Shown piece by piece: positions 1 through 64,000 of a stretch of 64,000 nt of DNA. The notes under the pieces were generated by a model. The model did not search any database and was not told the DNA's origin. It worked only from the letters and a program-made list of their open reading frames with translations. Position 1 is the stretch's first letter. Every line of letters begins with the position of its first letter. The position numbers were made by a program, and so were the translations under genes. This DNA is from Thalassotalea fonticola. GTDB taxonomy: Bacteria; Pseudomonadota; Gammaproteobacteria; Enterobacterales; Alteromonadaceae. The DNA lies in the NCBI RefSeq assembly GCF_032911225.1, contig NZ_CP136600.1, positions 1,612,001-1,676,000 of the forward strand, written 5' to 3'.

Positions 1-3000
1 GTGATTCTTTGACCGTCCACAGTTGGCGCTATGTTTACGTCCAATAAAGTAACAACAACTTCCTGCGAGCGAGAGTTCCCTTGACTATCAGTTGCAGTCA
101 CTTCAAATAGAAGTTCTTCATTACGATTGATTATTGGTGCAACAAAACTCATTTGAGATTTATTGGCATCGATTAACTCTGCATCAGGGCCCGATAATTG
201 CTGCCAGCGCACACTCACATCATCACCATCGTAATCAAATACATCGGCAAAGAGCGTGATCATTGATTGTGCACCATTGCTATGTTCACTGTGAGTTATG
301 CGCTTATCAACGGTGATATATGGCATGCGATTACCACAGGCTTCGAATTGTTCACCAACGGCAAGTGAAAATGCAGGATTAACCACATTATTAAACCTAA
401 AGTCATCAATAAACCAACCTGCCGTTGCCGCTTGTTCATCGGTGCCAATGGCAAAGCGTACTTTCACTCTTTTACCGTTTAATTGGCCTTCAGGAATGCG
501 AATAACAACATCTTCTCCGCCAGGCATATTTCCGGTATAGCCCAGACGATGACCTAGAGGATTGTTTACCGTTGCAATTTTTTGTGCAAATGTACCATGG
601 ATAACCGCGTCATATGGATCAGACATCTGAGCATTAAATTCAAGCACATCTTGCCACGCCCCACCATCAACACTAATTTCAATGACACCGCCATCCCAAT
701 ACTCTAGCGTCCATGGCGCGTCATCTGGCGCTCCTTCTAAACGGTACTCTGCCATCTCAAATTCATAAACATGGAAGAATTCAAAACTAAAATCACCGCT
801 TTCATTAACAATGACTTCAGGAGATTCGAGTGCAGTTAGCTGTCTGGTAGGGCTCGCAGCACCCCACCACATTTGCCCTTGGCGCATACCTAAGTTATTT
901 GAACCAAATCCGGCATCTAATACCCAAGGATATACTGCATTACCATACGCAGCTGTCGATACATCTTGGGCAATTGAAGTCCAATCAGACTCAGATGCAA
1001 TGTTGTCTTCAAACCGGGTTATGCTGTGTTCATGTTTAACAATATCTGTTTGTGCGTGCGTCCAGGCCGTACCTACAGGGGGAATAATCGCGTCAGGGTT
1101 ATCACTTTCAAAGCTAATATCAAAACGTACGGTGGATAAATCTTCGCCACTGTGTAGTGTTACCTCAAACGGAAACTCGATTAGTTCACCATAATTGTAT
1201 TCTGAAAAAACAATTGGCATGCGGTTATCCTGCAGTTCTTCACCGTTAACCATAATAGTAACGTCTGAAATGGTATTTATTACGGCGTTAACCCCAGATA
1301 GCGGCATATTGCTTATATTTTTTAAATGCATTGATACTTGCATGGTCTCGCCAACGTCAAGTGACTCATCAATATCACAATACGCCCCAGAGTTACCGAT
1401 ATAGTTATAATCGGCGCTGACATTCTCAACAACAAAAGATGGATATTGTGTAGCGAAACCTTGCTGAACGTTTTCGAATAAGGCATCTGTGCGTAGCGGC
1501 GATATAGCATCTAAGCCGAAACCACGTTTGGCAAATGCCTTTAACATAATTTCAAAGTCACGCATGTCTGTTGCGGCGGTAACGGCAAGAAATGCATCGC
1601 GTGCTTCAGTAAATGTTGGCCAGTAGGGTGTTACCTTCAAACTAGCGACCAAATATTCGCGCATTCGTTTTTCAACCATATCGAATGACAAGTCACTGCG
1701 TTCATTATGCAGTGATACGTAAACATCCCATAATACAGTAGCCCAAACCTCACCGGCATTATGAACTTCATTATTAGGGATTGGATCTTGTGACTGGAAC
1801 TCACTGAGCTCTGCTTTGGGCAATTCGGCACTAAACGCAATATGGCCCAACGTTAAGCCATTTACATTCATATCGGTTGAGTACGGGTAGCGTCTGATGC
1901 CTTCTGAGAAGGCAACATTACCAACTAAGTTTCGTCCCGCAAACGAGGACATCGGGAATGAGCCATTGAATAACTCATTACCGATAATGTTTCGATCGGT
2001 TTCTTTTAGCTGTAACATAAGCGCGACGAAGTCAGCCCAGCCTTCTCCCATAGCAGCCGCTTGGAATTGCATTAACCCCCAACCATTGTGAATTAACCGG
2101 TTGGTTAAATAGTGCGCCCACTCATGAGAAACAATGCCGGTGTCAAACGCGGAATGTGCTTGATCGGTTTCAACTTCGACATCAATACGAACGACTTGTT
2201 GTTGTTCAATAGATTTATAGATGGGGGCTGCGTGTTCATATGATAAGAACACACCCGATATTTTCATATCTGAATCATCATCATTTGGCCCTAAGGCCAT
2301 GTTAATAGTACCGCCAACATTTCCGGCAGCGTTTACTTCGCCTTCTTTAACGTGGTTGGTCATTAAGTAACCTACCGCACCAGCGGCTTGTGCATACAAT
2401 GCTTTTTGAAAGAAGTTACAAGTACCACGTCTAATAAGCGCTATTTTACCGCGAATTTCATCGGCGTTAATAACCGGCTCACACAAGTCTTGTGAATCCA
2501 CGCCTTCACCATCATAGGCAATCACTAATTCGTTTTCTAAAATATCAGCCGTATCTTTGTCATCTTCTAAAGTGAACGTAGAAGGGCCAAATACACTTCG
2601 GCCAAAACGCGGCACCCAAAAAAACTGCTCGTCATTGTCATCAATAGCGTCATCTTCGCTATAAAATTCTGGCAACATACCGCGAACTTCAAAACCAAGT
2701 TCATATAAACCCCAAGGGTACATACGCATTACCGGTGGCTGACCATCTGGTGGTGTCGCCATCGAGGCATTGTTTTGCGAATTAAAATCAATTCGAGCAT
2801 CAATTGGATCGCGTTCAATACCGCCACGGCCAAAATTATCTAACTGTGCATTACCCGATTTTTCATCGAAACCGGAATCATAGAACCAGTCATGTAAAAA
2901 GTTATTAATATAGAATACTGACGTTAATGCGGCTTTAACATTGGTATCATCATTAGCTGGAGCGCGATAATTATATGGGTAACTAAAAGTTCCGGCAGAT

Positions 3001-4163
3001 GATGCCTCCAGGTAATAATCGCCATTTTCAACACGTTGGTTCTCTAAGTCTTCAACCGGGTTAAACCCTTCTGGCGGTACTTTATCAACAAAGGCCCAAA
3101 CATTATTGCCCTGTGCATAATTGTTATTTGTCGCTAACCAGGGATCATTAGTACTTATGCCCGCATGGCTGATACTGACTAAGTTTGATTCATGTAAATG
3201 ATCTTGGTATGGACCATAGCTTTCAGGGTCAAGACCGGTTGGGTACGGTGACACCTCAATTGTTGTTGGTGAATCATAAGGCTTAAATGGTGACTCTGAT
3301 CCAGCGTACAAACGATAACGATAACTATGATCGGCTTCCAGTTTCCCTTTATGTAATATACGTTGATTGACTGCTGATACGATATATCCTTGCATTTCAC
3401 TTCTGCTTTCATTAGCGACAACTGTTTGCAAGTTAATCATGTAAGCAGGTTCAACACCTTTAGCTGACGGATAGTAAATAAATTGTGCCGCAGATTTTCC
3501 AAGCGCCCAAGCTTTTCCGTCAGTATTATTAGATTGGTTCGAAACTTGAAATTCATCGAATTTACCTTTTCTGTCAAGCGCACGAATATTTTCATTATTC
3601 AAGCTCACACCAGAATCACGATAAGCGGCTAACACTGAATTTAATGCCGAATCTGCCGACAATATACTTTGAGTTTGAGCACCTCCGTATATTGGTGCAA
3701 ATACACCACTACTGGCGATAGCTTGTAAACTTTGATTGAGTACAATATTGATTTGCGAACCAAATACATCAACACCATTTACCTGTTGCTGATAGCGCAT
3801 AATGATTGGACCCGTGCCGGTATTATGAACCGGTATACTGACGGCCTGACTAGCACCATTATCAGTAAAACCATGCTTACTAGCGATAGTGGCAAATTGA
3901 CGATTTGCAGCCTGCTGAACTTGCTGAGCTCTGCTGGCTACAAAATTCAATTCACTTGCTGATGTAGTATCGTCGAACCACTGAAAAGTCGTTCGTTTTT
4001 GTTGATCAAATTGACTGTTAATTTGATGTGGTTTTGCAACACCAGCGGCATAACCTGAGGATTGTGCTGTTTTGGCAAAATCGTGGGCCATGGTTGCCGC
4101 AGTGGCATTAACAGCAATAACACTGCTAATGGCTAACGTAATTGGTAATATTTTTATTTTCAT
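1..4163 (-). CDS. M36 (fungalysin) family secreted zinc metalloprotease, 3' end outside window
   Basis: Secreted metallopeptidase, at least 1387 residues; the C-terminus lies beyond the left edge. The start is the ATG at 4163, giving a signal peptide (MKIKILPI...). The zinc site is plain: HEWAH at residues 680-684 (2112-2126) and the third ligand in GEGWAD, Glu707. A PA (protease-associated) domain is inserted before the catalytic motif, roughly residues 525-640, with the Cys-containing stretch RRGTCNFFQKA. The distal part holds beta-sandwich and Ig/PKD-like segments. The frame was followed from the start codon to the zinc motif and checked again at the window edge, with no frameshift. It lies 71 bp downstream of the S8 protease in the same direction, so the two are probably co-transcribed and act together on extracellular protein. 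Family assignment is firm; the substrate is unknown. Confidence 0.93.
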   Translation of the reverse strand, partial: MKIKILPITLAISSVIAVNATAATMAHDFAKTAQSSGYAAGVAKPHQINSQFDQQKRTTFQWFDDTTSASELNFVASRAQQVQQAANRQFATIASKHGFTDNGASQAVSIPVHNTGTGPIIMRYQQQVNGVDVFGSQINIVLNQSLQAIASSGVFAPIYGGAQTQSILSADSALNSVLAAYRDSGVSLNNENIRALDRKGKFDEFQVSNQSNNTDGKAWALGKSAAQFIYYPSAKGVEPAYMINLQTVVANESRSEMQGYIVSAVNQRILHKGKLEADHSYRYRLYAGSESPFKPYDSPTTIEVSPYPTGLDPESYGPYQDHLHESNLVSISHAGISTNDPWLATNNNYAQGNNVWAFVDKVPPEGFNPVEDLENQRVENGDYYLEASSAGTFSYPYNYRAPANDDTNVKAALTSVFYINNFLHDWFYDSGFDEKSGNAQLDNFGRGGIERDPIDARIDFNSQNNASMATPPDGQPPVMRMYPWGLYELGFEVRGMLPEFYSEDDAIDDNDEQFFWVPRFGRSVFGPSTFTLEDDKDTADILENELVIAYDGEGVDSQDLCEPVINADEIRGKIALIRRGTCNFFQKALYAQAAGAVGYLMTNHVKEGEVNAAGNVGGTINMALGPNDDDSDMKISGVFLSYEHAAPIYKSIEQQQVVRIDVEVETDQAHSAFDTGIVSHEWAHYLTNRLIHNGWGLMQFQAAAMGEGWADFVALMLQLKETDRNIIGNELFNGSFPMSSFAGRNLVGNVAFSEGIRRYPYSTDMNVNGLTLGHIAFSAELPKAELSEFQSQDPIPNNEVHNAGEVWATVLWDVYVSLHNERSDLSFDMVEKRMREYLVASLKVTPYWPTFTEARDAFLAVTAATDMRDFEIMLKAFAKRGFGLDAISPLRTDALFENVQQGFATQYPSFVVENVSADYNYIGNSGAYCDIDESLDVGETMQVSMHLKNISNMPLSGVNAVINTISDVTIMVNGEELQDNRMPIVFSEYNYGELIEFPFEVTLHSGEDLSTVRFDISFESDNPDAIIPPVGTAWTHAQTDIVKHEHSITRFEDNIASESDWTSIAQDVSTAAYGNAVYPWVLDAGFGSNNLGMRQGQMWWGAASPTRQLTALESPEVIVNESGDFSFEFFHVYEFEMAEYRLEGAPDDAPWTLEYWDGGVIEISVDGGAWQDVLEFNAQMSDPYDAVIHGTFAQKIATVNNPLGHRLGYTGNMPGGEDVVIRIPEGQLNGKRVKVRFAIGTDEQAATAGWFIDDFRFNNVVNPAFSLAVGEQFEACGNRMPYITVDKRITHSEHSNGAQSMITLFADVFDYDGDDVSVRWQQLSGPDAELIDANKSQMSFVAPIINRNEELLFEVTATDSQGNSRSQEVVVTLLDVNIAPTVDGQRI

Positions 4164-4203
4164 TGTCTTTTCCAGGATTCTTTTCTTAGCTTCATGCAAC
4201 TCT

Positions 4204-4229
4204 GCAAGGCTCGCCATTGCGAGCCTTGC
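4204..4229 (-). other. Perfect hairpin between the S8 and M36 protease genes
   Basis: GCAAGGCTCGC, loop CATT, then GCGAGCCTTGC: an 11-bp perfect stem in the 71-bp gap between the two protease genes. On the minus (transcribed) strand no T-run follows, so it is unlikely to be a full intrinsic terminator. It may be a partial attenuator or an RNA-stabilising hairpin that separates the expression of the two genes. Confidence 0.6.
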
Positions 4230-4234
4230 TAAAA

Positions 4235-7200
4235 TTAGCGGCGATTAATCAGAGTGCGACGTCCAATCAAAGTAAGAAGGGTGAAAAGTGAAAGCCAGAT
4301 AAATGCAGCACCATTTGGCTCTTTACGCTCAAGTGATGGCTCTTCTTCTGCTTGCGTGACATTAACAGTGAAAGCTTTGCTTACTTCAACTTGACCATCT
4401 GTCACCATAAGATCAAATTGATGAGTTCCTGCAGGCAGGTTCGATAGGCTCATTGAACCATTAAACTTTTGCTCTTCGTCTATGTGCTCACCTGACCACA
4501 AGTAACTTAACTCATCATTATCTGCATCTGTAGCTAGGGCAATCAACTCAACAAATTCGGTACTAAGTATGTCAAATGAATCTTGTTTATAAGTTAAAGC
4601 TGGCGCATCATTTACAGGAGAAACATCTACCAAAAAGCTTACGCTAAGCTTTTGGTTTGCGTTATCTTTTGATATGAGTGTTAACGTAATGATTGCTGGT
4701 TTTGTAGTGAAATAATCGGCATCACTGTCGATACTTATATTTAATAATGAACCATTAACTTGTGAGGTGACTTTAATAAAACGATCGGTTGAGGTTATAT
4801 CAACCTCCACATTAGCGTCAGAAAGAGAAGCTGCAATTTGCTTAGTCGCACTGTCTTCGACCATAACGATATTAGAGAGTTGAGAAACTGCTAGCGATGA
4901 ATTAACAACAAACTTCGCTTGGTTAGAAAATATGGTATTTTGGCCAGAGTTGGATAAGCCGAATACTAATTCATCACCGGCAACCAAGTCATTTGGCAAT
5001 TGCACTTTAAACTTAATTTTTCCAGCTTTTGAACCCGGCCCTTGATAATCAAAACAAACAACCTTACCCGGCTTGATTGCGTTAACAATTTCAGTACTCT
5101 CGTCTACTTTATAAGATGAGTAGTATTCATTAGCATGATAAATACCACCATAACTATTTTTGTACCCCTCATGACCTAATACACCTACAACACCATTATA
5201 CTGAGCATTATTCAGCGGTAAATCATCATATTCTAAACTGTTGTCAGTAAAAATGGTGCGCGTAATATCACCATAGGCGATGATCACTTCATACTCACCT
5301 GGTTTATTTTTTGATGCGCCGGTTTCCATAAACACCTGGAAGTTGTAATTATCATTGCCATAAAACTCCATCAGAGAAGAATGTATTTTTTTATTTTCAG
5401 AAATGCTCTGATAATCCAACTCTCCAGTGTTTAATAGGCATTGTGTTGCGATAGAGCCATCACTAAGCTCGATTAGCTGCTCATTTACACAAGTAGTTTT
5501 CCAGCCAGTTTTTACATTGTTGTAATCGACAACCAATTTACTGCCAACGTGACCTACGCTAATGCCTGAAATTTCGTTTTGCTCGGTTGCAATTGGATTA
5601 AATGGCACAATGAACTGTTCATTATGACCGGCAGCTCGCCATAAAGGGGCGATAGTATTTGACAAATTTGAACCACTAAAAGGCCCACTGTATGAAAAAT
5701 CAATATGAATCGTATCGCTGTTACTTTCTGGCTGATTATTATTCGGCGTTTGCGTACCTAATGGGTTAGGAGAGGCAAAGTTTTGGAAATCTATAAAACC
5801 ATTACCAAACACATACATAAACCGGCCTTTAGCAAAATCACCATTCTCATAGAATGAAATCCATGGTGTTTCTACATCACTTTCAGCAAAGACTGCTTGT
5901 AAATCAACAACAATGTGTTCACGGTCAATATACTGTTGACCACTATCATCTGTTGTCGCCATCCAATTAAATGGCCCGTTTTGATCGAAGTGTACACGCT
6001 CAGCCCATTCTTTGTCGGACTCAAGTTCACCATCGGCTTTCTCTCTTCTTGGGTTTGACACGATCTCTTGTGCAGCATCAGATAATAAGTAAAACTCTTC
6101 ACTACCTTCACTTAATCTCATGGCACTACCAGTAATAGGCGTTAGCCCCAAGTCTATATACTCACCGTGGTCTTGTTGTTCCACCAATGGTGTACGGCAC
6201 ATTGAATTGTCGCTATTTGTACTAATAACATAATCTCTGTCTAGGCTAGCAGCGCTATTAATAGTGCCAACTACTTTAAAACCGTTACTTATTGGCTGGG
6301 TCGAAAGTTGCAGATGTGAGTTATTGTCGGGCAAAATATTGCCGACTAGCTGAGCTCCTTCAGGTAACTGAACGCTTAAATCCAAGTATTGAGTAGCTTG
6401 ACTTAAGTTTTCACGGATATCTATTTCCATATCAATGATTGAGCCTGGCAAAATCTCATTCTGCTTGGTATTGGTTGTTAGCACCGCAACGTCATTTGTG
6501 CGTTTTAAATTCAAATTGATGGTTTTAACATTATCGATGGCATTAAACGCGGCAAATACGGTTTGGTTAGGCTCGGTTTCTAAATCCCAAGTAACAGTAA
6601 CTTCTTTGGTAAAAGTATCGCCGGTGATAACAATGTCTTTAGATACATCGTTATTAATAATTCCGGTGTGGGTTTTTATTACAGTACTTAATTCATCTTG
6701 ATAAAATTCAGTGAACTGCTGATCAAAACCACTTGCCCATTGATACATTACCCAATAGTCACCTGCAATAGGATCGGTTAGGCTACAAAAATTATTAGAA
6801 CCGACTGAGCTATCGTTAGTCGAAAATGCCGAAGTAAAGTCTGAAATACATAACACTTCTTCTTTGAATTCAACTCGAGAATTTCTATTTAAATCACGGC
6901 CAATTGCCACTTTTATTGAATTTTTTCGACGGTTGTCAATTAAATTACGCACGCCAACTTCACTTGCCTCGGCGAAAATACGTTTACTGCCTTGTGGCGC
7001 ACGGATCCATTCAACATGAGCAGTTCTATCAGCAACATGCTGTTCTATATCAAATAAAGGATTTGCACAGGCTTCCTCATGGTAAAGGTAACAACTCATG
7101 TCATCTCTAACATTGACTGCATGCACAAACGTTTCTTTTGCGGTAGAAATAACCGGTTGATAAACGACAAATTCGGCCGTATCCACATCATCGGTATTAA

Positions 7201-10051
7201 ACAAAGGCAATACTTTTGAACCTTTATTTAATTCGATATCAATACGGTGCATATCGTTAACAACATCTAGGCGACTTTCAACAACAACCGGTAAATGTAC
7301 TTCGGGAATACTTCTATCATCAGGAATAAATACAATATCACCACCGGTTAAGTTACCGTCGTTGTTAATTATATCGCTTGATTCTTCGCTATATTGACCT
7401 TGCCATTTATCGAAATCCCATCCCAACCTTAATGATTCGTCAACGATCACAATATCGATGGTTAGATCAATTGTTTCACCTTTTACTAAAGTAAATTCTG
7501 CGGGAGTTACAGTAGTGCTTGCAGACGCATAGTCCATAAACACTTGTGTACGCCAGCTACCATCGCGGGTAGCTTTAAATGTTCGTGTTAGTGAACAGGT
7601 ACCGTAACATGCTGTTTCTATCGCAGCAGGAATGTTTAAGGCTGATATATTTTGTAAATTAGGATCCGCAGAGCGAAAGTTATCAACAGATTCATGCATA
7701 ACAAGACCTGTATTAATGGCATTTTCAACATTAACTAGCCCAGCCCCCATAGTGTAAGCATCAGGAAAACCACCTTTATCGCTGTTATTAACATGTACTG
7801 CTGACTTTGCTGTTAGAGTTAACGCAGAAATAATTTCTGACGGCGACCAATCTGGATGTGCTTGTTTTACTAAGGCTGCGGCACCTGCTACTACCGCAGA
7901 CGCGGTCGAACTACCAGAAAACTTATCCCAATCAGAGCTATTACCATCTTCGTTGAAGGGGGTTTCATCTGCAGCTGCGGCTAAAACATTAACTGAAGGC
8001 GCAACAATGCTTGGTAATAAATATTCACCATTGATACCTTCACCAGGTCCCATAGAAGTGTTAACTGTGTTCATCATTCCGAGTACTGTAGGATAAAAGT
8101 ATTCGGTTAATGGGTTAATAGTTGCGTTTACTAACAAACCTTTATCTGCAGAAGTAACTACCCAGTCGTAGAAAAATCCTGATCCCCCTCCTAAAAATGT
8201 GGCGGGAAAATCAGGATTAATATAATTTACAGTGACATTCGGCGTACCGTACACGCCAACAATTATCATACCTCCAGCACCAGCTTTTTCTGCTTGCTCA
8301 GCCATATGTTGGTATGCTTCATAAATATTCAAACCAGACAATAAAGAACTATTGCCATTGGTAGTAGCAAGACATAACGCAATTTCTGATTTTTCAAAAG
8401 TATTTTCAGGTAGTTCAATACAAAATCTAAGTTTTTGTTTGTCGTCGTCTGAATACAACGATGTGTCTAATTTAGCTTCTGCAACTGTAGGGTGACCTGT
8501 AAATGCGTCACCAACATAACCTGTACGGGCAGAGTATTCAGTAATAGCAACGTTACCTTCAACAGTTTCTTCTTTAGGAAATGTCTCAGGATCACCACCA
8601 GATATTTCATTAACTGTTGTTGATACCAGATAGGAATCACTTTTATCAGCTGAGCCTACACTTAATAACCAAGGTGATGCATGATCGCCAAGTCCAAATG
8701 AATAGTTATCATCATTACCAACTGCAGTAACGACAACAATATCAGCTGCGTGGGCGTTCAAAAATGCCATTTCGACAGGATCAACGTATGGATTAACTTT
8801 TGCTCCACCAGATTTAGCGATAGAAAAGTTGATAACATCAACGTCATCAGAAATTGCATCATCTATCGCCTTTAATACTGCTTCATCCGGGCAGCTAACA
8901 GCATTAGCTAACGGATCACAGACCTGGTATGAAATGATTTGAGCGTTAGGTGCAATACCTGAAACTTGATAGCTGCTCGCTTTTAATGGGATGCCGTTCG
9001 AGTTCCAGTATTGATATTTAGGATAATGAAGGTTTACATCATCAATTATATTACCGGCAATTACACTAGCGACATGGCTACCATGACTATGGTAATCTTC
9101 ACCAGGGCGATACACAAAACCTTCTGCCACGGCATTATTATAAATAGGCAATGGTGACGTTATAACACCTTCTCCGATTTCTACTCCACCATGAACAATG
9201 TCATAAACTTCACTGTAAGAACGAATACCAATGAGTTTATTATTACAACGCTCATCCCCGGTATTACATAACCCATGATAGGTATTAGCTTTCGGGAATA
9301 GGTGTACATGTTTGCTTGATTCATCAATAGGTTGATCAACAAAGGAAATATGATCTGAATTTATACCTGTATCTAAGATTGCAATGGTGATGCCTTCACC
9401 TTTGAATTCTCCAGAATTAACAAGACTTTTGCCCTGCCAAATGTTTTTTGCACCAATATCATTAGCTAAACTGTAAGACTGCAACTTTGAAAAACCAAGT
9501 TTTGTTACTGACTTTACCTCAGCAAGTTGAGCAATCTGTTGCGCAATATCTTGCTCAGCTTTGATTGTAAATCCATTCAAAGCGCTAGTAAGTTGATAAT
9601 TTACCTCTACGTTCAAGCCTTTCGAATTTAAAGAGCTTATGACAGAATGCTGGTTTGTCAAAAGGTGCTTATGATAATCCGCTTTAGATGAAAATAATGC
9701 ACTTGGTGAGCTTAAATTGCTCGCCCTAGAAAATTTTGGGTTAGCATTTAAATAAGAATTTTTATCATTGAATGCGGTTAATGGTTTGTCTTTTAATTGA
9801 ACAATATAACTATGAGCACCAACTAAACCTGGCTCATAGTCAAATTCAATTTTAGTTGTACTATGGATATGAGAATTGACTCTACCACTAACATTCTGAA
9901 AATCAGTTTGGTCTGCTTCTTTATGACTAACCACCGCTTGGGTAGTGATCGGTACTAGTTTAACGTCGTTATTCCCTGCCATAATCGTGGCCGCAACAGC
10001 GGACGAGTATGCAGCAACTAATGAACCTGATATAAGCTTTTTAAAGGTCAA
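4235..10051 (-). CDS. Subtilisin-like (S8) secreted serine protease with PA domain and C-terminal sorting-like tail, 1938 aa
   Basis: Extracellular protease with an N-terminal inhibitor-like propeptide (about residues 75-190) and an S8 catalytic domain with Asp227 (ILDTGIN), His323 (SHGSH), the oxyanion Asn446 (AVGND) and Ser715. A PA-type insertion lies at about residues 500-650. The nucleophile motif is GSSTASA instead of the usual GTSMA[SA]P, but the serine is kept. Downstream are long beta-sandwich regions and a cadherin/Ig-like domain near 1840-1900. The C-terminus, about 1910-1938, is a short NG motif, a hydrophobic stretch and a basic tail (GRRTLINRR), resembling GlyGly-CTERM-type surface sorting signals. 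The start is a TTG with AAGGGGG five bases upstream; no in-frame ATG lies nearby upstream. Two GTTAA boxes precede it. The M36 protease follows. Confidence 0.93.
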   Translation of the reverse strand: MTFKKLISGSLVAAYSSAVAATIMAGNNDVKLVPITTQAVVSHKEADQTDFQNVSGRVNSHIHSTTKIEFDYEPGLVGAHSYIVQLKDKPLTAFNDKNSYLNANPKFSRASNLSSPSALFSSKADYHKHLLTNQHSVISSLNSKGLNVEVNYQLTSALNGFTIKAEQDIAQQIAQLAEVKSVTKLGFSKLQSYSLANDIGAKNIWQGKSLVNSGEFKGEGITIAILDTGINSDHISFVDQPIDESSKHVHLFPKANTYHGLCNTGDERCNNKLIGIRSYSEVYDIVHGGVEIGEGVITSPLPIYNNAVAEGFVYRPGEDYHSHGSHVASVIAGNIIDDVNLHYPKYQYWNSNGIPLKASSYQVSGIAPNAQIISYQVCDPLANAVSCPDEAVLKAIDDAISDDVDVINFSIAKSGGAKVNPYVDPVEMAFLNAHAADIVVVTAVGNDDNYSFGLGDHASPWLLSVGSADKSDSYLVSTTVNEISGGDPETFPKEETVEGNVAITEYSARTGYVGDAFTGHPTVAEAKLDTSLYSDDDKQKLRFCIELPENTFEKSEIALCLATTNGNSSLLSGLNIYEAYQHMAEQAEKAGAGGMIIVGVYGTPNVTVNYINPDFPATFLGGGSGFFYDWVVTSADKGLLVNATINPLTEYFYPTVLGMMNTVNTSMGPGEGINGEYLLPSIVAPSVNVLAAAADETPFNEDGNSSDWDKFSGSSTASAVVAGAAALVKQAHPDWSPSEIISALTLTAKSAVHVNNSDKGGFPDAYTMGAGLVNVENAINTGLVMHESVDNFRSADPNLQNISALNIPAAIETACYGTCSLTRTFKATRDGSWRTQVFMDYASASTTVTPAEFTLVKGETIDLTIDIVIVDESLRLGWDFDKWQGQYSEESSDIINNDGNLTGGDIVFIPDDRSIPEVHLPVVVESRLDVVNDMHRIDIELNKGSKVLPLFNTDDVDTAEFVVYQPVISTAKETFVHAVNVRDDMSCYLYHEEACANPLFDIEQHVADRTAHVEWIRAPQGSKRIFAEASEVGVRNLIDNRRKNSIKVAIGRDLNRNSRVEFKEEVLCISDFTSAFSTNDSSVGSNNFCSLTDPIAGDYWVMYQWASGFDQQFTEFYQDELSTVIKTHTGIINNDVSKDIVITGDTFTKEVTVTWDLETEPNQTVFAAFNAIDNVKTINLNLKRTNDVAVLTTNTKQNEILPGSIIDMEIDIRENLSQATQYLDLSVQLPEGAQLVGNILPDNNSHLQLSTQPISNGFKVVGTINSAASLDRDYVISTNSDNSMCRTPLVEQQDHGEYIDLGLTPITGSAMRLSEGSEEFYLLSDAAQEIVSNPRREKADGELESDKEWAERVHFDQNGPFNWMATTDDSGQQYIDREHIVVDLQAVFAESDVETPWISFYENGDFAKGRFMYVFGNGFIDFQNFASPNPLGTQTPNNNQPESNSDTIHIDFSYSGPFSGSNLSNTIAPLWRAAGHNEQFIVPFNPIATEQNEISGISVGHVGSKLVVDYNNVKTGWKTTCVNEQLIELSDGSIATQCLLNTGELDYQSISENKKIHSSLMEFYGNDNYNFQVFMETGASKNKPGEYEVIIAYGDITRTIFTDNSLEYDDLPLNNAQYNGVVGVLGHEGYKNSYGGIYHANEYYSSYKVDESTEIVNAIKPGKVVCFDYQGPGSKAGKIKFKVQLPNDLVAGDELVFGLSNSGQNTIFSNQAKFVVNSSLAVSQLSNIVMVEDSATKQIAASLSDANVEVDITSTDRFIKVTSQVNGSLLNISIDSDADYFTTKPAIITLTLISKDNANQKLSVSFLVDVSPVNDAPALTYKQDSFDILSTEFVELIALATDADNDELSYLWSGEHIDEEQKFNGSMSLSNLPAGTHQFDLMVTDGQVEVSKAFTVNVTQAEEEPSLERKEPNGAAFIWLSLFTLLTLIGRRTLINRR

Positions 10052-10144
10052 AATAACCCCCTTTTATTTTTGTAGCTTTAGGTAGCGCAAAATTTACGAA
10101 TATAATGAGGTTCACGATTATGTGTTAAGCAAGTATGTCAATTC

Positions 10145-10159
10145 GTTAAAAAATGTTAA
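10145..10159 (-). promoter_or_regulatory. GTTAA direct-repeat box, copy a (upstream of S8 protease)
   Basis: Plus strand GTTAAAAAATGTTAA: two GTTAA half-sites 10 bp apart, 93 bp upstream of the protease start codon. The same 15-mer recurs at 17411, with close variants before other surface-protein genes. Direct repeats one helical turn apart are typical of OmpR/PhoB-family regulator sites. The regulatory role is inferred. Confidence 0.5.
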
Positions 10160-10216
10160 AAGAATACATTCCCCTCTCCCCCTCTATTTACAACTAATTA
10201 ATAACGCTTACATTTT

Positions 10217-10231
10217 GTTAAAAATTGTTAA
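10217..10231 (-). promoter_or_regulatory. GTTAA direct-repeat box, copy b (upstream of S8 protease)
   Basis: Plus strand GTTAAAAATTGTTAA, 165 bp upstream of the S8 start and 72 bp from copy a. It matches the consensus GTTAAAAANTGTTAA exactly. It is also 211 bp upstream of the divergent lipoprotein gene, but in the opposite relative orientation. Confidence 0.45.
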
Positions 10232-10442
10232 TACAACACCACAATAAACACCTTACCAAATAACGAGTAACCCATTGTATTTACATGGTTTTAATGTAAG
10301 AAAATGATTATCTATGAAAAAAACGGTGAGTTTGTAAATATCAGCACAAATACGTAAATAACAGATTAATGGTAAGTTGATTTTGAATAATCAATTTTTC
10401 ATAACAATAAAAATAACCAACAATTATTAGGAAGAAAATCGA

Positions 10443-13214
10443 ATGAAAAGATTAGTAATTGTGTTTTACTGCTTAACACTTTTAATAGCTTGTGGCGGCG
10501 GTGGTGGTGGCGGTAGCGACACTGCTAAAAAAGATGACACGACACCACCTCCTCCTCCAGCAGAAAATTCTGCACCTTCTCTAACCGTGAGTTCACCAGC
10601 ATCGGTACAAGAACTATCGGTTGTTACCGTAAACGCAAATGCCAGCGACTCTGATGGTCAAATTAGTAGTATTGATTGGCAACAAACCGCAGGGCCTACA
10701 GTTGTATTAACCTTAGATGCAACGGCAAAAACAGCAAGCTTCACCGCTCCGCAGGTAAGCATGAGTGACGTGAAAAAGGTATTATCGTTTGACGTTACTG
10801 CCACCGACGACGATGGCGACTTTATTAAAAAATCGGTCTCGTTAACGGTAGAAGCGGTAAACGCAGCGCCATTTTTTAATATTACCCACGATCAAAGTAT
10901 TGGCGAAGGAAAACTTGTGGCATTAACCGCCAATGCGGATGATGCCGACGGCGAAATTATTAGTTATTTGTGGAGCACAGCCATAGAAAACAATATTAAT
11001 ATTGTAAACGGCAGTTCAAAAAATGCTTCTTTTCAAGCCCCTGTTGTCACGAAAACAACGGACTACACGTTTACCGTTGAAGCTACAGATAATGAAGGCA
11101 GTAAAGCCTTTCAAAATATCGTCGTTACGGTAAATCCGACAGTACAAGGCGAACTATTCTATCGACCACAGGCTGTCGAGGCAGCACAAGCCATTTTAGC
11201 CGCAAGTTTTTCTCACTCTAAAACTGCGATTGTAGTAGAAGATGATTTACTGCCTTACAGGGTTGAGGTATTTGATACCAATAACAGCAAGCTGGGTGAA
11301 GCAGTATCGCTAGATAGCGAAAACTTTAATGTTGAAGTAAATGGCAATCTTGCAGGCGGCTTTTATATTAAATCCAGTCATAGAAGTTATCGTCAAAAAC
11401 TTATCAAAGACGAAAATGGTGAAGTAGTTTATGACGAGTTTACCGAAGAAGCATTAAAAGCTTTCACTGAAGGCGGGGCTCCAATATTAGAAGCCTTCTA
11501 CGTGGCTGATATTGAAGCCATTTGTGATATTGAAAGTAAATACACATGTAATGCCACGCCGTTCACGACTGTAATTTCAAAGACCGGACGATTAACAGGT
11601 TCGATAAACGTTGTTGATGCCTTACCGATTGTCGAACAACATTTAAATTTTGAACTGACTTCAGATCCGTTTCTTGTCGAACAAATTCCAGCGGGCATTA
11701 ATTTTAGTGCGATAGAAACCGTCATCGATAACGGTAACGGTACTATTAGCTGGGTTGATGCTGTGATGGATTTCTTAAACGGCTCTAGAGCTGATATTAA
11801 TATGATCACCGAGCAGTTCATTATGAGTAATGAAACTCGCTTAGAATTAACCACTGAAGCTGGCGTACTGGTAAATTCATACGAAATTGTCGATATTGAA
11901 GCACAGGCAAGCTTTTTAGGAGATGATGCCGATCAGTTAATTATGAACGGCCTAAATTACTCATGGACAATAAATTATCCAAATGGAAGCATTGAACAAG
12001 GCTGTAACGGTTTAAATACAAATGCAATATCATTTAAAGCTCCTGCGGTTTTACAGAAAGACTTTATCTTTGTTTCAGTAACAGTAAACAGTGGCGATTT
12101 TTCAGAAACTAAATCAATAACAGTTGTTGTTGACCCAGCACCCGCCCCAGAAAACACCGCACCTGCTATTGAACAAATGCAAGATATGATCGTATCTTCT
12201 GGCGATACTGTCGATTTAGCAGCGGTTGTATCAGATGGTGAAGACTTTTCTTGTAATATTACTCATTCTTGGACACAGATATCAGGACCAACGGTTACCT
12301 TGTCAAACGAGAATGCCGCATCCCCTAGCTTTGTAGCACCAAATACAGCAGATGAGGTGATAGCATTAACATTTGAGCTAAGTGTTACTGACTCTGGTGA
12401 CCAAACTATCAGTACTCCTGTTGATATTTACGTGACTAAACAAGTGAATGTTGGAAACTTTGCATTAAATGATACTGGCGTAACCAAATGTGCAAACTAT
12501 GCATTTGGAAGTTTGAATACTGCCGGGCATGATAACCAAATTGACTGTGAAAATAATGACAACTTATTGCCCTTGCCGCAAATGCAAGACGCTATGGTTG
12601 GCCGCGATGCAAACCAAAACTCCAATGCAGATGGAAGCGCTGGCTTTAGTTTTACCAAGATAGCGGCCGATGGCAGTGAGCTTGATCATGACGCAAGTCA
12701 ATGGACATGTGTTGTTGATAATGTTACCGGCCTTATGTGGGAAAATAAAAGCACAGAAGAGTCATTACAAAACAAGAACATGGTTTTCACTCACTTTAAT
12801 TCAGATCAATCAACAAATGCCGGTATGCAAGGCATAGAGCAAAGCGAATATTGCCAAGAAGCAGAAACGTGCTTTAACAGTGAGTCGTTTGTAGAAGCGG
12901 TAAATAGCCAAGAGCAATCATTATGTGGTTATTCTGATTGGCGATTACCGACTCGAATGGAGCTGCACTCTTTAGTAGATTACTCTGGTGGTACGAGTAA
13001 AAACGGTAAGCCTAGAATTGTCGAACAGTTCTTTCCAAATACTGTTTTAGAGCACTATATGACCTCTTCACATGCTGGAGAAAAGCGAACCCCTGATCTA
13101 TACGAAAACCGCAAATTATGGGTTGTCAGCTTCATTGACGGTCAATTAGCACTGTGGAATACAACCTATAATGTAACAGACTCTCGTTTACCAATTAGAT
13201 TAGTTCGAAAATAA
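10443..13214 (+). CDS. Large lipoprotein with PKD/cadherin-like repeats and C-terminal Lcl (DUF1566) domain, 923 aa
   Basis: Probable surface or outer membrane lipoprotein. The signal peptide ends in lipobox LIAC with Cys17, followed by a poly-Gly and Pro-rich linker. Ig/PKD-like modules follow at about 40-140, 145-235, 490-570 and 575-660, each with an Asp-rich SDSDG or DDADG calcium-binding-like turn. The C-terminus (about 760-923) is an Lcl/DUF1566 domain, recognised by NVTGLMWENK and YSDWRLPTRMEL. This domain often sits at the C-terminus of surface proteins of marine bacteria; its function is poorly defined. The start has AGGAAG upstream. It is 27 bp ahead of a stand-alone DUF1566 gene, so the two form a likely operon ending at the terminator near 13817. 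It is divergent from the S8 protease. Confidence 0.88.
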   Translation: MKRLVIVFYCLTLLIACGGGGGGGSDTAKKDDTTPPPPPAENSAPSLTVSSPASVQELSVVTVNANASDSDGQISSIDWQQTAGPTVVLTLDATAKTASFTAPQVSMSDVKKVLSFDVTATDDDGDFIKKSVSLTVEAVNAAPFFNITHDQSIGEGKLVALTANADDADGEIISYLWSTAIENNINIVNGSSKNASFQAPVVTKTTDYTFTVEATDNEGSKAFQNIVVTVNPTVQGELFYRPQAVEAAQAILAASFSHSKTAIVVEDDLLPYRVEVFDTNNSKLGEAVSLDSENFNVEVNGNLAGGFYIKSSHRSYRQKLIKDENGEVVYDEFTEEALKAFTEGGAPILEAFYVADIEAICDIESKYTCNATPFTTVISKTGRLTGSINVVDALPIVEQHLNFELTSDPFLVEQIPAGINFSAIETVIDNGNGTISWVDAVMDFLNGSRADINMITEQFIMSNETRLELTTEAGVLVNSYEIVDIEAQASFLGDDADQLIMNGLNYSWTINYPNGSIEQGCNGLNTNAISFKAPAVLQKDFIFVSVTVNSGDFSETKSITVVVDPAPAPENTAPAIEQMQDMIVSSGDTVDLAAVVSDGEDFSCNITHSWTQISGPTVTLSNENAASPSFVAPNTADEVIALTFELSVTDSGDQTISTPVDIYVTKQVNVGNFALNDTGVTKCANYAFGSLNTAGHDNQIDCENNDNLLPLPQMQDAMVGRDANQNSNADGSAGFSFTKIAADGSELDHDASQWTCVVDNVTGLMWENKSTEESLQNKNMVFTHFNSDQSTNAGMQGIEQSEYCQEAETCFNSESFVEAVNSQEQSLCGYSDWRLPTRMELHSLVDYSGGTSKNGKPRIVEQFFPNTVLEHYMTSSHAGEKRTPDLYENRKLWVVSFIDGQLALWNTTYNVTDSRLPIRLVRK

Positions 13215-13241
13215 TAAGCACGGAATTTAAAGGAAAATTCA

Positions 13242-13790
13242 ATGAAATTTAAAAACATAATTGCCTTAGCTATCCCTGCATTTGTTAGCTCAACGGCATT
13301 CGCACAGCGTGGTGAAGTTGATACATCGTATAGCTGCATGTATAACGTACCTCAAACAGCCCCTAATAGTCGCTTTGATATCAGCGAAGATGGCGCTAGC
13401 GTATTAGATCTTAAAACAAACTTAACATGGTCACGGTGCGACCTTGGCCAAGTTTGGGACAATGAGATTCAACAATGCCAAGGCTCTGCATTACTTGTGG
13501 ATTGGCAAGTTGCCCATGAGAAAGCGTTAATATACTCAGCCAGCAATAAAAATGAATGGCGCGTACCTAATATTAAAGAGTTAAGTAGTATAATTGAAGA
13601 GCGTTGTACACGACCTGCAGCTAATATAGCCGTATTTCCCTCTATCATATTAGGAAAAACCTATATTAGCTCTACACCTTATAATTTTGACTCTACTGGC
13701 GAGTCAATATTTGGTATGACTACCGATTTAGGTTATATCTCACACGGTTCTAAATCGGGTGCATTCTCGGTTAAGTTCGTTCATAACTAA
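13242..13790 (+). CDS. Secreted single-domain Lcl/DUF1566 protein, 182 aa
   Basis: Small exported protein: signal peptide with a probable AFA-Q cleavage near residue 21, then essentially one DUF1566/Lcl domain. The motifs DLKTNLTWSRC (about 56-66) and NEWRVPNIKEL mirror those of the C-terminal domain of the preceding lipoprotein (VTGLMW and DWRLPTRMEL). Cysteines at the WSRC and ERC positions could form a disulfide. AAAGGA precedes the ATG. Spacing of 27 bp and a strong terminator directly after the gene indicate a two-gene operon. The function is unknown; pairing of a long anchored and a short soluble version of the same domain is the notable point. Confidence 0.85.
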   Translation: MKFKNIIALAIPAFVSSTAFAQRGEVDTSYSCMYNVPQTAPNSRFDISEDGASVLDLKTNLTWSRCDLGQVWDNEIQQCQGSALLVDWQVAHEKALIYSASNKNEWRVPNIKELSSIIEERCTRPAANIAVFPSIILGKTYISSTPYNFDSTGESIFGMTTDLGYISHGSKSGAFSVKFVHN

Positions 13791-13816
13791 ATTAATACCT
13801 TAAGGTGTGCTTTATA

Positions 13817-13843
13817 AACCAGGCTATACGCCTGGTTTTTTTA
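13817..13843 (+). terminator. Intrinsic terminator of the DUF1566 operon
   Basis: AACCAGGC, loop TATAC, GCCTGGTT, followed by a run of T. It lies 26 bp after the stop codon of the 182-aa gene. Confidence 0.9.
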
Positions 13844-14529
13844 TATACCTGAATTACGTTGTAACGTCCTAACCTAAAGCCTTTTGTGTGCGCTTAAAAG
13901 ACTCGACTCGTAACATTTAAATAAATGTATTAAATGCAATTTTGGATACATCAATCGTTTAGTTAATAATTTAAAACGACAATTATCAGCATAGAGTTTA
14001 AAACACCTAGTCCGATACACCTATCTATAAAAATATGAGACCTTGGACGATAATGTAAAGAATTTGGCAATGTACTTATTTTGTATTGTGCATTTCTAGG
14101 TAAAATTAATATCGCCACATCATCTTGATATAAACGTTACCATCCCTGTCCCTAAAAACCATGTCAACGACAGTAAATTCAAGTAATATCTAATTTAAAA
14201 TTCATTTGACTTCGTTCATACTAGCGTCGATTTCAAGTGTTGATATACAGCATAAGTAGATGGTTAATTTAACAATGTAAATCAAACAACATCCATGCTA
14301 ACCAGCGGGGTATTGTTATCGATTGCAAAGGGCTAGATGGATAAAGGTAGCGTTACTATATTGTGAGAAAAATTGATTTAAAATAATAATTATCTCAATA
14401 AAACAGGTGAACAACACACAACAAAAATAAAAGAAAGTAACACTGTTTGTCGTTGCCAAAATCGTATTTGGTTAATTGCTACAATTTTTCGAGACATTTG
14501 GGGTGAAAATAAACCGAAAAAAATAGACA
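13844..14529. other. Long intergenic stretch without a recognisable gene
   Basis: Nearly 700 bp of AT-rich sequence between two convergent units. No convincing reading frame, tRNA or repeat was found on either strand. It could hold an unrecognised small RNA or be a decayed gene; nothing in the sequence decides this. Confidence 0.5.
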
Positions 14530-14561
14530 AAAAAAAGCCAGTGAGAATATCACTGGCTTTA
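14530..14561 (-). terminator. Intrinsic terminator of the 893-aa lipoprotein gene
   Basis: Stem AAAGCCAGTGA / TCACTGGCTTT with loop GAATA. On the minus strand it is followed by a long T-run. It lies about 30 bp beyond the stop codon. Confidence 0.9.
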
Positions 14562-14592
14562 TTAACTTAGCTTATAAAGCTATTTATATTAA

Positions 14593-17274
14593 TTACTGTA
14601 CAGACATAACTTTATTTTGAACTGAAATAACTTCACCAGACTCTGTGGTTAAATTTAAGTTCAATGTCATCTCTTTAATCATACCTTTAGCATTACCTAA
14701 ACGATTAGCATTCATTGTAATTGGATAAACGTAATGCATACCTTCAACAGATGCTGGGAAGCCAGTTACGATTGGCGCACCAAACGTAGTACCTTCAGCA
14801 TTTGTTTCGTATTTCTTTTTAAAGTAAGCATTTTCCCAAGTATTAGCTATGTAGTATTGTGTACCAGAATACGTATTGTAAGACTGTTCACCATCTAAAG
14901 ATAAACCAACTATCTCGTTCACTTCTACTGACTCAGTTATAGCTCCCGGTAAACCATCTTCATCGGTCCCCATGAAGTTATCCATTGCCGATACAATTTC
15001 AACGTTGCCGTGTAATTGCTCTTTAGAAACTAAGTAAACTGTCGCAATTTTACCATCAGTATTCTCATGAAGTTTTGATACAACATCTGCGTTAGATGAT
15101 GGAACACTAGCTAATTTAACATATGGGAAGTATAACGCTTCTGGCGAACCAACAGTACAAGAGTTATCATCCCATGAAAATGTTATATCTCTATCAGGGA
15201 AAGTATATTCCACATCTGCATTACACCATTGATTTTGCATTTCAGGGTAAATATAGTCTACAGGGAATTTATCACCCCAGAAAATACGGATGTAATCAGG
15301 TGTAGCCGGCGCAAACGAAGAAGCACCTTCCATATCAATGTTATTGAACTCTTCAGTTTCCCAGTTCGCTTGACCTTCATAGCTAGACCAAGTTACGTTA
15401 AAGCCACCAAGACCATTGTAGCCAGTTACTTCTGAATCGGCTACCGATGCGCCAATTGCAGCTGAAAGAACTAAATTATCTGCAGTTGTTTTTTCCATTG
15501 CCATAGCTGGTACATCGATAGATAACTCTAAGTCAGATGCAACGGCTTGACCACTTACAGGCTTAACTAACAGCGCAAGGTCAATGCTCTTACCAGCTTG
15601 AATATCCGTAGCGTTGAAATAGGCGTTACCTAGTTCAGATACTTCAGTAAAACCAGTAGGTAAAACAGGAACTTCGGCATCTACATCGTAAACATCAGCA
15701 TTTAACGATATTGTTAAAACAGTTTTTGCTTCATTCCAGCTAAACTCTGCGCCAGCGCCGTCAGCCATTAATGACTTAATTTTGCCTTTAGTAGAAAGTT
15801 CTGTTGAAATACCAAATGCTCCAACAAACGCCTTTTTACTGTAACCGAAGTAACCAAAAAAGCTATCTGGCTCTGCAAGTACGTATGAGTAATCTGACGA
15901 GTCAACTGCTGTATCTTTTAAGTAACGTAAGTACGCTTGTCTAAATGGCGTTTCATCTTCTAAAACAATGTCATTAAAACGCATGTAAGCGTAATTTTGG
16001 TTTTGAAGGGTTTTAATGCTTGAACACGTCGTACATTCTACGCCATCTGCATCTTTCCACTTAAAGTAATTATAAGTACTTAAGCCAGCATCCCAGTGAT
16101 TCTCAACACTAAGATCAGTTTCGGCTTCGATATCGCCAACTAATTCAACCGGTTGGTTAAATACTACAGTCATAGTAGCAGAAGTCGCCGATGTTGCTGC
16201 TGAATGAGCAACAACGTATTCAATTGGAAGAACTTCGCCATTATCAGATTCAGTATTCATTGCCAGAGCGATAGAAGAAGAAGCTGCTGCATCTGAGAAA
16301 GAATCTAGACCAGCTGCTGCTACATCTGTAGCGGCAAACATAACACCATCAATTTCAACCATATCTAATGCTAATGGCGACATGATGTCATCAAATGATA
16401 AGCCTTCAATAACGTATTCAGCTGAATCTGCATCCCAAGAAGCCGTAACATCACCATCATTCAACGATAATGTTTCAGGGCCAGATGTAACAGCAGAGCC
16501 GTCAGCGAAAGTTAAGCCGAAGCTTACGGAAAACGTAGTTGCTTCATCAGCATCGTCAACATAAACCGTTGGGTTTTGGCCAGAAGTTACCGCTAAGCTA
16601 CCACCAACAACAGCTAAACCAGAAAAATCACCGGCGACTTCAACATCGTAAGACATACCGTTTGCAGGTAATGTAAACGTGTATACACCATCAGTTTCAG
16701 TAGCGAAATTATTTGGAATACTTGATAGGTATTCTGCAGCGTCATCTGCTTGACCTGAAGAGTTAGAACCTGTGTCACCGACTGAAGCAATATACAATGA
16801 TAAACCAGATACGTTATCACCCATCATGTCAGTAACAGTTACTGATGAAGTAATCGTGTTAAATAATTCTACTGTGTCAACATTAATTGCACCGTCAGAA
16901 GTAGTGCCTGTTGCGTAAGCTGTTGCTTTACCCGCAGCAGAAACTACAGCAATAAAATCAGAGTTTGTAGGTAAACCTTCAACAGTAAAGCGACTACCTG
17001 TAACTGTAGCAGAAAAAACTTCACCTGCACTGTGAATTTCTACCGTTGCACCAACTAATGGAGCCATTGATGAACCATCGATAATAGAACCATGTGCTGA
17101 AGCAGTTACTTCAACAGGATCTGCAGGTGTAGCTACAGGAACATTTACTGGCACTTCAACAACTTCAGTTACAGTATCTTGAACTTTTACATCGTCACCG
17201 CCACAGGCAGTTAACATACTAGTTGCTACCATAGTAGCAATTAGTGACTTATTAAATTTAATAGTATTTGACAT
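14593..17274 (-). CDS. Large lipoprotein with carboxypeptidase-regulatory-like N-terminal domain, 893 aa
   Basis: Lipobox MLTAC with Cys24 after a short signal peptide, then an Asp/Thr-rich linker and a carboxypeptidase-regulatory-like beta-sandwich (about 58-140: SAHGSIIDG, VGATVEI, FTVEGLP). The rest is acidic, beta-rich and of no family I recognise; a Cys pair (ECTTCS) lies near residue 420. I place the start at 17274 (MSNTIKF), not at the ATG 12 bases upstream, because the GGAAGA between the two ATGs is the ribosome binding site of the second. It has its own terminator and an exact GTTAAAAAATGTTAA box 136 bp upstream. Likely a cell-surface protein; the function is unknown. Confidence 0.85.
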   Translation of the reverse strand: MSNTIKFNKSLIATMVATSMLTACGGDDVKVQDTVTEVVEVPVNVPVATPADPVEVTASAHGSIIDGSSMAPLVGATVEIHSAGEVFSATVTGSRFTVEGLPTNSDFIAVVSAAGKATAYATGTTSDGAINVDTVELFNTITSSVTVTDMMGDNVSGLSLYIASVGDTGSNSSGQADDAAEYLSSIPNNFATETDGVYTFTLPANGMSYDVEVAGDFSGLAVVGGSLAVTSGQNPTVYVDDADEATTFSVSFGLTFADGSAVTSGPETLSLNDGDVTASWDADSAEYVIEGLSFDDIMSPLALDMVEIDGVMFAATDVAAAGLDSFSDAAASSSIALAMNTESDNGEVLPIEYVVAHSAATSATSATMTVVFNQPVELVGDIEAETDLSVENHWDAGLSTYNYFKWKDADGVECTTCSSIKTLQNQNYAYMRFNDIVLEDETPFRQAYLRYLKDTAVDSSDYSYVLAEPDSFFGYFGYSKKAFVGAFGISTELSTKGKIKSLMADGAGAEFSWNEAKTVLTISLNADVYDVDAEVPVLPTGFTEVSELGNAYFNATDIQAGKSIDLALLVKPVSGQAVASDLELSIDVPAMAMEKTTADNLVLSAAIGASVADSEVTGYNGLGGFNVTWSSYEGQANWETEEFNNIDMEGASSFAPATPDYIRIFWGDKFPVDYIYPEMQNQWCNADVEYTFPDRDITFSWDDNSCTVGSPEALYFPYVKLASVPSSNADVVSKLHENTDGKIATVYLVSKEQLHGNVEIVSAMDNFMGTDEDGLPGAITESVEVNEIVGLSLDGEQSYNTYSGTQYYIANTWENAYFKKKYETNAEGTTFGAPIVTGFPASVEGMHYVYPITMNANRLGNAKGMIKEMTLNLNLTTESGEVISVQNKVMSVQ

Positions 17275-17410
17275 ATTTCTTCCCATATGACTTTGTTAAT
17301 AAAAGTGCCTTAAAGTTTTGTTATCGTTTAATCAACATAGCGTTAACAAACATTTTTATTCTTAAAGCACTTGCGCACAATCAATGTAATCTACGCTCAA
17401 GCTGATGTTT

Positions 17411-17425
17411 GTTAAAAAATGTTAA
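17411..17425 (-). promoter_or_regulatory. GTTAA direct-repeat box, copy c (upstream of 893-aa lipoprotein)
   Basis: GTTAAAAAATGTTAA, identical to copy a, 136 bp upstream of the start codon. The rest of this 333-bp gap holds only AT-rich DNA and the terminator of the next gene. Confidence 0.5.
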
Positions 17426-17553
17426 ATGAATTAACAATCATTAACCTCTCGCTAACAGGAAGGAACAAAAACCTTAATTAACATACACCTAACAAACTCA
17501 ATGAAAATTTATTATTTTAATTAGCTGGCTAATAAGCTAAGTTTTTAGGAAAA

Positions 17554-17583
17554 AAAACCAGCTAATTTATAGCTGGTTTTATT
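17554..17583 (-). terminator. Intrinsic terminator of the 1058-aa lipoprotein gene
   Basis: AAAACCAGCTA, loop ATTTA, TAGCTGGTTTT. On the minus strand it is followed by a T-run. It lies about 25 bp after the stop codon. Confidence 0.9.
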
Positions 17584-17607
17584 TGTTTAGCTTAGTAAGG
17601 GTTTATA

Positions 17608-20600
17608 TTAATTAAATGTAATAGGTTTATAGACATAAACGCCACCTTGATAGTCGTCAGCCCCACCTAAAGAGCGAATTTTACATTCAACGTTCGTTGC
17701 ATTTCCAGCGCAAATAGCACCACTTCCTGGTTGTATCCAAGAGATGCTTTCTATTGTAAATTGTGAAGGTTGATACGAAAGATCTGTACTTTTACCAAAA
17801 CAAGTAGTCTTATTGTCAGCTTGCAATGCACAGTGCTCGCGCCCCATGCCTAAAGACAAAGATTGCGGCAAGCTGGAAAAACTCGGTACTACGGCATTTT
17901 CCTGCCAATCAACAATGATAACCTCCTGGAGAACTTCATCGTATTCTTCAACTTTAGTTTGTCCCCAACAAGTTATTGATTGATTTGCATAGGAACATAC
18001 TGAGCCCGGTAACATAGTTAGATATTCACTGGCATTGGTTAGCTCTGGTACATCATTGACCTTTTTCTCATTATCTCCCCAACACGTTGTACCGGCGGTA
18101 TGAATGGCACAAACATTGGTATTGGTTGCGTAGAGTGACTGTGCAGAAGCAATCGCTTCAGGTATATCTAATATACCTAGTGAGTTACTCCCCCAACACT
18201 TAACAACAGAATCATCAATGGCACAGCTAAACCCTGAGCCGGACACTAATGCAGTTACATTAGTCATAACCGGTGCTGCGCTTGCCAATGCATCGCCAAA
18301 ACAGTGAACCTCACTGTCAACTTCAGCGACACAAAAATGTGAATTGCCAACCGCTAGAAGGGTTGGGGCTGTAACACTTGGGTTTTCCGGGAACTCGCCA
18401 CCAAAACAGCGCACATCGTTATCAAATAAAGCACAACTTCCATATGTTACCATGCCTATGGCTCCGCCCCCTTGCACGATAGCATTTTTAGGTAACTCAA
18501 CATCTTGACCATCAACATTTACGGTAAGTATTTCGAGTTGTCCGGCAATCGCATAGTTTGAACAACCTATTTGGTTGGTTTCATTAATTCCGACGCACAC
18601 AGAGTAGGAGCTGGGGTTTACATTTGGAACTGGTGAAAATGTATAATCTTCAGTTGGGCGCTCCACCGCTACAAAATCAAAGGTATCTAAGGCAACCGAA
18701 TTATTTTCAATTGAATACCATATCGCTTTACCGCTGTCGAAAGTGCCATCAACGACAACAAAATAACTAGTAATGTCTTGCTTTATTTCAACTTTACCTG
18801 CGCCTTTGCCTGTCCAGGTGAAGTGGTCAGTGGCGTCAATGGTATAATGATCACCGCTGTTATTTGACAAAAACTCTAGATACTCATCATTAAATGAATA
18901 AAAACCGGCAACATCTGCTTGTGAAAAACCTGAGCCTTGTATTCCCTTGCTATTTTCTAGAAGAGATACATATTGTGAATCAGCAAGGGTTAACGCATAT
19001 AAGTTTATAGATAAAAGACTATTGATATTGCCTAATGCGATAACATCTGTAACATTGGTTTGCGCTAAACCAGCATATTCAAGAGCAGTAAAATTAGCAA
19101 ACAAGCTCACATCGGCAAAGTTTGAACCTTCTACTTCAACACGTTTTAATTGGGTTAATGTCGACATTCCCTGCCAGTTATTTACCGTAGCGCCAGGCAA
19201 ATTCAAATATTGTAAGTTTGCAAAAAAGGCCAAGTCGCTTAGATTGTCAACAACAACGTCAATACAAGTAATTGAGCTTATCGCTGATGCATAATCGTTT
19301 GCATACGGCTGTACACAACTCTGCATTACAGGATCAGAAAATGTAAGCTCTGACACTTTATAGTCATAAGCATTAGGTGTGTCATCTTCTGCATTTAAAA
19401 TGCCATCTCCATCAATATCTGGATCAGAATTATCGCCGATTAAATCACCGTCGGTATCTAGCCATTCTGTGCTGTCATTAGGAAATTTATCAGCGTTATC
19501 ACCAACCAAGTCTTCGTCGGTATCTAACCACTCACTACTATCGTTAGGAAACGCATCTGAGTTATCTCCAAAACCGTCACTGTCATTATCAGACCATTCA
19601 AATGGATCTTCAGGAAAAGCATCTACACCATTGGCTACATTATCACCATCAACATCAGGATCCGAGTTATCGCCTATAAAGTCACCGTCTATATCGGACC
19701 ATTCATTTATATCAGTAGGAAATGGGTCAAGTTCATTAGCAATTCCGTCACCATCAATATCAGCATCTTCAGCATTAACAATACCATCATTATCTAAATC
19801 GTTCGTATTACTTTGGATGTATTGTTGCTCAGTAAGTATTGATTCAGCTCGTTCTACAAGACGGCTTTTCATTTCAGCTGTTAATGGTGCATTATCAGCT
19901 AGGAAATCGCCAAACAATCCATTTGAGCTAACCTGATAAGATTCGGCTTGAGTTGTTTTTAAAAAGTTAATTTCACCTGCTAAATCATCATAAGTTACTT
20001 CACTGTTAGCAAGTTGCTGTAACATCCCTTCTATTTCGATTGCAACAAGGTTGGTAAAAGGAGAAATAACCTGAGTAATTTCTTTATCTGTATTTAGCGA
20101 TTTAAATGGCCAAGCAGAAATAGTAACCGGCATATCAGCAAAGTTATCTGTGGTACGGCTGATATCATCGGCTCCCGCTCCTAAATAAGCACGGATAGGA
20201 GATTTGGATATTTCAGATTTTTCACTACCGGTAAGCAATAATTGGTATTTACCTGTTGCATCGGAAGTACTTGAAGGCTCACTGGTATCGTGCTTGCCAT
20301 TTAAGTTGGTGTCTAAAAAAACATGTGCTCCGGCAATATAGCCGTCAACAACCACGCCAGTAATCAAATAGGTGTCTTCTACGGTTAAACTAAAAGCAGC
20401 AAGGTTAGTCGTTTCAGTACCGTCTGAAACGGTAATGATAATATTGTCATATGCTCCAGAGTTAACTAAAGTAGGTGTACCCGATAGCTCACCTGTTGAT
20501 GAATTTATTGTTAACCAACTTGGTAAATTACTAGCACTAAAGGTAAGTGTATCGCCATCTTTATCAACAGCAACTGGAGTAAATGAATATTCTTCTAATT

Positions 20601-20784
20601 CATGGGTAACCAATGCTGGGCTACCTGTGATTGTAGGTGCTACATTTGCTGCAGGAGGAGGTGTTACCACTTTTGTATCCCCGCCGCCGCCACCGCCGCC
20701 GCCACCGCTGCCGCCACAGGCAGACAAGGTAAATGATGCCGCTACTAACATAGAAATTTTGCTTATTTTCAATGAACTTTTCAT
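17608..20784 (-). CDS. Mosaic surface lipoprotein: Ig-like, thrombospondin type 3, LRR-like and RCC1-like modules, 1058 aa
   Basis: Lipobox LSAC (Cys23) followed by a Gly9 run and a Pro/Ala linker. A putative-Ig/cadherin-like module (about 50-135; WLTINSSTGELSGTP) is followed by a carboxypeptidase-regulatory-like piece. At about 330-480 there are thrombospondin type 3-like calcium-binding repeats with DxDGDG loops, including four near-identical ones ending in FPxDxxEW. Then comes a short leucine-rich-repeat-like stretch (about 500-620) and RCC1/beta-propeller-like repeats (about 750-1050) with recurring CWG or CFG motifs. A start at 20784 fits GAGAGCG upstream. A GTTAA box lies 84 bp upstream. 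This architecture suggests an adhesive or ligand-binding surface protein; the binding partner is unknown. Confidence 0.87.
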   Translation of the reverse strand: MKSSLKISKISMLVAASFTLSACGGSGGGGGGGGGDTKVVTPPPAANVAPTITGSPALVTHELEEYSFTPVAVDKDGDTLTFSASNLPSWLTINSSTGELSGTPTLVNSGAYDNIIITVSDGTETTNLAAFSLTVEDTYLITGVVVDGYIAGAHVFLDTNLNGKHDTSEPSSTSDATGKYQLLLTGSEKSEISKSPIRAYLGAGADDISRTTDNFADMPVTISAWPFKSLNTDKEITQVISPFTNLVAIEIEGMLQQLANSEVTYDDLAGEINFLKTTQAESYQVSSNGLFGDFLADNAPLTAEMKSRLVERAESILTEQQYIQSNTNDLDNDGIVNAEDADIDGDGIANELDPFPTDINEWSDIDGDFIGDNSDPDVDGDNVANGVDAFPEDPFEWSDNDSDGFGDNSDAFPNDSSEWLDTDEDLVGDNADKFPNDSTEWLDTDGDLIGDNSDPDIDGDGILNAEDDTPNAYDYKVSELTFSDPVMQSCVQPYANDYASAISSITCIDVVVDNLSDLAFFANLQYLNLPGATVNNWQGMSTLTQLKRVEVEGSNFADVSLFANFTALEYAGLAQTNVTDVIALGNINSLLSINLYALTLADSQYVSLLENSKGIQGSGFSQADVAGFYSFNDEYLEFLSNNSGDHYTIDATDHFTWTGKGAGKVEIKQDITSYFVVVDGTFDSGKAIWYSIENNSVALDTFDFVAVERPTEDYTFSPVPNVNPSSYSVCVGINETNQIGCSNYAIAGQLEILTVNVDGQDVELPKNAIVQGGGAIGMVTYGSCALFDNDVRCFGGEFPENPSVTAPTLLAVGNSHFCVAEVDSEVHCFGDALASAAPVMTNVTALVSGSGFSCAIDDSVVKCWGSNSLGILDIPEAIASAQSLYATNTNVCAIHTAGTTCWGDNEKKVNDVPELTNASEYLTMLPGSVCSYANQSITCWGQTKVEEYDEVLQEVIIVDWQENAVVPSFSSLPQSLSLGMGREHCALQADNKTTCFGKSTDLSYQPSQFTIESISWIQPGSGAICAGNATNVECKIRSLGGADDYQGGVYVYKPITFN

Positions 20785-20868
20785 AGTTCGCTCTCTTTTG
20801 TAATTTAGCTAAGTTATTGTTTAAATTTTTATTAACTAGCAAATTACTTTATCTGTTAAAACAATTTC

Positions 20869-20883
20869 GTTAAAAACTGTTAA
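20869..20883 (-). promoter_or_regulatory. GTTAA direct-repeat box, copy d (upstream of 1058-aa lipoprotein)
   Basis: GTTAAAAACTGTTAA, 84 bp upstream of the lipoprotein start, in the 422-bp divergent region shared with the MipA operon. The region otherwise shows no gene. Confidence 0.5.
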
Positions 20884-20987
20884 CACAAATTACATTGTTT
20901 AGAGATTAGTATTTGGCAGGTAATTTTTATTAAAGGGAAATTAGTTTTTTGAAAAAGCAAGTATTGCAAACCTGATTTAACTGAAAG

Positions 20988-21002
20988 TTAACACTTTTTT
21001 AC
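20988..21002 (+). promoter_or_regulatory. GTTAA-type box, copy g (upstream of the MipA/two-component operon)
   Basis: Plus strand TTAACACTTTTTTAC, the reverse complement of the consensus with one mismatch. It therefore has the same orientation relative to the downstream plus-strand operon as the other copies have to their minus-strand genes. It lies 204 bp before the first start codon. If real, it would imply autoregulation of the two-component system. Confidence 0.35.
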
Positions 21003-21206
21003 ATCGCTTTTTATATTTAACGATTAGAATTAAATTGCTGTAATTAATTTAATGGTTAAATAGGGCTATTTAGTTGATACGCATTTATACAACATATACC
21101 TTATCAGTCAGTAAGGTTACAATTATTATTGCTTTTAATAGTAGTCCTGTAGCGGCTTATTATTAAAACTTTAAATAATAACTAAATTTAATTTATAGAT
21201 GGTTCG

Positions 21207-22040
21207 ATGCATACTTTTCCTAAACAATTTTTCAAAAAATTAACCCTTACAGGCATCCTCACGTTGCTTGTTTTGTGCTTACCGGTAATAGCTGAAGAAC
21301 AAGCACCAAATGACGTAGCCGAACAACCACAGCAAGAAATTGACGATACCTTTTTTGTGGTAAAATTTTCTGCCGGTGATTTTCTTTATGAATCGCCGCT
21401 TAGTGACAAAAAAGACATTGAAATTAACTTCCTGCCAAATTGGACCTTTTATTACAAAGACGTGTTCTTTATTGAAAGAACCAAGGTAGGTGCAAACATC
21501 TATTTAGATGACAACACCTTTATTGACATTGTCGGTAAACATAACTTTGATGGTCTTTACTATCATGGTGATGACAAAGCCGCACAATTTTCTGTGTCGC
21601 CTTTTTTACCACCGTTTAATTACCCTTCGAAAAATGCTCATTTAAGTTATCTTGGCGGTGTTGAAGTTAAAAAATATTTCGGCAAAGAGAAAATCACTTT
21701 TGGCGCCTACAGCGATATTTCAAATGTGCATCATGGTGAGCAAATAGATCTCAGTTGGATGCACCTTTTTTATAATAATGATTTTAAATTGGCGGTTGAA
21801 TTTGGCGCACAATATAAATCTGATCAACTGCTTGAATATTACTACGGCTCGCCCTTGGTTGGTGACAATGTCAATTACTATTCTCAAATTGATGCCGCCT
21901 ATACCCTTACTGACGGGTTATTATTAGTCTTCAATTATAAGTTTGAAAGACTTTCCAGCAAAATCATCAGTTCTCAGGTAACTGATAAAAAGGATTTAAC
22001 GAGTATGTTTTTAGGGATCAGCTGGTCAATTAATTTGTAG
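21207..22040 (+). CDS. MipA/OmpV-like outer membrane beta-barrel protein, 277 aa
   Basis: Signal peptide (about residues 1-29, ending LPVIAEE), an acidic linker, then alternating amphipathic strands with aromatic girdles, as in the MipA/OmpV family (MltA-interacting protein). Segments such as NFLPNWTFYYKDVFFI and KVGANIYLDD fit the family pattern and length. The C-terminus (MFLGISWSINL) looks like a barrel-sealing beta-signal, although it ends in Leu rather than Phe. It is the first gene of a four-gene operon with DUF3019, a response regulator and a kinase, an arrangement seen in related marine gammaproteobacteria. It may be both output and sensor of envelope state; that role is inferred. Confidence 0.75.
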   Translation: MHTFPKQFFKKLTLTGILTLLVLCLPVIAEEQAPNDVAEQPQQEIDDTFFVVKFSAGDFLYESPLSDKKDIEINFLPNWTFYYKDVFFIERTKVGANIYLDDNTFIDIVGKHNFDGLYYHGDDKAAQFSVSPFLPPFNYPSKNAHLSYLGGVEVKKYFGKEKITFGAYSDISNVHHGEQIDLSWMHLFYNNDFKLAVEFGAQYKSDQLLEYYYGSPLVGDNVNYYSQIDAAYTLTDGLLLVFNYKFERLSSKIISSQVTDKKDLTSMFLGISWSINL

Positions 22041-22052
22041 GCTATTATTTAA

Positions 22053-22439
22053 ATGCGCAGTACCGTTTTTATTATATTTTGCTCATTGTTGGTTACATTA
22101 ACCGACAAGGCATTTGCTGCGCCTAAAAACCTGCTTATCGGCATCCCTAAACAGTGTGTGGTTAATAAAAAAACCGACAGTTGTAAAACTGCTCTAACAC
22201 TTTCATGGGAGTTAGATAACCCGCAGGATATCTGTATTTTAAAAGGCGCACAAATAATTCACTGTGAGAAAAACTCAATATCGAATTCACACACATTTGA
22301 TATAGATAGTCAAAAACCAGTCATCTTCAAACTTGTATCAATGAGCTCACTAGTCGAACTGTCTAACTTTAAGTTTAACATCTTGTATTTAGGTAAAAAT
22401 TCGATTAAACGACGTAAACTGCCTTGGCGAATATTGTAA
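22053..22439 (+). CDS. DUF3019 family exported protein, 128 aa
   Basis: Small periplasmic protein with a signal peptide cleaved near AFA-A (residue 24). The remaining beta-rich region carries the DUF3019 pattern: PKQCVVNKKTDSCKTALTLSWEL and, later, ICILKG and a Cys (four cysteines, possible disulfides). It starts 12 bp after the MipA-like gene, and its stop overlaps the ATG of the response regulator (TAATG). This conserved coupling to a two-component pair suggests that it modulates the sensor, but no function is established. Confidence 0.8.
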   Translation: MRSTVFIIFCSLLVTLTDKAFAAPKNLLIGIPKQCVVNKKTDSCKTALTLSWELDNPQDICILKGAQIIHCEKNSISNSHTFDIDSQKPVIFKLVSMSSLVELSNFKFNILYLGKNSIKRRKLPWRIL

Positions 22440-23155
22440 TGCAAGAAAATACATTAAATAAAATACTGTTAATTGAAGATGATCATAAACTGGGTTTAAA
22501 AATTAAACGCTTTTTAGAACAGCACAAGTATGAAGTTGAATGGCTCAATGGTGGCTCATTATTAGGTGTCGACGCTAAGGTAAATGCCTTTGACGTGATC
22601 CTATGTGATATCGATTTACCTGATATGTCTGGTTTTGATATATGTAACCAGTGGCGTGATAAGTTTAATGGTGTATTTATTTTTATAACCGCCTTTACCG
22701 ACTCAGATTGTCAAATTGAAGGCCTTGAAATGGGCGCCGATGATTTTATAGTTAAACCTTTTGTGCCAGATGTTTTACTAGCTCGCATTAAAGCTGCCAC
22801 TAGGAAACTAGGTAAAACATCGCAAGAATCTGATGAAGAAACACCGATAAACCTGCCCGGGCTTTCTATCATTCCTGCACAATTGCAAGTTAAAGTAAGT
22901 GATGCCTTACTTACTTTAACTCAGCAAGAGTTCAAAATACTGTATTTATTTGCCCGTAACTTTAATTATAAAGTAACCCGTGAAGTTATCTCTAAAATAG
23001 TGATGAATCGTGAATACGATGGCTTTGATCGCTCTGTAGACGTTTATGTCAGTAAACTAAGAAAGAAATTCAACGCTATTACTGGTAACCCATACCAAAT
23101 CAATACCCTTTGGGGTAAAGGTTATGTATTAAAAAACCTTGAAGCTGATTGTTAA
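22439..23155 (+). CDS. OmpR/PhoB-family response regulator, 238 aa
   Basis: An N-terminal receiver domain has the acidic pair Glu13/Asp14, phospho-acceptor Asp57 (LCDIDLPDMSG), Thr in FITAF and Lys in VKPF. A C-terminal winged-helix DNA-binding domain has LTQQEFKILYLFARN, the recognition-helix region SVDVYVSKLRKKF and the closing GKGYVL. The start is the ATG at 22439, which overlaps the DUF3019 stop in TAATG; a longer TTG-initiated reading is less likely. It binds DNA as a tandem dimer by family precedent, which matches the 10-bp-spaced GTTAA half-sites found upstream of this operon and of nearby protease and lipoprotein genes. The target assignment is inference. Confidence 0.95.
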   Translation: MQENTLNKILLIEDDHKLGLKIKRFLEQHKYEVEWLNGGSLLGVDAKVNAFDVILCDIDLPDMSGFDICNQWRDKFNGVFIFITAFTDSDCQIEGLEMGADDFIVKPFVPDVLLARIKAATRKLGKTSQESDEETPINLPGLSIIPAQLQVKVSDALLTLTQQEFKILYLFARNFNYKVTREVISKIVMNREYDGFDRSVDVYVSKLRKKFNAITGNPYQINTLWGKGYVLKNLEADC

Positions 23156-23161
23156 CTCATC

Positions 23162-24352
23162 ATGAATAAGCAATTTTTACGGTTAACCATATATGTGGTG
23201 GCATCGCTGATCATTCTGGCCGTCACTCTGGAAATAATTTGGGAAGAGTTTGTTCCGCAAGAAACCATTATTTCAGCCGATGATTTTTATCAGTCTGCTA
23301 TTGAAGAAAATGGTCAAATATTTTCGATGCAGCCGCTCAATAATATCATGTTACCTGGCGAACTCATTGAACAATTAAAAACCGGTGAAATTATCCGTCT
23401 TGATGATAATGAAGATCATTCTTATTACTATAAGTTGCATCAACAGCAAGTATTGGTACTTGGCCCTATCATTGATATTCAAGAAGCCACCAATATCGAT
23501 GAAATTATTACTTTAGCCTTCTACATTGGCTTTTCCGGCTTATTGTTGCTTTGGTTTCGACCTGCCTTTATGGATTTAAGAAAGCTTTCCGGACATGTTA
23601 AAAGCTTCTCAACAACCGCCAAATGGCAAACGCTTGATTTGAGGCCGACTTCTATTGCATTCCCAGCAGCTCATACAATCAACAAGATGGCTGAAAGAAT
23701 TGAACAGTTAATCGATTTGCAAAAAAATTTATCACGCATGGTGGGCCATGAAATCCGTACTCCTTTGGCGCGCACAGGCTTTTCAATTGCCAGCTTAAAA
23801 TATGAGCCAACCATGGAAGAGATCCTGTCTATCGAAGAAGACCTGCAAGAAATCGAAGACTTAACCGAAGAGTTCTTACAAATTACCAAATTAGAATTTG
23901 ACTCAAAAGACATAGTTCTAACCAAGCAAAACGTTTATGCGCCAATTGAAGAACTGGTCAATAAACTACAAAGAGCCTCACGTATTAATATCAAAGTTGA
24001 CGTCGATAAGAACTTGCTTGCACCGGTTGAAAGCAAAACCTTTAAGCGGTTAATGCAAAATCTGGTCACTAATGCCCTAAAACATGCTAAAGATGAAGTT
24101 GTGATCCATTTAACCGAGAATAAAGGTATTTTTACATTATGGGTAAGTGATGACGGCAAAGGTTTTGATAAAGCCGAATACTTAGATAAGCCCTATTTTC
24201 AGGCAAATCCTAAAACTGATGGTTACGGCCTTGGATTGTCTATTGTTAAACTGATTGCCTCTTGGTATGGCGGCAGTATTACCTTCGATAAATCAACTAG
24301 CTTAGCGGGTGCTAAGGTGATATTCACCTGGCCTGTAGATGATAACTGTTAA
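23162..24352 (+). CDS. Sensor histidine kinase, 396 aa
   Basis: Membrane-bound kinase partner of the preceding regulator, starting 6 bp after it. Transmembrane segments lie at about 7-25 and 115-132, enclosing a short periplasmic domain of about 90 residues. A HAMP-like linker leads to a HisKA domain with His196 (MVGHEIRTPLAR). The HATPase domain has the N box (NLVTNALKHA), G1 (DDGKGF) and G2 (GYGLGLSIV). The phosphorylation motif is GHEIRTPL, normal for the family. The small periplasmic domain has no recognised ligand site; the co-encoded DUF3019 protein or the MipA-like barrel could feed the signal. Confidence 0.94.
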   Translation: MNKQFLRLTIYVVASLIILAVTLEIIWEEFVPQETIISADDFYQSAIEENGQIFSMQPLNNIMLPGELIEQLKTGEIIRLDDNEDHSYYYKLHQQQVLVLGPIIDIQEATNIDEIITLAFYIGFSGLLLLWFRPAFMDLRKLSGHVKSFSTTAKWQTLDLRPTSIAFPAAHTINKMAERIEQLIDLQKNLSRMVGHEIRTPLARTGFSIASLKYEPTMEEILSIEEDLQEIEDLTEEFLQITKLEFDSKDIVLTKQNVYAPIEELVNKLQRASRINIKVDVDKNLLAPVESKTFKRLMQNLVTNALKHAKDEVVIHLTENKGIFTLWVSDDGKGFDKAEYLDKPYFQANPKTDGYGLGLSIVKLIASWYGGSITFDKSTSLAGAKVIFTWPVDDNC

Positions 24353-24395
24353 AGCCTAGATTGCCACGATTTAGTATTTATTTGTTATGACTATA

Positions 24396-25401
24396 GACCC
24401 TGAAATAAATTCAGGGAATGGTATGTTTGTGAATTCAGGGAATGGCCTAACGTGTAATTCAGCTATTGGTGTCTACTCCACCACTTGCTGAACTCGATAC
24501 GTTAGTATCACCCTGTACTTGTTACGGGGTCTAATCTACCACTTGCGGACTTGTATCAGCCCTCCCCACCACTTGCTGAACTTGTTTCAGCATCTCACTG
24601 TTATTACTTTGGACCCTGAAATAAATTCAGGGATTAGTATGTTTGTGAATTCAGGTAATGGCCTAACGTGTAATTCAGCTATTGGTGTCTAATCCACCAC
24701 TTGCTGAACTCGATACGTTAGTGTCACCCTGTACTTGTTACGGGGTCTAATCTACCACTTGCGGACTTGTATCAGCCCTCCCCACCACTTGCTGAACTTG
24801 TTTCAGCATCTCACTGTTATTACTTTGGACCCTGAAATAAATTCAGGGAATGGTATATTTGTGAATTCAGGGAATGGCCTAACGTGTAATTCAGCTATTG
24901 GTGTCTACTCCACCACTTGCTGAACTCGATACGTTAGTATCACCCTGTACTTGTTACGGGGTCTAATCTACCACTTGCGGACTTGTATCAGCCCTCCCCA
25001 CCACTTGCTGAACTTGTTTCAGCATCTCACTGTTATTACTTTGGACCCTGAAATAAATTCAGGGAATGGTATATTTGTGAATTCAGGAAATGGCCTAACG
25101 GGTAATTCAACAATTGGTGCCTATACCACCACTTGCGAACTTCTATCAGCCCTCTCCACCACTTGCTGAACTCGATACGTTAGTATCACCCTGTACTTGT
25201 TACGGGGTCTAATCTACTACTTGCTGAACTCGTTTCAGCATCTCACTGTTATTACTATGGACCCTGAAATAAATTCAGGGATTAGTATATTTGTGAATTC
25301 AGGTAATGGCCTAACGGGTAATTCAACAATTGGTGCCTATACCACCACTTGCGGACTTGTATCAGCCCTCCCCACCACTTGCTGAACTTGTTTCAGCATC
25401 T
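24396..25401. repeat. Tandem array of 216-bp hairpin-rich units (4 full, 1 partial)
   Basis: Units start with GACCCTGAAATAAATTC at 24396, 24612, 24828, 25044 and 25260, exactly 216 bp apart; the last stops near 25401. Units 1-3 are almost identical. Unit 4 has the same length but its internal blocks are in another order, and unit 5 lacks one block. Each unit carries several short hairpins: CCCTGAA-ATAAA-TTCAGGG, CCTGTA-CTTGT-TACGGG (one G-T pair), TGCTGAA-CTTGT-TTCAGCA and GATAC-GTTA-GTATC. The phrase GAATTCAGGGAATGG also recurs. 216 is a multiple of 3, so short in-frame readings repeat, but no start site or protein-like pattern supports coding. The array lies between a histidine kinase gene and a GIY-YIG gene. 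Confidence 0.93.
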
Positions 25402-25438
25402 ATAATTAATAATTCAACATATTGAAAAGGATTTCATA

Positions 25439-25726
25439 ATGATCAATTGCGCGGTTTACATATTAACAAATAAAAAGCATGGTACTCTTTACATAGGAGC
25501 CACTCGAGATTTACCCCGACGAATAGATCAGCATCATCTACAAGCAATCGATTGCTTCACTTCAAAATACAACTTACGGACATTAGTTTACTATCAATTA
25601 TGCGATCATTTTTATGTAGCATTAACTAGAGAGAAACAATTAAAGAATTGGCGACGTCAATGGAAGATTAACTTGATTGAGGAAGATAATCCTGACTGGC
25701 TAGATTTGAGTAGTCACTTTGCTTGA
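25439..25726 (+). CDS. Single-domain GIY-YIG endonuclease (COG2827/YhbQ-like), 95 aa
   Basis: A complete GIY-YIG nuclease fold: AVY (5-7) in the GIY position, YIG at 18-20, Arg27/Arg28 (DLPRRIDQH), Glu65 in REKQLKNW and the usual closing NPDW. All expected catalytic residues are present and the length is normal for the COG2827 group. AAAAGGA lies 7 bases before the ATG. It is bracketed by the same CCCTGAA-ATAAA-TTCAGGG hairpin: the array ends 38 bp upstream, and another copy starts 12 bp after the stop codon. Stand-alone members of this group have no firmly known role. Physical linkage to a hairpin array suggests that the enzyme nicks or cuts these structures, as RAYT transposases do with REP sequences; this is inference. 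Confidence 0.93.
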   Translation: MINCAVYILTNKKHGTLYIGATRDLPRRIDQHHLQAIDCFTSKYNLRTLVYYQLCDHFYVALTREKQLKNWRRQWKINLIEEDNPDWLDLSSHFA

Positions 25727-25737
25727 TTAGGTATAGA

Positions 25738-25810
25738 CCCTGAAATAAATTCAGGGAATGGTGTAAGGTGTAATTCAGGGAATGGTGTGCTGGTGAATTC
25801 AGGGAATGGT
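25738..25810. repeat. Downstream hairpin and GAATTCAGGGAATGG repeats after the GIY-YIG gene
   Basis: CCCTGAAATAAATTCAGGG at 25738-25756 followed by two more copies of AATTCAGGGAATGG (ending about 25784 and 25809). This matches the head of the 216-bp unit, so the nuclease gene is flanked on both sides by the same element. Confidence 0.9.
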
Positions 25811-25830
25811 GAGCAAGACTTTAAAACAAA

Positions 25831-25860
25831 AAAACCGCCAAATTGAAGTGGCGGCTTTTT
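25831..25860 (-). terminator. Intrinsic terminator of the M16 peptidase gene
   Basis: CCGCCA (25835-25840), loop AATTGAAG, TGGCGG (25849-25854), flanked by A-run and T-run on either side. It is therefore likely bidirectional and also closes the GIY-YIG side. Confidence 0.88.
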
Positions 25861-25881
25861 ATTCACTAAATTTAAAAGCGC

Positions 25882-28665
25882 TTATTTGGCAGAATTTACC
25901 GTTTTAGCAAAATCACCGGCTTTAAAGATATTGATATCAAAAGCGCCAATATATTTATTAAACGCGGTATTAATATCTTCAACAGTTAACTCTTGTACGC
26001 TAGCTACTTGCTCATCATAAAATGCCAGATCTTCCTGTTTTTTGCTTGCGCCAAGAATTACACCAGCTATTTGTGCATCACTTGCCCAAGCGCGGTTACG
26101 GCTACTTACAAAGCCTTTTACCGCTTCATCTAACTCTGTTGCAGTAAAGCCATCAGCAACAACTCTTGCAACTTCTTCTTTATAGGCAGTAATTACACCG
26201 TCCATATTTTCAGGTGCCGCAATAGCAAACGCATAGTACATACCTTGTTTATCAAGCGTACTTACTTGCATGCCAGAGCCAACAGAATAACTGTAACCTT
26301 CTTTAACACGAATTCGAGCGCCAATACGAGATGAGAAAGAATCGCCACCAAAAATAGTATTCGCAATTTTTAACGCTAAGTAATCTTCATGCTTAACATC
26401 CATCATCATTGGGTTAATAACATATAATTGCGCATTAGCTTTGTCTGGAGTTTCTGTGCTTATTATTAGACCACCTTTGTCTTTAAAACTAACAGGCATA
26501 TGCTCATAAGCTGTTTCATTTACAAAACTAGATAACTGAGCATGTAACTGCGTTGAAATACTTGTTGCATCTACATCCCCTACTACACTAATGTGACCAT
26601 TGTTAATATTGGTATGGCTGTTATATAAACTTGCAAGTTCAGCAACCGTTACCGCATTAACGGCAGCAATCTTTTCCTCTAAAGAGAGATAAGCTTTCGG
26701 GTGTCCTTTAGGGTAATTACTTAGTGACTCTCTAAACGTGTTACTGGCAATAGCGCCAGGGTCGTTACGTTGTTTTTCAATACTTGCTATAGAGCTACGC
26801 TTCATCACTTGTAACTCATTTTCAGGGAACGTTGGCGCAGCCATCAATTCACCTAAAAGCTTTACTGTTGCATCTAAGTTAGCTTTGTCGGTATTTATTG
26901 AAACATCGGTTGAACCGGCCGACGTTGAGATTGAGATCGAGCTTTTTAATTGATCAAGTTTACTGGCAATCTCTTGTTTTGAATATTTAGCGTTACCTTC
27001 TTTTAACATAGCACCAACAAAACCAATGGCGTTGCCTTTACTCGCTAGGTTTTCGGCGTTACCGCTTGGAAAGTGCATGCTAATAATAATTTGCTCACCA
27101 CGGAGCTTTTTCGGATACACATTTATTTTTGTGCCTTCATCCCATTGCATTTTAACTAAGCGATTTTTAATGTTAGCAACAGTGTTGTCATAAACTTCAC
27201 CTGCCGCAACTACGGCTTTACCTTTGTAGTCTTTTAATACATCTTTCAGATCTGCCGCTACTGGAATTTCTGCGCGAACTGGCTTTTCGGTCGGAATAAA
27301 ACGGGCTACGGTACGGTTAGATTGAACCAAGTATTTTTCTGCCGCCGCTTGCACTTGCTCTACCGTTGCTTGCGCAATTAAGTCACGAGAATAGAAAATA
27401 TGGCGGTAATCGCCCATGGCGATATATTCAGATAACTCCATGCCAACGCCGGTAACATCACGCATGCTTTGCTCTGCTTGACGTGCTAATTTAGCCTGTG
27501 CTAATTTAAGCTCGTCTTCAGTAATAGGCTGTGTTTTAAGCTGTTCGACAATAGCAATTAACTGGCTTTCTAAATCGGCTAAATCAGAGCCTTTATTACC
27601 TTGTGCCATCAATAAAAATTGCGAGCTGTCTTTCAGGTTAAACATAAAGTTTGTTGCCATAGTAGCAACACCTTTTTCAACCAATGACTTTTGCAAACGA
27701 CCACGTGTTCTGTCACCTAAGATATCGGTTAAAATGTTTAATGCCGCTGCATCTTCGTGTACTGCCGAAGGAGTATGATACGACAAACCTATCACCGGTA
27801 AATCACCAACGCGGCGGATATTTACCGTACGCTCACCGTCTTGAGTAGGCTCTACTGTGTATAAAGGCTCAATTGGTGTTGCAGGTTTGGCAATAGCACC
27901 AAATTTTTGTTCAATTAATGCTTTTGTTTTGGCATTATCAAAACGACCAGCAATAGTTAATACCGCATTATCTGGACGATAATGTTTATTATAAAATTCG
28001 CGCAAACGTGAAAACGGGAAATTTTCAACATCACTGCGAGCACCTATGGTTGAGTTACCATAGTTATGCCATAAAAACGCCATTGATGACATACGGCCTA
28101 GTAACATTCTGAACGGGTCGTTTTCGCCCTTTTCCATTTCGTTACGCACAACGGTCATTTCACTTTTTAATTGCTCTTCAGTAAAAGTCGCGTTAACCAT
28201 ACGGTCTGCTTCCATACCAATAGCCCATTCCAAACTATCTTCATTAGCATCGAATGTTTCAAAATAGTTAGTTCTATCTAACCAAGTCGAAGCATTCTTG
28301 CCCATACCGCGTTTTTTGAATTCTTTATCAATATTTTGATAGTTTGTAGAACCTTTAAACAACATGTGCTCAAGTAAATGAGCCATACCGGTTTCACCAT
28401 AATACTCATGTACAGAGCCTACACGATAAGTAACATTAACTAATGTTTTTGGTTGCGATGCATCAGGGTAAAGCAACACTGTCATGCCATTTTCAAGGCT
28501 GTACTCTTCAATACCTTCAACGCTTCTTACATATGTAAGCTCACTGCTTTGACTTTGTATTTGTTGTGATTGGATGTTTGTTGTATTTTCTGTTGTTGTA
28601 CAAGCTGATAGGCCTAATGCCATGGCAACAGACATACTAATTAGTGTTGGTTTTAGAAATTTCAT
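25882..28665 (-). CDS. M16 (pitrilysin/insulinase) family lipoprotein zinc peptidase, 927 aa
   Basis: Lipobox LSAC with Cys22, so an outer membrane- or periplasm-anchored enzyme. The inverted zinc motif HLLEH lies at 96-100, with the third ligand Glu176 (VVRNEME), 76 residues after His100 as in pitrilysin. Two M16 halves follow, the second about 490-920, with the typical RIRVKEGYSYSVGS near 800. This length is normal for bacterial two-domain M16B-type peptidases that degrade oligopeptides in the envelope. The start has AAGG upstream, and a GTTAA-type box lies 129 bp upstream. It probably finishes peptides released by the S8 and M36 proteases; that functional link is inferred from neighbourhood. 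Confidence 0.95.
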   Translation of the reverse strand: MKFLKPTLISMSVAMALGLSACTTTENTTNIQSQQIQSQSSELTYVRSVEGIEEYSLENGMTVLLYPDASQPKTLVNVTYRVGSVHEYYGETGMAHLLEHMLFKGSTNYQNIDKEFKKRGMGKNASTWLDRTNYFETFDANEDSLEWAIGMEADRMVNATFTEEQLKSEMTVVRNEMEKGENDPFRMLLGRMSSMAFLWHNYGNSTIGARSDVENFPFSRLREFYNKHYRPDNAVLTIAGRFDNAKTKALIEQKFGAIAKPATPIEPLYTVEPTQDGERTVNIRRVGDLPVIGLSYHTPSAVHEDAAALNILTDILGDRTRGRLQKSLVEKGVATMATNFMFNLKDSSQFLLMAQGNKGSDLADLESQLIAIVEQLKTQPITEDELKLAQAKLARQAEQSMRDVTGVGMELSEYIAMGDYRHIFYSRDLIAQATVEQVQAAAEKYLVQSNRTVARFIPTEKPVRAEIPVAADLKDVLKDYKGKAVVAAGEVYDNTVANIKNRLVKMQWDEGTKINVYPKKLRGEQIIISMHFPSGNAENLASKGNAIGFVGAMLKEGNAKYSKQEIASKLDQLKSSISISTSAGSTDVSINTDKANLDATVKLLGELMAAPTFPENELQVMKRSSIASIEKQRNDPGAIASNTFRESLSNYPKGHPKAYLSLEEKIAAVNAVTVAELASLYNSHTNINNGHISVVGDVDATSISTQLHAQLSSFVNETAYEHMPVSFKDKGGLIISTETPDKANAQLYVINPMMMDVKHEDYLALKIANTIFGGDSFSSRIGARIRVKEGYSYSVGSGMQVSTLDKQGMYYAFAIAAPENMDGVITAYKEEVARVVADGFTATELDEAVKGFVSSRNRAWASDAQIAGVILGASKKQEDLAFYDEQVASVQELTVEDINTAFNKYIGAFDINIFKAGDFAKTVNSAK

Positions 28666-28794
28666 TAGTTAACCTTGTAAATATTTTTAATGGCGAACAT
28701 TGGTAGCAAGAAACACATAGAACGGTTAAATTGCTGTCGCCTATTTTTACTGAATAATTGACACTGATTTTATCTCAATAGCAATGCTATAAAT

Positions 28795-28809
28795 GTTAAA
28801 AATTATTAA
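28795..28809 (-). promoter_or_regulatory. GTTAA-type box, copy f (upstream of M16 peptidase)
   Basis: GTTAAAAATTATTAA, one mismatch to the consensus, 129 bp upstream of the start. The second half-site is weakened (ATTAA). Confidence 0.35.
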
Positions 28810-28887
28810 TTTGAGCTGAAAGGGTTATTTAAATTCCCCTGCTTAAATCGTGATTTGAAGGGTTATTGAGACAAACGCTTGAATAAG

Positions 28888-28921
28888 AAAATCCCAAAGG
28901 CTTGCGCACTTCGGGATTTTT
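28888..28921 (-). terminator. Intrinsic terminator of the second S8 protease gene
   Basis: AAAATCCC ... GGGATTTT with an inner AAG/CTT pairing. A T-run follows on the minus strand, about 20 bp beyond the stop codon. Confidence 0.8.
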
Positions 28922-28940
28922 ATATTTTCTGATCTTAGCG

Positions 28941-31900
28941 TTATTTAACCAGTTTAAATCGAACCAGTCTTAATAAGAACAGTAGAGATAACATCATAAT
29001 AGCCATGCTACCGCCTGAACTGTCATCATCGCTTAAATCGTCAGTATTTGCAGCGCTACTCTCATCGCCTGAACAGTTTGAACTAGGAGTGAAGCCAGCA
29101 ACAGTTTGTACCTGAACACTAAACGATGTGGTAGCAACATCGTTTGAGTTTTCTCTATCAGTAACTATAACGTCAACTTCGGTGCTACCACTAAAATCAC
29201 AACTGGCGTCAATAGTTAACATAGCGCCAGGTTCATTGCCTGAAATTTTAGTCAATAGATGTTTACTATCTACCGAGATCACATTAGCATCATGTTCAAG
29301 GTCGTTATAAATAACTGGAATTGATAACGTTTCACCTTGATTGATAACCACATCAGAAATTTCATTAATGCTAATATTACCTGCAACTGATAATGTCTGC
29401 GTAACAGACTTCGTAATACGGTTAAGCTTTGTCTTAACGGTTAAATCGACCTCTTGCCCAGCATAACCTTCATCAACTTTTAACCAGAAGCTAAAGTTGG
29501 TTTTTGAGTAATCTGCACCAATAAAATCAAAACAAATGACCAAATCATCGTGCAAAATATCTTCCAGGTTATCGTAAGCAACACTGTTGTTTCTAAAACC
29601 GCCGGCAGGGCCAAAAACGCCACGGACGCCTGCCATTCCATGGAAACCAATTGAACCTTTGCTATGCGTCATATTCAAGTTGTCATAGGCATAAATAATT
29701 TCATAGCTGCCCATTTCGTAGCTGTACTCTAAATCAAGAATGGCTTGAAAATCATAACTGTCATTTTGGTTAATCCCGGTTGAGCCATAACTATAACGTT
29801 GGCCTTCAATGGTATAAGCATTATCCCACTCTATTAAAATGTTCTTATTGGTTTCACTCATAAATGCACCTACGGTAATGCCTTGTGCATCAAATGCATC
29901 CAAAGAATCTTTTGGTGTCACTTTACCTGTGGTTAATTGCATCGAGTGTGAACCTATCATTAATGGTCCTAAACGGATATCAGGTAAGCCGTGCATAGTC
30001 CCAAATGGGTCACCATAAGGGATACCGAATAGTGGATAATCGGTACCAGAATCGATATACCCCATAGGGCTGACGCGCAGTTCATTGTATTTATTCGGCG
30101 CATCAAAAAGATTAAAATCAGCCTCACTGGCAAAGCCAAAGAGCTGCTTCACATCAATTCGCAGATTGTCTTGCCATGAGCCCATTCTATCTGGCTCTTC
30201 TGAGCCATAAGGGGGTGTTGCTGCGCGTGGATTTAACCTAGCCATATCGACATACCCCCCCTTTGGACTGCTACCATCAAAATAATTTCCCATAGGCGGT
30301 GTTGCACACATTGCAGAGTATTTAACTGCTAAAGGATGGTTTTCAAACTCTTCAATTTGTGGGTTAACGTTGGTAGTCATTTGATAAAACGGTAACAAGT
30401 TATAGCTATTTGGTTGATTACCAGAAATAGTGATGCCTTCGGCGTCGTCACTATAGCCAGTGACAAAGCGTGGATCACCGCCAATACTGTATGGAATGTA
30501 AGTTAGCCCTTCAGGAACTTCAAAATCAAGCTCAAAACTGCGCGCATAGCCGGTGTGGTTTTTCGCGTAATTTACATCTACTTTAATGTAGTTACCTGCT
30601 TTAATTTTGTTATTTGAAACTTGCATAGTAAAGGCATCTTCGCCGCGACTTAAGCGAACTGGCATAGCGCCTAAATTCGATAAATTATATTCAGAGGTGC
30701 CAAGTTCAACCATACCGTATAAGGCATCGCCTTGGTTAAGTTCCACATCGTAGACTAAATCTAAAGACATAGGTGTTGTACCATCATAACTTTGTGGCGC
30801 CACAACACTGAATACATCGGATTCATGATCGGTTACCACAGTAACCGCGTATTGATAAGTATCGCGCAAGTATTCAAAAATTCCTTTCGACCCTTTATCA
30901 CCTACATTTTGTAAATAAACCCAATAACGACCTGATGCGGGGTTGGTTAGCATACAATTGTTATTCATGATATCTGAAGTTGATAAACAAATTCCCTCTT
31001 GTTCAAATTCAATCTCGCCATTGCCGTTATTATCTCTACCTACAGCGATGAACAAATCACCGGCAAGCCAAAACTCCCCAGGGTTGCCACTTTCAGTAGA
31101 CGTTGTGGCAATTCGCTCCAACACATCAACACCGAACAGTTTGGTATTAGCCGGTATATCTACCCAAAGTAAGCGCACTGAATCATCATTGGCAGCATTT
31201 TCCCAATCCCAATTCGTTGGCGTATCATCCGTTGATAAGTCTACTTGCCCAACCCAGGTGCCACCATTGCCAATATCAGAAAGGGTGAACTCTCCAGCCC
31301 CCTGCTTCGCTACCTTAGTCGCATCACTAGGGTTTGTTGCTAAGTATGTGACCGCACCAGACTGATAAACTTTTGCCATTAAATCATCGGCTGATCCCCA
31401 AGGCGCAATGTTGTTGATTGGAAATTGACCAATATTTTCACTGGCAACACCGCTGGCAATTAACGGCAAACGAGACTCAACTAAGGCAACGCCAACTGGC
31501 AGCTTTGAACTACCAAGCATGGTATTTTCAGGGATCAGATGCACTTCACCAGAAACCATACCGGTACCAAAACTATTGGCACTGCTAGCACGTTGCATGG
31601 TCGCGGTAAATAAAACAGTAACCGACTGCCCCTTTTGCAAGGTAAAGTTACTCGGCGACGCTTCTAATTGTAGTGAAGTTTCACCAGTTTCAACATTAAC
31701 ATTCCAGGTATTAGTCCCTGCCGCATTGGAAGTAAAAGTGCGAGTCCAACGACATGTGCCTGCACATTCACCATCAAACAAATAAGGTAAATTTAACTGA
31801 CGTAAATCGCCTCCTTTTTTAGGATCTGCATTTAAGAAATTAGTATGACTTTCATCCATTAAAATAGCGCTGTTAATCGCCGCTTTTACATCCACCAAGC

Positions 31901-34900
31901 CAGAGCCCGCTTCGTAAGATTTGGTTTTTTGACGTTTGAAATAACTGAAATATGTTTTTTCGATCACTTCACCTTCATCGTCTTTAAGGAAATCACCAGT
32001 TTCTGGGTCAATGACAGGGGCTTCATAGATAAATTTCTGATGGAAAATATTATCTTCATCATATTCAGGGCATAGTTCGCTATCGGTGCCATTGGCATAA
32101 TCAGTGTTATCAATATTATTTTCAATATCTAAACCTGAACAATTAATACGTTTCCACGATCCTCCGGTTACTTGCCCGGCACTCAGCATTATCGCCGATT
32201 CACGCTCTGCTGCTGACCATTCAGGTCGTACTTGCGTCATCAGCGCCATAACACCGGCTAAATGTGGTGCAGCCATTGATGTACCTGTGTCAAAAGCGAA
32301 ATCCGCTGAATTGGATTTATTCTGGAATGCACCGTCATTAGTAAACGGTGCGTAAATATTAACGCCGGGCGCTGCAATTGATGGCCCCATTAAGCTAGGG
32401 TAATGTCTGTTTGGACCTTTCGATGAAAAGCCAGCTAAGTCTTTGATTTGTTTCGGATCATAATCGACACCTTGTTTGACCGAATTAATGGTCAAATAAA
32501 TAGTATCATTATCTAAAAAGTTTTGACGCAGCGTTTCACGGCCTAAGCCTTTTTTCCAGGTAGCATTACCAACATGGATATAAGGAAACGGCGTATAGCT
32601 GATTTCACCAGTATCAACATCTTCATGTTTGATATTAACCGCAAGTGATATACGAGAGTTATAACCATAGTCTTTATTATCGTTATACATCACCATACCT
32701 GCAGCGCCAAGTGCACCTGCACTTTCGGCTTTTTGCAAACGCGGTATATTATTTTTAACGGTGTCATCGCCACGGGCACATACAATAATTTTGTCGTTAA
32801 AATCAAAATTAAAGCTAGGATCAATCGGGTCTTTCCAACGGTCAAAGTCAAGACAATGAGGGTCGCCATCTAACACCTTCATTAATGGTGCAATTGGCGC
32901 TAACGTTTGTACAACTGCACTTGGTTTAGCTTCCACAACTGATTCAATACTATGGCCAAAGGTTGATAATGTTGTTAGTTTTTCCAGAATTTTACCATTT
33001 TCTAAGTTCATTGGCCCAGTTGGACCATGACAGGCACCATGGAAACTGTCAGTAATATTAAATGGATGACCTGGCCAGATTTGTCTATCAACCAAGCTAA
33101 TATCATCTATTACGCCATAAGCACAGCATTTACCCGCAGAGGCGCCGCTAAAGCCTTGATGATTTTCAGCGCATTGTTCTATCTGATAAGTTGGACATGC
33201 AAACCCTTGTTGGGCATAACTATCATCTATTTCCACACTTGGATCGATACCTATGCCCTCAAATTGTGGATAAATTACCGCTTCCCCACCTGCACAGATG
33301 CTTTCCCAAGTCACACTGTTAAAACCATGACTATGATCATCAACACAATTGCCAAAATCATCCAGCTTCTCACCCACTAAGCATTTATTGCCATCTGCGC
33401 CTAATTGAGAATCTTTTAATTCACATAACAACGTTTCTGAGTTTCTTTCTTGTATATCGGTACATTGCAGATAGCACATGTCATTAATCATGTCGTAGTC
33501 ATCTTCACAAACAGGCGCAGGGCTACAATCATCATTAATACACGCTCCCATCTCAGCGGCTAAAAATGCCGGAGCGGTAACTTCACCAGAAATACTGCGC
33601 GCTAAATCACCGCCTAAATCAACCCGGTTAAAATCAATACCGTCGGTGCTGAACTGCAATGTGGCAGAGCCAATATTTTCTTGTTTTCGACCAAGCTCGG
33701 TAGCGGCCACTGATAACGACCATGGTGTAACGTTTGATACTTGTTGATAGCCACCGTTATTACCGGCTGCCGCCGTTACATGAATGCCCTGCTCTTTTAA
33801 GGATAAGAAGCCTAAGAGAATAGGATCGCCCCATGGGTCGCGAGAGCCACCACCAATAGACCAGTTAAGTACATCAACGCCATCTATTAACGCCTGATCA
33901 ATGGCCGCAACCATCACATCTGACAAGCAGCCGGCCATAGGGTCACCGCCACCACCGGGTAAACACACTTGATAAGAAATGATATTAGCATGTGGTGCCA
34001 CGCCAGTTACCGTTCCTAGCTTTTCTTCACCACCAACAACACCAGGACCGGCTCTAAATTGTCGATATAAATAATCAACATCATTAACCACATTGCCGCC
34101 GGCAATGCCTGAGGTATGGCTGCCATGACCCACATAATCAATACCATTATCCGGGCGCATCATGCCATTACCCGAAAGATCAACTTCTTCACCACGTTTT
34201 TCTATCACGTCTCTGGCCAATTGACTACGATACCAAGAGGTCACTTGTGGATAAGAGTACACCCCAATTAATTTGTTATTACACAAGCTGCGCCATTCAT
34301 CTGTCGCACAGTCGCCTAAAAAGTTACCATTACCTAACGGGTTTTGATGCACGTAGCCATCATCACCAATCTCACTAAATGAGCGACTAGCAGGATTAAT
34401 TCCGGTATCGGCAACACCGATGATCATGCCTTCGCCTTTATAACCGCCATCAAGTTGCCAAAGTTTATTGGCATTGGTTACTTCATGTGAACTTGGGAAA
34501 TTGGCGTGTTCAATACCTTCAGTTAAATAGGTCTTTACCGGAGTAATCGCACGAATTGAACTTAAATTTGCAAGCTCTGCTGCCTGGTTTTGATCCATAC
34601 TTACAGTAAAGGCATTAAGTGCATTAGTGTACTGATGCTTTATTTGTAACTGCATGCCCAGTTGTGCAGCACTGCTTACTAACTGCTGATGAGATTGCAG
34701 CAAGTATTGTTGGTAAGCGTTCACCCGTGATTGATAATTAGCAGCCTTTTGTAATTGTTTTAGCTGATCATGGCTGACTTTACTCGCACTCGAATCATTC
34801 GTCATCAAGCCTGATTGTTGCTCTTTGGCAACCGTTTTTAAATGCGTTGCCGCCAAGCCATTGATGCCACCTGTGTATAGTGCTACAGGGGCTTGCTCCA

Positions 34901-35201
34901 TAATGATGAAAAAGTCGTGTATCCCAGTAATTTCGGGGTCACTGATAAACTTATCACGGCGAGTAACTTGACGATTAACAACATTAGTGCTTTCAGGCAT
35001 GCTAGTTAACCGGTCAAGTTTAACTGCGCTAACAGTGCTTGATATCGCAGCAGCAGGAATATCAACCTGTTGGCGAAGATTAGATTTTATTAAGTGTGCG
35101 GGAAGCTCAGTTTTATCAGCATTCCATAGTTCAGCCGCCGATACTGCGCCGCTCATATAGAGTGCGCTAAAACCTGCTAACAGTAATTTTTTGGTGTTCA
35201 T
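28941..35201 (-). CDS. Giant S8 (subtilisin-like) protease with Cys-rich insertion, PA domain and GlyGly-CTERM tail, 2086 aa
   Basis: Signal peptide ending AVSA-A (about residue 22), an inhibitor-like propeptide (about 90-225), then the S8 domain with Asp265 (GVADTGINP), His359 (GHGSH), Asn near 480 (AAGNNG) and Ser975 (GTSMAAPH). The gap between Asn and Ser is unusually long. It contains a Cys-rich insert (about 552-700, over a dozen Cys, EGF-like spacing) and a PA domain (about 785-905). Beta-sandwich domains follow. The C-terminus is SSGG plus a hydrophobic helix and a basic end, a GlyGly-CTERM signal processed by rhombosortase in Vibrio and Shewanella. AAAGGG precedes the start. The TonB receptor gene ends only 86 bp upstream, so co-transcription is likely. 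Confidence 0.94.
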   Translation of the reverse strand: MNTKKLLLAGFSALYMSGAVSAAELWNADKTELPAHLIKSNLRQQVDIPAAAISSTVSAVKLDRLTSMPESTNVVNRQVTRRDKFISDPEITGIHDFFIIMEQAPVALYTGGINGLAATHLKTVAKEQQSGLMTNDSSASKVSHDQLKQLQKAANYQSRVNAYQQYLLQSHQQLVSSAAQLGMQLQIKHQYTNALNAFTVSMDQNQAAELANLSSIRAITPVKTYLTEGIEHANFPSSHEVTNANKLWQLDGGYKGEGMIIGVADTGINPASRSFSEIGDDGYVHQNPLGNGNFLGDCATDEWRSLCNNKLIGVYSYPQVTSWYRSQLARDVIEKRGEEVDLSGNGMMRPDNGIDYVGHGSHTSGIAGGNVVNDVDYLYRQFRAGPGVVGGEEKLGTVTGVAPHANIISYQVCLPGGGGDPMAGCLSDVMVAAIDQALIDGVDVLNWSIGGGSRDPWGDPILLGFLSLKEQGIHVTAAAGNNGGYQQVSNVTPWSLSVAATELGRKQENIGSATLQFSTDGIDFNRVDLGGDLARSISGEVTAPAFLAAEMGACINDDCSPAPVCEDDYDMINDMCYLQCTDIQERNSETLLCELKDSQLGADGNKCLVGEKLDDFGNCVDDHSHGFNSVTWESICAGGEAVIYPQFEGIGIDPSVEIDDSYAQQGFACPTYQIEQCAENHQGFSGASAGKCCAYGVIDDISLVDRQIWPGHPFNITDSFHGACHGPTGPMNLENGKILEKLTTLSTFGHSIESVVEAKPSAVVQTLAPIAPLMKVLDGDPHCLDFDRWKDPIDPSFNFDFNDKIIVCARGDDTVKNNIPRLQKAESAGALGAAGMVMYNDNKDYGYNSRISLAVNIKHEDVDTGEISYTPFPYIHVGNATWKKGLGRETLRQNFLDNDTIYLTINSVKQGVDYDPKQIKDLAGFSSKGPNRHYPSLMGPSIAAPGVNIYAPFTNDGAFQNKSNSADFAFDTGTSMAAPHLAGVMALMTQVRPEWSAAERESAIMLSAGQVTGGSWKRINCSGLDIENNIDNTDYANGTDSELCPEYDEDNIFHQKFIYEAPVIDPETGDFLKDDEGEVIEKTYFSYFKRQKTKSYEAGSGLVDVKAAINSAILMDESHTNFLNADPKKGGDLRQLNLPYLFDGECAGTCRWTRTFTSNAAGTNTWNVNVETGETSLQLEASPSNFTLQKGQSVTVLFTATMQRASSANSFGTGMVSGEVHLIPENTMLGSSKLPVGVALVESRLPLIASGVASENIGQFPINNIAPWGSADDLMAKVYQSGAVTYLATNPSDATKVAKQGAGEFTLSDIGNGGTWVGQVDLSTDDTPTNWDWENAANDDSVRLLWVDIPANTKLFGVDVLERIATTSTESGNPGEFWLAGDLFIAVGRDNNGNGEIEFEQEGICLSTSDIMNNNCMLTNPASGRYWVYLQNVGDKGSKGIFEYLRDTYQYAVTVVTDHESDVFSVVAPQSYDGTTPMSLDLVYDVELNQGDALYGMVELGTSEYNLSNLGAMPVRLSRGEDAFTMQVSNNKIKAGNYIKVDVNYAKNHTGYARSFELDFEVPEGLTYIPYSIGGDPRFVTGYSDDAEGITISGNQPNSYNLLPFYQMTTNVNPQIEEFENHPLAVKYSAMCATPPMGNYFDGSSPKGGYVDMARLNPRAATPPYGSEEPDRMGSWQDNLRIDVKQLFGFASEADFNLFDAPNKYNELRVSPMGYIDSGTDYPLFGIPYGDPFGTMHGLPDIRLGPLMIGSHSMQLTTGKVTPKDSLDAFDAQGITVGAFMSETNKNILIEWDNAYTIEGQRYSYGSTGINQNDSYDFQAILDLEYSYEMGSYEIIYAYDNLNMTHSKGSIGFHGMAGVRGVFGPAGGFRNNSVAYDNLEDILHDDLVICFDFIGADYSKTNFSFWLKVDEGYAGQEVDLTVKTKLNRITKSVTQTLSVAGNISINEISDVVINQGETLSIPVIYNDLEHDANVISVDSKHLLTKISGNEPGAMLTIDASCDFSGSTEVDVIVTDRENSNDVATTSFSVQVQTVAGFTPSSNCSGDESSAANTDDLSDDDSSGGSMAIMMLSLLFLLRLVRFKLVK

Positions 35202-35287
35202 AAATAACCCTTTATTTCTTTTATATTGCAGCCGTCCCTAGCTGCCTTTTTCAATATATGTTTAAGTAACTAACGCCCGAAAGCTTC

Positions 35288-38200
35288 TTAAAAATGATGA
35301 TTCACGTTCAAGTAAAACTCTCTACCTAAGGCAGAGCCTGAATAGCTGTAAATGTCATACCATGGCCATTCAGTTGCCATAAACGAGTCATCATCAGGAG
35401 AGTTGGCATCAAATACGTTTTTAACCGTTAATGACACATTGGTGTCGCCATCATTCATGCGATAAGCAAGCACCAGGTTTGCCGTCACATAAGGATCTAA
35501 ACGTTTTTGCGACTGCTTAGCTTCACCAACACTGCGAGCATCTTCACCTTGGTAGTAACCGTCGGTAACCAGATACTCTCTGTCGTCAGTAATTTCATAA
35601 TTCAGTGGGTCACCATATTTATCAAAGAAAATAATGTCGCCGTTATCATCTTTTTTCAGTTGAATTCGGTGCGGTGCTAAACCACTCATATAACGACCGG
35701 ATAACGTTGCTGAAAAGCTATCAAAGATGTAAGTCATTGAAGCGGTGATCACATCTTGTGGCTCACGGTTGTTAATGTTGTCACTAAAACCAAATGGCAT
35801 TTCATCATCGCCTTCAATGGCATCATATTCGGTAGTTAAAATGCCGGTATGATTGGCCGAAAGATTTAACGCCCCCCAAGAATCTAATTGCCAGAAATAA
35901 TCAACACTGGAATCGATACCGGTTTGACGATAAGACGCTAGATTAAATGCGGTAGTATTAACCGTTTCTAAACCACCTTGTGAAAAAAGGTCATCTGGGT
36001 TTTGAATCGGTTCACGAATGACTAAACCAGGCTTTTCATCGGTACCACTTACTACATCACAACCAAAAATTGGCGCAGAATCTGACGTGCCGTAACGACA
36101 ATGAAAGTCTTCGAGTAAAATTGAAGAAATATTACCGCGCTGTACCTGATTTCTGATTTCTACATCGTAGTAATCAAAACTTAAGGTAAGCTCAGGCATT
36201 GGCGAGTAAACAAATCCTAAGCCAATTGATGTGCCTTCTTCGTTTTTTAGCTCTTTGTTGGGTAATTGCTCAGCATTAAATTGCGTTCCCATACAAGCAC
36301 TGTAGTATTTTTCATCTTGAATAAACTCGTGCGGGGTAATTGAGCCGGCAAAGCTATTTTCATAACACGATACATAATCAGTGCCGTATGAAAATGCGCG
36401 TGAACGAGTAAATATGGCTTGCATATCCGGCGCTTTAAATGAGCGTGAATAGCTTGCCCTAAATAGCCATTCGTCATTTGGTCTAAATTCTACGTTATAG
36501 GCAGGAGTAAAATCGCCTGAATTTGCCGTTGAGCCATTATCGTATTGATCATAACGCAGTGCTACACCAACATTTATGCTCTCGGCTATTGGAAATTTAG
36601 TTTCAATACCAGTAGATGAACGAGAGCGCTCTCCAAAACCGGCAAATCCGGCTAAGCCCCACCAACCTTCTCCTTCAGGCTCAGTCATTAAGTCATCAGG
36701 TACGTATTCAAATGTTTCATTAACGTATTCAGCAACAAACGCATACTGAGCAGGTCCCGCTGGCATTTCAAATAAATCACCACTTACTACGGCACTTACA
36801 GTTTGCGCTTCGGTTTTATTGTTTGAGGTTGTTGTGCCGACTAAACGGCGCACTTCATCGGCATTCAGTGGCTCGTAGATATCATGGCTGCCTGTGCCGT
36901 CATAAACTTTAACGCCAAGCTGGTCTTTTAAATATTCACCAAAAAACATTTCTTCGGTTTCTTGATAACGTAATGCCCGTTGATCGTTTTCAAGTTCATA
37001 ACGAGAATCGGTAAAATACACTTCCCAGGCATGTTCGCCAATGTAACCTTTAGCGCCCAAGGTGATACTTAGTGATTGTTCGTCAAAATGATAACCGGTA
37101 TCGCCTATTTCTTCTGATGGTAAAATGCGGCCCATAGTGTACCAATCAGGCATAACTAAGAATTGACCATCAGCATCTTTAACTTTTAATTGATTCTCAC
37201 CAGTTTCTAATTCGATTGTGCCGCCGTTAACAGCAATATAACCATGATCGGTTGTGGATGTGTTTTGCGTGTATAGCAAGTCCATAAAACCGGTAATATC
37301 ATCACCTAGATCATAATTTCCCGACGCCATAAACGAGAACTTTTCCGACTCAGGGCGAAGCGTTCGATATTTTGCGCTGTCAAATCCACAGTAATTCCCC
37401 CATGAACCACTGGTTTGCCCTGCGGCAATGGCTTGTGGTAATTGTTTACGGTCTTCATAGCTGGTCCAAGGCAACTCGTTACAACCATTTTCGCCTGGAT
37501 CTAAATAAGTTGGCTCATCAGTTGGGTTTAGCAAATAGTCATAGGCGGCCCAATTATCAATAAGGACCGCACCGCGGGCCATAACCGGATCACCAAAAGG
37601 GAAATCATAGGCCGAATCGATATCATCTATATCGCCGCCCTTTATAAACCCGACATCTTGATACTCAGCAACCAGAGTTAAGTTTCCTTTATCAAAATCT
37701 ATTCCGTGGGTAAGCTGCACACGAGTTGTGCCTTTGCCATGCTCCTCACCAGTACCATAGGTTAGCGCAACATCAGTCCCATCCAGGTCTTTTTTCAAGA
37801 TAACATTAATAACCCCGGAAACAGCATCTGAACCATATATGGCAGATGCACCTGTGGTTAACACCTCAACGCGTTCAATAGCCGCAGCGGGAATGGTTCC
37901 AATATTTACCACGGAAGAATTCGATTGATAAGCTGCTGGGTAATTGGCTAAACGGCGGCCGTTGATCAGTGTCAAAGTGTATTGAGGGCCAAAACCTCGC
38001 AAATTCACGACATTGGCATTGGGGGTAAAGCCACTGGCTCCTACTTCAGCGGTATCAACTGTGCCGGTGTTTTGTGATAAATCTTGTAGAGCATCGAATA
38101 ATGTCAATTGCCCCTTTTTTAGCATATCTTCACTGGTAATAACGGTAACTGGGCTTGGACCTTCAAATGAGGTTTGGCTAATACGAGAGCCGGTTACTTG

Positions 38201-38368
38201 AAAAACTTCGATCTCTTCATCTTCTTCGCTTTCTTCTTGCAAAGTCTGCTCTTGCGTAACTTCGACACTTTCATCTTGAAAAGCATAAGCACTCACTGGC
38301 ATAGCCAATGCAGAGACGAATAACGAGTAACGTATGCTTTGCGCTAGGGTATTCATTGGTACATTCAT
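35288..38368 (-). CDS. TonB-dependent outer membrane receptor, 1026 aa
   Basis: Signal peptide (about 1-29, ending AYAF), an acidic Glu/Asp-rich linker, then a plug domain (about 55-190) with QVTGSRI, SPVTVITSEDM, DALQDL, NLRGFG and the INGRRLANYP and GASAIYGSDAVSGVINVIL motifs. A 22-strand barrel follows, ending GREFYLNVNHHF with the C-terminal Phe. The EIEVFQVTGSRI start of the plug and the overall length are typical of the Proteobacterial OMR type that imports peptides, sugars or other organics rather than siderophores. The start at 38368 fits AGGTAG upstream. The S8 protease follows by 86 bp, suggesting uptake of its products. A GTTAA-type box lies 101 bp upstream. Confidence 0.95.
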   Translation of the reverse strand: MNVPMNTLAQSIRYSLFVSALAMPVSAYAFQDESVEVTQEQTLQEESEEDEEIEVFQVTGSRISQTSFEGPSPVTVITSEDMLKKGQLTLFDALQDLSQNTGTVDTAEVGASGFTPNANVVNLRGFGPQYTLTLINGRRLANYPAAYQSNSSVVNIGTIPAAAIERVEVLTTGASAIYGSDAVSGVINVILKKDLDGTDVALTYGTGEEHGKGTTRVQLTHGIDFDKGNLTLVAEYQDVGFIKGGDIDDIDSAYDFPFGDPVMARGAVLIDNWAAYDYLLNPTDEPTYLDPGENGCNELPWTSYEDRKQLPQAIAAGQTSGSWGNYCGFDSAKYRTLRPESEKFSFMASGNYDLGDDITGFMDLLYTQNTSTTDHGYIAVNGGTIELETGENQLKVKDADGQFLVMPDWYTMGRILPSEEIGDTGYHFDEQSLSITLGAKGYIGEHAWEVYFTDSRYELENDQRALRYQETEEMFFGEYLKDQLGVKVYDGTGSHDIYEPLNADEVRRLVGTTTSNNKTEAQTVSAVVSGDLFEMPAGPAQYAFVAEYVNETFEYVPDDLMTEPEGEGWWGLAGFAGFGERSRSSTGIETKFPIAESINVGVALRYDQYDNGSTANSGDFTPAYNVEFRPNDEWLFRASYSRSFKAPDMQAIFTRSRAFSYGTDYVSCYENSFAGSITPHEFIQDEKYYSACMGTQFNAEQLPNKELKNEEGTSIGLGFVYSPMPELTLSFDYYDVEIRNQVQRGNISSILLEDFHCRYGTSDSAPIFGCDVVSGTDEKPGLVIREPIQNPDDLFSQGGLETVNTTAFNLASYRQTGIDSSVDYFWQLDSWGALNLSANHTGILTTEYDAIEGDDEMPFGFSDNINNREPQDVITASMTYIFDSFSATLSGRYMSGLAPHRIQLKKDDNGDIIFFDKYGDPLNYEITDDREYLVTDGYYQGEDARSVGEAKQSQKRLDPYVTANLVLAYRMNDGDTNVSLTVKNVFDANSPDDDSFMATEWPWYDIYSYSGSALGREFYLNVNHHF

Positions 38369-38469
38369 TTCGACTACCTGAACTGATAATAATTATTTTA
38401 GTTATATGTGCCGATTGACTTAGAAAAAAATCGGCGAATTTTTATATCATGGTAGGATGTTTACTAGAC

Positions 38470-38484
38470 GTGAAAAAATGTTAA
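38470..38484 (-). promoter_or_regulatory. GTTAA-type box, copy e (upstream of the TonB receptor)
   Basis: GTGAAAAAATGTTAA, one mismatch to the consensus, 101 bp upstream of the receptor start. It abuts the 23-bp inverted repeat at 38485. Confidence 0.4.
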
Positions 38485-38539
38485 AAAGAGGGTCAGAGTC
38501 AAGTTAACTAAATGAATTAACTTGACTCTGACCCTCTTT
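38485..38539. repeat. Perfect 23-bp inverted repeat (REPIN/MITE-like palindrome)
   Basis: The left arm 38485-38507 (AAAGAGGGTCAGAGTCAAGT...) and right arm 38517-38539 are exact reverse complements, around a 9-base loop CTAAATGAA. It lies between the MaoC gene end and the TonB receptor promoter. GGGTCAGAGTC palindromes of this kind recall REP-type elements associated with RAYT transposases. It could also serve as a terminator for the MaoC operon, although the arms are far longer than needed. Confidence 0.85.
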
Positions 38540-38565
38540 GATAATTTAATTGTTTCTTATTTCGT

Positions 38566-39018
38566 TTACTTAGGCAAAATAACTTTAACTTGTGAAGTAG
38601 CGCTGACTTTACCTGCGTTATCGACCCAAACATCAAGGATAACGGTATCTTCGACTGTGATGATTTCACTGACTTTGCCATGGAACGCTAACTTGTCACC
38701 TGTACAGTTAAAAGACAGCATTCTAAGTGGGCCAATTTTACGGATGAAGGTTTTTAAACCGCCCCATTCGCGCGCCAAACGTTCAATCATGCCATACAAG
38801 AAAAAGGTATTGGCATAAGCATCTTTTGCCCCTGTTGCTTGTGCCATGGATTGGTCATGATGAATTAACGATAAGTCGCGATTCGCCGCAGCTTCCATCA
38901 CCAAACGTTGCAAGGTGATATCAATATAAATTGGTGATAACTCATCGCCAACTTTGATGTCTTGCATTGTTTTTTGCAAAGACCAGTCAACGGTTTGATT
39001 TATATTTTTATCAGTCAT
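38566..39018 (-). CDS. MaoC-like hot-dog dehydratase/hydratase, 150 aa
   Basis: Hot-dog fold enoyl-CoA hydratase-like protein. VGDELSP near residue 22 is the usual MaoC lead-in. The Asp/His-type catalytic motif is probably the NRDLSLIHHDQSMAQATG stretch at about 42-59, where the canonical form is D-x4-H. The C-terminal GKVSATSQVKVIL forms the last strand. It is the last of four genes; its ATG overlaps the stop of the preceding MaoC gene and has AAGGAGAAGG upstream. Together the two MaoC proteins likely make a heteromeric hydratase, as in steroid side-chain and other CoA-ester pathways. The substrate is unknown. Confidence 0.82.
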   Translation of the reverse strand: MTDKNINQTVDWSLQKTMQDIKVGDELSPIYIDITLQRLVMEAAANRDLSLIHHDQSMAQATGAKDAYANTFFLYGMIERLAREWGGLKTFIRKIGPLRMLSFNCTGDKLAFHGKVSEIITVEDTVILDVWVDNAGKVSATSQVKVILPK

Positions 39019-39581
39019 TAACCTTCTCCTTTGCTTACCGGGTTAAAACGGAAAATATCTAAAATACCAACGGCTACTATTTCATCATTTTGGTTGGTAT
39101 AAGTATCTTTTTGCTTAAAGAAAGCTCCTTTACCAACGCGCAGCTCTTTTTCAACTAATGAGACTAGCTCATGAGTAATTGTTACAACATCACCATGGTA
39201 TAACGGCTTGAAGAACTCCATTTCCATAGAGGTTGCAAAACTTAATGAAAACGGTGCTGGTACATCAAAAATGACAGGAATTGGAATTTGAATAGGCGCA
39301 TCGCCAATTTCAAAGCGCTTATCGCCCGCTTGCCAATGAGTAGGCTGGCCAAATGTCATAGCCATAGCACTTGGTGCTATTTTACCTTCTAAACCAGAGG
39401 CAATAGCTGCTTGCTCATCAGTAAATAACGGGCAAGTGAATTCTTTGGGTTCTAACCAGCGGCGTACACTAGAAGCATCCACTGCATCGGCACCTTTAGA
39501 AACGCCCACCACCTTACCTACGTAAGATAATGCTTGTTCCCAGGTACCTTGCATGCCCCAGCTTGGTTTATCTGAGGCCAT
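39018..39581 (-). CDS. MaoC N-terminal-type (FAS1-like) dehydratase, 187 aa
   Basis: MaoC_dehydrat_N-type hot-dog protein, typically the non-catalytic or substrate-binding partner of a MaoC dimer. Visible features are the N-terminal helix, VRRWLEPKEF, the helix near APSAMAMTFGQPTHW, the central EFFKPLYHGDVVTITHELVSL and the GKGAFFKQKDTYTNQ strand. It starts 3 bp after the DUF35 gene with GAGG as ribosome binding site, and overlaps the next MaoC gene by one base. The tight packing indicates translational coupling and a complex. Confidence in the fold is high, but the substrate is unassigned. Confidence 0.82.
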   Translation of the reverse strand: MASDKPSWGMQGTWEQALSYVGKVVGVSKGADAVDASSVRRWLEPKEFTCPLFTDEQAAIASGLEGKIAPSAMAMTFGQPTHWQAGDKRFEIGDAPIQIPIPVIFDVPAPFSLSFATSMEMEFFKPLYHGDVVTITHELVSLVEKELRVGKGAFFKQKDTYTNQNDEIVAVGILDIFRFNPVSKGEG

Positions 39582-39584
39582 AGG

Positions 39585-39998
39585 TTATTCCTCAATCAAA
39601 TGAAATAGCGGAAGTTTAAAATCGCCATTTGCTTTTACATATTCAACTTCAACACGATCACCAATTCTAGCCGTATCAGCACCATCTCCGACAATGTTAC
39701 TTGCCATACGAATGCCTTCATCTAGATCAATATAGGCAACATGTATCGGCAATTCTTTAGTGAACTCTGATGTTGTACCTAGATAAGTGGTAGTAATTGA
39801 ATAAATGGTACCTGTACCATTGGCTTCGACCCACCCTATATCTTTCGACCAACACTCTGGACAAACACGTCGTGGATAAAAAATATTGGTATCACAGCTG
39901 TTACAGTGCTGAACAAGTAATTTGTCTTCTTGTACCGCATCCCAAAAAGGCTTACTTTCAGGGCTTATTGCTGGTAGTGGTCTTTTCATATCGCTCAT
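39585..39998 (-). CDS. DUF35 Zn-ribbon/OB-fold acyl-CoA-associated protein, 137 aa
   Basis: An N-terminal helix (SPESKPFWDAVQEDKL), a rubredoxin-like zinc ribbon with CNSC (about 32-35) and CPEC (about 46-49), then an OB-fold. This is the ChsH2-C/DUF35 architecture known to dock onto thiolase-fold enzymes, for example Ltp2 aldolase with the ChsH2 DUF35 domain. It starts 2 bp after the thiolase-like gene and 3 bp before the first MaoC gene. A direct complex with the thiolase-fold protein is well supported by family precedent; the acyl group handled is not known. Confidence 0.9.
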   Translation of the reverse strand: MSDMKRPLPAISPESKPFWDAVQEDKLLVQHCNSCDTNIFYPRRVCPECWSKDIGWVEANGTGTIYSITTTYLGTTSEFTKELPIHVAYIDLDEGIRMASNIVGDGADTARIGDRVEVEYVKANGDFKLPLFHLIEE

Positions 39999-40000
39999 AA

Positions 40001-41167
40001 TTAATTACCCCAAACTGTTGCTAAGGTGTTCATACCAGAACCACCGGAAGTTACCATCATCACTTTTTCGGCGCCTTCTACCTGATTCGCTCCGGCTTCA
40101 CCACGTAGCTGACGGGCTACTTGACAATAAAATGCCATAGAGACACCAGAGCCAGTGTGACCACGACCGGTTGCATCACCGATAGTTGTACATGGTGTTT
40201 TGCCACCCAGTTTAGTATGACCTTCTGCATGATAACGGGCACCTTCACCAGGCTCACAAATACCATTCGCTTCTAAATAACTCGCTTGGGTAAATGGGTA
40301 TGCCCCGTAAATTTCGTGGATATCAATATCTTCGACCGTTAAGTTCGCTTGTGCTAATGCTTCAGAACATGACTTGCGGTACCCTTCACGCCAGAAAATA
40401 TCTTCACGAACAACCGGTGTACCACCTAAGAAATCAGAGCCATGACCTAATTTCCATACAGGATTTTGACAATGTTTTTTCGCATATTCTTCTGAAGCGA
40501 TCACTAAACAACCACCACCATCGGCTAGCATATTACATTCAACTGATTTTAACGGCGTAGAAATCATACGCGCGCCCATCACTTCTGCTGTTGTTTTAGG
40601 TTTATTATGGAATAACGAATACGGGTCGCGAGAACCCCAGTCACGTAATGCATGAGTAATTGCAGCAACTTCTTCTTCTGTAGAATTAGTTTCATGCATA
40701 TATCGCTGAGTAATTAGTGCCATCGCGCCATTAAATGTCATACCAAACGGGAACTCCCATTCTTGATGCATAGGTGCTTTGGCAAAGAAAGTAATTAAAT
40801 CTTCAGCAGGAATATCTGATTGCACGGTGATATGAGGCACAAGTACGACTTCACACATACCTGATGTGATCCATTGTTCGGCCATACGCACACAGTTAGT
40901 TGTTGATGCGCCTCCGGCATTACAAATTACGTTATCTTTAACGTTTTTAAAACCAAAGTGCTCTGGTAATAAACCAAAAGCAGTTGCTGAAATTAGATCA
41001 GGTTGTGCTTGTGGTGCTACATTAATAAAGCCCTGTACGTCGTCTTTATCTATGCCTGCATTTTTTACAGCACCCATTATCACTTCTTCAGCGATATCCC
41101 AGCGCGTACGCTCAGGATTAATTTGTGTCGGTACTTCGTGGTAACCGATAATTGCAATTTTGCCCAT
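40001..41167 (-). CDS. Thiolase-fold protein (lipid-transfer/SCP-x-like), possible retro-aldolase, 388 aa
   Basis: Thiolase superfamily member of the non-canonical lipid-transfer type. The nucleophile position keeps a cysteine (Cys82, ICNAGGAS). The usual GHPIGATG is replaced by GRGHTGSG, the NEAFA motif by EIYGAYPF, and the C-terminal CxG catalytic cysteine by Ser-Gly (MMVTSGGSG). Loss of that second cysteine argues against ordinary Claisen thiolysis. With the adjacent DUF35 and two MaoC proteins, the operon matches the hydratase plus aldolase sets that shorten branched acyl-CoA side chains (Ltp2/ChsH1/ChsH2 type). It is the first gene of a four-gene minus-strand operon, divergent from CoA-transferase genes. 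Confidence 0.85.
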   Translation of the reverse strand: MGKIAIIGYHEVPTQINPERTRWDIAEEVIMGAVKNAGIDKDDVQGFINVAPQAQPDLISATAFGLLPEHFGFKNVKDNVICNAGGASTTNCVRMAEQWITSGMCEVVLVPHITVQSDIPAEDLITFFAKAPMHQEWEFPFGMTFNGAMALITQRYMHETNSTEEEVAAITHALRDWGSRDPYSLFHNKPKTTAEVMGARMISTPLKSVECNMLADGGGCLVIASEEYAKKHCQNPVWKLGHGSDFLGGTPVVREDIFWREGYRKSCSEALAQANLTVEDIDIHEIYGAYPFTQASYLEANGICEPGEGARYHAEGHTKLGGKTPCTTIGDATGRGHTGSGVSMAFYCQVARQLRGEAGANQVEGAEKVMMVTSGGSGMNTLATVWGN

Positions 41168-41675
41168 AGTTTTCTCAGTTAGTTAGAATGACTGTTCGGC
41201 TGCTTTACAAACATCAAGGTTGTATTTTTTAATTTCAATGTGAGTAAGCATATCTATATTTAATTGTATTAACGCAATAGTTGAAAATAACTAATGAGTC
41301 AAACTCAATAAACCCTACCATCATGTTTTATAATTTTCAACAATGTTTTAAAATGACAGGCTAAGATTTAACTGAGATGAACTTATTTGCACAAAATGAA
41401 GAGTTATTTGAGTGATATTTCTCTATTAAAATTATGATTTGCTAGTACTTTACCTATACTACTAAAGGGTTATAACTCACTCTAAGCCAGTAAAAATGTA
41501 GTCTGTACTGAAACTGTTCAGGTTTAATTCCAAATCCTCATCGACAAAAATTGCGATTTGATTGAGTTCGGCTCACTTTTTGTTAAAGTAGGTGCAATTA
41601 AAAATTAGTGTAATAACTTTAAAAACGAATTAATAAAGCCTGATAAACATTTTCGGGCAATAACTAGGAGCTGAA
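41168..41675. other. Divergent intergenic region between the thiolase-like operon and the CoA-transferase operon
   Basis: About 500 bp with promoters for both directions expected. AT-rich; no additional gene, strong hairpin or GTTAA box was recognised. It is longer than most divergent spacers here, so operators for acyl-CoA-type regulators may be hidden in it. Confidence 0.5.
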
Positions 41676-42374
41676 ATGGCTGGTTTTAATAAAGTAGTAA
41701 ATTCATACGAAGAAGCGATGGCAGGTCTCGAAGACAACATGACTGTTATTGCTGGCGGTTTTGGTTTATGTGGTATTCCTGAAAACCTAATTAAAGAAAT
41801 TAAACGCAAAGGTACAACGGGCTTAACCGTTGTTTCTAATAACTGTGGTACGCACGAGCACGGTTTAGGTATGTTGCTAATTGATAAGCAAATTAAAAAG
41901 ATGGTTGCCTCATATGTAGGTGAAAACGATATTTTTGAAGCGCAAATGATGAGTGGCGAGCTGGAAGTAGAATTAACGCCACAAGGTACCCTAGCTGAAA
42001 AAATGCGTGCTGGCGGTGCCGGTATTCCAGCTTTCTTCACCGCAACAGGTGTTGGTACACCAGTAGCTGAAGGCAAAGAAGAGCGCAATATTAAAGGCCG
42101 TGATTATATTCTTGAAGAATCAATCACTGGTGAATTTGCCATCGTAAAAGCGTGGAAAGCAGATACCTTTGGTAATCTAGTATTTAGAAAAACTGCTCGT
42201 AACTTCAACCCGTTAGCGGCAACAGCCGGAAAAATTACCGTGGTAGAAGTAGAAGAGATTGTAGAGCCAGGTGAATTAGACCCAGATCATATTCACGTAC
42301 CGGGTATCTACGTTAACCGCCTTATAAAAGGCACTTTTGAAAAACAAATTGAACAACGCACTGTGCGTTCGTAA
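41676..42374 (+). CDS. scoA: 3-oxoacid CoA-transferase subunit A, 232 aa
   Basis: Family I CoA-transferase alpha subunit, which moves CoA from succinyl-CoA (or acetyl-CoA) to acetoacetate or other 3-oxoacids. The glycine-rich CoA-binding loop [12 protein letters not shown] lies at residues 28-39, and [13 protein letters not shown] near 54 is typical of ScoA/AtoD. Normal length. TAGGAG precedes the ATG. It is followed 15 bp later by subunit B and then acetyl-CoA acetyltransferase, giving a complete ketone-body/acetoacetate breakdown route to acetyl-CoA. ScoA (SCOT) versus AtoD identity is not settled by the motifs alone. Confidence 0.93.
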
Positions 42375-42389
42375 TTGGAGATTTTAACA

Positions 42390-43046
42390 ATGACTTTATC
42401 TCGTGAACAATTAGCACAACGTGTTGCACAAGAATTACAAGATGGTTACTACGTTAACCTTGGTATTGGTATCCCTACTTTAGTTGCTAACTACGTTCCT
42501 GAGGGAATGGAAGTTATGCTGCAATCTGAAAACGGTTTATTAGGTATGGGCCCTTTCCCTACTGAAGAAGAAATTGATGCCGATTTAATTAACGCCGGTA
42601 AACAAACCGTTACTATGGCAACTGGTGCTTCGTTATTTGATAGCGCCGAATCTTTTGCGATGATCCGTGGCGGTCATGTTGATTTAACCGTACTTGGCGC
42701 TTTTGAAGTCGATGTAAACGGTAATATTGCTTCTTACATGATCCCGGGCAAGCTTATTAAAGGGATGGGCGGCGCAATGGATTTAGTTGCTGGCGCTGAC
42801 AACATTATCGTAACTATGACTCATGCTTCTAAGCACGGCGTATCAAAGCTTCTTTCTAACTGTACTCTGCCGTTAACGGGTAGAGGCTGCATTAAAAAGG
42901 TTTTAACTGATTTAGCCTTTATTGAAATAAAAGACGGTAAATTTCACTTACTTGAACGTGCACCTGGTGTTAGCGTTGAAGAAATTATTAAACTAACGGA
43001 AGGTGAATTAGTAGTTCCAGATCACGTTCCTGAAATGCAGTTTTAA
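42390..43046 (+). CDS. scoB: 3-oxoacid CoA-transferase subunit B, 218 aa
   Basis: Beta subunit carrying the catalytic glutamate in SENGLLGMGP (about residues 46-55). The family signature NLGIGIPTLVANYVP lies near 24-38. The ATG at 42390, preceded by TTGGAG, is chosen over an in-frame TTG at 42375 that directly follows the stop of subunit A. It forms the active heteromeric enzyme with subunit A. The acetyl-CoA acetyltransferase gene follows after about 120 bp, which could hold a secondary promoter. Confidence 0.94.
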   Translation: MTLSREQLAQRVAQELQDGYYVNLGIGIPTLVANYVPEGMEVMLQSENGLLGMGPFPTEEEIDADLINAGKQTVTMATGASLFDSAESFAMIRGGHVDLTVLGAFEVDVNGNIASYMIPGKLIKGMGGAMDLVAGADNIIVTMTHASKHGVSKLLSNCTLPLTGRGCIKKVLTDLAFIEIKDGKFHLLERAPGVSVEEIIKLTEGELVVPDHVPEMQF

Positions 43047-43169
43047 CTAAATATGAGTATTCATCATCACTGATAGTGCAGATTTTTTTGCCTAAAATGA
43101 TACGAAGATTCAGAAGCATAAAGCTTATTATATTGATATAAGCTAATTGAAAAGTTAATAGGAATGAAA

Positions 43170-44354
43170 ATGAGTAAACGTGAAGTAGTATTTTTAAGTG
43201 GTGTGCGTAGTGCAATCGCTGATTTTGGTGGCTCTTTAAAGGGCGTTGCTCCTACAGATTTAGCCGGTCAAATGGTTGGTGAAGCGGTTAAACGCGCAGG
43301 TGTTAGCAGCGATGACGTTGGTCATTGTGTTATTGGTAACGTAACTCACTCAGACCGTCGCGATATGTACATGTCTCGTGTTGCAGCACTTAAAGGTGGT
43401 TTACCAGAATCAACTCCAGCTCTAACTGTTAACCGTTTATGTGGTTCAGGCCTACAAGCGGTTATCTCAGCAGCGCAACTTTTATTACTAGATGATTGTG
43501 ACGTTGCTGTTGCTGGTGGTGCAGAATCTATGTCTCGCGTACCTTACTGGTCACCATCAACACGTTTTGGTAGCAAGATGGGTGACGCGCAATTAGTTGA
43601 TCCTATGGTTGGCGCCTTAACTTGTCCAATTGGTGATACGCATATGGGTATTACCGCTGAAAACGTTGCCGAGCAATGGAACGTTAGCCGTGAAGATCAA
43701 GATGAAGCCGCAGCAGAATCTCACCGCCGCGCGCAAAAAGCGATTGAAGAAAATCGTTTTGACTCACAAATTGTTCCTGTTGAACTTAAATCACGCAAAG
43801 GCGTAGTGTCTTACACTACCGATGAGCATGTTCGCTATGACTGCACTTCTAGCGACATGGCAAAACTTCGTCCGGTGTTTAAAAAAGATGGCACAGTAAC
43901 AGCGGGTAACGCTTCAGGTATTAATGATGCAGCAGCTGCGCTTGTTATGGCAGATAGTGAATTTGCTGCAGCAAATGGTTTAAAACCACTTGCTAAACTT
44001 GTTGGTTATGCCTTTGCCGGTGTTGCGCCTGAAGTTATGGGTATTGGCCCAGTGCCAGCGGTAAACAAGTTATTAGAAAAAACTGGTATCAACAAAAACG
44101 ATATCGACGTTTGGGAAATTAACGAAGCATTTGCCGCACAAGCACTCGCCGTTTGTCGTGATTTAGAGCTGGATATGGACAAAGTTAACCCGAATGGCTC
44201 AGGTATCTCACTTGGTCACCCAATTGGCGCAACAGGTGCCTTAATTACAGTTAAAGCAATTCATGAACTAGAACGAGTTCAAGGAAAATATGCTGTGATC
44301 ACTATGTGTATTGGTGGCGGTCAAGGTATTGCTGCGTTGATTGAGCGGGTTTAA
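43170..44354 (+). CDS. Acetyl-CoA acetyltransferase (canonical thiolase), 394 aa
   Basis: Complete catalytic set: nucleophile Cys in NRLCGSGLQA (near residue 89), NEAFAAQA, His in GHPIGATG and the second Cys in CIGGGQG near the C-terminus. Thiolase II cleaves acetoacetyl-CoA to two acetyl-CoA. The start is set at 43170 (MSKREVVF), because AGGA sits directly against the ATG at 43164 but at correct distance for the second ATG. It ends the CoA-transferase operon. The contrast with the cysteine-deficient thiolase-like protein at 40001 is clear. Confidence 0.95.
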   Translation: MSKREVVFLSGVRSAIADFGGSLKGVAPTDLAGQMVGEAVKRAGVSSDDVGHCVIGNVTHSDRRDMYMSRVAALKGGLPESTPALTVNRLCGSGLQAVISAAQLLLLDDCDVAVAGGAESMSRVPYWSPSTRFGSKMGDAQLVDPMVGALTCPIGDTHMGITAENVAEQWNVSREDQDEAAAESHRRAQKAIEENRFDSQIVPVELKSRKGVVSYTTDEHVRYDCTSSDMAKLRPVFKKDGTVTAGNASGINDAAAALVMADSEFAAANGLKPLAKLVGYAFAGVAPEVMGIGPVPAVNKLLEKTGINKNDIDVWEINEAFAAQALAVCRDLELDMDKVNPNGSGISLGHPIGATGALITVKAIHELERVQGKYAVITMCIGGGQGIAALIERV

Positions 44355-44361
44355 ACTTAGA

Positions 44362-44380
44362 TCCTGAAATAAATTCAGGA
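44362..44380. repeat. Dispersed CTGAA hairpin, copy near the acetyltransferase gene
   Basis: TCCTGAA-ATAAA-TTCAGGA, 7-bp stem and 5-base loop. It differs from the array hairpin at 24396 only in the outer base pair, and a GAATTCAG follows as in the array. It lies just after the stop codon and may also act as a transcript end. Confidence 0.8.
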
Positions 44381-44423
44381 CGATATGAGTCGAATTCAGA
44401 ACGACCTTAGTTCGACTACGTCA

Positions 44424-44486
44424 TACCCGACCTGTTCGGGTATCCATAAAATATACCAAATAATGGATTCCCGCCTGCGCGGGAAT
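44424..44486. repeat. Two REP-like palindromes in tandem
   Basis: TACCCGA-CCTGT-TCGGGTA at 44424-44442 and ATTCCCGC-CTGC-GCGGGAAT at 44467-44486. Flanking GTCAT and ATGACG match the CGTCAT-type ends of dispersed repeats in marine gammaproteobacteria. No coding content was seen here. Confidence 0.75.
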
Positions 44487-44579
44487 GACGAATTCTCCCC
44501 GGGAATGGCAAGTTATCACTTTGCCACCTACACTAAAAGTCTTAGCAATTAATCAATACAAGACTTTTAATAATAACAA

Positions 44580-45569
44580 ATGGCTGACTCTCACCACGTT
44601 CATTTATGCCGGTATTCTGATGAAGAAGGCTACACCTGTGAGCAAGAATGTAACGATTCTGGCTGGTGTTATTGGCATGACTCCAACATTATTAAAGACT
44701 CCCCTGCCGATAAAGAAAACCTGCAAGAATATGCGCGCAACGGCGGCATGCTAAGAGGTATCAGCTTAAAACATGCGGACTTAGCCGGTATAGATCTAGT
44801 CAACCATCACCATAAAAATGGTTTTGATTTTAGCCACGCTGACTTTTATCGGGCTGATTTAACCTGTGCCCACCTGTTTAATATAAACCTTGAATATGCC
44901 AGTTTAATGAAAGCCGATTTAAGCGAAGCAAATTTGCATAATGCCAACATCAAACATTGCAATTTATTAGGCATAAAATGGCAAAATGCTAAAATTAAAA
45001 ATATTGAAATTGGTAATGAATTAATTCAAGAGATCCTAGCGCAAAAAGCTCAAGATGATTATGATTTGGTACTCGCTTTAGACTTATTTGAACAATCGGA
45101 GGAGATATACCGAGATCTACGCAAACATGCCGAGCGTGAAGGTATATTTAAGCTCTCTGGCCGGTTTATACAAAAAGAGTTGACTATGCGCCGCTATCAA
45201 ATGAAAAAGCCCTCGTTTGCTCGGTTAATGTCTAAAGTAGTGGATTTGTTCTGTGGTTATGGTGAAGAGCCGCTGAAAGTCGTTAATTTTTCTATCGTGT
45301 TGATTTTATTTTGTGCGATATTATATTTTTTCACCGGTATTAACTTTGAAGGCCAACAACATTACTTTGATGCCAGCTTGCCTTTTACAACTAACCTGAA
45401 TCACTTTTTCTCATGTATGTATTATTCGGTAGTCACCTTCACTACCTTAGGCTATGGCGATATAACCCCGATTGGCATATCAAGACTTATTGCCGCAACA
45501 GAAGCATTTACCGGCAGTTTTACCATTGCCTTGTTTGTGGTGGTGTTTGTGAAGAAAATGACGCGGTAG
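44580..45569 (+). CDS. Pentapeptide-repeat protein fused to a two-TM potassium channel, 329 aa
   Basis: N-terminal Cys/His-rich segment (HVHLCRY, CEQEC, WCYWH), then a pentapeptide-repeat region (about 58-135) with A[DN]LxxA[DN]L-like pentads such as ADLAG, ADFYRADLT and ADLSEANLHNANI. A helical linker (about 140-225) leads to an ion-channel domain with two transmembrane helices (about 237-255 and 305-325) around the selectivity filter TTLGYGD (GYGD at 291-294). It would form a tetrameric K+ channel in the inner membrane, with the repeat helix as cytoplasmic sensor or scaffold. The N-terminal cysteines and histidines could bind metal. There is no partner gene; the ligand is unknown. Confidence 0.88.
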   Translation: MADSHHVHLCRYSDEEGYTCEQECNDSGWCYWHDSNIIKDSPADKENLQEYARNGGMLRGISLKHADLAGIDLVNHHHKNGFDFSHADFYRADLTCAHLFNINLEYASLMKADLSEANLHNANIKHCNLLGIKWQNAKIKNIEIGNELIQEILAQKAQDDYDLVLALDLFEQSEEIYRDLRKHAEREGIFKLSGRFIQKELTMRRYQMKKPSFARLMSKVVDLFCGYGEEPLKVVNFSIVLILFCAILYFFTGINFEGQQHYFDASLPFTTNLNHFFSCMYYSVVTFTTLGYGDITPIGISRLIAATEAFTGSFTIALFVVVFVKKMTR

Positions 45570-45657
45570 AAAAGAAACGAGGCGCGAGGAACTAGGAGCT
45601 AAGTGCTGGCATACCTTTTAGTGTGTTGTGCGATGCTTAGAAACAATTAACCACGTC

Positions 45658-45735
45658 ATCCCCAAGGACGACTGCATGGATGCAGGAGGTAGAGCAATGC
45701 AGGAGCAATTGCCGACCTCAAGCGACATTGGGGAT
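45658..45735. repeat. Dispersed CGTCATCCCC-type composite palindrome
   Basis: Outer arms ATCCCCAA (45658-45665) and TTGGGGAT (45728-45735) enclose inner hairpins such as CTGCAT-GG-ATGCAG. It begins with CGTCATCCCC. It is of the same general type as the palindromes at 44424 and lies between convergent genes. Confidence 0.7.
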
Positions 45736-45773
45736 CTTCTTTAGGTTATAACGTGCTTATAAAAAGGATTCAA

Positions 45774-46862
45774 TTACAAAATATTTGTCAGCGCAATACC
45801 TAAACCAATACGGTTTTGCTTATGATTATAATCAATTAACGACTCGCCATAACCAGTAAATCCTTGCACATACCCTCTTAACTTTCCCCATAATGGGAAT
45901 GTCATGCCAACTTCAGCAGCACCTTTATGCGTGGCAAAGTTTTCGCGTACACCAACACTGAACTCTAAGTTATCATACTTATATACGGCACCCAATTGGT
46001 AATAGCCCATATACTCATTGATATCAGGGTTATCATCACCATCAGGATCTAAACTGCCGTCTTCTTGAATTTCTTTTTTGTCTTCAGACAAGCGATACCA
46101 TGGCTTAAATGACACGGCAAAATCGCCTTTTTCCCATAAAAAATCTAAATATACGCGGTTCCAACTACGCGAAATGGCGGTAGAACGTCCATTTGATTGA
46201 TGTTCAATTCCGACAACCAAGCCAGTATTTCCGTCAAATGGTTTCCAATCTAACCCGGTCATATAAAACACTTCAGGTTGATAATTGGTTTCGCGAAATG
46301 GTTTGGAAATACCTTCTGAATATACTTGCCACCAAGATTTAATTGTCATACCAAAATATAATGCATCTCCTTCTCTAAAAAGGTCGCCATAATTTAACGG
46401 CACTTTAATGCTTAATTGATATTTAGCTTCATGATCTTCAATGTTTTCCGCCCAACCAGAGTCTGGAGCTTGTGCCGCATACGTTTTTCGGTTCATACTA
46501 TCCGAGATTGAAACTGGTAGGATGTAATTCATTTTATGCGGAGTTATAACATAAGGATCGAACTTAGTTTCACTTTCACTTATGAATCGTTTTGAGATGA
46601 CGCCCTTATTAGATGTATCTTGAGGACCATCAATTTCCACTTCACATTCTCTACGAAGTTCTGATACCAGTTGTTGGCCACCGGCTTTGTTTAACTTATC
46701 AATTAAACAAGCTAAAGTTTTAGGATCTTGTGCAGCTTGCTCAACCGTTTGTGGGGCTTTGCCTTCTTGCTCTACATTTTCTTCTGCTTGCACAGATAAA
46801 AACGTTAGTATAGATAAGCAAAGTAACGACGTTCTTAAAGAGGTACTTTTAAAACCATTCAT
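45774..46862 (-). CDS. pldA: Outer membrane phospholipase A1 (OMPLA), 362 aa
   Basis: Calcium-dependent outer membrane phospholipase that hydrolyses misplaced phospholipids. The catalytic site HQSNGRS gives His221 and Ser223, and Asn235 lies in SRSWNR; the His-to-Ser (+2) and His-to-Asn (+14) spacing equals that of the E. coli enzyme (142/144/156). The barrel is preceded by a signal peptide (about 1-26) and an acidic N-terminal extension of roughly 70 residues with three cysteines, absent from the enterobacterial protein. The start is an ATG at 46862. It is monocistronic by spacing. High confidence. Confidence 0.96.
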   Translation of the reverse strand: MNGFKSTSLRTSLLCLSILTFLSVQAEENVEQEGKAPQTVEQAAQDPKTLACLIDKLNKAGGQQLVSELRRECEVEIDGPQDTSNKGVISKRFISESETKFDPYVITPHKMNYILPVSISDSMNRKTYAAQAPDSGWAENIEDHEAKYQLSIKVPLNYGDLFREGDALYFGMTIKSWWQVYSEGISKPFRETNYQPEVFYMTGLDWKPFDGNTGLVVGIEHQSNGRSTAISRSWNRVYLDFLWEKGDFAVSFKPWYRLSEDKKEIQEDGSLDPDGDDNPDINEYMGYYQLGAVYKYDNLEFSVGVRENFATHKGAAEVGMTFPLWGKLRGYVQGFTGYGESLIDYNHKQNRIGLGIALTNIL

Positions 46863-47073
46863 GTTTTATTACTCAGTGCGTATCCATCGCTGATTATTAA
46901 CTATTAATAATAAGAACTAAGGATAATTTATTGTTATTAATACAAACATTAACAATATAGTAATAACAATTAAATAAAAAATGTAAAAAAACATTAACAA
47001 TTAGCGGTTGAAAGCGACGATTTGTTAATTATTTGCAGCGAAACAACAAAAAGAATGATGAACAGAAAACTAA

Positions 47074-47121
47074 TAGCAGAGTTTTGGATAATCCCCCAGG
47101 ATAAAACCCTAAACTCTGCTA
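47074..47121 (-). terminator. Hairpin after the 56-residue repeat peptide gene
   Basis: TAGCAGAGTTT (47074-47084) pairs with AAACTCTGCTA (47111-47121), an 11-bp stem with a 26-base loop, 26 bp beyond the stop codon. On the minus strand it is followed by TATTAGTTTTC, a weak T-tract. It probably ends or stabilises the short transcript. Confidence 0.5.
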
Positions 47122-47146
47122 CTCCCATGTAATGGTTAAGTAAGAT

Positions 47147-47317
47147 TTAAGCGATTATTGATGATTCGCTAGCCGATTGATAAATATCAGCGAGCAAAGG
47201 TACGCCAGGTCGATAAATGTCAGCGAGAACATCAACACCTGGACGATAAATATCAGCATTTACTTGAAATGCGGCACCAATAATACAAACTAAAACTGCG
47301 GTAATGATAACCTTCAT
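47147..47317 (-). CDS. Short secreted peptide with three 11-residue DIY repeats, 56 aa
   Basis: A small gene below usual size cut-offs. It has an ATG at 47317 with GGAAGG six bases upstream. Translation gives a signal peptide (residues 1-21, hydrophobic core ITAVLVCIIGAAF, ending VNA), followed by three tandem units: DIYRPGVDVLA (22-32), DIYRPGVPLLA (33-43) and DIYQSASESSIIA (44-56). Each unit is preceded by Ala, and the first cleavage site equals the inter-repeat junction. The DNA of the repeat core is also conserved. A hairpin follows the stop. A GTTAA-like box lies 104 bp upstream. It resembles a precursor that releases several similar short peptides. No homologue is recognised; the function is unknown. 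Confidence 0.75.
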   Translation of the reverse strand: MKVIITAVLVCIIGAAFQVNADIYRPGVDVLADIYRPGVPLLADIYQSASESSIIA

Positions 47318-47421
47318 TTCACACCTTCCATTTCAAAAGATAGATACCAGAAAATCTAAAATATATTAGAAAAAATGGATCTGTCAGCACCTTGCAGCGT
47401 TAACAGACAAATCTATAATAT

Positions 47422-47436
47422 GTAAAAAAGTGTAAA
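47422..47436 (-). promoter_or_regulatory. GTTAA-like box, copy h (upstream of the repeat peptide)
   Basis: GTAAAAAAGTGTAAA, two mismatches to the consensus but keeping the 10-bp direct repeat (GTAAA twice) and the same orientation. It lies 104 bp upstream of the peptide start. The weakest copy. Confidence 0.25.
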
Positions 47437-47556
47437 AATAGGTAATCAATACAACTAAAAAAATGGTGCTTAAAGCCAGTAAATCGCTCAATTAACACAC
47501 AGTTAACAGTAATATATCTACCTGCTAACTTTTCAGCCCTTGCCTGTTTGGGCTCA

Positions 47557-48405
47557 TTAAAATCTATTAGCCCTAAAATCAGCAAATGCCTGAGTTATTT
47601 CCTCATTGGTATTCATTACAAACGGTCCACCGCGAGCGACAGGTTCATTTAAGGGAGTTGCTGAGATAAATAAAAATCGAATATCTTTACCTTTGCTTTT
47701 AATAATAACCTGTGCGCCTTTGGTTAATATGCCTAATTGCTTTTCAGTTAATGGCGCAAGGTTACTGCCGATTTCAGCATCACCAGAGATCATATAAATC
47801 ATGCTATTATCGAGTTCATTCACCGTTTGGTTAAAGGTTTCACCTTGCTTCAAGGTAACATCGAAATATGTCGGCTTAACGTATTCATTGTTTATTACCC
47901 CCTGTGTTCCAAGCTCTGTTTTACCGGCGATAACTCGGATAAAACTGCCATTATCATGACGTTCAACAGGAATAGCAGCTTCAGTATATTCTTGATATTT
48001 AGGCTCAGTCATTTTATTGGCTTTCGGCAAGTTTACCCAAAGCTGAAAGCCAGCTAACAAACCTTGTTCCTGCTCTGGCATTTCAGAATGCAAAATCCCT
48101 TTTCCAGCGGTCATCCACTGCACGCCGTGTTGTTCAATAACGCCTTCATTGCCAGCATTGTCTTTATGACGCATTTTACCGGCCAACATATAAGTAACGG
48201 TTTCAAAGCCACGATGAGGATGTTCAGGAAAACCGGCAAGATAATCATTGGGCTTATCACTGCCAAACGCATCAAGTAGAAGAAATGGATCGAGCATGTT
48301 TAACTCTGGTGAGCCAATGATGCGAGTCATATTAACGCCTGCACCATCGCTTGTTGCAATGCCTGGGGTAGAATACTGCAATTCTTTAATGTTTAAAGTG
48401 TTCAT
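47557..48405 (-). CDS. Pirin family bicupin protein, 282 aa
   Basis: Two cupin domains. The N-terminal one carries the pirin metal-binding pattern PHRGFETVTYMLAG (about 62-75) with HxH-type ligands and later a HSEM motif (about 105), as in YhhW-type quercetin dioxygenases. The C-terminal part ends RGGPFVMNTNEEI, characteristic of pirins. Normal length. It may act as a redox- or iron-dependent regulator or as a dioxygenase; members differ and the substrate cannot be read from sequence. It is transcribed alone; about 100 bp separate it from the Bax-like gene upstream. Confidence 0.92.
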   Translation of the reverse strand: MNTLNIKELQYSTPGIATSDGAGVNMTRIIGSPELNMLDPFLLLDAFGSDKPNDYLAGFPEHPHRGFETVTYMLAGKMRHKDNAGNEGVIEQHGVQWMTAGKGILHSEMPEQEQGLLAGFQLWVNLPKANKMTEPKYQEYTEAAIPVERHDNGSFIRVIAGKTELGTQGVINNEYVKPTYFDVTLKQGETFNQTVNELDNSMIYMISGDAEIGSNLAPLTEKQLGILTKGAQVIIKSKGKDIRFLFISATPLNEPVARGGPFVMNTNEEITQAFADFRANRF

Positions 48406-48505
48406 AAAAAAAGACCTATTAATAAATGTTTAATAAGTCTTATATTAATGTTTATAGAAAAGAATAAAATATCAAAAAAGTATCGATATCATCCTAATAT
48501 ATTGG

Positions 48506-49438
48506 TTAATTACCAAGTAAATGAATCAATTTGTCTTTAGATAAATAAGCCTCATCAACATCTTGCAGTTTGTTGTAAGAGATCATCTCGCGAATACTAT
48601 CAATATACGCTTGACCGCGCTCTGAGTACTTATCTAGCGTACCAGCCAATTCCATGCCCGTTATCGCGTCACCGTTTGCTCTAAGCTGGGCTCGCAAAGT
48701 TCTTAGTTTGGCATAAGCCATAGTGGTGTTTATGTTAAACATATAACCTTCAACCGAGCCAAGCGGGCTATCGAACCTGGCTAAACCATAATCGCCCAGC
48801 TCTTTACGCTGTTGTTTAGGCGCCATACCTTTACCAGAGAAATCCCACTGACCGAAAAAGGCATTGCCCTCTTCGGCAAAGCGCGATGTGCCCCAACCGC
48901 TTTCTTCTGCAGCCTGAGCAAGCGCCAATGAGGGCGGCATAATATCGACTTTAACGAGTAACTTAGTGCGTAATTCTTCGGTCATCGTTTGTTGTTCATT
49001 TTCTATTACTGAGTACTTTACCGCGAGAGACTTTAAGGTTTGGCTATCGAGGTTAGCGTTTTTGATCTCTTGCCGTTCAAGCAATATTCGTTCGTTTGAA
49101 ATAAGTACTAATGGCGCCATTAAACGGAAAAACACTTCTTTTTTGAGGGCTACAGGAATGTTGTTCGAGGTATGTTTCCATTCTTCACTGACTTTTTCAA
49201 AACTTAAGCGCGGTACTTCTCTATTACCCTTAGCCCAGTTTTCACTGTCGTAATGGTGCTCTTTGAACAACGCCATTAGCTCATCCAATGAATGTATTTC
49301 TACATCGATTGGATCTTTCATTGCTTCAATAACAAATTTTTCATCAATAACCTTCGTTTTATCTGGCTCTGAACAAGCAGTTAATAATATTGAAGAGGCT
49401 AATAATGAAATACTAAAAAAGTTGCAACGATTTTGCAT
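48506..49438 (-). CDS. bax: Bax-like glucosaminidase lipoprotein, 310 aa
   Basis: Peptidoglycan-active protein of the Bax group. A signal peptide with lipobox LTAC (Cys22) and a helical N-terminal region lead to a glucosaminidase-type domain with LAQAAEESGWGTSRF (catalytic Glu region, about 183-197), GNAFFGQWDFSGKG and a C-terminal RGQAYIDSIREMI segment. It likely trims glycan strands from the periplasmic face of the outer membrane. The E. coli homologue is not usually a lipoprotein, so the lipobox is a mild difference. It starts 45 bp after a small unknown gene in the same direction. Confidence 0.88.
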   Translation of the reverse strand: MQNRCNFFSISLLASSILLTACSEPDKTKVIDEKFVIEAMKDPIDVEIHSLDELMALFKEHHYDSENWAKGNREVPRLSFEKVSEEWKHTSNNIPVALKKEVFFRLMAPLVLISNERILLERQEIKNANLDSQTLKSLAVKYSVIENEQQTMTEELRTKLLVKVDIMPPSLALAQAAEESGWGTSRFAEEGNAFFGQWDFSGKGMAPKQQRKELGDYGLARFDSPLGSVEGYMFNINTTMAYAKLRTLRAQLRANGDAITGMELAGTLDKYSERGQAYIDSIREMISYNKLQDVDEAYLSKDKLIHLLGN

Positions 49439-49483
49439 TAAACTACCTTAGAGGATAATAAAGGATGAAAAGTAAAGGTAGCG

Positions 49484-49714
49484 CTACAACATGCCTTTTG
49501 CAAAGTTTTTATATAAATCATTCGCGATCAAATAATCTCCTTCTATTTCGGCGACTTCACCTCTGCGTAATAATTCAACAATAAAGTCCTTATTCCCTGC
49601 TAATGCTTGTCGGCAAACTTGCTCATTTGAATAATCACTTAAATTCACTAGCAACTCGTTAAAATTTACCCCTTTGATTTTTCTTAATTCAACTAACATT
49701 TTTTCTAACTGCAT
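49484..49714 (-). CDS. Small cytosolic protein of unknown function, 76 aa
   Basis: Start at the ATG at 49714 (MQLEKMLVEL), with ATAGGA about 10 bases upstream; a longer TTG reading adds only eight unlikely residues. Largely helical, acidic and without signal peptide or transmembrane segment: two or three helices with NELLVNLSDYSNEQV and DFIVELLRRGEV. I do not recognise a family. It is co-directional with the Bax-like gene and may share its transcript. The composition and ribosome site support a real gene. Confidence 0.6.
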   Translation of the reverse strand: MQLEKMLVELRKIKGVNFNELLVNLSDYSNEQVCRQALAGNKDFIVELLRRGEVAEIEGDYLIANDLYKNFAKGML

Positions 49715-49979
49715 GATTAAAATTCCTATGACTAACAAAAAACAAGATAAATACAGCTTAGGCTAAATGGTAAAACTGAAAGTGACATTGGCAAGACCAA
49801 TTATGATAAATAATGACAGTTATAACTATAACGAGTAACGAATCACGAATTCGTTGCACTGCGAATACGGTATTTCGTACCTTCGAGTTAGCTGTAAATG
49901 ATTGTTTTAGATCATCAAGTTGTTGTAAGCACAGTGATAAACTAAAGTTAACAGTGAAAAGTCAGGTAAGGGAAAATAC

Positions 49980-51104
49980 ATGCACAAGTGGTTTAAATGG
50001 TTCGTAATTGTTGCAATTTTGTCTGCACTATATTGGTGGTTTACTAAAGAGAAACCACTGCACGTTGATATTACGTATGCTGAACTAGGACAAGTAGAAT
50101 CAACGGTAGCTAATACCAGAGCTGGCACAGTAACAGCTTGCATGCGCGCGAAAATGTCATTACCTATTGGCGGCCAAATAGAACAAATTAATGTTGTAGA
50201 AGGTCAGCAAGTAGAACAAGGACAGCTATTACTGTCGCTATGGAATAAAAACCAATTAGCGCATTTGAATGAAGCAGAAGCATTTTTAGCGGCAAGCAAT
50301 AAAAATAAAGAACGCGCTTGTATCGTCGCCAAAAATGCAAAAAAAGACGCTAAAAGACAGCAATCACTGCTAAAACAAAATTTAACCTCACAAGAAAAAC
50401 TCGATAGCGCTTTAGCTAATGCCGAGGCTTTCCAGGCAAGCTGTGAAGCAGCGAGTGCCGAAGTTGATGCCAAGCAAGCTATGGTTAATACCATTAAAGC
50501 CAATATAGAACAAACCTACCTGCATGCACCTTTTAACGGCACAATTGCCGAAATTACTGGAGAAGTTGGCGAATATACCATGCCATCGCCACCTGGAGTG
50601 CCAACGCCGCCAGCAGTAGATTTACTCACTCACGATTGCCACTACATCAGCGCGCCAATTGATGAAGTTGATGCCGCCTTTTTAACGCCGGGTTTACCGG
50701 TAAAAGTTAGTTTAGACGCGTTTCGCGGCGAACAAATATCTGGCACGTTAAAACGTATTTCTCCTTACGTACAAGATTATGAAAAGCAAGCGCGCACTGT
50801 TACCGTTGAAGTAGAACTAAACCAGCACCGAGAGCCGCACTTTCTGGCTGGTTATAGCGCCGATATCGAAATTATTTTGGCCGCAAAAGATGATGTACTT
50901 CGCCTGAACAGTGATTTAATCATTAATGAGCAATACGTATTAGTGCTAAACAAACGCGGTTTCATTGAACAAAGAAATGTCACCATTGGCCTAAGTAATT
51001 GGCAATTTACCGAAATAATTAACGGCTTAAGTGCTACCGACAAAGTTATCAGTTCTGTAGGTTTAACCGGTGTAAAAGCTGGAGTAATGGCGAGTAATGA
51101 ATAA
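49980..51104 (+). CDS. HlyD/MacA-type periplasmic adaptor of an ABC exporter, 374 aa
   Basis: Membrane-fusion protein: an N-terminal signal-anchor helix (about 7-22), a biotinyl/lipoyl-like half-motif (LPIGGQIEQINVVEGQQVEQGQLLL, about 60-85), an alpha-helical hairpin (about 95-170), then the second lipoyl half (TYLHAPFNGTIAEI) and a beta-barrel domain. It forms one operon with an ATPase (overlapping it by 8 bp) and two FtsX-like permeases, the MacAB-type layout. It would link the inner membrane pump to an outer membrane channel such as TolC. The substrate is unknown: antibiotic, lipid or peptide export are all possible. Confidence 0.92.
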   Translation: MHKWFKWFVIVAILSALYWWFTKEKPLHVDITYAELGQVESTVANTRAGTVTACMRAKMSLPIGGQIEQINVVEGQQVEQGQLLLSLWNKNQLAHLNEAEAFLAASNKNKERACIVAKNAKKDAKRQQSLLKQNLTSQEKLDSALANAEAFQASCEAASAEVDAKQAMVNTIKANIEQTYLHAPFNGTIAEITGEVGEYTMPSPPGVPTPPAVDLLTHDCHYISAPIDEVDAAFLTPGLPVKVSLDAFRGEQISGTLKRISPYVQDYEKQARTVTVEVELNQHREPHFLAGYSADIEIILAAKDDVLRLNSDLIINEQYVLVLNKRGFIEQRNVTIGLSNWQFTEIINGLSATDKVISSVGLTGVKAGVMASNE

Positions 51105-51816
51105 CCAAGAACATATAGATAGTACATTAATCGACATTGACAACATCAATAAAACTTATGTTATTGGCGAGCAACCATTACAGGTATTAAAAGGTGTCAC
51201 CTTAACGGTAAATAAGGGTGATTACTTATCAATTATGGGCCCTTCTGGCTCAGGCAAGTCGACACTGTTGAACATGATTGGCTTATTAGACCGGCCTGAC
51301 AGTGGTGAATATTGTATTAAAGATAGCGCGACAATGAATCTGCAGGAAGAACAGCGAGCTGCCCTGCGCCGCGCTCATGTTGGCTTTATTTTTCAAAACT
51401 TCCACTTGATCGCCAGATTAACCGCGGCAGAGAACGCCGAGTTACCATTAATGCTTGCCGGCGTTGGCGTAAAAGCAAGAAGAGCAAAAGTATTAAAGGT
51501 GTTTGCACGCTTAGGCATACAAGACAGAGCGGATCATTTACCAAAACAGCTGTCCGGCGGGCAAATGCAGCGTGTTGCAATTGCCAGAGCCATGGTATTA
51601 GAGCCAGATATTTTACTGGCTGATGAGCCAACTGGAAATTTAGATCAAAGCTCAGGTAGAGAAGTTGTCGAATTGCTAGAAGAGCTTAACCAGCAAGGAA
51701 TTACTCTTATTATCGTAACTCATGATCAACAACTTGGCGTACGAGCAAGGCGGCAGTTAACCATGCTTGATGGCGAAATTTTTGAAGATAAACGCACCAA
51801 TGAAACTGCAAGATAA
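51097..51816 (+). CDS. ABC exporter ATP-binding protein (MacB/LolD type), 239 aa
   Basis: Nucleotide-binding domain with Walker [10 protein letters not shown] (about 48-56), Q-loop IFQNFHL, signature [14 protein letters not shown] (about 147-160), Walker [13 protein letters not shown] and the H-loop His in VTHD. It belongs to the MacB/LolD/FtsE group, which powers FtsX-like permeases by mechanotransmission rather than classical substrate translocation. The start overlaps the adaptor gene end by 8 bp, and its 3' end overlaps the first permease by 17 bp, so the translation of all three is coupled. Confidence 0.95.
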
Positions 51817-53005
51817 TTGGCTATACAGTTGGCAAGCATTAGTGCGGCATAAGTTGCGCACCACTTTATTGCTTATTGCTGTCGCTATAGGAGTAACATC
51901 GGTATTACTGTTAACCAGCTTAGGTGAAGGAGCCAGGCTGTTTATTGAGCGCGAGTTTTCAGCGCTGGGCAATGAAATCATGGTGGTTTTGCCGGGGAAA
52001 AAAGAAACTACTGGCGGCTCAGTGCCAATTTACGGCAGTACGCCAAGAGATCTAACCATTGATGATGCAATTGCTATGGCAAAAATCAGCACGGTAAAAG
52101 CTGTAGCGCCAATAATTGCCGGAACATCGCTATTAAGTTATCAAGGCAAAAGCCGTGAGGTGATCACGTTAGGCAGCAGTAAAGACATTTTTGCTGTGCG
52201 TAAATTAGCATTAAGCCAAGGTAAACAGTTTGACAATAATGCTAATGACCTGGCAAAACCGGTGTGCGTATTGGGCTCGACCATTAAAAAGGAGCTATTT
52301 GGTAATAAGGCCGCTATTGGCGAATGGATACGTTTTTCTGGCCAACGTTTTCGAGTGATAGGCATATTGCAAGAGCGCGGTGAATCTATGGGTCTGGATA
52401 TGCGGCAAATGGCAATTATTCCTATTCGCTCGGCAGAGAGTTTATTCAACTCACCGGCATTGTTTCGAGTATTGCTGGAATTAAAGCAATCAGGAACTGA
52501 ACAATATACCATAGAAAAATTGCGACAATTAATTAAAAAACGTCATGACGGCGAAGATGATATCACCATACTAACGCAAAACTCATTGATGAACTCTTTC
52601 GATAAAATATTGACCTTAGTGACCGCAAGCATTGGCGCGATTGCAGCCATTAGTTTAGTTGTTGCCGGTTTTTTAATTATGAATGTCAGCTTTGTTTCGG
52701 TATCAAGACGAAAACAAGAAATCGGCCTACTTAAAGCTTTAGGGGCAACTTCGAATGAAATCAGACAAATATTCTTAACCGAAGCCTTATTGCTGGTAGG
52801 TTTAGGTGTATGTATTGGGCTCGTTATTGGTTATAGCCTAACTACCCTAGCCGCTAATATATGGCCAGATTTTCCATTAACAATTCCATGGTGGGCAACG
52901 ATTGCCAGCATCATTGTATCATTAACAATTGGTTTATTGTTTTCTTGGTTACCAGCATCTCACGCCGCCAAACACGATCCTGTATTGGCATTAAGGGGCA
53001 GCTAA
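51800..53005 (+). CDS. FtsX/MacB-like ABC permease 1, 401 aa
   Basis: MacB_PCD periplasmic domain plus FtsX permease: one transmembrane helix near residue 25-45 (LLLIAVAIGVTSVLLLTSLG), a large periplasmic domain, then three C-terminal helices (about 275-300, 325-350, 370-390). I start it at ATG 51800 ([14 protein letters not shown]), giving the usual N-terminus; an upstream in-frame start at 51767 would lie deeper inside the ATPase gene. It is paired with a second, similar permease 1 bp downstream, so the transporter core is probably a heterodimer. Confidence 0.93.
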   Translation: MKLQDNWLYSWQALVRHKLRTTLLLIAVAIGVTSVLLLTSLGEGARLFIEREFSALGNEIMVVLPGKKETTGGSVPIYGSTPRDLTIDDAIAMAKISTVKAVAPIIAGTSLLSYQGKSREVITLGSSKDIFAVRKLALSQGKQFDNNANDLAKPVCVLGSTIKKELFGNKAAIGEWIRFSGQRFRVIGILQERGESMGLDMRQMAIIPIRSAESLFNSPALFRVLLELKQSGTEQYTIEKLRQLIKKRHDGEDDITILTQNSLMNSFDKILTLVTASIGAIAAISLVVAGFLIMNVSFVSVSRRKQEIGLLKALGATSNEIRQIFLTEALLLVGLGVCIGLVIGYSLTTLAANIWPDFPLTIPWWATIASIIVSLTIGLLFSWLPASHAAKHDPVLALRGS

Positions 53006-53006
53006 G

Positions 53007-54203
53007 ATGAGCTTTAATGATTTGATATTTTGGGTAAAAAAATCGTTGTTATCGCAAAAACTTAGAGCAGGATTAACCATTGCCGGTTTTGCCACCGGTA
53101 TGGCCGCGGTAGTGTTAATGACCACTATAGGTGAAAGTTTACGAATGTTTGTACTGCAAGAATTTACCCAATTTGGCTCTAACATTATTGCGATAACCCC
53201 CGGTAAAACTGAAACCTTTGGCATGGGCGGCTTATTAAAAACAATTAGACCGCTAACACTAGATGATGGCATTTATATTAATAAACAAAAGCGTGTTGAG
53301 TTTGTGGTCCCAGTGGTTGCTGGCACAGCAAAAGTCAAAGCCCAACACCGCTCACGTTATACCGATATTATTGGCGTCAATAATCATGCAATTACAGCGT
53401 GGAAGTTAACCATAGCGCAGGGTAAATTTTTGCCCGATGACGACCTTAAAACCCCGCGCAGTTTTGCGGTATTAGGCGCCATCTTAAAACAGGAGTTATT
53501 CGCCAATTCTTCCGCCATAGGAAAATTTATTCATGTCGGCAGTCAACGCTTCAAAGTAGTCGGTGTGCTTGCTGAAAAGGGCCAGTTTATGGGCCAAGAT
53601 CTTGATGACATGGTGTATATCCCTACCGCCAAAGCAATGCAGTTATTTAATCGTAACAGCGTAATGGAGTTAGATATATTTTATCAACCGGGGATTACTG
53701 CAAGTGAGGTTGTTGCACAAATAAAGCCGAAGTTAATTAATCGCCATGGCTTAGAAGATTTTACCATTATCACCCAAGATGACATGTTAGCCAGCTTGGA
53801 TAAAATATTGCTGATCATAAAAATGGCGGGTGCCGCCTTAGGAATGATTTCACTGGTTGTTGGATCTGTTGGCATTGCCACCATCATGACCATAACAGTA
53901 ACCGAACGCACCTCAGAAATAGGTTTATTGAGAGCTTTAGGATTTTCTGAGACACAAGTAAAGCGACTGTTTTTAGCGGAAGCTATATTGCTTGCTGTAG
54001 TCAGTGGTCTGATTGGCTACACAATTGTATTTGTGTTACTGGTGATAGCAAAACTAGCCTTGCCTAATGTGCCGGTAGATATTAACTTAACCGTACTTGT
54101 CGGCTCGCTATTAGTATCTGCTGTTATCGGTTTGATTGCAGGTATATACCCAGCGCAGAATGCCTCGCGGCTTACGCCTATTGATGCACTGCGGGAGGAG
54201 TAA
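53007..54203 (+). CDS. FtsX/MacB-like ABC permease 2, 398 aa
   Basis: Same architecture as permease 1: a first helix near 20-40 (LTIAGFATGMAAVVLM), a MacB-type periplasmic domain and three C-terminal helices (about 275-300, 320-345, 360-385), with the conserved ERTSEIGLLRALG segment before the third. It begins 1 bp after permease 1 and ends the operon; two CTGAA hairpins follow the stop codon and may end the transcript. Two different permeases with one ATPase distinguish this from MacB, in which ATPase and permease are fused. Confidence 0.93.
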   Translation: MSFNDLIFWVKKSLLSQKLRAGLTIAGFATGMAAVVLMTTIGESLRMFVLQEFTQFGSNIIAITPGKTETFGMGGLLKTIRPLTLDDGIYINKQKRVEFVVPVVAGTAKVKAQHRSRYTDIIGVNNHAITAWKLTIAQGKFLPDDDLKTPRSFAVLGAILKQELFANSSAIGKFIHVGSQRFKVVGVLAEKGQFMGQDLDDMVYIPTAKAMQLFNRNSVMELDIFYQPGITASEVVAQIKPKLINRHGLEDFTIITQDDMLASLDKILLIIKMAGAALGMISLVVGSVGIATIMTITVTERTSEIGLLRALGFSETQVKRLFLAEAILLAVVSGLIGYTIVFVLLVIAKLALPNVPVDINLTVLVGSLLVSAVIGLIAGIYPAQNASRLTPIDALREE

Positions 54204-54216
54204 CCACAATACTATT

Positions 54217-54235
54217 CCCTGAATTTATTTCAGGG
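54217..54235. repeat. Dispersed CTGAA hairpin after the ABC exporter operon
   Basis: CCCTGAATTTATTTCAGGG, the exact reverse complement of the array hairpin at 24396, followed by GTCT as the array copies are preceded by AGAC. An inverted dispersed copy. Confidence 0.85.
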
Positions 54236-54260
54236 TCTCTAGCGTTTAAAAATAAATAGA

Positions 54261-54279
54261 TCCTGAACCAAGTTCAGGA
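54261..54279. repeat. Second CTGAA hairpin after the ABC exporter operon
   Basis: TCCTGAA-CCAAG-TTCAGGA: the same 7-bp stem as the copy at 44362 with a different 5-base loop, preceded by AGA as other copies are. It forms a pair with the inverted copy at 54217. Confidence 0.8.
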
Positions 54280-54306
54280 AGTAGCTGTCAATCTGTTTGG
54301 CGAGAA

Positions 54307-54879
54307 TTAATGCAAAGCAGCTCTAAACGGTAAGGCCGCACAAATACGTCCTTCTTCTATCAAGATTTCTTCCAAACGTGGGTACACCACATCTTCAGGA
54401 AAATACTCAAGTGCTAACTCAACAAACAAGTTTTTGTGTTTTTCTTCTGATTTGGCAATATCGTCATAAAACTTTTTATCTTTGCCTTCCGGTAACACTT
54501 GTGCAATCAGTGAAAAACGTTCATGCCCGCGCGCTTCAATAACGCCAGCAACCAGCATTCTATCGAGAAACTTTTCCGGGCGGCTATGACGAAACATTTT
54601 ACGGATTTCATTAATGTACGGATCCTTTTCATCATTGGCTAAAATAACACCGCGGCGAGTCATTAGCTTCAACACTTGTTTAAAATGAATCAATTCTTCT
54701 AACGCCAAGTCTGTCATCGCTTTAACCAGGCTGGTTTTGTCTTGATAATGCGATAACATCGACATTGCCATGCCCGATGCTTTTTTCTCGGCAGCGGCAT
54801 GATCTTGTAAAAAAGCATCAAAGTCTGCAACGGCAATATGAGCCCATTCAATAGGGGTATGGTATTTTAATTCAAACAT
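54307..54879 (-). CDS. miaE: tRNA-(ms2io6A37) hydroxylase MiaE, 190 aa
   Basis: Non-haem diiron enzyme that hydroxylates the isopentenyl side chain of ms2i6A37 in tRNAs. Carboxylate/histidine pairs are visible: ALEELIHFKQV, EARGHERF and EEKHKNLF. HTPIEWAHIAVADFDAFLQDHAAAEKKAS near the N-terminus matches the family. The start is set at 54879 (MFELKYHTP); an upstream in-frame extension to 55068 would run antisense into the sirtuin gene and has no family similarity. It is divergent from the sirtuin gene by 100 bp. Confidence 0.94.
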   Translation of the reverse strand: MFELKYHTPIEWAHIAVADFDAFLQDHAAAEKKASGMAMSMLSHYQDKTSLVKAMTDLALEELIHFKQVLKLMTRRGVILANDEKDPYINEIRKMFRHSRPEKFLDRMLVAGVIEARGHERFSLIAQVLPEGKDKKFYDDIAKSEEKHKNLFVELALEYFPEDVVYPRLEEILIEEGRICAALPFRAALH

Positions 54880-54979
54880 GTGTGTATTCTTGTAACTATA
54901 CGAGTAATTATTGCGCGCTATTTTACACACGTTTATTGTGAGGTTATAGTAAAAATTAACATTAAATATAGTGAACAAC

Positions 54980-55711
54980 ATGGCAAATACTTTATATATC
55001 ACCGGCGCTGGTGTATCTGCAGAAAGTGGCATCCCCACCTTTCGCGGTGAAGATGGTTTTTGGACCATTGGTAGTAAAAACTATACGCCAATGGAGATGG
55101 CGACTCGCGCTATGTATGAAAATAATCCAGTAGATTTTTTATCTTGGTACTACCATCGTTTTGCTACCTACAGAAACCATGGTCCAAATGAGGTTCATCG
55201 TTGGTTAAGCGATAAAAATCTTATTACCCAAAACATTGATGGTTTAGATGGTAAAGCCGGAAACAAAGATTACATTGCGATTCATGGCCGACTTGATCAA
55301 ATGACGCTTTACCACCACCAAGGCGATGATGTAGCTTGTATTACTACTCCTTGGGAGGACGTAGACCCAAATCATTTACTGCTATCGTTGTTGGAAATAT
55401 TCAAGATTAATCAACAAACCAAACGGCCGATACTGAATCAATCTTTTAAACCCTATGTACTGTTATTTGATGAATACTACACCGACTTGTATCGTATTAC
55501 TGAAGCAGAACAGCGAATGATGGCAGCTGAAAAAATGGTCTTCATCGGCACTTCGTTTAGCGTTAACATTACTCAAATGGCCTTGCGTGCGGGCATAAAT
55601 AACCGTATCCCGATTGAAATTGTTGATCCTGCGCCTATTGAGTTGCCCTACCAGCATGTGACTTATCATAAAATGAAAGCATCTGAATATATCCAGAAAG
55701 CTGCATGCTGA
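54980..55711 (+). CDS. SIR2-family (sirtuin-like) NAD-binding protein without zinc cysteines, 243 aa
   Basis: NAD-binding Rossmann motifs of sirtuins: ITGAGVSAESGIPTFRG (about 6-22), TQNIDGLD (about 87-94), the catalytic HG (IHGRL, about 104) and GTSFSVN in place of GTSLxV. The zinc-binding module, normally two CxxC pairs, is missing: only a single Cys (VACITT) lies in that region. Start at ATG 54980, with an upstream in-frame GTG as alternative. Zn-less sirtuins can be ADP-ribosyltransferases, NADases or atypical deacylases, so calling it a deacetylase would be unsafe. No partner gene is evident. Confidence 0.88.
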   Translation: MANTLYITGAGVSAESGIPTFRGEDGFWTIGSKNYTPMEMATRAMYENNPVDFLSWYYHRFATYRNHGPNEVHRWLSDKNLITQNIDGLDGKAGNKDYIAIHGRLDQMTLYHHQGDDVACITTPWEDVDPNHLLLSLLEIFKINQQTKRPILNQSFKPYVLLFDEYYTDLYRITEAEQRMMAAEKMVFIGTSFSVNITQMALRAGINNRIPIEIVDPAPIELPYQHVTYHKMKASEYIQKAAC

Positions 55712-55712
55712 G

Positions 55713-56258
55713 TTAAAAATAGGTAAGAATATTAATCCCTATAGCTGAAAAATCTGGGGTCGAGGTAAATGCGTGGTAATGATAGCGGTAATTAACCGCT
55801 AAGCTAACATTATTATGAAATTTGAGGCTTAAACCAGCTTCCGGGAAAGCAGTCAAAGCGCCATTCCTTTCATCGCAATCATACTCTAAAGAGTGTCCTG
55901 AAGCATATTGCTGACATTCTTGAAAGTATCGTGCACCAAAGCCCACACCAACATAAGGAGTAATAAGCTGGTGTGGCATGAAGTGATAATCTACGGTTAA
56001 ATCCCATTCGCCACTTTCACTCAAATCATCATCAATAACCATAAAACTAAATTTTGTTATGATATTGTCATCTCGTTTACTAATGCCTATGGTATAGACT
56101 TTTTCATGGTTATTATTGCCTTCAGAAAAGCCAATGAGCACACCATAATTATTGTCATCTTTATCTTCAAAGTCGGTTTTTACATCATACACAGGCTCAG
56201 GCAAATATGCGTTAGCTGCAAATGTAAATAACATCAGCACTATCATTAAATACTTCAA
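55713..56258 (-). CDS. Outer membrane beta-barrel protein (OmpA-like/OmpW-like fold), 181 aa
   Basis: Small barrel: signal peptide (MKYLMIVLMLFTFAANA, about 17 residues) then alternating strands (YGVLIGFSEG, KVYTIGISKR, KFSFMVI, DLTVDYHFMPHQL, TPYVGVGFGARYF, AGLSLKFHNNVSLAVNYRYHYH) and a final Phe (NILTYF), the barrel C-terminal signal. The start is chosen as TTG at 56258, because AAGGAGG lies eight bases upstream; an ATG at 56246 would be 20 bases away. A G7 tract sits between the ribosome site and the start. Family not assigned beyond the fold; two cysteines occur in the ECQQYASG and EYDCDER loop. It ends 1 bp from the sirtuin stop, convergent. Confidence 0.78.
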   Translation of the reverse strand: MKYLMIVLMLFTFAANAYLPEPVYDVKTDFEDKDDNNYGVLIGFSEGNNNHEKVYTIGISKRDDNIITKFSFMVIDDDLSESGEWDLTVDYHFMPHQLITPYVGVGFGARYFQECQQYASGHSLEYDCDERNGALTAFPEAGLSLKFHNNVSLAVNYRYHYHAFTSTPDFSAIGINILTYF

Positions 56259-56277
56259 TATCCCCCCCTCCTTAGTT

Positions 56278-56328
56278 AACAGAATTTTAACCGTCCATGG
56301 CAATTCTAAGTTGATTCATCCCTGAATT
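56278..56328. repeat. Direct repeat, copy 1, upstream of the beta-barrel gene
   Basis: 51-bp element containing AACAGAATT and CCGTCCATGGCAATTCTAAG, ending CATCCCTGAATT. It recurs 103 bp downstream with few changes. It is close to the start of the beta-barrel gene. Confidence 0.85.
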
Positions 56329-56380
56329 GAACCAACATTGAAACATCCATGTTATGTTGGCATTCCTTCGTCCCTGAAGC

Positions 56381-56431
56381 AACAGAATTCAAACCGTCCA
56401 TGGCAATTCTAAGTTAATTCATCCCTGAATT
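56381..56431. repeat. Direct repeat, copy 2
   Basis: Second copy of the 51-bp element (AACAGAATT ... CATCCCTGAATT), spaced 103 bp. Between the copies lies CATCCATGTTATGTTGGCAT and another CGTCCCTGAA. Together they may be a local duplication or a remnant of a dispersed repeat. Confidence 0.85.
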
Positions 56432-56468
56432 AAAAAAGCCTTCAATAATTATGATAATCATTGAAGGC
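56432..56468 (-). terminator. Intrinsic terminator of the ammonium transporter gene
   Basis: GCCTTCAAT (56438-56446) pairs with ATTGAAGGC (56460-56468). On the minus strand it is followed by a T6 run. It lies about 30 bp after the amt stop codon. Confidence 0.9.
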
Positions 56469-56499
56469 GTCATTATTAGTCTAGTAATAAATTGAATGT

Positions 56500-57792
56500 T
56501 TACAAACTATAACCTGATTCATCGTGTTCTACTTGATCCAAGCCCTGCTCTTCTTGCTCTTCCGATACCCGTAGACCACCGGTCATCATACCAACAAGTT
56601 TTAGCAACACGTAAGTAACAATAGCCGTATACACAAACGTTGCACCAATACCGGTTAATTGCACCATTACTTGCTCACCCATAGTACTGATACCATCGGC
56701 AAAACCGTAACCGCTAAACGCCCCTAATGTAGTTGCAGAGAAAATCCCAGCTAAAAATGTTCCTAAAATACCACCCACACCATGCACTGGGAATACATCT
56801 AAAGAGTCATCTATTTTAAGTTTTTGTTTGATATAAACCGTACAGTAAAAACACACAATACCAGCAGATAAACCGATAATAAGCGCACCGCCCGGCCCAA
56901 CAAAACCAGATGCAGGAGTGATAGTACCTAAACCGGCAACCATACCAGTTACCGCGCCTAACACACTGGCTTTGCCAAATTTTTTCCACTCAATAGCTGC
57001 CCACGTTAATGCGCCGGTAGATGCTGAAATATGAGTCACCAACATGGCCATAGCAGCATCACCATTTGCCGCTAAGGCACTACCACCATTAAAGCCAAAC
57101 CAGCCAACCCATAACATACCTGCGCCAGTTACGGTCATGGTCAAATTATGTGGCATCATTGGTGTTTTAGGGAACCCTCTGCGAGGCCCTAAAACCAGCG
57201 CTGCAACTAGTGCCGCCACACCTGCGGTAATATGAACAACAGTACCACCGGCAAAATCATAAAGGCCCATTTGACCTAACCAACCACCGCCCCATACCCA
57301 GTGAGTAACAGGCGCATAAACAGCCAGCAACCATAAACCACTAAACAATAACACTGCGGTAAACTTCATGCGCTCAGCAAAGCCACCAATAATTAGCGCT
57401 GGAGTAATAATCGCGAAGGTCATTTGAAACAACATAAATAACCCTTCTGGAATATCACCAGACAGGGTATCTCTCGTTATACCTACCATCAGTACCTTTG
57501 AAAAATCGCCGATATACGCATTGCCTTCGCCAAAGGCTAGTGAATAACCGACCAAAAGCCATAAAATAGAGGCCAAACCGGCAATGGCAAAACATTGCAT
57601 TAAAATTGACAGAACATTTTTTGAGCGAACCAAGCCGCCATAAAATAATGCTAAGCCAGGCAATGTCATAAAGAGCACTAACGCCGTAGAGGTTAAAATC
57701 CAGGATGTGTTAGCACCGCTTAGTGGACTATGGCTGGCAAATGCAAGGGATGGCATAAATAATGCGATAAGAGTTAATATTTTTAATTTCAT
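56500..57792 (-). CDS. amt: Ammonium transporter Amt, 430 aa
   Basis: AmtB/MEP/Rh family: cleavable N-terminus (MKLKILTLIALFMPSLAFA-S) and 11 transmembrane helices. Signatures are GLALFYGGLVR, FAGGTVVHITAGVAALVAALVLGPR with the first pore His, and FPVHGVGGILG with the second (twin-His pair), as well as a cytoplasmic acidic tail. Conducts NH3/NH4+ during nitrogen limitation. No PII (glnK) gene is next to it, in contrast to the common glnK-amtB pair; upstream is over 500 bp of non-coding DNA. A strong terminator follows, so it is monocistronic. Confidence 0.97.
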   Translation of the reverse strand: MKLKILTLIALFMPSLAFASHSPLSGANTSWILTSTALVLFMTLPGLALFYGGLVRSKNVLSILMQCFAIAGLASILWLLVGYSLAFGEGNAYIGDFSKVLMVGITRDTLSGDIPEGLFMLFQMTFAIITPALIIGGFAERMKFTAVLLFSGLWLLAVYAPVTHWVWGGGWLGQMGLYDFAGGTVVHITAGVAALVAALVLGPRRGFPKTPMMPHNLTMTVTGAGMLWVGWFGFNGGSALAANGDAAMAMLVTHISASTGALTWAAIEWKKFGKASVLGAVTGMVAGLGTITPASGFVGPGGALIIGLSAGIVCFYCTVYIKQKLKIDDSLDVFPVHGVGGILGTFLAGIFSATTLGAFSGYGFADGISTMGEQVMVQLTGIGATFVYTAIVTYVLLKLVGMMTGGLRVSEEQEEQGLDQVEHDESGYSL

Positions 57793-58318
57793 AATTATTC
57801 AGTGAGTTATCTGTGGCTAATTTTTATTTTATTGATGTTAGTTCTACTTGTTTTAACCATTCAACCATGAGAGATAACTTGCATCAAGCCAAACCAATAA
57901 AAATTCAACTTTATTTAATAATAATTCGTTATTAGATAAATAAAATCTCACTAACTTTTAGTTAGCAACTTAAATATCCAGAACAAACACCTCCCTTTTT
58001 AGAAAATAATTAGCTATTAAACAGATGTTGACTAGCAACTAGTATTCAATAGTAATACCTCCCTGTAGATATTAGTATGTTAAATTTTATTGCAGATAAA
58101 CTTTGCGACTTATTGATCTTAATAACTTTTTTATTTATTTATCTGCTAACATTATACAAGCATGGTTGTTTACTGATTAACAATTAACTATAAAAGAGCA
58201 ACGGATCCAGATTAGAAGTTGGCGATAATAAAAACATTGCGTAACGCTTTAATCTATTGCGCTTAAACAACCTATAATTTAGCTAAAAGTAAAAATAACA
58301 GTGGCTGGAGCAATTCAT
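57793..58318. other. Divergent non-coding region between amt and the RND operon
   Basis: 526 bp, AT-rich, presumably holding both promoters. No glnK gene, convincing sigma-54 site, GTTAA box or strong hairpin was found; a TTGGC-type match does not have the required spacing. Confidence 0.5.
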
Positions 58319-59539
58319 ATGAACGCGCTAAAACTTTTTCCCCTCATATCAACTTTATTTATTTTAATCGCCTGTAGCGAACCTGAAATAGCCGTTCCGG
58401 AAAAAGTTGAAGTGATCGTAACCCAACTCAGCCAAGATAATATTCCTTTGTATGGTCATTATATTGCCAATACCCAAGCATCTCTTGATGTTGAAGTACG
58501 CGCAAGAGTAGAAGGTTATCTTGAACAGCAGCATTTTGTCGAAGGTAGTTTCGTGACTAAAGACAGATTGCTCTATTCTATTGATGATGGTCCATATCAA
58601 GCAGCACTTGCCAGTGCTCAGGCAAGTCACATTCAAGCTAAAAATGCGTTAGCAAAAGCAAACCGAGATGTAAAAAGAATTAAACCTCTATATGAACAAG
58701 ACGCATCCAGTCAGCTTGATTTAGATAATGCCTACGCGGATGTCGACAGTGCGCAAGCAAGCTTGAAATCAGCAGAAGCATCACTACAACAATCCGAATT
58801 AGAATTGAGCTACACCCAAATACGCGCGCCAATATCAGGTGTGGTCAGTGCATCAAACGCCGACATAGGTGCGTTAGTCGGCGGGTCGGGTATTTCGTTA
58901 CTGACCAATGTACAAAAAGTGGATCCACTGTTTATCGAATTTCAAATGACCACATTAGATTACTTGCAAGCCAGACGTCGACTAAAAAGTTATTATGAAA
59001 AATTTAAAGCTGATGTTGAAGGAACCTCAGTTGAAGGCTTAGTTACTATTACATTGCCTGACGGCAGTGAGTATCCGCACTTAGGGCAGATGAAATTCAC
59101 TGCACCTAAGGCAAATCAAGAAACGGCAACATTTACCGCCAGAGCTGAAATTATCAACCCAGACAGAGAACTACTACCGGGACAATACACCAAAGCCCGT
59201 ATTCAACTTGATCAACTCGACAACAGCTTATTACTGCCAGAACAAGCAGTAAAGTTTGAACAAAGTGGCTCCTTTGTGTATGTAGTTTTGCCAGATAGCA
59301 CTATAGAACGTCGTTTTGTTGTATTAGGACGTAATGTAGGCGGCAACTTTTTAGTACAAAGCGGTTTAAGCAATGGCGAAAAAGTAGTACTGGAAGGGAC
59401 TCACAAAGTACAACATGGCAGTCATGTTATTGCCACTATGGCAAAAGACATTGAAGAGGCAGCAAAAAAAGCACAAGAAGCTGAAAATAAATCCCAGAAA
59501 AAAGCGGCAGAAAAGCCAGCTAAAGCCAAAGAACAATAA
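58319..59539 (+). CDS. RND efflux periplasmic adaptor lipoprotein, 406 aa
   Basis: AcrA/MexA-type membrane-fusion protein with lipobox LIAC (Cys19 of the chosen start). Start at ATG 58319 (MNALKLFPL), with GGAG about 10 bases upstream; a GTG 18 bases earlier is less likely. The lipoyl domain halves (VEVRARVEGYLEQQHFVEGS and LSYTQIRAPISGVVS) surround the helical hairpin (about 95-155), followed by beta-barrel and membrane-proximal domains. The C-terminus is an unusual Lys/Ala/Glu-rich tail (about 375-406) that may be coiled or disordered. First gene of a tripartite efflux operon. The substrate is unassigned. Confidence 0.95.
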   Translation: MNALKLFPLISTLFILIACSEPEIAVPEKVEVIVTQLSQDNIPLYGHYIANTQASLDVEVRARVEGYLEQQHFVEGSFVTKDRLLYSIDDGPYQAALASAQASHIQAKNALAKANRDVKRIKPLYEQDASSQLDLDNAYADVDSAQASLKSAEASLQQSELELSYTQIRAPISGVVSASNADIGALVGGSGISLLTNVQKVDPLFIEFQMTTLDYLQARRRLKSYYEKFKADVEGTSVEGLVTITLPDGSEYPHLGQMKFTAPKANQETATFTARAEIINPDRELLPGQYTKARIQLDQLDNSLLLPEQAVKFEQSGSFVYVVLPDSTIERRFVVLGRNVGGNFLVQSGLSNGEKVVLEGTHKVQHGSHVIATMAKDIEEAAKKAQEAENKSQKKAAEKPAKAKEQ

Positions 59540-59551
59540 GGGAGAATTTTA

Positions 59552-62500
59552 GTGATTTCACAATATTGCATTAAACGCCCGGTGTTTGCTTCGGTTTTAT
59601 CAATAATTATTTTGCTGGTGGGCATTGTATCTATTTTTAAAATGCCGATTGATCAATATCCCAATATATCGCCGCCACAAGTAACAATTTCAGGGAGTTA
59701 TGGTGGTGCTACAGCCGCAATAACCGCTGAATCTGTTTCTATACCGTTAGAGCAAAAAGTTAACGGTGTACCGAATATGCTGTATATGACATCAAGTAGT
59801 AATAACGGTGGTAGCTCTAAAATAAAAATAACCTTTGATGTTGGCACTAATCCTGACTTTGCCGCGATTGATGTACAAAACAAAGTAAAACAAGCGGAAA
59901 GTGACTTACCCGGCGATGTTATTACCGATGGTGTCACCGTTGAAAAAACCTCAACCGTACCGTTAATGACCTTGATATTACGCTCCAGTGAAGCACGCTT
60001 TGACGATTTATATTTAAGTAACTTCGTAACCTTGCAAATTCAGCAAGCATTAAAACGTATCCCCGGCGTTGCTAAGGTACGAAATGTCGGTGCTCGTACT
60101 TATTCAATGCGGGTTTGGTTACGTCCAGATGACCTTGCCTCATATGGTTTAACACCGAGTGATGTGGTTGACGCCATAAAAGAACAGAATGCCAATGCTG
60201 CGGCAGGGTCATTAGGTAGTCAACCAGCCGATGGTGACATCAATTTATCTCTTACCATAAACGCATCGGGCAAATTAAAAGATGCAGAGTCTTTTGGCAA
60301 TATAATAATTCAAGCCACCGACAATGGTGCATTAATTCGACTCAGAGATGTAGCTAGAGTGGAACTGGGTGCCAGTGCTTATAAGCTAATATCACAGCAT
60401 AACGGACAAAGCGCGGCCATAGCTGCTTTGCTGTTATTACCGGGCGCAAATGCGCTGGAAGTTGCCGAAGAAGTCAGAACTACGATGACTAAATTATCGG
60501 GTCAATTTCCTAGCGGGATCAGTTATGAAATAGCGTACGACACGTCGGTTTTTATTGAAGCAGCGATCAGTGAAGTGGTTATCACATTAATAGAGGCATT
60601 ATTATTAGTGTCTGCGGTGGTGTTTTTATTTTTACAGGATTGGCGCACCACTATCATTCCTATGTTGGCGGCGCCGGTGTCAATTATTGGTACCTTTACC
60701 TTTTTAGCGGCTTTTGGGTTTTCAATCAATACCATTAGTTTATTGGCAATGGTGTTAGCCATCGGCTTAGTTGTAGATGATGCGATTGTTGTGGTCGAAA
60801 ACGTTGAGCGTATCATGCAAGAAAAAGCCATCAATGCAGCGCAAGCAACGTCAATTGCGATGAAAGAGTTAACTGGTGCACTCATTGCAACCTCAATGGT
60901 GCTAGCCGCGGTATTTTTACCTGTGGCTTTTTTAGGAGGCATATCGGGCGAGCTTTACAAAGAATTCGCGATAACGTTAACGGTGGCAGTACTCATTTCA
61001 ACCATAGTTGCACTCACCTTAAGTCCGGCACTATGTGCACTATTAATGAAACCAGAAAAAAAATCTCTGCCAATATTTAATTGGTTTAACAAAAAAATTG
61101 ATACCCTAACCAGTAAATACAGCAGTTATGTTGCTGCGGCAATAAAACGCACGGCACGTTCTGTTGTATTATTTGTTGCTATTTTTTCTGTCGGTTTAAT
61201 AATTTTCAAACAATTACCTTCCGGTTTTATGCCCCTTGAAGATACCGGCATGTTTTATGCGGATATACAACTGCAACCAGGCACAGCAGTAGCACGTACA
61301 GCAAAAACTACGTTTAACATTGAAAAAGAATTAACCGCACACCCTGCGATTGAGCAAATTATTACTTTAACAGGTGAAAACCTGAGTAATGGCTCAGGTG
61401 AAGAGAACGCTTACTTTCAAATAATGTTGAAACCCTGGGACGACAGATCAGACTACACCATGGATAAAACCATGATTGATGTTGGTAAAATAATTGCCAG
61501 CTACCCTGAACTCACTTACAAGGTATTTCAACCGCCTGCCATCGCAGGTATGGGCGAGCGCAGTGGCTTTTCATTTGAATTGCAAGATCGCAGTGGCGCC
61601 AACTCAGAGGGTTTAAATGAAATAGCAAAAACGTTCCTTCAAAAAGCACAGGCTTTACCTGAAATTGGCAATATTAACAGCACCTTAAGTGGTGACATAC
61701 CTATGCTAAAGCTAATTGTTGATCGTGAAATGGTAAAAACCTACGGCGTAAAATTGTCGGATTTAAATACACTATTAAAACAACTGACCGGCTCAACCTC
61801 GGCGAGTGACTTTAATATGTTTGGTCGTACTTACAAAGTAAAAGTTCAGGCAGAAGCTGAATTTAGACGCCGGCCAGAAGATTTATCACGTTTTTATATA
61901 AAGTCTGGCACGGGCGCGTTAATCCCATTATCTATGTTAGCTAAAATAGAGTACGGTGCTGGTGCAGGTAATATAAGCCGTCACAACTTGTTCACGAGTG
62001 CGAGCATTGGCGGCACGCCTGCCCAAGGCTATAGTTCAGGGCAAGCGATGGCTGCAATAGAGAAGTTAGCAATTGAAGAGTTACCCGATGGCTTTGCTTA
62101 CGAATGGACAGGCATGTCATACCAAGAAAAGAATGCCAGTGGTCAGGCTGGCTCAGCAATGCTACTTGCCGTGGTATTTATCTATTTATTCCTTGCTGCA
62201 TTATATGAAAGCTGGGTGATCCCTATTCCTGTGCTGTTAATTGTGCCAATTGCCTTAGCTGGAGCGGCAATTATTGCCTGGTTAGTTGGCATTGAAAACA
62301 ACCTGTTCTTTCAAATATCGGCGGTAGCGTTGGTGGGTTTCTCCGCAAAAAATTCTATTTTAATTGTCGAGTTCGCCAAAAGCCTGCATCAAGAGCACGG
62401 CCGCACCATTAAACAAGCGGCAATTGAAGCGGCAGAACAACGCTTTCGCCCTATTGTAATGACCTCTGTATCGTTTATTTTAGGCATATTGCCTTTAGTT

Positions 62501-62680
62501 ATTTCCATGGGACCTGGTGCACAAGCCAGGCAATCAATTTCAACAGGTACACTTGGCGGCATGATAGCAGCGACCACAGTAGGGATTGTTTTAGTACCAT
62601 TATTTTTTGTCATCTTTGTCAGTTTTGCCGAAAACATCAAACAAAAATTCAGCTCAGCAGATAAGGAGGCCCAGTCATGA
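59552..62680 (+). CDS. RND multidrug efflux inner membrane pump (HAE1 family), 1042 aa
   Basis: AcrB-type proton-driven transporter with 12 transmembrane helices in two repeats. TM4 holds the proton-relay acidic pair (VLAIGLVVDDAIVVVENVERIM, about 398-419) and TM10 the conserved Lys (VGFSAKNSILIVEFAK). Periplasmic porter and docking domains precede each half. The start is GTG at 59552 with GGGAG upstream. Its stop overlaps the start of the outer membrane factor (ATGA). With the adaptor and the outer membrane channel it makes a complete pump. The sequence cannot give the drug range. Confidence 0.96.
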   Translation: MISQYCIKRPVFASVLSIIILLVGIVSIFKMPIDQYPNISPPQVTISGSYGGATAAITAESVSIPLEQKVNGVPNMLYMTSSSNNGGSSKIKITFDVGTNPDFAAIDVQNKVKQAESDLPGDVITDGVTVEKTSTVPLMTLILRSSEARFDDLYLSNFVTLQIQQALKRIPGVAKVRNVGARTYSMRVWLRPDDLASYGLTPSDVVDAIKEQNANAAAGSLGSQPADGDINLSLTINASGKLKDAESFGNIIIQATDNGALIRLRDVARVELGASAYKLISQHNGQSAAIAALLLLPGANALEVAEEVRTTMTKLSGQFPSGISYEIAYDTSVFIEAAISEVVITLIEALLLVSAVVFLFLQDWRTTIIPMLAAPVSIIGTFTFLAAFGFSINTISLLAMVLAIGLVVDDAIVVVENVERIMQEKAINAAQATSIAMKELTGALIATSMVLAAVFLPVAFLGGISGELYKEFAITLTVAVLISTIVALTLSPALCALLMKPEKKSLPIFNWFNKKIDTLTSKYSSYVAAAIKRTARSVVLFVAIFSVGLIIFKQLPSGFMPLEDTGMFYADIQLQPGTAVARTAKTTFNIEKELTAHPAIEQIITLTGENLSNGSGEENAYFQIMLKPWDDRSDYTMDKTMIDVGKIIASYPELTYKVFQPPAIAGMGERSGFSFELQDRSGANSEGLNEIAKTFLQKAQALPEIGNINSTLSGDIPMLKLIVDREMVKTYGVKLSDLNTLLKQLTGSTSASDFNMFGRTYKVKVQAEAEFRRRPEDLSRFYIKSGTGALIPLSMLAKIEYGAGAGNISRHNLFTSASIGGTPAQGYSSGQAMAAIEKLAIEELPDGFAYEWTGMSYQEKNASGQAGSAMLLAVVFIYLFLAALYESWVIPIPVLLIVPIALAGAAIIAWLVGIENNLFFQISAVALVGFSAKNSILIVEFAKSLHQEHGRTIKQAAIEAAEQRFRPIVMTSVSFILGILPLVISMGPGAQARQSISTGTLGGMIAATTVGIVLVPLFFVIFVSFAENIKQKFSSADKEAQS

Positions 62681-64000
62681 GTAACCTATCATTAAAGCCA
62701 AGCTATTTAGTGCTTGCAACAGTCATATTATCAGGTTGTGCTATTGGCCCTGACTATCAAAAAGCGCCTGAAGTAACACCAGAAGAATTACCTTCATGGC
62801 AATTCGACAATGATGCTGCGCAGGCAGGTACCTCGATGGCAACATTGAATTGGCAATCATTTTATCAAGACCCGGCATTGCAACGCTTCATTCAACAAGC
62901 ACTAGACAATAATATTGACCTAAAAATTGCCAGCGAACGGGTGTACCGCGCACAAATAGGTTTAGTGGAAAGTGACAGCCAGTTTCTACCAAATTTTGAT
63001 CTGACATTTGACGCCGATCGTGAGAAAACCAGTAAAGCATTAACCTCAGATCCAAAAATAGACAATGAATTTAAATTGACGGCTAATGTATCGTGGGAGC
63101 TTGACCTATGGGGAAAATTGCGTCGCAGCAATGAGGCCGACATCGCCAATTTACAGGCAATGCAAGCCGATTTTTACGGTTCAAGAATATCATTGATCGC
63201 GCAAGTTGCAGAGCTGTATTATAAAATTCAAGATGCTCAAAATCAGATACAGCTAACCAATAACAATATTCTCGCTCGTGAACGATCGAAACGAATAACT
63301 GAATTACGACACCAACAAGGTATTATTTCTGGATTGGATGTTAGTCAAAGTAATGTGGAATTAATGCAAGAAAAGCTGAAATTGCCAGCATTGCACAACT
63401 CGCTCAACTCAAGCATGTACCAACTGTCAATATTGCTCGATCAGTCCCCTAAAAAACTTGAGATCCCTGCTCGCAATCCGAACAATTTAGATCGAGAATC
63501 GCTGCCTGTAGGGTTACCATCTGAATTATTAAAACGTCGTCCTGATGTTATCTCGCAAGAGCGCAAGCTTCATGCAGCAACCGCGGCAATAGGAGTAGCA
63601 CAGGCCGATTATTTCCCTAACATCAGCTTAGTCGGTAACTTTGGCGCTAAAAGTTTAGAAATAGATGACCTGCTCGACGATGCAGAATATTGGGAAATAG
63701 GTGCAGATATTTCGATGCCGTTATTTAATTGGGGAACAACAACCGCAAATGTTGATAAAGTTACCTCTGAATATCGTGAAGCTATCCTCAATTATCGTAA
63801 AGCTATATTTGTTTCCTTTAGAGAGTCGGCTGAAGCCATTGAAAATGTGGATAAAAACCGTACTGAATATTACTTAAAACGCGATCTTCTAAGCGCAACT
63901 AATGAGTATCTACGTATCGCAAATTTACGTTACAGTAATGGTGTGATCGGTTATATCGATGTACTTGATGCACAGCGAAACCAGGCTAAATCACAACAAG
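62677..64000 (+). CDS. RND outer membrane factor lipoprotein (NodT/TolC type), 3' end outside window
   Basis: ATG at 62677 overlaps the pump stop codon (ATGA) and follows AAGGAGG. Signal peptide with lipobox LSGC (Cys21), then CAIGPDYQKAP, characteristic of NodT-type factors. 441 codons are present, including ANVSWELDLWGKLRR, ELLKRRPDV and VAQADYFPNISL. The open frame continues to the window edge near IDVLDAQRNQAKSQQ, so probably only the last 20-30 residues are missing. It forms the outer membrane channel for the upstream pump. Confidence 0.95.
   Translation, partial: MSNLSLKPSYLVLATVILSGCAIGPDYQKAPEVTPEELPSWQFDNDAAQAGTSMATLNWQSFYQDPALQRFIQQALDNNIDLKIASERVYRAQIGLVESDSQFLPNFDLTFDADREKTSKALTSDPKIDNEFKLTANVSWELDLWGKLRRSNEADIANLQAMQADFYGSRISLIAQVAELYYKIQDAQNQIQLTNNNILARERSKRITELRHQQGIISGLDVSQSNVELMQEKLKLPALHNSLNSSMYQLSILLDQSPKKLEIPARNPNNLDRESLPVGLPSELLKRRPDVISQERKLHAATAAIGVAQADYFPNISLVGNFGAKSLEIDDLLDDAEYWEIGADISMPLFNWGTTTANVDKVTSEYREAILNYRKAIFVSFRESAEAIENVDKNRTEYYLKRDLLSATNEYLRIANLRYSNGVIGYIDVLDAQRNQAKSQQ

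Follow-up and report, generated by a model that had tools for sequence, protein, structure and literature searches.

A stand-alone GIY-YIG nuclease gene set between matched hairpins: a candidate partner enzyme for CGTC-tagged REP elements

Introduction

Does a small GIY-YIG nuclease gene lying among hairpin-rich repeats in Thalassotalea fonticola stand to those repeats as RAYT transposases stand to REP palindromes? The question arises from a stretch of 64,000 nucleotides, referred to here as the window (G000:C1:1612001-1676000 of a 4.90-Mb single-contig genome), whose initial annotation, made from the letters alone, proposed a REP/RAYT-like system with a different enzyme. The HUH enzymes of REP/RAYT systems are described in PMC8266576. 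For another group of palindromes, the CGTC REPs, the relevant passages of the survey by Di Nocera et al. (2013; PMC3733652) define one of two large REP superfamilies, with a tag CGTC (TGTC, CCTC), an 8-9 bp stem starting with AT, a loop of 4-5 and a tail CCA; its members are mostly paired, and CGTC-1 of Neisseria is the element known as dRS3. Transposases were sought in that survey, and the same passages report no dedicated enzyme for CGTC REPs and leave the mover open. The term GIY-YIG is absent from its text, and a nuclease carrying a UvrC-like annotation may have escaped notice. A portion of PMC9465073 places RayT and a GIY-YIG endonuclease in one clade-specific gene list of Moraxella catarrhalis and does not link the two. 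Among the matches listed in a search of open-licence PMC papers, with subscription papers mostly and preprints wholly outside its reach, no title or abstract opening connected GIY-YIG proteins with REPs.

Results

A conserved nuclease gene framed by an inverted hairpin pair

To judge by eye, the neighbours of the gene (Table 1) are a histidine-kinase-like gene on one side and, in convergent orientation, an M16-peptidase-like gene on the other. Proteins of the GIY-YIG superfamily are characterized by the GIY..YIG motif and by the catalytic residues Y, Y, R, E and N, and the window protein carries both motif and residues; across 104 sequences, Y18, H32, E65 and N84 are present in all 104, and Y7 and R28 in 103. 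Together with the Pfam match, this bears out the description of a catalytically intact, 95-residue GIY-YIG protein in the initial annotation. Comparison with the homologue of a sister species (L034, 90-91% identical to the window protein) yielded a dN of 0.04 against a dS of 1.63, the latter near saturation, and the gene is therefore maintained as a protein under selection. The enzyme is not a Y1 HUH tyrosine transposase of the kind that partners REPs in the RAYT duo: its domain is GIY-YIG, and its structure, modelled by AlphaFold with a mean pLDDT of 89.6, is closest to those of UPF0213 and UvrC. A Foldseek search with the predicted model gave no match at E ≤0.001; the best was UPF0213 1zg2 (2.4e-3), followed by UvrC N-terminal domains (from 0.11) and, more weakly, by Slx1 and I-TevI, and 1zg2 (UPF0213 BH0048) was also the only PDB sequence match (E 7.6e-5). 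Homing-endonuclease models of PHROGs matched part of the protein (2.6e-4 and 3.1e-4), an NCBIfam search found no family above cut-off, and PADLOC, which addresses defence systems, returned weak partial matches only (E 2.9e-4 at best).

TRF placed a tandem array upstream of the gene, at 24383-25352 (+), with a period of 216, 4.5 copies and 91% matches, and a search of the window found CCTGAAATAAATTCAGG at 24399, 24615, 24831, 25047 and 25263 and again at 25739. The array had been annotated as five hairpin-rich units of 216 bp; period and number of occurrences of CCTGAAATAAATTCAGG stand, and the unit has been refined. What recurs is CCACT-TGCTGAACTTGTTTCAGCA-TCT, 16 bp and GA-CCCTGAAATAAATTCAGGG-AATGG, that is, an inverted hairpin pair, and the natural unit is this 64-bp pair rather than the 216-bp period; it was seen at three places (pairs 1 to 3 in Table 1). 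The fourth pair is composed of a right-type end at 25233-25243 and a left-type hairpin at 25260-25280. The further hairpin annotated 12 bp after the stop codon is correctly placed for its CCTG core, since the stop codon ends at 25726 and the core lies at 25739, and hairpins of the same design are, as annotated, found elsewhere in the window as solo copies of CCTGAAATAAATTCAGG at 44363 (+) and 54218 (-).

The region 24568-24640, which spans one hairpin pair, folded as DNA with a z of -4.1, and 0 of 200 shuffles were equally stable. The window palindrome occurs in 43 copies genome-wide at up to 2 mismatches (0 for a reversed control pattern), and paired stem changes are seen among these copies (CCC..GGG / TCC..GGA and AATAAATT / AACAAGTT). 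An Rfam gathering search of 23900-26200 produced no match. The window's own tags have diverged, reading AATGG / CCACT where CGTC is expected, with a tail TCT, and the array falls outside the definition of CGTC REPs by tag (CGTC, TGTC or CCTC), AT-starting stem and CCA-like tail; among 30 genome copies of the window hairpin, near-CGTC tags were present only at L017 (cgtcac), L023 (tgac) and L033 (TCGTCC, on the other strand). This divergence counts against a palindrome-nuclease duo. Elsewhere in the window, a palindrome of a second family, CTACGTCATACCCGACCTGTTCGGG, lies at 44416-44440, about 36 bp past the solo first-family hairpin, so that the families stand side by side. The 52-bp repeats AACAGAATTCAAACCGTCCATGGCAATTCTAAGTTAATTCATCCCTGAATGA at 56278-56434, a near copy of which lies downstream of L034, the homologous gene of the sister species, may represent a further component of this repeat population.

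Table 1. Positions of the nuclease gene and associated hairpins in the window
Feature	Position	Strand	Remarks
GIY-YIG nuclease gene, clade A	25439..25726	+	95 aa; Pfam GIY-YIG 3e-16
Gene-less hairpin pair 1	24569..24632		16-bp spacer
Gene-less hairpin pair 2	24785..24848		
Gene-less hairpin pair 3	25001..25064		
Gene-less hairpin pair 4	25217..25280		Tag start TACT, not CCACT
Upstream border hairpin of gene	25375..25401	+	CCACT-TGCTGAACTTGTTTCAGCA-TCT; tail faces gene, tag outward
Downstream border hairpin of gene	25734..25761	+	TAGA-CCCTGAAATAAATTCAGGG-AATGG; tail faces gene, tag outward
Gene-bearing hairpin pair	25375..25756		GIY-YIG gene lies within spacer of one inverted pair
Three half-hairpin copies AATTCAGGGAATGG	25748..25811	+	Period 24, 3' of gene
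Solo hairpin, window family	44362..44380	+	Tag end TCGTCC on opposite strand
Solo hairpin pair, window family	54217..54278	-	

Tagged hairpins beside one branch of the nuclease

A second homologue in the same genome (L002, G000:C1:1789382-1789648), 54% identical to the window protein, is enclosed, upstream and downstream, by palindromes of another family, the GTCATGCCCGGCTCGTTCGGGTATCC type, whereas a third (L003), distant at 33%, has no repeats in view, which suggested that one branch of these nucleases is REP-linked. A generic CGTC-type pattern has 59 matches in this genome. The branch of interest, clade A, to which L002 belongs, was delimited by a tblastn score of >45 bits to the window protein or a profile E of up to about 1e-15, and the other GIY-YIG branch, clade B, which we take to be YhbQ-like, was used as the control. 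The 134 clade-A loci comprised a domain-wide set of 80, namely, the best 80 of at least 584 confirmed relatives, with records from Pseudomonadota, Nitrospirota, Planctomycetota, Chloroflexota, Myxococcota, a cyanobacterium and others, together with 28 loci from the family and 26 from the phylum. Omitted from the flank count were the fragments L057-L059, L186 (a second copy of the element of L052 in G115), L174 (two neighbouring hits) and duplicate ids (L143-L145 and L158 in the phylum set; L047, identical with L187; L209, with L003; and L176, L177 and L182, with L061, L062 and L060); L164 is cut by a contig end, and its gene position was assumed.

Hairpins with a stem of at least 8 and no more than 1 mismatch reached a density of 6.25 per kb upstream and 5.90 per kb downstream in the first 150 bp around the best 80 of at least 584 relatives; more than 600 bp away the density was 0.75-1.44 per kb, and shuffled sequences gave 0.43-0.79 per kb. 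When a tag was required at the hairpin foot (GAC[GA] or [CT]GTC, within 260 bp of the gene), a tagged hairpin was present on at least one side of 116 of the 134 clade-A loci (domain-wide 73/80, these being the best 80 of at least 584; family 21/28; phylum 22/26) but of only 3 of 39 clade-B loci; both sides were tagged at 78 of 126 clade-A loci (48/72 domain-wide, from the same best 80 of at least 584, and 15/28 and 15/26) and at none of the 39 in clade B. Pseudo-flanks 1.0-1.26 kb away contained a tagged hairpin in 7 of 124 cases upstream and 13 of 122 downstream. Orthologues are thus flanked by palindromes of their own, as would be expected from the initial annotation; the hairpins beside most loci bear the tag of CGTC REPs, their stem and tail were matched by eye, and the arrangement by which REP-RAYT systems are known, a gene flanked by its own REP family, is that of clade A. 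Among 79 loci with a tagged hairpin on both sides, the nearest ones formed a symmetric inverted frame in 64 (P 2e-8), with tags outward in 50 and inward in 14; the remaining 15 were not symmetric.

Eighteen of the 134 clade-A loci lack a tagged hairpin by this rule, which counts against a palindrome-nuclease duo. The window gene and L034 are missed because their tags have diverged, at other misses (among them L038, L044, L049, L055 and L056) palindromes are weak, of a different kind or absent, and at L074 a palindrome is visible by eye in a flank too short for the rule. The clade-A-like gene L056 (G105; 40% identity) is situated among repeats of another design, TTCGACAAGCTCACCATG / CCCTGAGCTTGTCGAAGG.

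Three taxa listed in the 2013 survey were chosen through records that hold the gene, a choice that tests flanks and not gene presence in the listed taxa, and in all three a clade-A gene lies beside CGTC REPs: A. lipoferum, S. meliloti (tag CCTC) and N. gonorrhoeae, in whose record the gene is found between dRS3-type repeats. Six of 22 plasmid records were examined. A suf cluster on plasmid AZO_p3 of Azospirillum lipoferum 4B (L321) has a clade-A gene between its sufB and sufC, and a pair of CGTC hairpins borders the gene at either end.

Repeat number and gene presence

Within the window's phylum, 397 genomes were scanned for the pattern GTCATNCCN{10,11}GGNATCC (a reversed control gave 0 or 1 per strand), and genomes with a clade-A profile E of up to about 1e-15 were treated as carriers; G291, with 1.1e-15 and 0 copies, was included, and 6 genomes with E between 1e-10 and 1e-15 were counted as non-carriers. 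At least 5 copies were present in 52 of 113 carriers versus 21 of 284 other genomes (odds ratio 10.7, P 2e-17), and at least 20 copies in 28 and 6, respectively; genomes with clade B only did not differ from those with neither gene (5/62 versus 15/216, P 0.78). The association persisted within families (266 of the 397 genomes, 21 families), with a Mantel-Haenszel odds ratio of 10.4 and a rank permutation result of 1/20000, so that the repeats are not equally abundant where the gene is absent. Against a duo, 61 of 113 carriers have <5 copies of this pattern, which covers only part of the repeat classes, and 15 of 52 genomes with at least 10 repeats have no clade-A gene at threshold, for which loss, assembly gaps, divergence or another partner enzyme are candidate explanations. 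Genomes rich in CGTC repeats and without such a gene at threshold include G152, G252, G490, G391, G462 and G168.

A second repeat class, GTCANNCTGAAN{3,5}TTCAGNNTCC, occurred in 12 of the 397 genomes, 11 of them carriers (P 6e-6), an association weaker than its P value suggests because 9 of the 12 belong to the carrier-rich family f53 (16/20 carriers) and the other 3 to f47; within f53, the class was present in 9 of 16 carriers versus 0 of 4 others. A chance origin of the repeats was ruled out by the control patterns, shuffles and pseudo-flanks.

Correspondence between hairpins and nucleases

Six genomes with paralogues (G446, G489, G314, G357, G453 and G087) furnished 23 loci, 21 of which have hairpins on both sides. 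In these 21, hairpin similarity was 0.81 within a locus versus 0.25 between paralogues of one genome, a hairpin's own partner ranked first at 16 loci, and 0 of 20000 within-genome permutations reached the observed sum. Each paralogue has its own matched hairpin pair, and the match is largely specific. A quick tree was built from 122 clade-A proteins, 112 of which have an assigned hairpin class; the short L071 was dropped. Hairpin class changed 41 times on this tree, compared with at least 56 times in 500 shuffles; L001 and L034 were classified manually, and the count stays at 41 without both labels. Nucleases with TGAA-type hairpins (L190, L194, L195 and L198, from three genomes of one family) were mutual nearest neighbours, as were three sphingomonad ones (L121, L129 and L130), although L188, L199 and L203, which have other hairpins, also have a TGAA-type nuclease as nearest neighbour. 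Hairpin type and nuclease are, in part, inherited together. Two observations go against a duo: the classes CCTGC and GGnCTTGnnCC are scattered over the tree, and G504 has 20 copies of the window's hairpin and three clade-A genes flanked by other hairpins. The loci L191, L196 and L201 (three genomes of one family) have hairpin frames without the usual tag; with L200 they are each other's nearest relatives and are perhaps a subclade with another tag.

Dispersed copies and gene-less derivatives

At the window's site, the sister species G052 and G504 have one gene-less unit; in G502 and G087, different DNA comes after the kinase gene, and the stretch examined contains none of these hairpins. The sister homologue in G052 lies at a different place, where G000 has no visible hairpin. 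G502 contains two tandem gene copies encoding an identical protein, and 17 of its 19 hairpins are within 20 kb of them. L241, a gene beside the histidine-kinase site in G502, had been guessed by eye to be a RAYT, and this was dropped when Pfam found no family in it.

The 10 profile matches in G505 represent 8 whole copies and two pieces of one broken copy. Six of the 8 aligned copies share hairpin type and a sharp left end, GTGCCATTSAGAGAC-like and about 60 bp before the upstream tag, beyond which the DNA is unrelated; L270 and L271 have other hairpins. Copies in G501 have GTRCCAATCAGAGTCGTTCACA-like ends, on the left in one group of three and inverted on the right in the other. Ends resembling terminal inverted repeats (GTGCCATTCAGAGAC; GTRCCAATCAGAGTCGTTCACATTTTC) were seen at L245, L259, L267-L269 and L272 in G505 and at L247, L257 and L273-L276 in G501. 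They lie well outside the hairpins, which counts against a duo in that a mobile unit bounded in every case by the hairpin foot would not be expected to reach so far; by eye, no target duplications were seen at these copies. G505 has 10 full-length left ends, and many of its partial matches start exactly at the tag (query position 60). The three gene-less pairs examined in G505 (L311-L313) consist of two inverted TTGCGGC hairpins 81 bp apart, with no GIY-YIG frame within 1.5 kb; their inner sequence resembles DNA next to both ends of gene-bearing copies, the full left end is absent, and to judge from this resemblance they look like internal deletions of gene-bearing pairs. Two copies in G164 are homologous as far as the downstream hairpin and no further.

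Discussion

The linkage between clade A and its hairpins is real, wide and largely specific. The best and most economical reading of our analysis is a duo that resembles REP/RAYT but is built on a GIY-YIG enzyme, in which clade A, a stand-alone nuclease of about 95 residues, is the partner of CGTC-tagged REPs; we put its probability at roughly 0.6. The presence of the nuclease gene inside matching hairpins in most of the distant bacteria checked suggests that it is the missing partner of these elements, and the flanks and the genome-wide repeat counts lend support to the system first proposed for the window. That the nuclease nicks the hairpins and drives their spread, as was also proposed, would be in keeping with such a duo. 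The gene-bearing element would be an inverted hairpin pair with tags outward, tails inward and the nuclease gene in the spacer, and the gene-less pairs scattered through the genome would be its shortened derivatives. Where the region becomes single-stranded or is extruded as a cruciform, the nuclease may recognize its own hairpin, by stem and unpaired tag, and cut at the hairpin foot, whereupon host repair or replication could copy the pair, with or without the gene, elsewhere or into a resident pair. We extend this tentatively, at somewhat less than even odds, to a new class of bacterial mobile element in which a minimal GIY-YIG nuclease, the sole protein encoded, serves its own CGTC hairpins as transposase or initiator of copying, and which is the source of CGTC REPs in several phyla, including dRS3 of Neisseria, and is convergent with RAYT.

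The nuclease might instead be a selfish gene of the homing type, for which REPs made by other means are targets and not products: it would cut gene-less pairs and be copied into them. The position of the gene in the spacer of a pair accords with this, as do the single gene-less unit at the window's site in G052 and G504, which is what a homing target would look like, and the weak kinship with the homing-endonuclease models of PHROGs and, low in the Foldseek list, with I-TevI. Repeat number, however, correlates with gene presence in 397 genomes and within families, nearly all hairpins of G502 cluster around its tandem gene copies, the copy in G052 occupies a place without a visible hairpin in G000, and both inner ends of the gene-bearing element are preserved in the gene-less pairs of G505, as would be expected after deletion; we consider homing unlikely. 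Chances that are distinctly poor attach to the idea that gene and hairpins are passengers, the cargo of MITE-like elements moved by an unrelated transposase through outer terminal inverted repeats. The shared left end of six G505 copies, the ends in G501 and the 10 full-length left ends in G505 speak for such cargo, but homology of the two copies in G164 ends at the downstream hairpin, gene-less pairs of G505 lack the full left end, and cargo would explain neither a matched hairpin pair for each paralogue nor near-invariant catalytic residues nor the same partner across many phyla.

A housekeeping role, in which the nuclease resolves REP hairpins or cruciforms or takes part in DNA repair and its neighbourhood reflects regulation or co-selection, not mobility, seems to us highly improbable. 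Weak structural matches include UvrC and Slx1, and passages of PMC1839093 raise a possible function in repair for three C. crescentus genes of COG2827 that have no assigned role, one of which has an SOS box. Such a role sits poorly, however, with the patchy presence of the gene, the 8 whole copies and a broken one in G505, the different positions in sister species, the Azospirillum copy between sufB and sufC and a hairpin type proper to each paralogue.

The palindrome-nuclease duo, if accepted, names a candidate enzyme for CGTC REPs, whose mover was left open in the passages cited from the 2013 survey (PMC3733652), and the candidate is directly testable at the bench because each nuclease comes with its presumed substrate. 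The association reaches beyond a single starting locus: it extends over many phyla, and the repeats correspond to a named REP superfamily for which no enzyme was reported. If the reading is true, REP-type elements have at least two origins, on nucleases unrelated to each other, hairpin-plus-nuclease duos would be a general route to short bacterial repeats, and a role would be provided for many small genes (at least 584 relatives) annotated only as "GIY-YIG nuclease family protein" or as UvrC-like.

Several known systems invite comparison. GIY-YIG homing endonucleases of the I-TevI type have the catalytic domain in common with clade A and perhaps a selfish life style, but clade A has the length of the catalytic domain only and is bordered by hairpin pairs, with no intron or intein seen. 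COG2827 / UPF0213 proteins (YhbQ-like, BH0048) have the same fold as clade A; the YhbQ-like branch, clade B, differs in that a tagged hairpin is a rarity beside its loci. Likeness to CGTC-tagged REPs lies in the hairpins beside most clade-A genes, and the difference lies in the window's own copies, with their diverged tag and TCT tail. With REP/REPIN-RAYT systems (TnpA-REP, IS200/IS605-like HUH; "REPtrons") clade A shares scattered short tagged palindromes that frequently form inverted pairs, a lone gene set between palindromes of one kind and covariation of partner and palindrome, whereas the enzyme here is a GIY-YIG nuclease of unrelated fold and chemistry and the tag is CGTC-like instead of GTAG.
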